A DNA stretch of 26,968 nt, taken from the IMG/VR virus record IMGVR_UViG_3300048003_000332, positions 1-26,968 of that record, one strand, 5' to 3'. This DNA is from a virus. Made by a program: the position numbers and the translations under genes. Below the pieces are notes generated by a model. It was not told where the DNA came from and searched no databases. It saw only the letters and a list, made by a program, of their open reading frames with translations. Position 1 is the stretch's first letter; every line of letters begins with the position of its first letter. Below, in pieces: positions 1-26,968 of this stretch.

Positions 1-779
1 GTTTATCGGGTGGAACTTCCTCTGCAACAATTACATTTGCGGATGATCAGGGTGCAGACTTTGGTACAACTGCATCATTCAGTACCACATGGAAAACACC
101 AAACGTGACAATCAGTATGAGTAACTTGAACGGAAAACAATTCCTTGAGACTTATACTTCTACATCATATACCGTCAATCAGACTAACATGTCATCTTCT
201 GCTAACTTTACTCATACAGTTTCTGGTACTGGAGGATCTCTTTCTAGTACTACTGGATCTGGGTCATTGACATTTACAACACCAATACACAAAGACAACG
301 GTGGAGGGAGACAAGTAGCTGTGAGTACAGAGTTTAGAAGACCTCCAGGCGTTGCAACAACTACATATGCAGCGACTGATACCGCATCCGATACCTCGTT
401 AAATGCAAACTTTTCGTATCCTTCATTGTGGATCTTTACTAATAGTACAGGATTAGCACCTACTAGAGCAGAGGTAGTTAATGGTGATCAGTTTGAATCT
501 GCAGTAAACGAATTAGGAAATCAAACAAATAACTTTACAGGCACTGTTAACAATCCAAATGCGACACCTCGTGCATTTTGGTTTATGATAAGGAGTGCAG
601 CATCACAACCAACAACATTTCAAACTGGTGCTAGTGCATCACTACTCAGTGATGTTGCATTTGTAACAGGCACATTAGATTTGGAACCAGATTCACCACC
701 TGCAGGTTACAGTGCAGAGACCTATAATTTATACGGTATCACTCTGCAGCCTGGCAACACTTATGTGAGTATTAGCTAA
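1..779 (+). CDS. C-terminal part of a phage structural (fibre/baseplate-type) protein, 5' end outside window
   Basis: The reading frame is open from base 3 to the TAA at 777-779 with no convincing internal start. A GTG at 105 has no Shine-Dalgarno sequence, and the frame upstream of it encodes protein of the same composition, so this is a 5'-truncated gene. The visible 258 residues are rich in Ser, Thr, Asn and Gly, without cysteine or a membrane segment, as expected of an extracellular beta-rich virion protein. The end (YNLYGITLQPGNTYVSIS) resembles C-terminal parts of uncharacterised marine T4-like phage structural proteins; that is recollection of the family, not a search result. The stop overlaps the next start by one base (TAATG), implying translational coupling with the giant fibre gene. 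The exact role is unknown. Confidence 0.75.
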   Translation, partial: LSGGTSSATITFADDQGADFGTTASFSTTWKTPNVTISMSNLNGKQFLETYTSTSYTVNQTNMSSSANFTHTVSGTGGSLSSTTGSGSLTFTTPIHKDNGGGRQVAVSTEFRRPPGVATTTYAATDTASDTSLNANFSYPSLWIFTNSTGLAPTRAEVVNGDQFESAVNELGNQTNNFTGTVNNPNATPRAFWFMIRSAASQPTTFQTGASASLLSDVAFVTGTLDLEPDSPPAGYSAETYNLYGITLQPGNTYVSIS

Positions 780-3700
780 TGCCCAATTATAACGGACTTA
801 CAAGAAACCAATGGCCAGGAACATGGAGTCCTAGTTCCAATCATCCCATTGCATTAGACACAGAGATAAGAGGTGGACTGCGTTATGTAAGTGGTGTAGA
901 TAGTGACACTGTAGTAGGAATACACGGACAAAGACTACAAGATGGGATGGTAGTCTATGTTAAGAACGCACATGGTGGATTTGAAGCAGACAGATACTAC
1001 AAATATCAATTAGGTTCAGGTCAACACAGAGATAGTAACACAGGTGAATTACCAAACGCTTCAAGTAATTGGGCTCCGTTTCAATTAGACTCTGCAGGAA
1101 CAATCGCACTCATAGATTCAGATTATGTTCAAGCACGTCAGAATGATTCAGTTGGTGTTGCAACACTTGCATCTAATGCAGAAAAACTAGGGGGACAGTT
1201 ACCTGCTCATTATCTAGATTTTAATAATATTACAAACCCACCTGCGATATTAGATACAGTGGATGTCTCTAACATTATTACCAATGATGTTGATAAAACA
1301 TTCGTAGACGCACTTGCAATCAACGCAGACAAACTTGACGGATTAGACAGACAACAATTCCTAAGAGCAGACCAGTCAGATTCCATGGTCGGTTCTCTCC
1401 ATATCGACTCAAACTTAGTAATCGGTGGTTACATTGCAGGGCCTGAAACGTTCTTCATTGATCCCGCTGCAGTTGGAGATAATACTGGTAAAGTTGTCAT
1501 CAAAGGTGACCTGCAAGTTGACGGTACACAAACTATAGTAAACTCAACTACCGTAACTATAAATGATAAAAACATTGTACTCGCAGACAGTGCTTCAGAT
1601 AGTGCAGAAGCAGACGGTGCAGGTATTACCGTAAACGGTGCTAATGCTAATATAACATATAATGCGACATCTGACAAGTGGGAATTTAACAAAGATATTG
1701 CTGCAGGTAATATCAATGCAACACTCTCTGGTACATTTACTGGATTTGATTCGGACTTCGATGTCAGACTTGCAACTAAAACTACAACAGATGTTGCCGA
1801 AGGTACGAACTTATACTATACTACTGCACGTCATGACTCAGACACGTTATCGCAAGTTGACAGTAGTTATGTTCAAACAAGACAAACACCTCAAGACTTT
1901 GCGTATAGTTCTTTAACTGGAGCACCAACCAATGTCTCCAGTTTTGTAAATGACGCAAACTATCTTGATTCAACAACGGTTCAAGGTGTAGTAACTGCAA
2001 ATTACATAGATGGTCTCGTAAATTTAAATTATTTAGATTCTGCAGAAGTAATTCAATTAGTCGATAGTGCATATGTACAGGCGAGAGAAGGTGATAAGAC
2101 ATTTGGATTAGCAGGTAATAGTGGTTCACACACATTTAATCCAGAAACAGAAACACTAACGTTCTTAGGAACAACTGGTCAAATCAATGCAGGTATCGCT
2201 GCAAACAATGTTACATTAGAACTAGATCAGAATATTAACAGTATCACCAGTATTGCTTTCGAAGGTGATTCGACAAATGCACTTGAAACAAAACTACAAG
2301 CAGTCAATCCTACTGCAGACAATGTAGTTAACTTACCAGACTCTAGTGGTACAATAGCATTGATGAGTGATGTTATCAATGCACAGATCTACTACAATAC
2401 TTCTGACTTTACAGATAGTGCATTCGTTACAGGTCTTCCTGTAAGTACATTTGATAACGATAAGAAATATCTCGATTCAAACTCCGCGACTGCCTTTATC
2501 GATAGTGCGTATGTTCAGTTAAGAAGTCCACCCACGGATCTCAGTGCAGTTGGTCAACATATCGTTCCTTCCACTGGATCTCTATATGACTTGGGGGACT
2601 CGAATTCTTTTTGGAGAGATCTGTATCTATCAGGTAGTACCATTGTACTTGGTGACCTGAAACTAGCACAACACACTGGTAGACTTAGAATTACAAACCG
2701 TCATAATGGTGCGGAAATAAAACTGGCTGCAGAAAATATAGGTGATCATAAGATTGACTCATCAGTAGTCACCTCATTAGCAAGTGCATTACCAGTTTCT
2801 ACATTTACAAATGATGCGAACTATCTCGACTCAGTAACAGTCAAGTCTGTTATAGACTCTGGTTACATTGCAACTGCAATGGAGACTGATAGTAATATTA
2901 CAGTCACAATCGTAAACAATATTACAGATACTGTTGACTCCGCATATGTTCTAGGAAGAGTCGCAGAAGCACCATTCTTAGATTCTTATTATACAACTGC
3001 GTTGGTTGACAATGCATACGTACAGGCGAGACAAACCGCACAAGATTTTGCATACAGTTCTCTAACTGGTAAACCTACGTTACCATCTTTCGGTAATGAC
3101 TTCGTTGACTCTGCAACAGTCCTAGACATTGTAAACTCTGCAGGTCTTGACTCGGATCTTGTCATTGCACTGGTTGACTCTGCATACATTCAACTTAGAG
3201 ATCGTTTCCAAGATTCTTCTTTGGTCACATCTACAGTCGATGCATCTTATGTACAATCAAGACAAGTAAAATATAACACATCTGATTTCTTAGATTCAAG
3301 TTCAGTTTTACTTGTAGTGGATAGTGCATATGTAAACGCAAGAGTATCTGGTGCAGACTCTGCAATCAATGCATCTGAAGCACTCAACGCAGATCAATTA
3401 GATGGTCAACATGGAACTTATTACCTAGACTATAATAACTTTAGTAATACACCAACTATACCAAATGTCAATGCCGCATATGTCAATGCGTTGAATGTTG
3501 ACGCTGATACTTTGGATGGTCAACACGGATCATACTATCTAAACTATAACAACTTATCGAATACACCTTCAACATTAACAACCACTGATGTTAAAAACGT
3601 TTTCAACTCAAGTGGTGATAATGAGATCAGTACTGGTGCGGTGGTCGATGCTAAGTATATTGAGTTTCCACATGACGGTGGAACACAACACACATACTCA

Positions 3701-6583
3701 GTAGAGGTTGTATCTAAAACATCTGCACACAGATATCAAGGATCTGGATCTTCTAATGGTTATCTGATTGATGGTGTAGAGTCTCCGTTCTTACAACTTG
3801 TCCCAGGCAATACATATCGGTTCGACCAGGCTAACGGAACTAACGGTACTCACCAGATTAGATTTTACTATGACGCCGCAAGAACAACTCTATATTCAAC
3901 TGGAGTCAGTTATAATGGTAATGCAGGACAGGCAGGGGCCTACACACAAATTGTTATTAGTGAGAGCACTCCTCCAGTTCTTTACTACCAGTGCGTCAAC
4001 CATGGTTACATGGGGAATGCGGTCTTTACACAGACTCGTAACCTAACTGGATTTACTACAGATGATCTTACAGAAGGTTCATCAAATCTTTACTATGATG
4101 CGTCAACTACAACATCATTAATTGACTCGAATTATATCCAGAACAGAACACGCATCGGTCTTGGTGATATAGACTTCGGTGCAAACAAAATCTTATATGC
4201 AAACGTTTACTCTACTACAGGTGACCTGCCAAGTGCATCTACTTACCATGGTATGTTTGCACATGTTCATGGAACTGGTAAAGGTTACTTCGCACATGGT
4301 GGCAACTGGATTGAACTTGCAAATGCTAGTGATGCTTTTAGTGGAAACTATAATAGTTTATCAAATAAACCTTCATTAGATTTCCTTGACTCTGCACTTG
4401 CTATACAATTAATCGACAGTGCATATGTACAATCGAGACAAACAACTGGTGGTGGTGGAACTGTTGATTCAGCTGGTGTCACTACACTTGTAACTAATTT
4501 AGTTGACTCCGCATATGTTAGTGCAAGATATACTGGTGCAGGTATCACACTTGCAACTGCAAGAGGAGGTATAAGTGTAACAACTGGTGCTGCTTCTGGT
4601 GGTGGTGCTCTTGCATATGACAATAGTACTGGTGTCTTAACATTCAATCCATCAACCAATACAGGTGGATCTGGTGGAGGCGGTGGCGGAACTGCAGATG
4701 GTATAACATTAAGTAAGTTCGTATACACTGCAGACTCAGGTCAGTTAGCATTTACAGACTCTGATGACACTGGAACTGTTCTTGCATATGATGCAAGTGA
4801 TACACAGATAAACGTATATTTAAATGGTATCCTTCTCGTAGACTCAGACGATTTCACATTGACGGATTCTTCTACGGTCACACTGACAACATCTGCTACA
4901 TTAAATGATATAGTACAAATCATCAAGTACACACCTCCAAGTGGTGGTAGTGGTGGTGGATCTGGTACAGTAGATTCTGCAAACATTGTAGGAATAATTG
5001 ACTCTGCATATGTACAAGCAAGACAATCTATACTATCACGTGGTTCGTTGGAAGTCAACAAGTATTTCTTTGATGCGTCTGCGAACCAAACTGTATTTAC
5101 TGGTAACGATAAATTTAGTAACCTTTTTGATGTAGATCCAAACAACACCGAAGTCTATTTAAATGGTGTTCTTCAAGAATTAACAACAGACTATACCATA
5201 ACGTCATCTCAAGTAACACTTGATGACGCAGCTGACAGTGGTTACTCGGTCACTGTAATAGAAACAATTGGTCGTGTCAATACCACATCTACATTTAATC
5301 AAACTGTATTTGAATATACTGCAGATTCTGGAGATACAATATTCTCAGGTACAGATAATAATGGTAGATCCTTAGATATGGCAACTGGTGCTATATCTAT
5401 TTACTTAAACGGTATCTTACTTTCTGAGACAAACGACTACACCAAAACAAATTCAACGGTGACCTTATTAGATGCAGCAGACTCTGCAGACATCATGAGT
5501 GTCCATGTTTCTTCAACTGTCGCTGCATCAAGTCTCAACACAAGACAATATCATTTTGCAGGTGTTACAGGAAAAACTTTAACTGGTAATGGACTAGGTT
5601 TTAGTGGTGGAGTTCAGGTATTTAAAAATAATGTGTTGATGGATGAACGTACAGATTATCTTACACAAAACGGTAATAAGATAGTCCTAACAGATTCAGC
5701 AGTACCTGTAGATAATTACACCATCCAAACATTCAACGCACAAGAATATATTGCTAAGTCATTTGATTTTGTTGCAACCGATGGACAAACTGTATTTACT
5801 GGTGATGATAGACATGGTAATGCACTTCTGTATCAACAGTCAGGAATGATCGTTTATTTAAACGGTATCGCTCTCGTTGAAAATACAGATTATGTCGCCA
5901 CAAATACTAGTACAGTCACATTTAACTCTGCTGTTGTTTTAAATGATGAAGTAAAAATCTTTACATTCATGCCTGCAGATTTAAGTTCTGTTGCAACACC
6001 TCTCACATTTGATACATTTGAATATACTGCTTCAATTGGTCAAACTCACTTTAGTGGTGCAGATATCCATGGTCAAACATTATCATATGACAGTGGCCTA
6101 GTCAATGTGTATTTGAATGGTTTATTACTAAGAACTGAGGACTTCAAAGACAGTTCAGGTTCTGTATTAACTTTAACAGATGCTGCTGATTTAGGAGACA
6201 ACTTAACGATTACCAAACTAACTGGTAATAATATTGGTCTAGATCGTGCGGAAGTTCAAGGTCTTATAACAACAAGTCTCGCTGAAAACGTTGCGACTTG
6301 GTCAGAAATAACTTCATCACCTGTAACGCTTACTTCAAATAGTAGAAACATTGTAGATACTACTAGTGCAAAAACTTTAACGTTACCTTTAACCGCATCT
6401 ATGGGTGATGAAATAAGAATTTTAGATGGGACTGGTAATGCGTCTACATATAATATAACAGTAGCTAGAAATGGACATAAGATACAAGGTGGCACATCAA
6501 ACTTAGTAATAGATGTTGATCGTGCAGGTATTGGTCTCGTTTACTATAATGTCGCTCAAGGTTGGATATTGATAGAGAACTAA
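779..6583 (+). CDS. Giant tail-fibre-like structural protein (1934 aa) with DSAYVQARQ repeats and cupredoxin-like domain
   Basis: Very long, repeat-built virion protein with no signal peptide or membrane segment. In order: an N-terminal head (about 1-115); a fibre section with copies of the motif (I/V)DSAYVQ(A/S/L)R; NADKLDG/HYLDFNN-type repeats; a conserved fibre block around residues 224-310 (DKNIVLADSA); a cupredoxin-like domain at about 965-1085; further DSAYVQ repeats joined by poly-Gly linkers near residues 1220-1405; six repeats of about 80 residues with VYLNGILL at their core (about 1308-1820); and a C-terminal cap ending in GLVYYNVAQGWILIEN. The cap and the LYLSGSTIVLG segment are typical of marine T4-like phage fibres. 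It starts at the TAATG overlap with the upstream gene. A long, probably trimeric fibre or whisker is the best guess; attachment point and receptor are unknown. It lies where T4 has its short tail fibre and fibritin genes. Confidence 0.85.
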   Translation: MPNYNGLTRNQWPGTWSPSSNHPIALDTEIRGGLRYVSGVDSDTVVGIHGQRLQDGMVVYVKNAHGGFEADRYYKYQLGSGQHRDSNTGELPNASSNWAPFQLDSAGTIALIDSDYVQARQNDSVGVATLASNAEKLGGQLPAHYLDFNNITNPPAILDTVDVSNIITNDVDKTFVDALAINADKLDGLDRQQFLRADQSDSMVGSLHIDSNLVIGGYIAGPETFFIDPAAVGDNTGKVVIKGDLQVDGTQTIVNSTTVTINDKNIVLADSASDSAEADGAGITVNGANANITYNATSDKWEFNKDIAAGNINATLSGTFTGFDSDFDVRLATKTTTDVAEGTNLYYTTARHDSDTLSQVDSSYVQTRQTPQDFAYSSLTGAPTNVSSFVNDANYLDSTTVQGVVTANYIDGLVNLNYLDSAEVIQLVDSAYVQAREGDKTFGLAGNSGSHTFNPETETLTFLGTTGQINAGIAANNVTLELDQNINSITSIAFEGDSTNALETKLQAVNPTADNVVNLPDSSGTIALMSDVINAQIYYNTSDFTDSAFVTGLPVSTFDNDKKYLDSNSATAFIDSAYVQLRSPPTDLSAVGQHIVPSTGSLYDLGDSNSFWRDLYLSGSTIVLGDLKLAQHTGRLRITNRHNGAEIKLAAENIGDHKIDSSVVTSLASALPVSTFTNDANYLDSVTVKSVIDSGYIATAMETDSNITVTIVNNITDTVDSAYVLGRVAEAPFLDSYYTTALVDNAYVQARQTAQDFAYSSLTGKPTLPSFGNDFVDSATVLDIVNSAGLDSDLVIALVDSAYIQLRDRFQDSSLVTSTVDASYVQSRQVKYNTSDFLDSSSVLLVVDSAYVNARVSGADSAINASEALNADQLDGQHGTYYLDYNNFSNTPTIPNVNAAYVNALNVDADTLDGQHGSYYLNYNNLSNTPSTLTTTDVKNVFNSSGDNEISTGAVVDAKYIEFPHDGGTQHTYSVEVVSKTSAHRYQGSGSSNGYLIDGVESPFLQLVPGNTYRFDQANGTNGTHQIRFYYDAARTTLYSTGVSYNGNAGQAGAYTQIVISESTPPVLYYQCVNHGYMGNAVFTQTRNLTGFTTDDLTEGSSNLYYDASTTTSLIDSNYIQNRTRIGLGDIDFGANKILYANVYSTTGDLPSASTYHGMFAHVHGTGKGYFAHGGNWIELANASDAFSGNYNSLSNKPSLDFLDSALAIQLIDSAYVQSRQTTGGGGTVDSAGVTTLVTNLVDSAYVSARYTGAGITLATARGGISVTTGAASGGGALAYDNSTGVLTFNPSTNTGGSGGGGGGTADGITLSKFVYTADSGQLAFTDSDDTGTVLAYDASDTQINVYLNGILLVDSDDFTLTDSSTVTLTTSATLNDIVQIIKYTPPSGGSGGGSGTVDSANIVGIIDSAYVQARQSILSRGSLEVNKYFFDASANQTVFTGNDKFSNLFDVDPNNTEVYLNGVLQELTTDYTITSSQVTLDDAADSGYSVTVIETIGRVNTTSTFNQTVFEYTADSGDTIFSGTDNNGRSLDMATGAISIYLNGILLSETNDYTKTNSTVTLLDAADSADIMSVHVSSTVAASSLNTRQYHFAGVTGKTLTGNGLGFSGGVQVFKNNVLMDERTDYLTQNGNKIVLTDSAVPVDNYTIQTFNAQEYIAKSFDFVATDGQTVFTGDDRHGNALLYQQSGMIVYLNGIALVENTDYVATNTSTVTFNSAVVLNDEVKIFTFMPADLSSVATPLTFDTFEYTASIGQTHFSGADIHGQTLSYDSGLVNVYLNGLLLRTEDFKDSSGSVLTLTDAADLGDNLTITKLTGNNIGLDRAEVQGLITTSLAENVATWSEITSSPVTLTSNSRNIVDTTSAKTLTLPLTASMGDEIRILDGTGNASTYNITVARNGHKIQGGTSNLVIDVDRAGIGLVYYNVAQGWILIEN
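3671..4036 (+). other. Cupredoxin-like domain embedded in the giant fibre
   Basis: Residues about 965-1085 of the 1934-aa protein. The segment has the strand pattern of small blue-copper proteins: YLIDGVESPFLQLVPGNTYRFD, then GTHQIRFY, then LYYQCVNHGYMGN. The candidate type-1 copper ligands are His1025, Cys1072, His1075 and Met1078. The C-x2-H-x2-M spacing equals that of amicyanin, and the upstream His sits in a 'His-hydrophobic-x-Phe' strand as in that family. The ligand pattern is seen directly; copper binding is inference. Confidence 0.6.
4700..6238 (+). repeat. Six tandem ~80-residue fibre repeats (VYLNGILL type)
   Basis: Residues about 1308-1820 of the giant fibre hold six successive units following the pattern FxYTADSGQTxFSGxD...(V/I)YLNG(I/V)LL...DYT...VTLxDAADxxD. 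They are diverged from one another (the fourth is the most degenerate, with VFKNNVLM at its core), so they are old protein-level repeats rather than recent DNA duplications. They probably form serial beta-domains along a shaft. Confidence 0.75.
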
Positions 6584-6584
6584 G

Positions 6585-8087
6585 ATGGTAACACTCAGTA
6601 GTTTAAGACAACAGGTCGAAGCACAACAAGGTACAACAGGTTTAGATTCCTCACAGGTATCTGCAATCTCAGGATCTGGGGTTTCTGTTTATGAAACACT
6701 TGACTCTTTACCGAGTACAGGGTTGACTGCAGGTGACGAAGCATTTGTAAAAAGTAATTACAGACTTTATGTTTCAAATGGTTTGGGTTGGTATAATACA
6801 ACTTTGGTTAACAGAACTCCACGTTGGGACTCTGGTGGGGAACCAGACGCATCTTACAGTATTGCAGATTCTGCAACGCCTCTTATCATAACTGCGAGAG
6901 CAATAGACTCTGATAATGGAAGTCTTATCAACCAATCGATTGTTAGTGACAGTGCTCAGTATATGGCAACTATATCTAACGATTCATCTGTGTGGACATT
7001 TACTCCAAAAAGTGCAGACTCTATAGGTATAGAAGTAGCGGCAGGTAACCTAACGGATTCCAATGGTGACTTTGTTTATACATTCAAGTGGTCAGATGGT
7101 ATTAGTTTTGTTTCCAAGGCGGCAACTATTTCATATAATGCTGCATCTGCAGCTGGTTCTTCAGGTGGACATGTATACACAATCTCAGGCACATATAATT
7201 GGACTGCACCAGCTGGTGTCACTTCAGTTTCTGTTGTTGCAGTAGGCGGAGGTGGTGGAGGTGATAACTATTTTGGATCGGGTGGTACTGGTGGTGGTTT
7301 AGGTTGGAAAAATAATATTACCGTGATACCTGGCCAAACATATACTGTTGTTGTTAATGCTAGTGGTGCAGGAGATGCTACTGGTACTTCTGATAATGTA
7401 ACAGGTGGTGCAGCAGGTGGAGATAGTTATTTTATCAACAATTCCACAGTTGCTGGTTTTGGAGGGCCTGCAGGTGTGCCATATTCTGCAGGAACTCTTC
7501 CATCTCAGGGAGGTACTTATGTAGGAGATGGTGGCGGTAATGGGGGTATAGGTTTACGATATGGGCAATCAGGCGGTGCTCCATCTTACATAGCATGTGG
7601 TGGTGCAGGCGCAGGTGGATATAGTGGCAATGGTGGTAATGGTGGAGGTTCATCCGCAGGAAATGGTTCCTATGTAAGCCCAACTGCAGGTCAAGGCGGT
7701 GGTGGTGGTGGTTCTGGCGGTACTTGGACAAACACAGGTTCAGGTTCTGATGTTTATTCTGGTGCATCAGGTGGTGGTGTTGGAATCTATGGTGAAGGTA
7801 GTAATGGAGCAGCTGGTAGTGGTGTTCAGGGAAGTACAGCTGGTACAGCAGGTGGAGGTGGTTCGGGAGGCACAAATGGTAGTCCTTCAGTTCAGACAGG
7901 TAGCGGTACAAATGCGCCAGATGCCTCAGGATATGGAGGTGGTGGTGCAGGAAACCACGGTAATGGTGTTGGAAATGGCGGTGCTGGTGGTGGTGGTGCA
8001 GTAAGAATTATTTGGGGTAATGGACGATCATTTCCATCCACAAATGTAGATTTGGTCTCTTCTTTAGATGGAGAGTCAACTAATTAA
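6585..8087 (+). CDS. Fibre/adhesin paralogue 1 with glycine-rich C-terminal domain (500 aa)
   Basis: First of four tandem paralogues. Residues 1-185 form the shared module: a segment SLPxTGLxxGDxAFV...RLYVSNGxGWYN (about 41-71), followed by an Ig/cadherin-like segment TPLIITARAIDSDN...NDSSVWTFTPKSAD...YTFKWSDG (about 98-180). Residues about 196-490 form a glycine-rich adhesin domain that opens with YNWTAPAGVTSVSVVAVGGGG and closes with GGGGAVRIIWGNGRSFPSTN, both hallmarks of glycine-rich phage tail-tip domains. Stacked Gly-Gly-x runs suggest a polyglycine-II or loop-rich packing like that of gp38-type adhesins; this is inference. The ATG lies 1 nt after the giant fibre's stop, so translation is probably coupled. 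The role is likely host receptor recognition. Confidence 0.8.
   Translation: MVTLSSLRQQVEAQQGTTGLDSSQVSAISGSGVSVYETLDSLPSTGLTAGDEAFVKSNYRLYVSNGLGWYNTTLVNRTPRWDSGGEPDASYSIADSATPLIITARAIDSDNGSLINQSIVSDSAQYMATISNDSSVWTFTPKSADSIGIEVAAGNLTDSNGDFVYTFKWSDGISFVSKAATISYNAASAAGSSGGHVYTISGTYNWTAPAGVTSVSVVAVGGGGGGDNYFGSGGTGGGLGWKNNITVIPGQTYTVVVNASGAGDATGTSDNVTGGAAGGDSYFINNSTVAGFGGPAGVPYSAGTLPSQGGTYVGDGGGNGGIGLRYGQSGGAPSYIACGGAGAGGYSGNGGNGGGSSAGNGSYVSPTAGQGGGGGGSGGTWTNTGSGSDVYSGASGGGVGIYGEGSNGAAGSGVQGSTAGTAGGGGSGGTNGSPSVQTGSGTNAPDASGYGGGGAGNHGNGVGNGGAGGGGAVRIIWGNGRSFPSTNVDLVSSLDGESTN
7056..7093 (+). repeat. 38-bp perfect direct repeat, copy 1
   Basis: Begins GATTCCAATGG and ends TTCAAGTGGTC. It is identical over 38 bases to 8632-8669 in the next paralogue, and encodes DSNGDFVYTFKW of the shared N-terminal module. 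Flanking codons encode nearly the same protein but differ at most synonymous positions. Confidence 0.9.
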
Positions 8088-8090
8088 ATA
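8084..8090 (+). promoter_or_regulatory. Possible weak late promoter core TTAAATA
   Basis: TTAAATA overlaps the stop codon (8085-8087) of the glycine-rich paralogue and stands 40 nt before the next ATG. It differs from the T4-type late core TATAAATA but sits in one of the few real gaps of the fibre cluster. In A+T-rich DNA this can arise by chance. Confidence 0.25.
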
Positions 8091-8130
8091 TGAGTGAAAT
8101 GTTATCAGTATAGTACAGGAATTTAATTAA

Positions 8131-9393
8131 ATGGGTAGATCACGAGACATAGCAGAAATATTAGGTAAGACAGAAACAGATAATCCGTCTAACTTAGTTC
8201 TATTGAACACCAGTTCTCCTACAGGTGTCGATTCTGCACAGGTACAAAATATTGGTTTAGAACATTTTTCTACATTAGATTCTCTGCCCATAACTAATTT
8301 AGAAGCAGGACAACAAGCATACGTTTCTGGAACAAACAGATTGTATATGTCAAATGGATCTGGTTGGTTTAACGTTGCGTTGATAAATGCAACTCCATAC
8401 TGGGATTCAGAACCCTTATCTACATATGAAATTGTAGATTCTCAAACTCCTTTGATTATTACTGCAAAAGCATTTGACTCGGATGGGCCAAGTAGTGCTA
8501 TAGTTAATCAAAGTTTTGGTACTGATAGTGCACAATATATGGTAAACATAAGTAATGATTCATCAGTGTTTACTTTTACACCGAAGAGTGCAGACAGTAT
8601 CGGAATTGAGGTTGCCGCAGGTAACTTAACAGATTCCAATGGTGACTTTGTTTATACATTCAAGTGGTCTGACGGAATAAATTTTGTAAGTAAAATATCA
8701 ACTATATCATACTCTCCTAACAGTTCAGGAAATAGTGATGTTGCATTTAGAGGTTTTGCACAGGGTGTTTGGGGAAGTTTTGGATCTTCACCTACTACTT
8801 TAAATCTGACAATGCCATCAGGGACAATAGCAGGTGACAGGGCAGTAGTAGTTCTGCATGGACTAGGTTATCCTTCTACTCAGGTTAGTTTTCCTAATGG
8901 CAATTTTTCAAATTCATATTCATATGAATGGGGTTATTCTATTGGTAATACAGGTTATGGTTCTTACGTTTGGGAGGACACTGTTGTAGGAGATGAACTC
9001 TTAACTAATGGTGTAAATTTAAACCAATCTGATGGTTCAACATCTTATAAGATGGCAACATTAATAACCTTTGGAGGTGGAGTAACACCACTATATAACC
9101 ATGCACAGATAGATTATACTACTCCTAGCGTAAATAGTTATTATACCGTTGCTTCCGCCACGCCTCCTACAGGATATGCAAGTAAGACTGGACTATTGGA
9201 AGTTCATGGTACAAGAGAGGGACAAAGAACATATACCAGTGCTACAAATGGAACTCTTTTAGGTAGTGTTAACAGAAGTATATATTACATACAAGCGCTC
9301 TATCAAGCATCGTCCTTGGCGCAACAATACCATCGATTTCAAGCTAACGCTGTTTCTAACTATTCAGCATCCTCAATAACTATTGCGTGGTAA
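8131..9393 (+). CDS. Fibre/adhesin paralogue 2 with unrecognised C-terminal domain (420 aa)
   Basis: Residues 1-195 are the shared module (SLPITNLEAGQQAYV, RLYMSNGSGWFN, TPLIITAKAFDSDG, KSADSIGIEVAAGNLTDSNG); over about 30 residues it is identical in protein to paralogue 1. Residues about 200-420 are different from all neighbours: Ser/Tyr/Gly-rich, with VVVLHGLGY, LLEVHGTREGQ and a C-terminal end SNYSASSITIAW, consistent with a beta-sandwich, but I recognise no family. The start is the ATG after a short A+T-rich gap with AGGA about 11 nt upstream. Its stop is followed 2 nt later by the next paralogue's ATG. Likely a receptor-binding or decoration fibre tip on the same anchor type. Confidence 0.75.
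   Translation: MGRSRDIAEILGKTETDNPSNLVLLNTSSPTGVDSAQVQNIGLEHFSTLDSLPITNLEAGQQAYVSGTNRLYMSNGSGWFNVALINATPYWDSEPLSTYEIVDSQTPLIITAKAFDSDGPSSAIVNQSFGTDSAQYMVNISNDSSVFTFTPKSADSIGIEVAAGNLTDSNGDFVYTFKWSDGINFVSKISTISYSPNSSGNSDVAFRGFAQGVWGSFGSSPTTLNLTMPSGTIAGDRAVVVLHGLGYPSTQVSFPNGNFSNSYSYEWGYSIGNTGYGSYVWEDTVVGDELLTNGVNLNQSDGSTSYKMATLITFGGGVTPLYNHAQIDYTTPSVNSYYTVASATPPTGYASKTGLLEVHGTREGQRTYTSATNGTLLGSVNRSIYYIQALYQASSLAQQYHRFQANAVSNYSASSITIAW
8632..8669 (+). repeat. 38-bp perfect direct repeat, copy 2
   Basis: Identical to 7056-7093. Both copies are in the same relative position of the shared module, 1576 bp apart. Confidence 0.9.
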
Positions 9394-9395
9394 TA

Positions 9396-11216
9396 ATGAG
9401 TAAGTCATTAGACATTGTTAGGATACTTCGTTCTTCTGCGTTCGAAAACTCCAACAATAATGCATTTATAACAAATGTTGATCAGTTAGGAAGTACTTTA
9501 GATTCTGCAGCGGTTCAATCAATTCCAATGCAATATTTTGAAACACTGGACTCTTTACCACTTACAAATCTATCCTTGGGTCTCCAAGCATTTGTAGAAG
9601 AGAATAAAAGACATTATGTGTCAAACGGATCTGGTTGGTATAATACAGGATATGTAATTAGTTCTTCACCTTATTGGGTTAGTGATCCTTCATCAACATA
9701 CGAAATTGTGGATTCCGCGACACCACTTATAGTAATTGCTAAACCTCAAGATTCGGACAATCCAAATTTAATTAATCAAAGTTTTGGTAGTGACAGTGCA
9801 CTATACATGGCAACGATATCTAATGACTCATCCGTATTTACATTCACACCTAAAACAAAAACTGAGATAGGAACTGCAATTAATGCAGGCAATCTTACAG
9901 ATTCTAATGGTGATTTTATCTACACGTTTAAATGGAGTGATGGAACAAACTTTGTTGCAAAAGCAGTAACAATAACTTATAACACTGTAAATAGGGGCCC
10001 TGTTTTAAAATGGACAATACCTAATCCAAATAATTATACTGGTAGTGGTGGTGATTATTTTGGTAGTACAATTGCTATGTCTGACACTTACACTGTAATA
10101 GGTGTACCAAATGAGGATACTGCATCAAATACTGGAGATGGTGTAGCATATATTTTTGAAAATAGCACAGGTAATTTGGTAAGAACAATTAGTAATCCTA
10201 ATCCTAATTCTAACTTTGATAATGATAATTTTGGTAAGGATGTAGGCATCAATAACAATGGTCAGGTATTAATCTCTACACCAAATGAAGATGACTGGAC
10301 ATCATATTTGGATGTTGGTAAAGCGTATGTATACAATATATCAACTGGTTCATTAGTATATACCTTTTCTAATCCAAATCACTATGGATCTCCATCCAGT
10401 GATCAATTTGGACTCTCATCCGATATGGATGATGATCACGTTATAGTAGGTGCTAGATTAGAAGAGGAATCAGGTTCCTCATCTGATGATGGTTCTGGTA
10501 AAGCTTACATATTCAGATTATCTAATGGTTCATTACGTCATTCATTGACTAATCCAAATGCATATGGTACTAGACAGAGTGACATATTTGGAAACGCTGT
10601 CGCAATTAAAGGAAATTATGCTATTGTCGGTGCACACCAAGAGGATGATGCAGGTGGTTCGAGTTCAGGTGCGGCATATGTATTTAATGTTTCTACAGGT
10701 AATGTAGTATATTCATTAACAAACCCTAATGCACAAGACACGAGTAATTATGATCAATTTGGATATAGAGTTGCAATTAGTGACAATTATTTTGCTGTAA
10801 GTGCGTACAGTGAAAAAGGCCCTAACCCCAACAATTATGAATATTCTGGTGCAGTATATGTTTATGACATATCAACTGGTAACCTACTACATACTTTAGA
10901 AAATCCTAATCCGACTGGAACTGAAGAATATGATTATTTCGGTTTTGGACTTGCAATTAACGATAAGTATGTTGTCTGTGGTACACCTTATGAGGATACA
11001 ACTGGAGATGCTTCGGGTGTAGTATATGTATTTGATATAACCAATGGTAACCTACTACATACAATAGATAATCCAAATGCTCAAGGTGTAGCAACAAATG
11101 ATAGATTTGGTCAATTTGTTGCAGCGTCTGATGGATATATTTCTGCGACTGCACCTAATGACTTTGGTAGTACTGCAGATTCAAATGGTACACTTTATAT
11201 TTGGGATTTACCATAA
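9396..11216 (+). CDS. Fibre/adhesin paralogue 3 with seven-repeat FG-GAP (integrin-alpha-like) beta-propeller (606 aa)
   Basis: Residues 1-200 are the shared module (SLPLTNLSLGLQAFV, YVSNGSGWYN, TPLIVIAKPQDSDN, YTFKWSDG). Residues about 202-606 contain seven repeats of about 58 residues, each with an Asp-aromatic/hydrophobic-Phe-Gly turn (DYFGS, DNFGK, DQFGL, DIFGN, DQFGY, DYFGF, DRFGQ), a strand such as YVVCGTPYED, and an outer strand such as VVYVFDITNGNLLHT followed by NPN. This is the FG-GAP pattern known from integrin alpha chains, where seven repeats close one propeller. VLKWTIPNPN before repeat 1 and LYIWDLP at the very C-terminus could complete the ring. I place the start at ATG 9396; the GTG at 9387 is upstream but has no ribosome site. 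Probable receptor-binding tip; ligand unknown. Confidence 0.8.
   Translation: MSKSLDIVRILRSSAFENSNNNAFITNVDQLGSTLDSAAVQSIPMQYFETLDSLPLTNLSLGLQAFVEENKRHYVSNGSGWYNTGYVISSSPYWVSDPSSTYEIVDSATPLIVIAKPQDSDNPNLINQSFGSDSALYMATISNDSSVFTFTPKTKTEIGTAINAGNLTDSNGDFIYTFKWSDGTNFVAKAVTITYNTVNRGPVLKWTIPNPNNYTGSGGDYFGSTIAMSDTYTVIGVPNEDTASNTGDGVAYIFENSTGNLVRTISNPNPNSNFDNDNFGKDVGINNNGQVLISTPNEDDWTSYLDVGKAYVYNISTGSLVYTFSNPNHYGSPSSDQFGLSSDMDDDHVIVGARLEEESGSSSDDGSGKAYIFRLSNGSLRHSLTNPNAYGTRQSDIFGNAVAIKGNYAIVGAHQEDDAGGSSSGAAYVFNVSTGNVVYSLTNPNAQDTSNYDQFGYRVAISDNYFAVSAYSEKGPNPNNYEYSGAVYVYDISTGNLLHTLENPNPTGTEEYDYFGFGLAINDKYVVCGTPYEDTTGDASGVVYVFDITNGNLLHTIDNPNAQGVATNDRFGQFVAASDGYISATAPNDFGSTADSNGTLYIWDLP
10041..11213 (+). 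repeat. Seven FG-GAP repeats forming a predicted beta-propeller
   Basis: Seven protein repeats with a period near 58 residues; the FG turns lie from residue 222 (first) to about 571 (last) of the 606-aa protein. They end flush with the stop codon, so the propeller is the C-terminal tip. Confidence 0.75.
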
Positions 11217-12790
11217 TGAGTAGTTTTAACAGAAAACTTGCAGATCTAATAAATGCTCAAGGAGGAGTAAAGAGTTCTAAGATTGATTCTTTTGATTCGA
11301 GTGAAGTAGAAACAATTATTACTTCAAATGTATCTGGATCTGTGGTATATCTTAATAGTTTAGATAGTTTACCTACCACTGGATTGAGTGATGGTCAGAA
11401 AGCACTTGTAAAAATTAACGATAGTATAGGTAGACTTTATATTTCTGATGGGTCTGGTTGGTACAATGCAGACACAAATCTAAACACTGCAGGCCCAACA
11501 TGGGTTACAGAACCAGATGCAACTTACACCATTTCAGATTCTGTAACACCCTTAACTATTACTGCACTTGCAACTGATGTTGACTCAGATGTATTAGTAG
11601 ATACCAGTGTCGTTACAGACAGTGCCCAATACTTGGTTACTATTACTAACGATTCTTCTGTATGGACTTTTACTCCTAAGACTGCCGATCAAATAGGGGA
11701 TGCAGTCGCTGCAGGTAACCTAGAAGATTCTAGTGGTGAATTTGTTTACACTTTTAGATGGAATGACGGTGTCAATGTTGTTTCCAAAGACGTAACTATT
11801 TCGTATAGTACTGCTCCAATAACAGCACCTGCTTGGGGTGGTGCTAGGTATGTTATGAATATTGGTTATACTAGATCAGATTATAACGGTAATGGATCTA
11901 ATTATAACGCCGTGGTTAATGACTTAAACTATGGTAATATTGCTACACCTGCCAACGCACAAGATTTTGGAAACTTGAGTCGTGCTAAAGATGAAATAAC
12001 TTCAAACATTAGCAATGGTACTAGAGGTATTTTTTGGGGTGGAACTCGTGATCAGATAAATGGGCCTTGGTGGGGAGATAGAAATATTGATATGATTACT
12101 CCTGCGACACTGGGAAACACTACGCTTTTTGGTTACGTGAATTACTACACAACTTTGTCAAACCCGACAAGACATTATACTAACTATAATGCGTCTGGAA
12201 CAAGTGATGGAATTTATGGATTACAGATGGGTGGGTATTCCGCTGTTGCAGGTAGTAGAAGCACTATTGAATACATCACCATAGACACTCAAAGCAATGC
12301 GTCAAACTTTGGGTCTACTGGAACTCCAGGCGGAAACAACTCAGCTTGGAATGATGCAACTCGTAGTGTGTTGTACGTTGGAACTAATAATAGTTATTAT
12401 AGTTCTTGGATAGCATATCTAACAACTCAGACAGTAGGTAATGCAACTGGAATTAGTAATACCCATCCTCATGGTGATGGTCAAGGATCAACTTCTGATG
12501 CTACTAGGGGAGTCACCTCTGGTGGAGATGAAATTTCATCTCATACCTCAGATATAACTTATAATGTAACACAAAATTTAACTGATGCTATAGATTTTGG
12601 AAATTTGTCAGTAGAGACTGTTGGTGGTAAATCCGCGGCGTGCGATGGAGTATATGCGGTGTTTTTCGGTTGCGCTAGTCAGGTTACCATGGAATACGTT
12701 ACGGTACAAACAACTAGTAACGCAACAGACTTTGGTGATTTACTTTTTAAATCGTCAAACGGTGCAGCTCTTTCTGGAAATGCCGCATAA
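11216..12790 (+). CDS. Fibre/adhesin paralogue 4 with kelch-like propeller domain (524 aa)
   Basis: Residues 1-203 are the shared module (SLPTTGLSDGQKALV, RLYISDGSGWYN, TPLTITALATDVDSD, YTFRWNDG), the most diverged of the four. The remainder has about six units with strands such as IEYITIDTQSNASNFG, TMEYVTVQTTSNATDFG and turns such as NGTRGIFWGG and DATRGVTSGG, a kelch-like propeller pattern common in marine phage and plankton proteins. The last unit lacks its Gly-Gly strand while PAWGGARYVMNIG just after the module could supply it, as in 'velcro' closure; this is inference. ATG 11216 overlaps the previous stop by one base (TAATG); the in-frame TTG at 11201 is inside the preceding gene and unnecessary. 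Confidence 0.75.
   Translation: MSSFNRKLADLINAQGGVKSSKIDSFDSSEVETIITSNVSGSVVYLNSLDSLPTTGLSDGQKALVKINDSIGRLYISDGSGWYNADTNLNTAGPTWVTEPDATYTISDSVTPLTITALATDVDSDVLVDTSVVTDSAQYLVTITNDSSVWTFTPKTADQIGDAVAAGNLEDSSGEFVYTFRWNDGVNVVSKDVTISYSTAPITAPAWGGARYVMNIGYTRSDYNGNGSNYNAVVNDLNYGNIATPANAQDFGNLSRAKDEITSNISNGTRGIFWGGTRDQINGPWWGDRNIDMITPATLGNTTLFGYVNYYTTLSNPTRHYTNYNASGTSDGIYGLQMGGYSAVAGSRSTIEYITIDTQSNASNFGSTGTPGGNNSAWNDATRSVLYVGTNNSYYSSWIAYLTTQTVGNATGISNTHPHGDGQGSTSDATRGVTSGGDEISSHTSDITYNVTQNLTDAIDFGNLSVETVGGKSAACDGVYAVFFGCASQVTMEYVTVQTTSNATDFGDLLFKSSNGAALSGNAA
11901..12787 (+). repeat. Kelch-like repeats (about six units)
   Basis: Units carry recurring Y(V/I)T(I/V)xTxSNAxxFG and DxxRGxxxGG elements at roughly 45-60-residue spacing; the copies are diverged. 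This is read by eye and the unit number is approximate. Confidence 0.55.
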
Positions 12791-12807
12791 TTGTAAAGTA
12801 AAAACAT

Positions 12808-12815
12808 TATAAATA
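12808..12815 (+). promoter_or_regulatory. T4-type late promoter core TATAAATA upstream of gp13
   Basis: Exact TATAAATA octamer in the 56-nt gap before the gp13 start, 31 nt upstream of the ATG, followed by a leader with its own ribosome site. T4 and related phages use this -10-like core with gp55 and gp33/gp45. It separates the fibre cluster from the neck genes. Confidence 0.75.
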
Positions 12816-12836
12816 GTACCAAATAATTTAGTTTTT

Positions 12837-12840
12837 GGAG
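12837..12840 (+). promoter_or_regulatory. Ribosome binding site that fixes the gp13 start
   Basis: GGAG ends 6 nt before ATG 12847. An in-frame TTG at 12835 overlaps this site and cannot be the start served by it. Confidence 0.7.
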
Positions 12841-12846
12841 ACTATT

Positions 12847-13602
12847 ATGGCGGTTCCTGCATCTAGACAAGATCTCATAGACTATGCAAAAAGAAGACTT
12901 GGTGATCCAGTCTTGGAGATCAACATTGATGAAGATCAAATGGAAGACCGTGTTGATGAGGCATTACAGTACTATCAAGAGTACCACTCAGACGCAACGG
13001 TCAGGACATACTTAAAACATTTAATTACTCAGACTGATGTCGATAATGAATACATTCCGATATCTTCAGATGTTTTAACTGTGACCAAACTATTTCCAGT
13101 TGCATCTTCTTTCAACTCATCGTTTAATTTCTTTGACATTAAATATCAAATGATGTTAAATGATATCGCAGACTTGCAAAACTTCGCAGGAGATCTGGGA
13201 TACTACGAGCAGATGCAACAATACTTGTCAATACTGGACATGAAACTAAACGGAACCCCACAAGTCCAGTGGTCTAGACATCAAGATAGATTACACATAT
13301 TCGGAGACTTCCATGATAAAGATATAAAAGTCGGTGAGTATGTGGTTGCGGAAGTTTACACTATAATAGATCCAAATACTCACACATCGATTTATAACGA
13401 CATGTGGTTAAAAGATTACACTACTTCATTGTTTAAACAACAATGGGGAATGAACCTTATCAAGTTTGAGGGGGTACAATTACCAGGCGGTGTAACATTT
13501 AATGGAAGACAATTATATGATGATGGTACATCAGAGTTAGAAAGGTTAAGAGAGACAATTAGACTAGAACATGAAATGCCCGTTGACTTTTTTATAGGAT
13601 AA
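12847..13602 (+). CDS. gp13: Neck protein gp13 (head completion)
   Basis: A 251-residue protein beginning MAVPASRQDLIDYAKRRLGD, followed by INIDEDQMEDRVDEALQYYQEYHSD, the highly conserved N-terminus of T4-like gp13 in marine phages. In T4, gp13 and gp14 assemble on the portal after packaging, close the head and provide the site for tail joining. It is shorter than T4 gp13 (309 aa) but shows no sign of truncation; it ends in EHEMPVDFFIG and is followed after 5 nt by gp14. The start is set by the GGAG 6 nt upstream. It follows a late promoter and opens the conserved 13-23 gene order. Confidence 0.92.
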   Translation: MAVPASRQDLIDYAKRRLGDPVLEINIDEDQMEDRVDEALQYYQEYHSDATVRTYLKHLITQTDVDNEYIPISSDVLTVTKLFPVASSFNSSFNFFDIKYQMMLNDIADLQNFAGDLGYYEQMQQYLSILDMKLNGTPQVQWSRHQDRLHIFGDFHDKDIKVGEYVVAEVYTIIDPNTHTSIYNDMWLKDYTTSLFKQQWGMNLIKFEGVQLPGGVTFNGRQLYDDGTSELERLRETIRLEHEMPVDFFIG

Positions 13603-13607
13603 TATAA

Positions 13608-14801
13608 ATGGCTCGTAACCTCTACTTCTCGGAGAAAGTAAGATCTGAAATGGATCTCTATGCAGACTTAGTCATAGAGTCATTAAAGATCTATGGACAA
13701 GATGTATACTATTTACCGAGAGACTTGGTAAACGAAGATGTGCTATTAGGAGATGATGTTACATCTCGATTCCCAACATCTCATAAGATAGAGATGTACA
13801 TAGAGAACGTAGAAGGATTTGACGGAGAGGGAGATCTATTCACTAGGTTTGGTGTAGAGATTAGAGACGAAGCAACCTTTGTGGTTGCACGTACAAGATT
13901 CTCTGCACAGGTTCGCAGACCAGACAATGACATTGCAACCGACAGACCTACAGAGGGTGATTTGATTTATCTTCCTCTTACAAATAAAATGTTTGAGATA
14001 CAACACGTAGAACATGAACAACCGTTCTATCAGATAGAGAACTTACCAGTATACAAAATGAGGGCAACTCTATTTGAATACACAGGAGAAGACTTTGACA
14101 CAGGTATCGAAGGTATTCAAGATATTGAGAAGACAGGTTCTTATCAGTACAAAGTTTGTCTAACTGCACCTAAGAAACCTACTACGTCAGTCACTATGAA
14201 TTTTGAGTACGATGATAATGTATTCGATTCTGGATATGGGCCACTTGGTACAATATCAACTGTGTCTATACTTACTGGTGGTACATATTATACAACACCA
14301 CCAACTATAAGATTTGTGGGTGGAGATCCAGATGACAGTGCAGAAGCAACAGCGATAATAGATTCCGCGACAGGTCTTGTAACATCTGTTGTAGTTACAA
14401 ATGGTGGATCAGGATACGAAACATTACCACTCATTGCTTTTGATGGTGGTAGTTCAATGGATAGTGATTATTCAATCGGTGATACAGTCAAACAAGTTAT
14501 TGCAGATGGTGTTACAATTACTGGTGAGATTCAAAACATCGATCTTGATTCTGCAGGTGACAGTGATCGTTGCTTATATCTTGCACATGTTGGTGCAGAC
14601 GATGGTAAATATCATACCTTCACAACTGGTGGAACACTACTAAACGTAACAAATAATGCACTTACTGGATTTACTATAACGACAGTTAGTGAAGATAATA
14701 AAATTTCAGAAACAGAACAAAACGAGACATTTACAGATTTTAGTGACGATTTCTTAGATTTCACAGAAGATAACCCATTCGGTGATGCAGAAAACAACTA
14801 A
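13608..14801 (+). CDS. gp14: Neck protein gp14 with C-terminal extension (397 aa)
   Basis: The N-terminus MARNLYFSEKVRSEMDLYAD followed by VIESLKIYGQDVYYLPRDLVNED matches gp14 of T4-like marine phages; gp14 works with gp13 in head completion and head-tail joining. T4 gp14 is 256 aa, so this copy is much longer. The surplus is at about residues 214-365: a segment with TGGTYYTTPPTIRFVGG and VVTNGGSGYETLPLIAFDGG (a repeated Gly-Gly-x-Tyr-x-Thr-x-Pro beta motif seen in phage fibre proteins) and a following Asp/Thr-rich part. The protein ends acidic (FSDDFLDFTEDNPFGDAENN). AGGA lies 8 nt before the ATG. The gp14 identity is firm; the function of the extension is unknown. Confidence 0.9.
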   Translation: MARNLYFSEKVRSEMDLYADLVIESLKIYGQDVYYLPRDLVNEDVLLGDDVTSRFPTSHKIEMYIENVEGFDGEGDLFTRFGVEIRDEATFVVARTRFSAQVRRPDNDIATDRPTEGDLIYLPLTNKMFEIQHVEHEQPFYQIENLPVYKMRATLFEYTGEDFDTGIEGIQDIEKTGSYQYKVCLTAPKKPTTSVTMNFEYDDNVFDSGYGPLGTISTVSILTGGTYYTTPPTIRFVGGDPDDSAEATAIIDSATGLVTSVVVTNGGSGYETLPLIAFDGGSSMDSDYSIGDTVKQVIADGVTITGEIQNIDLDSAGDSDRCLYLAHVGADDGKYHTFTTGGTLLNVTNNALTGFTITTVSEDNKISETEQNETFTDFSDDFLDFTEDNPFGDAENN

Positions 14802-14804
14802 ATA
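14798..14804 (+). promoter_or_regulatory. Possible late promoter core CTAAATA
   Basis: CTAAATA overlaps the gp14 stop (14799-14801), 24 nt before the ATG of the 697-residue fibre gene. Related T4-like marine phages tolerate variation at the first bases of the late core; support here is position only. Confidence 0.4.
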
Positions 14805-14828
14805 TATCTAACGCAATAGGATAAAAAC

Positions 14829-16922
14829 ATGCCAATTATATTCAGAGCTACAAAAGGGAGTAGATTAACTGTCTCAGAGATAGACGGTAACTTTCAATCC
14901 TTATCAGATGCTGTTAACACAAAAGTAGATTCTGCAAACGTCATAGGAATTGTAGATAGTGCATATGTGCAATCAAGACAGTTGAAGTTTGATTTCTTAG
15001 ATTCATCTGAAGCAATTTCACTAATAGATGCAGCACACGTTCAGGCAAGACAAACTCATTACTTAGATTCCGTTGCAACACAATCATTGATAGATGCAAC
15101 ATACATTCAAGCAAATCAAAGTAATATAGACTCTGGATTAGTCGTAAATTTAATTGACAGTTCACACATACAGTCGAGACAAACACAACAGGATTTTTCA
15201 TATACTTCCTTAACAGATGTTCCAGATTTATTTGACAGTGTCGATGCTACTATACTGATTGATAGTGCATATGTACAGGTACGTCAGACACCTCAAGACT
15301 TTACATACAATTCGTTAACTGGTAAACCTAACATATTAGATTCAAATCATATTATTTCTATTATTGGTCAAGAGGGTATAGACTCTGATCTTACTACAAA
15401 TCTAGTTGACTCTGCATATATCCAATTAAGAGATCGTTTTCAAGACTCATCACTAGTGACATCTACAGTTAATGCGTCATATGTACAGGCAAGACAAACT
15501 GCACAAGACTTTGCATATAGTTCCTTAACTGGTACTCCAACAATACCAACAAATAACTCTGAATTAACCAATAGTGCTGGCTATGTAAGTGATACTGATC
15601 TTGCAAATAATTTATTAAACCTTGCAACAAACCTTGTTCCAGACGCAGATAGTGCACGTGACTTAGGTACGGCATCTAAGAAATGGAGACAGTTACATCT
15701 TTCAAGTAGTACAATCTTTCTTGGGACTGATACAGTATCCACTGATAATGGTGAGTTAAAAGTAAATAGTAAATCAGTGTACGACTATAATTCTCCAGAT
15801 AATGCTTTAGTCGCACTCAGTGATAAGTTTATTGAAACTTCTACAGAACTTACAGACGCACAAGCACCAACTGATCCACTAGTTGTTTTTAACACTTGGA
15901 ATAGATTTTCCCACCAAGGTTCAAGTCAACCTCTTGCAAATCAAACAGATTTAAATGCGTGGGCATATAATTCAGGTACTGGTGCAGTTGAAAATTCTCT
16001 GAACACATCATCAGCAACAGGGTTCTATTCACCAAGAAAATATGATAGTTACACACATACGGCAACATTAAAATCGACAGGTACTGATGATGATATTGTG
16101 GGTGTTGTTGTTGGTTATGTTATAGAGGATGGAAAACACTATACGTTAAGTGCTATTAGACAAACACACGGTAATTTTGTCCAAGCAGGATTAATGTGGG
16201 GTCTTGTACTTAACTTGGGTCAATCAGGACATTCAGATACAACTCGTAATCAGGCATTATTATCAAACGGTACAAGTCTAGGAACAGCAGGTAACGGATC
16301 ATCATCTGATTGGAACGCATTTCCAAATGGAACAAAAGTACTTGTTCGTAAGATTGGTGCGAGTCTTTCAATTAAAACATCAGAGTTCAATAGCACATCA
16401 ATTGATGATAACACAGAAATTACCTTTGATCTATCATCTGATACGAGAACTCAAAGATTTGCTGGCGCAGTACCATATGGTTACATTGCACAGTCACAAG
16501 GCCCTGCGTCTTTCTCTGGTCTATCTTTTGTACCCGATACACCTGAATCAATTATTCATTTCCAAGGGAATGGTGCAACAGCGTTTTATCAATATAACAG
16601 TGGTACTTCTAATTGGGATACAGATACAACTTCTACTCTGTCTGATAGAAAAGGTAAAATTTACCACAACGATAAAACTGGTAGAACATTCTTTAACGAT
16701 GGTGATAATGTTACAGCGATAGGCACTGTAAGACAATTTAATGATGTGCTTTATCAAGTGCCTCAATCATCTGCTCCTACTGCAACAACAATTGGTGCAC
16801 TAGGTCTCAAAGCTGGTATGTTTGCAGTCGCAGACGGTACTAACTGGGATCCTTCAAGTAAGGGTGGAAGCGTACCATATCCAGTTTTCTGGGATGGAAC
16901 ACAATGGAATGCGTTATACTAA
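14829..16922 (+). CDS. Fibre-like structural protein with DSAYVQ repeats and possible lectin-fold domain (697 aa), inserted between gp14 and gp15
   Basis: N-terminus MPIIFRATKGSRLTVSEIDG, then NFQSL, a signature also found at the start of the 148-residue gene downstream (MPITLRNTKGSELTFAELDG, NFTHL). Residues about 30-240 carry seven copies of the (I/V)DSAYVQ(A/S)RQ-type repeat; residues 193-223 match the giant fibre almost exactly. A fibre block DLGTASKKWRQLHLSSSTIF follows (about 278-297). The stretch from about residue 340 to 580 (FNTWNRFSHQ, GFYSPRKYDSYTHTATL, DDDIVGVVVGYVIEDG, YGYIAQSQGPASFSGLSF) looks like a concanavalin-A-like jelly roll, suggesting sugar binding; this is inference. 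The C-terminus ends VFWDGTQWNALY. AGGA precedes the ATG by 7-8 nt. The stop is directly followed by gp15. Confidence 0.78.
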   Translation: MPIIFRATKGSRLTVSEIDGNFQSLSDAVNTKVDSANVIGIVDSAYVQSRQLKFDFLDSSEAISLIDAAHVQARQTHYLDSVATQSLIDATYIQANQSNIDSGLVVNLIDSSHIQSRQTQQDFSYTSLTDVPDLFDSVDATILIDSAYVQVRQTPQDFTYNSLTGKPNILDSNHIISIIGQEGIDSDLTTNLVDSAYIQLRDRFQDSSLVTSTVNASYVQARQTAQDFAYSSLTGTPTIPTNNSELTNSAGYVSDTDLANNLLNLATNLVPDADSARDLGTASKKWRQLHLSSSTIFLGTDTVSTDNGELKVNSKSVYDYNSPDNALVALSDKFIETSTELTDAQAPTDPLVVFNTWNRFSHQGSSQPLANQTDLNAWAYNSGTGAVENSLNTSSATGFYSPRKYDSYTHTATLKSTGTDDDIVGVVVGYVIEDGKHYTLSAIRQTHGNFVQAGLMWGLVLNLGQSGHSDTTRNQALLSNGTSLGTAGNGSSSDWNAFPNGTKVLVRKIGASLSIKTSEFNSTSIDDNTEITFDLSSDTRTQRFAGAVPYGYIAQSQGPASFSGLSFVPDTPESIIHFQGNGATAFYQYNSGTSNWDTDTTSTLSDRKGKIYHNDKTGRTFFNDGDNVTAIGTVRQFNDVLYQVPQSSAPTATTIGALGLKAGMFAVADGTNWDPSSKGGSVPYPVFWDGTQWNALY

Positions 16923-17738
16923 ATGTTTGGAACACACTTTTACCATGAGAAGATAAGAAAATCAGTTTCCCTCTTTGGGAGACTGTTTAACAGTATCTAT
17001 GTGATCCGCAAGAATGCTTCTGGTGGAGTTTTAAATCAATTAAAAGTTCCTCTTGCATATGCACCTAGAAAGAAATTCTTAGAGAGAATTAGACAACAAA
17101 CAGATCTATACACAGACGAAAAGACTGCGATAAAACTTCCTCGTATGTCTTTTGAGATAACAAGTTTTGTTTACGATAACACAAGGCAACTGACTAAGAC
17201 TAGTACCTTTAAAGGTCGTGGTCAGAAACTTAATGACTCAACACCATTTCCTACAGCTCAGAAGTTTTTTTCCCCAGTTCCTTACACAATTTCATTTGAT
17301 TTAAATATTTACGCAAAGAGTCAAGATGATGCTTTACAGATTGTAGAACAAATACTACCTACATTCAATCCTCAATACACTGTGACGATAAAATCATTTC
17401 CAAAAGAGTTTCCAGATTTCAAAGAGGATATCCCAATTGTTATGTTGGGTGTTGCTTTCTCAGATGATTTCGAAGCAGACATGGCACAAAGAAGAACAAT
17501 CGTATATACGTTGTCTTTTGAGATGAAAGTATCCTTCTTCGGCCCAATCGCAAACTCAACTGTTATCAGAAAATCTGTTGCAGACATTTTCTTTCGTGAA
17601 GCAGGTGCAGACGGTGACTCTGACATACGTGCAGAAAGGTTAACTGTAACACCTAACCCAACCACAATAATCGGAATGCCCGATAGTGACTATGGATTCG
17701 ATACTGATATCGATCTCGCCTTTGATGATAGCGCATAA
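16923..17738 (+). CDS. gp15: Proximal tail sheath stabiliser gp15
   Basis: 271 residues, close to T4 gp15 (272 aa). The N-terminus MFGTHFYHEKIRKSVSLFGR and the block VPLAYAPRKKFLERI, then LPRMSFEI, align with the conserved features of gp15 (T4: start MFG, an 'ITYASKEHF' block and 'LPRI'). gp15 forms a hexameric ring on the end of the tail, locks the last sheath ring and provides the head-joining surface. The ATG begins at the base after the fibre gene's stop, with no clear Shine-Dalgarno sequence, implying coupled translation. The last 40 residues are acidic (DSDYGFDTDIDLAFDDSA), possibly an extension. The following gene begins 10 nt downstream. Confidence 0.93.
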   Translation: MFGTHFYHEKIRKSVSLFGRLFNSIYVIRKNASGGVLNQLKVPLAYAPRKKFLERIRQQTDLYTDEKTAIKLPRMSFEITSFVYDNTRQLTKTSTFKGRGQKLNDSTPFPTAQKFFSPVPYTISFDLNIYAKSQDDALQIVEQILPTFNPQYTVTIKSFPKEFPDFKEDIPIVMLGVAFSDDFEADMAQRRTIVYTLSFEMKVSFFGPIANSTVIRKSVADIFFREAGADGDSDIRAERLTVTPNPTTIIGMPDSDYGFDTDIDLAFDDSA

Positions 17739-17748
17739 GGAGAAATAA

Positions 17749-18195
17749 ATGCCCATCACATTAAGAAACACAAAAGGCAGTGAACTTACCTTTGCAGAAC
17801 TAGACGGCAATTTCACTCACCTTAATACACAAATAGATACTTTAACAGATTCTTCTACGGTAAAAACTTTTATTGACTCTTCCTATGTACAAGGAATTGC
17901 AGGTCAAACTTACATAGAAAGCATAGTAGATTCTGCATATGTAAACAATAGAGCAGAAGTTTCGGTTGCCCTTATAGATAGTGATTATGTACAAGCACGT
18001 GTAGACACAGTAAAACTGTTTCCATACACAGTTGCTACCGCACCATCTGGAACTGAAGGTCAAATGATATATGTAACAGATGGTAATGCAGGAGACGCAA
18101 CACTTGCAGTATTCAGTGGTGGATCTTTTAAAGTTGTATCTGTACTTGGTGCTACAATACTAGACTCAGCTGGTGGCGGTGGAGGCGGATTCTAA
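17749..18195 (+). CDS. Short fibre-like protein with DSAYVQ repeats (148 aa), inserted between gp15 and gp16
   Basis: Starts MPITLRNTKGSELTFAELDG, then NFTHLN, the same N-terminal signature as the 697-residue fibre, followed by three degenerate repeats (IDSSYVQGIA, VDSAYVNNRA, IDSDYVQARV), a small beta segment (GTEGQMIYVTDGNAGDATLA) and a Gly-rich end (DSAGGGGGGF). It looks like a minimal version of the fibre: head, short shaft and a compact tip. The segment TVATAPSGTEGQMIYVTDG resembles the common phage-fibre 'AxxGxxxYVTDGN' domain. A good AAGGAGA site overlaps the gp15 stop, 5 nt before the ATG. Function not established; probably a virion protein. Confidence 0.7.
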   Translation: MPITLRNTKGSELTFAELDGNFTHLNTQIDTLTDSSTVKTFIDSSYVQGIAGQTYIESIVDSAYVNNRAEVSVALIDSDYVQARVDTVKLFPYTVATAPSGTEGQMIYVTDGNAGDATLAVFSGGSFKVVSVLGATILDSAGGGGGGF

Positions 18196-18206
18196 TCCGA
18201 TGACAA

Positions 18207-18563
18207 ATGAGTGATGATGAAAAAATAAATAATGACTATGATTATTCTCGTGACACTTTATATGAGTTGATCGAAAAAGGAAAAGACGCACTAGAAAATA
18301 TGATAGAGGTTGCTCGTGAATCAGAGCATCCTCGTGCATATGAAGTATTATCTGGTTTAATTAAAAATGTTGCAGATGTCAACGATAAACTACAAGATTT
18401 AAATAAGAAACAAAAACAATTGAATGATGATGAGAAACTACCGCAAGTAGAAAATCAACAAAATAACTACTACTTAGGTTCTACCTCAGATATTCAAAAG
18501 ATGCTAAAAGAAGATAATGTGATTGATGTTGAAGCAGAAAGAGTCATATCTAGGGAACCCTAA
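18207..18563 (+). CDS. gp16: Terminase small subunit gp16
   Basis: A 118-residue protein, acidic at the N-terminus, with a predicted helical core (SRDTLYELIEKGKDALENMI, then HPRAYEVLSGLIKNVADVND) and a Lys/Gln-rich coil, as in gp16 of T4-like phages. It forms the ring that helps recognise DNA and stimulates the gp17 motor. It is shorter than T4 gp16 (164 aa). It lies between gp15 and gp17 as in T4, and its 3' end overlaps the gp17 start by 38 nt in another frame, which supports the pair. The ribosome site before ATG 18207 is weak. Confidence 0.9.
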   Translation: MSDDEKINNDYDYSRDTLYELIEKGKDALENMIEVARESEHPRAYEVLSGLIKNVADVNDKLQDLNKKQKQLNDDEKLPQVENQQNNYYLGSTSDIQKMLKEDNVIDVEAERVISREP

Positions 18564-20154
18564 CGTAAAGAGAGATGGTGTCCTACAGGAATGGACTCCA
18601 AACCTATTACAAGAATATAAGAAGTGTATGGACAATCCTATATACTTTGTAGAAACTTATGTAAAGGTTATTTCTCTAGACGATGGGATGGTTCCCTTTG
18701 TTTTATATCCATATCAAAGGAAAATGTTTGAGCAATTCCAAGAAAACAGATTCAGTGTCGTCCTCGCATGTAGACAATCTGGTAAAAGCATTAGTGCATG
18801 TGCCTACTTGTTATGGTATGTCCTCTTCAACCCAGAAAAAACAGTCGCAATCCTCGCAAACAAAGGTGCAACTGCACGTGAAATGCTTAACCGCATTACA
18901 CTCATGTTGGAAAACATTCCGTTCTTTCTTCAGCCTGGGTCGAAAGCACTCAATAAAGGAAGTCTGGAATTTTCTAACAATTCACGTATACTTGCCGCTG
19001 CTACTTCTGGGAGTTCCATTCGTGGTATGTCTGTTAACCTTCTATATCTTGATGAGTTTGCTTTCGTAGAACGTGCCGCAGAATTCTATACATCTACATA
19101 TCCTGTTATCTCTGCAGGTAGAGACACCAAAGTTATTGTGACATCTACTGCAAACGGTATTGGTAATCAGTTCCATAAGATATGGGAAGGATCTGTCCAA
19201 GAGATAAATGAGTTTAAAAGTTTTCGGGTAGACTGGTGGGACGTACCAAACCGTGACGAAGACTGGAAACTACAAACCATATCCAATACAAGTCAATTAC
19301 AGTTTGATCAGGAGTTTGGTAATACATTCTTCGGAACTGGAGACACACTCGTAAACGCAGAAACATTACTTAACCTACGTGCAAAACCTGCAAAGAGATA
19401 TATGGAAGGTGGTCTACTAAAGATATATGAAGAACCACAAAAAGATCATGATTACATCATGACCGTAGATGTTTCAAAGGGAAGAGGTCAGGACTATTCC
19501 ACATTTACTTTGATCGATATTAGCGTTCGCCCGTTTGCACAGGTTGCTGTATATCGCAATAACACTATCTCGCCATTGCTCTTCCCAAACATTATTTATA
19601 AATATGCAAAACCCTACAATGATGCGTATGTTGTTGTGGAGTCAAATGACCAAGGTGGAGTAGTGTGTAATGGATTGTATCATGATTTAGAATATGAAAA
19701 CGTGCATGTGGAGTCCTCAGTTAAAGCAAATGCAATAGGTATTGAGATCAACCGTAAGACTAAACGTCTGGGATGTTCTGCAATAAAAGATATTTTAGAA
19801 ACAAATCGCTTGACAATTAACGATGATGCTACTATATTAGAGATATCAACGTTTGAGGCAAAAGGACAATCATTCGAGGCCTCAGATGGAAATCATGATG
19901 ATTTGATGATGAATCTTGTTTTATTTGGATATTTTGTGTCTACTCAATACTTTTCTGATATGACAGATATTAATCTAAAACAAATGATGTTTCAACAAAA
20001 AATGCAAGAAATAGAGAACGATGTTGTGCCATTCGGGTTTATCGATGATGGATCTGCAGCGATACAACAAATAGAGAACCAAGATGATCCATGGAGAATA
20101 AGAGTCGATGAAACTGAACGCTTTGTGTGGGATACTGATGACTTACCACTGTAA
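18526..20154 (+). CDS. gp17: Terminase large subunit gp17 (packaging ATPase/nuclease)
   Basis: 542 residues (T4 gp17 is 610). ATPase domain: Walker A CRQSGKS (about 82-88), Walker B LLYLDE (about 172-177) with the catalytic Glu following Asp, and coupling motif VTSTAN (about 205-210). Nuclease domain: acidic residues Asp315 in TVDVSKGRGQDYS, Glu372 in VVVESNDQGG and Asp458/459 in NHDDLMMN, matching the RNase-H-fold triad of T4 gp17. This motor docks on portal gp20 and drives DNA into the prohead. I choose ATG 18526, which overlaps gp16 by 38 nt; a TTG at 18523 is adjacent but less likely. All catalytic positions are intact and no intron or intein is present. Confidence 0.97.
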   Translation: MLKQKESYLGNPNVKRDGVLQEWTPNLLQEYKKCMDNPIYFVETYVKVISLDDGMVPFVLYPYQRKMFEQFQENRFSVVLACRQSGKSISACAYLLWYVLFNPEKTVAILANKGATAREMLNRITLMLENIPFFLQPGSKALNKGSLEFSNNSRILAAATSGSSIRGMSVNLLYLDEFAFVERAAEFYTSTYPVISAGRDTKVIVTSTANGIGNQFHKIWEGSVQEINEFKSFRVDWWDVPNRDEDWKLQTISNTSQLQFDQEFGNTFFGTGDTLVNAETLLNLRAKPAKRYMEGGLLKIYEEPQKDHDYIMTVDVSKGRGQDYSTFTLIDISVRPFAQVAVYRNNTISPLLFPNIIYKYAKPYNDAYVVVESNDQGGVVCNGLYHDLEYENVHVESSVKANAIGIEINRKTKRLGCSAIKDILETNRLTINDDATILEISTFEAKGQSFEASDGNHDDLMMNLVLFGYFVSTQYFSDMTDINLKQMMFQQKMQEIENDVVPFGFIDDGSAAIQQIENQDDPWRIRVDETERFVWDTDDLPL

Positions 20155-20165
20155 AGTAATTATAT

Positions 20166-20173
20166 TATAAATA
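20166..20173 (+). promoter_or_regulatory. T4-type late promoter core TATAAATA upstream of gp18
   Basis: Exact octamer in the 76-nt gap after gp17, 57 nt before the gp18 ATG. The leader also has a weak inverted repeat TATGTT/AACATA (20178-20206). The sheath is a high-copy protein, so a dedicated late promoter makes sense. Confidence 0.75.
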
Positions 20174-20230
20174 ATGGTATGTTGACTAATCGTATTATGG
20201 AACATATAATTTTTAACAGAGGAAGATAAC

Positions 20231-21985
20231 ATGGCACTTTCAACACCGTCTGCTTCGCCAGCCGTTGTCGTCAAAGAAATAGATCTGACTGGTGGCGTTC
20301 CGAACGTACAGTCAACTACTGGCGCAACCGTTGGGAACTTTCGCTGGGGGCCTGCAGAACAAAGAGTATTGATAGACAACGAGACTTCTCTTGTCAACAC
20401 CTTTGCATCTCCAGACTCAGCAAATACCATAGACTTCCACAGCGCATCCTACTTTTTACGTTACTCAGGTTCTTTACAAGTTGTACGCGAGGTTACCTCG
20501 GCTGCAAAGAATGCTCGTTCTACTACAGGACAACTAGCAACAGATAATGATGGTTCCTTACCTATGGAACTAGTAAAGAACGATAATGATTTCGCGTCAC
20601 AGCAGAGCGCTTTGGATTCAGATTCACACACTTTGATTGCACGTTACCCAGGCGAACTAGGTAACTCAATTCAAGTATCAATTTGCCCACCTAATAGTAC
20701 TGCATTTAATGCATGGTCGTACAAAGATGACTTCGATGCCGCGCCTGGCACATCATCACATGCATCAAACAAAAATGCATCTAACGATGAAATACACGTT
20801 GTAGTTGTAGATAATGGTGGAGAACTAACAGGAACAAAAGGTACAGTACTAGAAAGATATCCTTTCGTTTCAATTGCAAGTGATGCTAAAAATGCTGATG
20901 GTACTACTAACTTCGCACAGGATATAGTTAATGCGAGATCCGAATACGTCCACATGGTTGGATTCGACTCAGACTATTCTTCTGCAGGTGCAGGTACTAC
21001 TGCAGATTCTGGTGACAACTTTGCACCAGGCTTAACTGCAGCAACAAATCACACATTCACAAAAGGTTCAAACTCAGGTATACTAGGAACATCTGAAGTC
21101 TTGACAGGTTTTGACCTATTCGAAGATAAGGACATCGTAGAAGTTGACTTCTTAGTCGCTCCATCGATGAACAGTCGTACAGATCAAACAACTGTTGTGA
21201 ATGATTTAATTTCAACAGCATCAGGTCTACGTAAAGATTGCGTAGTCTGCGCTTCACCTGCAAGGTCAGACGTAATTAATTTGACTAATACTGCAACAAT
21301 AACAACCAATATCACTACAACCGCTGAAACTTTCACAAGTTCATCATATCTGGTAGCAGATGGAAACTTCTTGAAAGTGTACGATAAGTACAATGATCAG
21401 TTTATTCAGATCCCTGCCGCATCATCTACTGCAGGTATCATGGCCGCAACCGATTTAAATCGTGCACCATGGTTCTCTCCTGCAGGTTCAAGACGTGGTG
21501 GATATCTAGGTATTACTGCAATCAGTTGGTCACCTACAAAGTCTCAAAGGGATACACTATACAAAGCAGCGGTTAACCCCATTGCAAACATCCCAGGCCA
21601 AGGTGTACTGTTGTTCGGTGACAAAACAAAACTTGGTCGCCCATCTGCATTTGACAGGATCAACGTCCGAAGACTATTCTTAGTCCTAGAACGTGCGATT
21701 GGAAAAGCAGCAGAACAAGTTATGTTCGAGTTTAACGATGAGTTTACTCGCGCAGAGTTTGTCAACATAGTAGAACCAGTGCTCCGAGAGGTGAAAGGTC
21801 GTAGAGGTATTACAGACTTTAAAGTTGTCTGTGATGAAACCAACAACACTGGAGCCGTGATTGATCGTAACGAGTTTATTGCAAATATTTTCATTAAACC
21901 TGCACGTTCTATCAACTACGTCACTCTGAATTTTGTTGCTGTTCGTACAGGCGTTGACTTCGAAGAAGTCGTAGGAACGGTGTAA
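20231..21985 (+). CDS. gp18: Contractile tail sheath protein gp18
   Basis: 584 residues (T4 gp18 is 659). The N-terminus MALSTPSASPAVVVKEIDLT, then VPNVQSTTGATVGNFRWGPAEQ, and the C-terminal domain GQGVLLFGDKT...RINVRRLFLVLERAIG...FEFND...INYVTLNFVAVRTGVDFEEV are the conserved halves of T4-like sheaths. The C-terminal half builds the helical inner sheath and contacts the tube; the less conserved middle (about 100-350) is the outer domain. The ribosome site AGAGGAAG precedes the ATG by 5 nt. It is preceded by its own late promoter and followed 10 nt later by the tube gene. Confidence 0.97.
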   Translation: MALSTPSASPAVVVKEIDLTGGVPNVQSTTGATVGNFRWGPAEQRVLIDNETSLVNTFASPDSANTIDFHSASYFLRYSGSLQVVREVTSAAKNARSTTGQLATDNDGSLPMELVKNDNDFASQQSALDSDSHTLIARYPGELGNSIQVSICPPNSTAFNAWSYKDDFDAAPGTSSHASNKNASNDEIHVVVVDNGGELTGTKGTVLERYPFVSIASDAKNADGTTNFAQDIVNARSEYVHMVGFDSDYSSAGAGTTADSGDNFAPGLTAATNHTFTKGSNSGILGTSEVLTGFDLFEDKDIVEVDFLVAPSMNSRTDQTTVVNDLISTASGLRKDCVVCASPARSDVINLTNTATITTNITTTAETFTSSSYLVADGNFLKVYDKYNDQFIQIPAASSTAGIMAATDLNRAPWFSPAGSRRGGYLGITAISWSPTKSQRDTLYKAAVNPIANIPGQGVLLFGDKTKLGRPSAFDRINVRRLFLVLERAIGKAAEQVMFEFNDEFTRAEFVNIVEPVLREVKGRRGITDFKVVCDETNNTGAVIDRNEFIANIFIKPARSINYVTLNFVAVRTGVDFEEVVGTV

Positions 21986-21995
21986 GGAGGTAGAC

Positions 21996-22523
21996 ATGGC
22001 AATTTTAGGAGTAGACGATTTTAAGGCAAAATTACGAGGTGGGGGCGCACGTCCCAATCTCTTCCAAGTTACCATTAACTATCCTGCATTTGCAGATGGT
22101 AACCCAGAGCTTACCTCTTTCTTAGTTGAAGCAGCGGAACTGCCTGGATCAACATTCGGTCAAATATTAGTACCTTTCCGAGGTCGCCAGTTAAAAATGG
22201 CAGGGGATCGTACATTTGCTGAATGGACAACAACTATAATCAACGATACAGATTTTGCAATCCGTGACGCACTAGAACGTTGGATGAATGGTATCAACGG
22301 ACACAATGCCAATACAGGTCTTGCGGTTCCAGTTGCATACGAAGCAGATCTTAAAGTTGAACAGTTGGATCGTGAAGGGGATGTCATTAAGACATATAAT
22401 TTCCGTGGGTCATATCCACAGGATCTTGCACCCATCCCACTATCATTCGGTGACAATGACAACATCGAAAGATTCACATGTACTTGGGTATACCAGTACT
22501 GGGAAAGCAATACAACAAGTTAA
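21996..22523 (+). CDS. gp19: Tail tube protein gp19
   Basis: 175 residues (T4 gp19 is 163). Features: MAILGVDDFKAKLRGGGARP, NLFQVTINYP, AAELPGSTFGQILVPFRGRQ, LKMAGDRTFAEWTTTIINDTDF, and a C-terminal SFGDNDNIERFTCTWVYQYW, the standard gp19 pattern. Its hexamers stack to form the tube inside the sheath. A near-perfect AAGGAGG (21984-21990) overlaps the gp18 stop and lies 5 nt before the ATG, the strongest ribosome site in the window and suited to a high-copy protein. Followed by a terminator. Confidence 0.97.
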   Translation: MAILGVDDFKAKLRGGGARPNLFQVTINYPAFADGNPELTSFLVEAAELPGSTFGQILVPFRGRQLKMAGDRTFAEWTTTIINDTDFAIRDALERWMNGINGHNANTGLAVPVAYEADLKVEQLDREGDVIKTYNFRGSYPQDLAPIPLSFGDNDNIERFTCTWVYQYWESNTTS

Positions 22524-22530
22524 CTAAATA
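22524..22530 (+). promoter_or_regulatory. Possible late promoter core CTAAATA after gp19
   Basis: CTAAATA directly abuts the gp19 stop and lies 50 nt before the gp20 ATG. It is upstream of the hairpin at 22535-22560, so a transcript from it would have to pass that structure. Confidence 0.3.
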
Positions 22531-22534
22531 ACAG

Positions 22535-22565
22535 ATAGGGCGGTAATACTGCCGCCCTATTATTC
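22535..22565 (+). terminator. Strong hairpin terminator between gp19 and gp20
   Basis: An 11-bp stem, ATAGGGCGGTA paired with TGCCGCCCTAT (one T-G wobble), encloses an ATAC tetraloop at 22535-22560 and is followed by TATTCT. GC-rich DNA is rare in this window, so the core stands out. CAGATAG (22532-22538) can alternatively pair with CTATCTG (22565-22571). The tail after the stem is not a pure T-run, so termination may be partial, lowering portal expression relative to tube. Confidence 0.8.
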
Positions 22566-22580
22566 TATCTGAGGACTACA

Positions 22581-24146
22581 ATGGCAGAAAATAATGGTTT
22601 AAAGTTATTTGGTTTCGAAATCAAACGTGCCAAAAACAAAGATGAAGAGAAACTTCCATCCATTGTTCCACCAAGGGACGATGAGGGTGGTAGTTATGCA
22701 ACTGCCTCTGGTACACATTATGGTCAGTATTTAAACCTTGACGGTGACGATTCAAAAGACAACTATCAATTAATAATGAAATATCGCGGAAATGCGATGC
22801 ACCCAGAAGTGGATGCCGCAATCGAGGATATTGTTAACGAAGCAATTACTGGCAGTGAACTAGAACAAACGCTTGATATTAATATGGATGATGTAGATGC
22901 ACCAGACAAAATTAAAAAATTAATTAAAGAAGAATTTGATTACATTTATGGTATGTTGAACTTCAAAGAATTGGGTCATGACATATTCAGACGTTGGTAC
23001 GTAGACGGACGTTTATATCACCATCTAATATTGAATGAGTCATCACCTAAAGAAGGTATACAAGAAGTAAGACCTATTGACTCTTCTAAAATGCGTAAAG
23101 TTAAGAAGGTCAAATTCAAAAAAGATCCTGTAACAGGTGCAAAGATTGTAGAAAAAACTGAAGAGTTCTTTATCTATCAAGAGAAGCCTGGGTCATCAAC
23201 CAGTGGTATTAAGATGACAAATGACTCGGTGTCATATGTCACATCTGGGTTATTGACAGAGGATCGTAAGAAAATAGTTTCGCATATGCACAAAGCATTG
23301 AAACCAATCAACCAGTTAAGGATGATGGAAGATGCGTTGGTCATATACAGACTTGCACGTGCACCAGAACGTAGAATATTCTACATAGATGTTGGTAACT
23401 TACCAAGAGGTAAATCAGAACAGTACATGAAAGATATCATGGCACGTTACCGAAACAAACTTGTGTACGATGCTAAGACTGGTGAGATAAGAGATGATCG
23501 TAAACACCAATCACTACTTGAAGACTTTTGGTTACCAAGACGTGAGGGTGGTCGCGGTACTGAGATTACTACATTACCAGGCGGTGAGAACTTAGGACAG
23601 ATCGAAGATATTGTCTATTTCCAAAAGAGAATGTATCGATCACTAAATGTTCCAATGTCTCGTTTGGATACAGAATCTGTTCAAGGTATTCTTGGCAGAT
23701 CTACAGAAATTAACAGAGACGAACTCAAGTTTCAAAAGTTTATTGATAGACTGCGAATGAGGTTCTCTCACTTATTCTATGGAATCCTAAAAAAACAACT
23801 TGTCATGAAAGGCATTTGTACTGAAGAAGATTGGGATTCATGGAAGAGCGATATCACAGTTGATTATGTAAAAGACAATCACTTTACAGAACTACGTGAT
23901 GCAGAAGTATTTCAAAACAGATTGGAAAGTCTTGATAGGGTTGCTAATTATGTTGGAGAATATTTCTCTAAAGAATGGATACAGAAGAACGTTCTGCATC
24001 TATCAGATGAAGACATTGAAAGTATGAACAAACAGATTGATGGGGAAGATGATGGTGAGGAAGAAGAATCACCAGATAATAGTCCCACAGCTGGACAAAA
24101 ATTTGAATTGAAACCTGTACAAGGAGATGAAAAAGAAAATGAGTGA
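22581..24146 (+). CDS. gp20: Portal vertex protein gp20
   Basis: 521 residues (T4 gp20 is 524). Conserved blocks: YRGNAMHPEVDAAIEDIVNE near residue 80, LARAPERRIFYIDVGNLPRG near 260-277, REGGRGTEITTLPGGENLGQ, then IVYFQKRMYRSLNVPMSRLD, and FQKFIDRLRMRFSHLF. It forms the dodecameric portal at the special vertex, nucleates prohead assembly, docks the gp17 motor and later the gp13/gp14 neck. The C-terminus is acidic (DGEDDGEEEESPDN). GAGG lies 6-7 nt before the ATG. The 3' end overlaps the gp67 start by 8 nt. Confidence 0.97.
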   Translation: MAENNGLKLFGFEIKRAKNKDEEKLPSIVPPRDDEGGSYATASGTHYGQYLNLDGDDSKDNYQLIMKYRGNAMHPEVDAAIEDIVNEAITGSELEQTLDINMDDVDAPDKIKKLIKEEFDYIYGMLNFKELGHDIFRRWYVDGRLYHHLILNESSPKEGIQEVRPIDSSKMRKVKKVKFKKDPVTGAKIVEKTEEFFIYQEKPGSSTSGIKMTNDSVSYVTSGLLTEDRKKIVSHMHKALKPINQLRMMEDALVIYRLARAPERRIFYIDVGNLPRGKSEQYMKDIMARYRNKLVYDAKTGEIRDDRKHQSLLEDFWLPRREGGRGTEITTLPGGENLGQIEDIVYFQKRMYRSLNVPMSRLDTESVQGILGRSTEINRDELKFQKFIDRLRMRFSHLFYGILKKQLVMKGICTEEDWDSWKSDITVDYVKDNHFTELRDAEVFQNRLESLDRVANYVGEYFSKEWIQKNVLHLSDEDIESMNKQIDGEDDGEEEESPDNSPTAGQKFELKPVQGDEKENE

Positions 24147-24492
24147 AGATACACAAACAATGATTCAACACGCATTGGATCAAGACTGGAACAAAGCAAA
24201 TAAAACTTTTGGTGACATGATGTCAGTAAAACTTCAAGATGTTTTGGATCAAGAAAAAGTTAAACTAGCAGATCAAATCTATAACGGTGCGGAAAACATT
24301 GAAGATGAAGATATAGATGATGACCAACTCGAACTTGAATTGGATGACGAAAATGGCGAGGAAGAGCAAGAGGGAGAGTTACCCTTGGAAGATGCCGAAG
24401 AGGGAATACAAGAGCCCAGTGATAATGTGGAAGTCGGAATGGATGACGAAGACGGAGAAGGGTCAGAAGATCCGATACCTGAAGAGTCTTGA
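24139..24492 (+). CDS. gp67: Prohead core protein gp67
   Basis: 117 residues with a helical N-terminus (MSEDTQTMIQHALDQDWNKA, then LQDVLDQEKVKLADQIYNGA) followed by a strongly Glu/Asp-rich tail. This is the layout of T4 gp67, where 'KLFAEAM...IDLIKEEKIAIA' precedes an acidic tail; both lie directly after gp20. gp67 belongs to the internal scaffold and is degraded by the gp21 protease; an IQE motif in the acidic tail is a possible cut site. I choose ATG 24139 because AGGAG at 24122-24126 would sit directly against the alternative ATG at 24127. It overlaps the end of gp20. Confidence 0.85.
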   Translation: MSEDTQTMIQHALDQDWNKANKTFGDMMSVKLQDVLDQEKVKLADQIYNGAENIEDEDIDDDQLELELDDENGEEEQEGELPLEDAEEGIQEPSDNVEVGMDDEDGEGSEDPIPEES

Positions 24493-24510
24493 TGTCAAAG
24501 AACAAGAAAG

Positions 24511-24518
24511 TATAAATA
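24511..24518 (+). promoter_or_regulatory. T4-type late promoter core TATAAATA upstream of the gp68-position gene
   Basis: Exact octamer in the 37-nt gap after gp67. Only 11 nt separate it from the ATG at 24530, so with T4-like initiation spacing the transcript would have a leader of a few nucleotides and no room for a ribosome site. Confidence 0.7.
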
Positions 24519-24529
24519 ATATAAATTAA

Positions 24530-24742
24530 ATGAAAACTTTTGATCAGATAAGAGAGTCACTAGGACGTAAACCGAAAGGTCAACTTGTTGTTAACAAGAA
24601 GATAGGTCGCGTCCAAATGATGGTGTATAAAGAACCCAAAGGGTTTGCCGCCTACGTAGATGGTGACAGATTAGATGTATACAAAAGTAAGGGTGAGGCA
24701 GAGAAGGCCGCATCTGAAATGATAAAGGTATTAAAGAAATGA
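24530..24742 (+). CDS. Small basic protein in the gp68 position (70 aa)
   Basis: A 70-residue Lys-rich protein: MKTFDQIRESLGRKPKGQLV, a beta-rich middle (VQMMVYKEPKGFAAYVDGDR) and a helical end (SKGEAEKAASEMIKVLKK). It lies between gp67 and gp21, where T4 has prohead core gene 68, and its stop overlaps the gp21 ATG (ATGA). It is half the length of T4 gp68 (141 aa) and I see no clear sequence similarity, so the assignment rests on position only. No Shine-Dalgarno sequence precedes the ATG, and a late promoter core ends 11 nt upstream. A head-assembly or DNA-binding accessory role is possible. Confidence 0.75.
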   Translation: MKTFDQIRESLGRKPKGQLVVNKKIGRVQMMVYKEPKGFAAYVDGDRLDVYKSKGEAEKAASEMIKVLKK

Positions 24743-25398
24743 AACTGATTGCAGAATATACCGAGCAGAATCTAGAAGTTCTCACCGAACAGGATGAGAA
24801 GTCTGGGAAGAAGAAGTACATGATTGAAGGTATCTTCATGCAAGCAGAACAAAAGAATAGAAATGGTCGGATTTATCCCAAACCTGTAATGGAAAAGGCA
24901 CTGGACAAGTATAACGGTGAACAAGTTTCAAAAGGTAGGGCAGTGGGTGAATTGAATCATCCAGAAGGGCCGACTGTAAATCTAGATAAGGTTTCCCACA
25001 AGATAGAATCTCTTAAATGGAAAGGGAACGATGTTGTGGGTAAAGCGACTATATTGGAAACTCCTATGGGTAAGATCGTACAAGGTCTGCTTGATGGTGG
25101 TGTCAATCTAGGCGTATCGACTCGTGGTATGGGAAGTTTGAAGAACGGTAATGACGCAATGGTAGTGCAGGAAGACTTTATGTTGAATGCAGTAGATATT
25201 GTTCAAGATCCATCCGCACCTAGCGCATTTGTTAATGGAGTTATGGAAGGTGTAGAATGGGTTTGGAACAACGGTATTATCGAGGCACAAACAATTGAAC
25301 AAATGGAGACTGAAATTAAGAAAGCTCCACGTACTGATCTTTATGAGACACAGGTTCGTGAGTTTAAGAATTTCCTCTCGTTACTCAAAACTAAATGA
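24739..25398 (+). CDS. gp21: Prohead maturation protease gp21
   Basis: 219 residues (T4 gp21 is 212). The conserved blocks YMIEGIFMQAEQKNRNGRIY, GELNHPEG and GVSTRGMGSL match T4 gp21 (EGIFMQAE, GELNHP, GVSSRGLGSL). The probable catalytic pair is His74 and Ser127; an acidic partner such as Asp153 follows in NAVDIVQDPSAPSAF. This is a herpesvirus-assemblin-fold serine protease that digests the scaffold and trims capsid proteins after (I/L)-x-Glu sites. The ATG overlaps the preceding stop (ATGA). The active-site residues are intact. Confidence 0.96.
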   Translation: MKLIAEYTEQNLEVLTEQDEKSGKKKYMIEGIFMQAEQKNRNGRIYPKPVMEKALDKYNGEQVSKGRAVGELNHPEGPTVNLDKVSHKIESLKWKGNDVVGKATILETPMGKIVQGLLDGGVNLGVSTRGMGSLKNGNDAMVVQEDFMLNAVDIVQDPSAPSAFVNGVMEGVEWVWNNGIIEAQTIEQMETEIKKAPRTDLYETQVREFKNFLSLLKTK

Positions 25399-25400
25399 AA

Positions 25401-25406
25401 AAGGAG
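25401..25406 (+). promoter_or_regulatory. Ribosome binding site that fixes the gp22 start
   Basis: AAGGAG ends 6 nt before ATG 25413. The in-frame ATG at 25395, overlapping the gp21 stop, has no such site. Confidence 0.7.
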
Positions 25407-25412
25407 TCTAAT

Positions 25413-26474
25413 ATGACTGAAAAAGTTCAGGATCAAGAACTCCATGACGAAGTAACAGACGAAGTTGTGGAACAACAAGGTCACGATCCGAAAAATGCTG
25501 AAGCACAGTCTATTGCTGCAACCGATAAGGCAGGTGAAGCCACTGGAAGCGCCCCAAAGCGTAAAGGTGACCAAACCAAACAAGACCCAATGCCTAAAAC
25601 AAAAGCAGCATTAATGGCAGGCATGGTAAAAAGAATGGGTGGAATGAATAAAGCATCACTCATGGCCATGTACAAAGCAGAGGGATTTGAAGATCTTGAA
25701 GGCGAAGTAGTTGCGGAATCAGAAGAGAAAACAGAAATAGATATGACTGTTGATTTCTCTGATGACCTCAATGCACTTGTCGAATCAGAGGCAACTCTAT
25801 CCGATGAGTTCAGAGGTAAAGCAGAAACAATCTTTGAAGCGGCAATAAAATCGAAATTGTCTGAAGAGATTGATCGTCTTGAAGAAAAATACAATGAAGA
25901 ACTCGCAGAAGAAATTGCTTCTACAAAATCCGATCTCGTAGAGAAAGTTGACAATTACCTAAACTACGTAGTTGAGCAGTGGATGGACGATAACAAAGTT
26001 GCCGTTCAAACTGGTTTACGCACTGAGATTGCAGAGACGTTCATGAACTCTCTGAAAGATCTGTTTACAGAATCTTACATCGAAGTACCAGAGTCTAAGG
26101 TTGATCTAGTTGACCAATTGTCTGCGGAAGTTGAAGAGTTAGAGGCTGCCTCTAATGACGCAATTACTAAGCAAATGGAAATGCAAGAAGAATTAGAAAC
26201 GTTAAAGCGTGATGCAATCATCGCTGAAGCGGCAGAAGGTCTTGCAGCAACACAAGTTGAAAAACTTAAAAAACTCGCCGAAGATGTAGACTTTGATAAC
26301 GAAGAAACTTTCGCAGAAAAAGTAAATACAATCAAAGAATCATACTTCACAAAGAAAACTACTGAGTCTGCTGATATTGAAGAAGCAGTCGAAGACGGTG
26401 ATGCATCTATTATAGAAGCACCATCTGACATGATGGCTCAGTACCTATCAGCAATCCAAAAAACTAACAAATAA
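25413..26474 (+). CDS. gp22: Prohead scaffold protein gp22
   Basis: 353 residues, longer than T4 gp22 (269). Highly charged and helical: an N-terminal unstructured part (MTEKVQDQELHDEVTDEVVE), a basic/Met-rich patch (KTKAALMAGMVKRMGG, MNKASLMAMYKAEG), then long coiled-coil segments (KLSEEIDRLEEKYNEELAEE; LVDQLSAEVEELEAA...MQEELETLKRD) and an acidic C-terminus ending MAQYLSAIQKTNK. This is the main internal scaffold of the T4-like prohead and is degraded by gp21; IIE followed by APSD near the C-terminus fits the (I/L)-x-E cut rule. It precedes the capsid gene, as in all T4-like phages. Confidence 0.95.
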   Translation: MTEKVQDQELHDEVTDEVVEQQGHDPKNAEAQSIAATDKAGEATGSAPKRKGDQTKQDPMPKTKAALMAGMVKRMGGMNKASLMAMYKAEGFEDLEGEVVAESEEKTEIDMTVDFSDDLNALVESEATLSDEFRGKAETIFEAAIKSKLSEEIDRLEEKYNEELAEEIASTKSDLVEKVDNYLNYVVEQWMDDNKVAVQTGLRTEIAETFMNSLKDLFTESYIEVPESKVDLVDQLSAEVEELEAASNDAITKQMEMQEELETLKRDAIIAEAAEGLAATQVEKLKKLAEDVDFDNEETFAEKVNTIKESYFTKKTTESADIEEAVEDGDASIIEAPSDMMAQYLSAIQKTNK

Positions 26475-26489
26475 TTGGGAGTCCAAAAA

Positions 26490-26968
26490 ATGATGACAGC
26501 ATCATATGACAAGTTGATGGAAAAGTGGGCACCTGTATTGAACGAAGAGTCAGCAGGCGCAATCACAGATAACCATCGTAAAGCAGTTACTGCAGCGATC
26601 TTGGAGAACCAAGAACGTGAAATGAACGAACAGTCACAGCAACTACACGAAGCTGTGCCAACAAACAACAACGCAAATGTTGCGAACTGGAATCCAGTTC
26701 TTATTGCACTAGTAAGACGTGCAATGCCAAACCTAATGGCATATGACATTTGTGGTGTGCAACCTATGTCAGGCCCAACTGGTCTGATCTTCGCAATGAA
26801 GTCACAGTACAAAACTACACGTGCTGGCGCAACTTCAGGTAATGAAGCACTTGCAATCAACGAACCAGTATCTGGTTTCTCAGGTGACTCAGCATCAACA
26901 CAAGCAAACGACACATCAGGTCTTGGTACACTAGCTGCAGTTGACTCTGCAGGTGCTGCCGCAGACTT
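26490..26968 (+). CDS. gp23: Major capsid protein gp23, N-terminal part (cut by window end)
   Basis: The frame is open from ATG 26490 to the window edge (159 complete codons). LIALVRRAMPNLMAYDICGV, then QPMSGPTGLIFAMKSQY, is the diagnostic gp23 block (T4: MVRRAIPNLIAFDICGVQPMNSPTG). Residues 1-54 form the scaffold-binding delta piece; LHE at 52-54 fits the gp21 cut site (I/L)-x-E, so mature protein would begin AVPTNNNAN. GGGAG (26477-26481) favours the first of two adjacent ATGs. The hexameric capsid lattice is built of this protein. Confidence 0.97.
   Translation, partial: MMTASYDKLMEKWAPVLNEESAGAITDNHRKAVTAAILENQEREMNEQSQQLHEAVPTNNNANVANWNPVLIALVRRAMPNLMAYDICGVQPMSGPTGLIFAMKSQYKTTRAGATSGNEALAINEPVSGFSGDSASTQANDTSGLGTLAAVDSAGAAAD

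Follow-up and report, generated by a model that had tools for sequence, protein, structure and literature searches.

The window analysed here (the whole stretch of 26,968 nucleotides, IMG/VR virus record IMGVR_UViG_3300048003_000332) carries a long tail-fibre-like open reading frame (ORF), within which lies the domain examined in this study (Table 1). Other genes of the record are T4-like by PHROG, namely those for the head-tail adaptor Ad2, the head closure protein Hc2 and the tail sheath stabilizer. Among the best 10 matches in the phage collection, the nearest relative of the window portal is that of phage C48C1 (67.1% identity), followed by portals of Pelagibacter, Methylophilales and Synechococcus phages at about 49-52%. 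Repeats of the DSAYVQARQ / LNYNNLSNTPS type are shared between the fibre and a 697-aa ORF. Behind the fibre, four tandem ORFs of 500, 420, 609 and 529 aa (window 6585-12790) have in common an N-terminal region some 170-200 aa long, at 48.6-66.9% identity, and differ in their C-termini, of which one is glycine-rich (PF21722), one is an FG-GAP propeller (PF14312) and two have no Pfam match; these four ORFs look like alternative adhesins. In the Hc2 protein (window 13608-14801, 397 aa), matches to baseplate or virion structural PHROGs at residues about 214-285 lie apart from the Hc2 match and represent a possible extra domain.

Table 1. Features of the fibre ORF and its predicted cupredoxin domain, in window coordinates (A1 is an alignment and A4 a profile of phage domains, both described in the text).
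Feature	Position	Strand	Remarks
Tail-fibre-like ORF carrying the domain	779..6583	+	1934 aa; repeats DSAYVQARQ / LNYNNLSNTPS around the domain
Predicted cupredoxin domain, residues 965-1086	3671..4036	+	AlphaFold2 model, PDB matches, profile matches, module boundaries
His1025 codon, proposed first equatorial type-1 Cu ligand	3851..3853	+	Invariant in A1; aligned with plastocyanin copper His
Cys1072 codon, proposed thiolate ligand, the fibre's only Cys	3992..3994	+	Alignment A1, profile A4, residue count
His1075 codon, proposed second His ligand	4001..4003	+	Alignment A1, profile A4
Met1078 codon, proposed axial ligand	4010..4012	+	Alignment A1, profile A4

An initial annotation of this DNA had proposed that the fibre contains a cupredoxin domain with a complete type-1 copper ligand set. 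Reading the translation by script places His1025 in GTHQIRFY and Cys1072, His1075 and Met1078 in YYQCVNHGYMGN, correct to the residue, and the C-x2-H-x2-M loop is present in the fibre as described, with the spacing of amicyanin. The fibre has one Cys in total, and when its residues were shuffled 20,000 times, any C..H..M arrangement appeared in 4 shuffles. The best PHROG match covers the domain itself: phrog_30742, a tail fiber protein, matches fibre residues 972-1088 (E 6.9e-46, residues 21-134 of the 142-aa domain query), and the core common to the relatives comprises residues about 969-1086.

A tblastn search with the window domain found relatives in 42 of 50,697 phage records, all at less than 60% identity; these belong to Prochlorococcus, Synechococcus, Methylophilales and Pelagibacter phages and to other records of marine viruses. 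A sister type of the domain is present in 325 phage records, duplicates and strains counted, and 46 of 60 among the matches listed are annotated as gp9 or baseplate wedge tail fibre connector. The domain forms the C-terminus of gp9 in P-SSM4 and ACG-2014d, and is carried elsewhere by gp7 of P-HM2 and by P-SSM4 region proteins, by fibres of P-SSM2, Bellamy, Melnitz and Mosig, by virion proteins of S-TIM5 and by the podovirus-like P-GSP1. The BFVD collection gave 69 models at E <= 0.001, including some giant-virus "beta-sandwich" proteins at 18-25% identity. The pithovirus/marseillevirus "beta-sandwich" proteins A0A481Z6J5, A0A481YWX9, A0A481YY19 and A0A481Z7Q7 stand at E about 1e-8 with 20-25% identity in the same search. 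Scans of viral contigs returned 35, 141 and 383 loci, of which we kept 80 of the 141 and 80 of the 383. Two tblastn searches of plasmids found no relative, and neither did two pattern-seeded scans of cellular genomes, which reach close relatives only and so leave room for a cellular source of the domain. The guess that related, unannotated domains exist in marine phages thus proved right, given the 42 and 325 phage records and the BFVD models. In the literature searched, which comprised openly licensed papers only, we found no description of a structural cupredoxin domain in phages, nor any earlier record of this known fold in such an arrangement.

Alignment A1 comprises the window domain and 27 relatives (28 domains), leaving out the truncated copy L004 and near-identical rows among the viral contig relatives. 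Nine of its columns are invariant, including those of all four proposed ligands. The larger conservation set consists of 216 loci plus the window, giving 237 domain rows, 183 of them unique. The complete ligand set is preserved in 176 of the 183 unique copies (178 span all four columns), so that the ligands do not vary freely among homologues, as the cupredoxin proposal had anticipated. At 70% redundancy all four are kept in 39/44 copies, Met1078 in 40/40 covered copies, and among the 106 columns of this 44-row set the entropy ranks are 2nd for Met1078, 5th for His1075, 7th for His1025 and 8th for Cys1072. Most loci were collected by scans that used short peptides as seeds, in some cases the ligand loop itself, and the 183-copy set is therefore biased. 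An unseeded set, made up of 21 chosen regions of named phage records found by tblastn, contains 25 copies; the site is complete in 20 and incomplete in 5. One of the seven non-intact rows among the 183 is a contig-edge fragment (L035), and the other six are true exceptions (L041 first copy, L045 third copy, L052, L053, L057 and L106). Each of the six lacks at least two ligands and none lacks exactly one; in three, the aligned stretch ends ahead of the loop and no such motif follows, and in L041 and L045 an intact copy is also present in the same protein. Both synonymous codons are in use at each His and at Cys among the 176 intact copies, which indicates that conservation acts at the protein level. 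Within the C-x2-H-x2-M loop, the x positions vary among copies. A sister copy from S-SKS1 (L056) has the longer loop CTTGGHGGM, that is C-x4-H-x2-M. C..H..M arrangements hold 207 of the 448 Cys residues in 204 unique, often partial, carrier ORFs, and 85 of these ORFs have no other Cys. Taken together, the invariant ligand columns, the single Cys of the fibre and the rarity of the arrangement in shuffles argue that the motif is more than chance.

Searched alone, the window domain matched nothing in Pfam or NCBIfam at E <= 10, and phmmer against the PDB returned one phage tail fibre (E 0.44) and no copper protein. Since the single sequence thus points to no copper family, a link to copper proteins has to come from profiles or from a structure model. 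At E <= 10, the A1 profile matched 12 PDB sequences; all but one of these are copper proteins (11 of 12), with a copper nitrite reductase as the best match (E 2.4e-5). With the A4 profile, built from nine phage domains picked for diversity, the window's among them, the best 24 PDB sequences are all copper proteins, including nitrite reductase (E 7.1e-6), plastocyanin (1.5e-4), amicyanin (3.5e-3) and pseudoazurin (6e-3); the first non-copper match is titin (0.04). The likeness to amicyanin suggested in the initial annotation stands for the loop spacing; we found no particular kinship beyond it, and with A4 nitrite reductase and plastocyanin outscore amicyanin. In the printed A4 profile alignments, all four ligands are in register with those of two plastocyanins. 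When the nine A4 members were searched singly against Pfam at E <= 1, five matched Copper-bind (best 4.7e-4) and two Cupredoxin_1 (best 2.3e-4), the window member matching neither; among the A1 members, Copper-bind appeared at E <= 1 in only 2/28, beside other weak families.

Plastocyanin (PF00127) has no match in the window's record or in the window protein. Run on eight phage records, the Pfam plastocyanin profile detected genuine plastocyanins in four. It also matched three sister-type domains at scores below the cut-off, namely in a 1098-aa ORF of P-SSM2 (E 1.8e-4), in an 816-aa ORF of P-TIM68 (0.007) and in one of 175 aa in S-SCSM2R (0.02). Compared with the four phage plastocyanins, A1 gave a weak match by hhalign (probability 1.6) and A4 a fair one by profile comparison (probability 69.7).

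The AlphaFold2 model of the domain, computed from A1, has a mean pLDDT of 90.9 and a pTM of 0.84; it is all-beta with nine strands listed, and together with its PDB structure matches it predicts a cupredoxin-type Greek-key beta-sandwich. Foldseek against the PDB gave copper proteins as 50/50 among the matches listed, and eight chains at E <= 0.001, all rusticyanin. The TM-scores of the Foldseek matches are modest (0.41-0.54 by query length), and their rmsd is often 4-8 Angstrom. VIA-align likewise gave rusticyanin, laccases or copper nitrite reductase as 50/50 among the matches listed, with Z from 8.6 to 7.7; by the tool's own caveat a Z near 8 can be generic, and the whole listing here is one superfamily. 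In model numbering (fibre residue minus 959), the first His is predicted just ahead of strand 68-71, Cys at the end of strand 108-113, and the second His and Met ahead of strand 121-125. In fibre numbering these residues are His1025, Cys1072 and, within the loop that comes after the Cys strand, His1075 and Met1078, an arrangement that agrees with the proposed cupredoxin. For rusticyanin 1rcy, the VIA aligned range stops at model residue 126 and chain residue 155, and rusticyanin entry titles name Met148 and His143 as mutated residues; counting back from these end points, model Met119 would match chain residue 148 if the last strand is ungapped. A longer model of residues 880-1215, made from a shallow alignment, has a mean pLDDT of 43.9 with flanks below 50, and in it the domain scored below its level in the first model. 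By predicted fold and by profile, the assignment of the window domain as a cupredoxin is well supported.

The carriers of the domain are structural proteins of many kinds. Three near relatives of the window fibre (L001, L002 and L004) are alike across the flanks too. In L005, L006 and L010, domain identity to the window over 118 positions is 74, 72 and 70, with upstream flank matches of 9/72, 15/79 and 9/74 and downstream flank matches of 21/79, 17/103 and 14/76, respectively. Depending on the ORF, the domain precedes or follows another shared fibre domain or occurs by itself, and 16 carrier ORFs have two copies. It is absent from the fibre of phage C48C1, though the gene order behind the fibre is the same. 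The fibre of C48C1, a different protein, matches the window fibre over one stretch of 35 residues; it hence documents the absence of the domain but offers no empty site.

In our assessment, the best explanation (probability roughly 0.6) is a type-1 copper cupredoxin module that marine phages have shuffled among fibre, gp9 and gp7 proteins, that is copper-bound and that has a mainly stabilising role. Residues about 965-1086 would form an autonomous module around a mononuclear type-1 site of His1025, Cys1072, His1075 and Met1078, which marine phages appear to have moved among structural proteins of the tail-fibre, gp9 and gp7 types. Copper would be bound in the virion, and would probably be acquired after lysis or in the cell envelope, because the cytosol, the compartment of assembly, has almost no free copper. 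The metal may then act mainly like an internal staple, which locks and stabilises the beta-sandwich in an exposed fibre devoid of other cysteines, and not as an enzyme, a part of the reading of which we are less sure. Such a module-locking role is suggested because the loop positions vary, the contexts are many and the carriers are poor in other cysteines for disulfides; varying x positions are also unlike what one conserved redox partner would impose. The 5/25 unseeded copies with an incomplete site imply that the fold can last without it, which counts against copper being indispensable for stability.

That the metal or an exposed face of the domain serves adsorption by docking to host copper is unlikely in our view. 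The domain could mimic a periplasmic or outer-membrane copper protein or offer copper to an uptake receptor, which would be a copper counterpart of the "Trojan/Ferrojan horse" proposal made for iron in phage tails. Its presence in fibres, in the fibre connector gp9 and in baseplate wedge proteins fits this idea, as does C48C1, whose lack of it indicates that the domain moves together with the fibre rather than with the virion backbone; but the domain lies in mid-fibre or C-terminally in gp9, which does not point to a receptor-binding tip, and the loop residues vary. Iron bound by HxH in tail fibres, the published idea that comes closest, has been proposed to act in this way (in a passage of PMC11705849), but for another phage group host iron-uptake mutants were without effect (in a passage of PMC10892097). 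A redox-active site, at which copper moves electrons or senses redox, for instance as a fibre switch or in quenching oxidants at the host surface, would account for the full Cys-His2-Met set of electron-transfer cupredoxins being kept in 176/183 copies, when a purely structural site could accept other ligands. We nevertheless regard it as quite unlikely, given the variable loop, the lack of a conserved patch around the exposed His and the lack of an evident partner gene in the 26,968-base record, itself a fragment.

Scarce free copper in the cytosol, where assembly takes place, and the copies that lost the site yet retain the rest of the domain would both suit a cupredoxin fold that works without copper, holding another soft metal such as Zn or serving folding or thiol chemistry. 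An axial Met is typical of copper and not of zinc, however, and Met1078 is invariant in the 28 sequences as well as in all 40 covered copies at 70% redundancy; moreover, incomplete copies drop several ligands together, as expected of a metal site, and we judge this alternative quite unlikely as well. That the motif arose by chance in an unrelated immunoglobulin-like domain of the fibre, as the failure of the window sequence alone to match any copper family might suggest, is contradicted by conservation, profile searches and fold, and we give this reading next to no credence. The copper-locked structural module is thus the reading that we prefer. A bolder and doubtful extension is that marine phage virions are blue-copper particles: copper-loaded cupredoxins in tail fibres and in gp9 baseplate connectors would act on the host surface through their redox state or exposed copper face, either as a switch or in docking to host copper proteins; if true, it would link phage adsorption with the copper chemistry of the ocean.

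If copper is bound, a class of abundant marine viruses infecting Synechococcus, Prochlorococcus, Pelagibacter and Methylophilales would expose on the surface of their particles, within fibre and baseplate proteins, a metal capable of redox chemistry. To date, arguments for metal use in phage adsorption or stability have mainly concerned iron. The domain also calls for care in annotation, because at least one structural domain of the sister type, in S-SCSM2R, is already labelled PetE. This "PetE" (L037:2791-3297, XQU50115.1) lies beside a peptidase S8 gene and is a structural-type domain; the S-SCSM2R plastocyanin that scores above the Pfam cut-off is encoded elsewhere in the genome. The phrog_30742 "tail fiber protein" and PSSM2_295 of P-SSM2 (59.8% identity) contain the same domain as the window, and in the outputs seen neither phrog_30742 nor fibre proteins such as PSSM2_295 carry a copper-domain annotation.

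In fold, in strand and ligand order and in the Cys-His2-Met set, the phage domain is predicted to be like the blue copper proteins plastocyanin, amicyanin, pseudoazurin and rusticyanin, and the cupredoxin domains of copper nitrite reductase and small laccases have the same predicted fold and ligand set; nitrite reductase 6hbe has the C-x2-H-x2-M spacing of the window domain in its C-terminal part (YICSIHPYMKG). Unlike the blue copper proteins, the phage domain is embedded in a structural protein of the virion and has neither a signal peptide nor a known redox partner. Amicyanin, for example, is a free periplasmic electron carrier for methylamine dehydrogenase, whereas the window domain is part of a 1934-aa fibre ORF. 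Cyanophage plastocyanin PetE, known as a metabolic gene (in a passage of PMC2984593), is likewise a cupredoxin encoded by marine phages and shares genomes with the structural type in 4 of the 8 records tested, but it is a separate small secreted protein with a C-x2-H-x4-M loop. Directly following the first His, the structural phage domains have Gln or, in most cases, Pro, and the four phage plastocyanins have Asn. Iron-binding HxH motifs are present in T4 gp37 and in marine phage tail fibres, according to a passage of PMC11705849; such fibres likewise carry metal, but as octahedral iron along the trimer, in contrast to the single cupredoxin site per chain that is predicted here.
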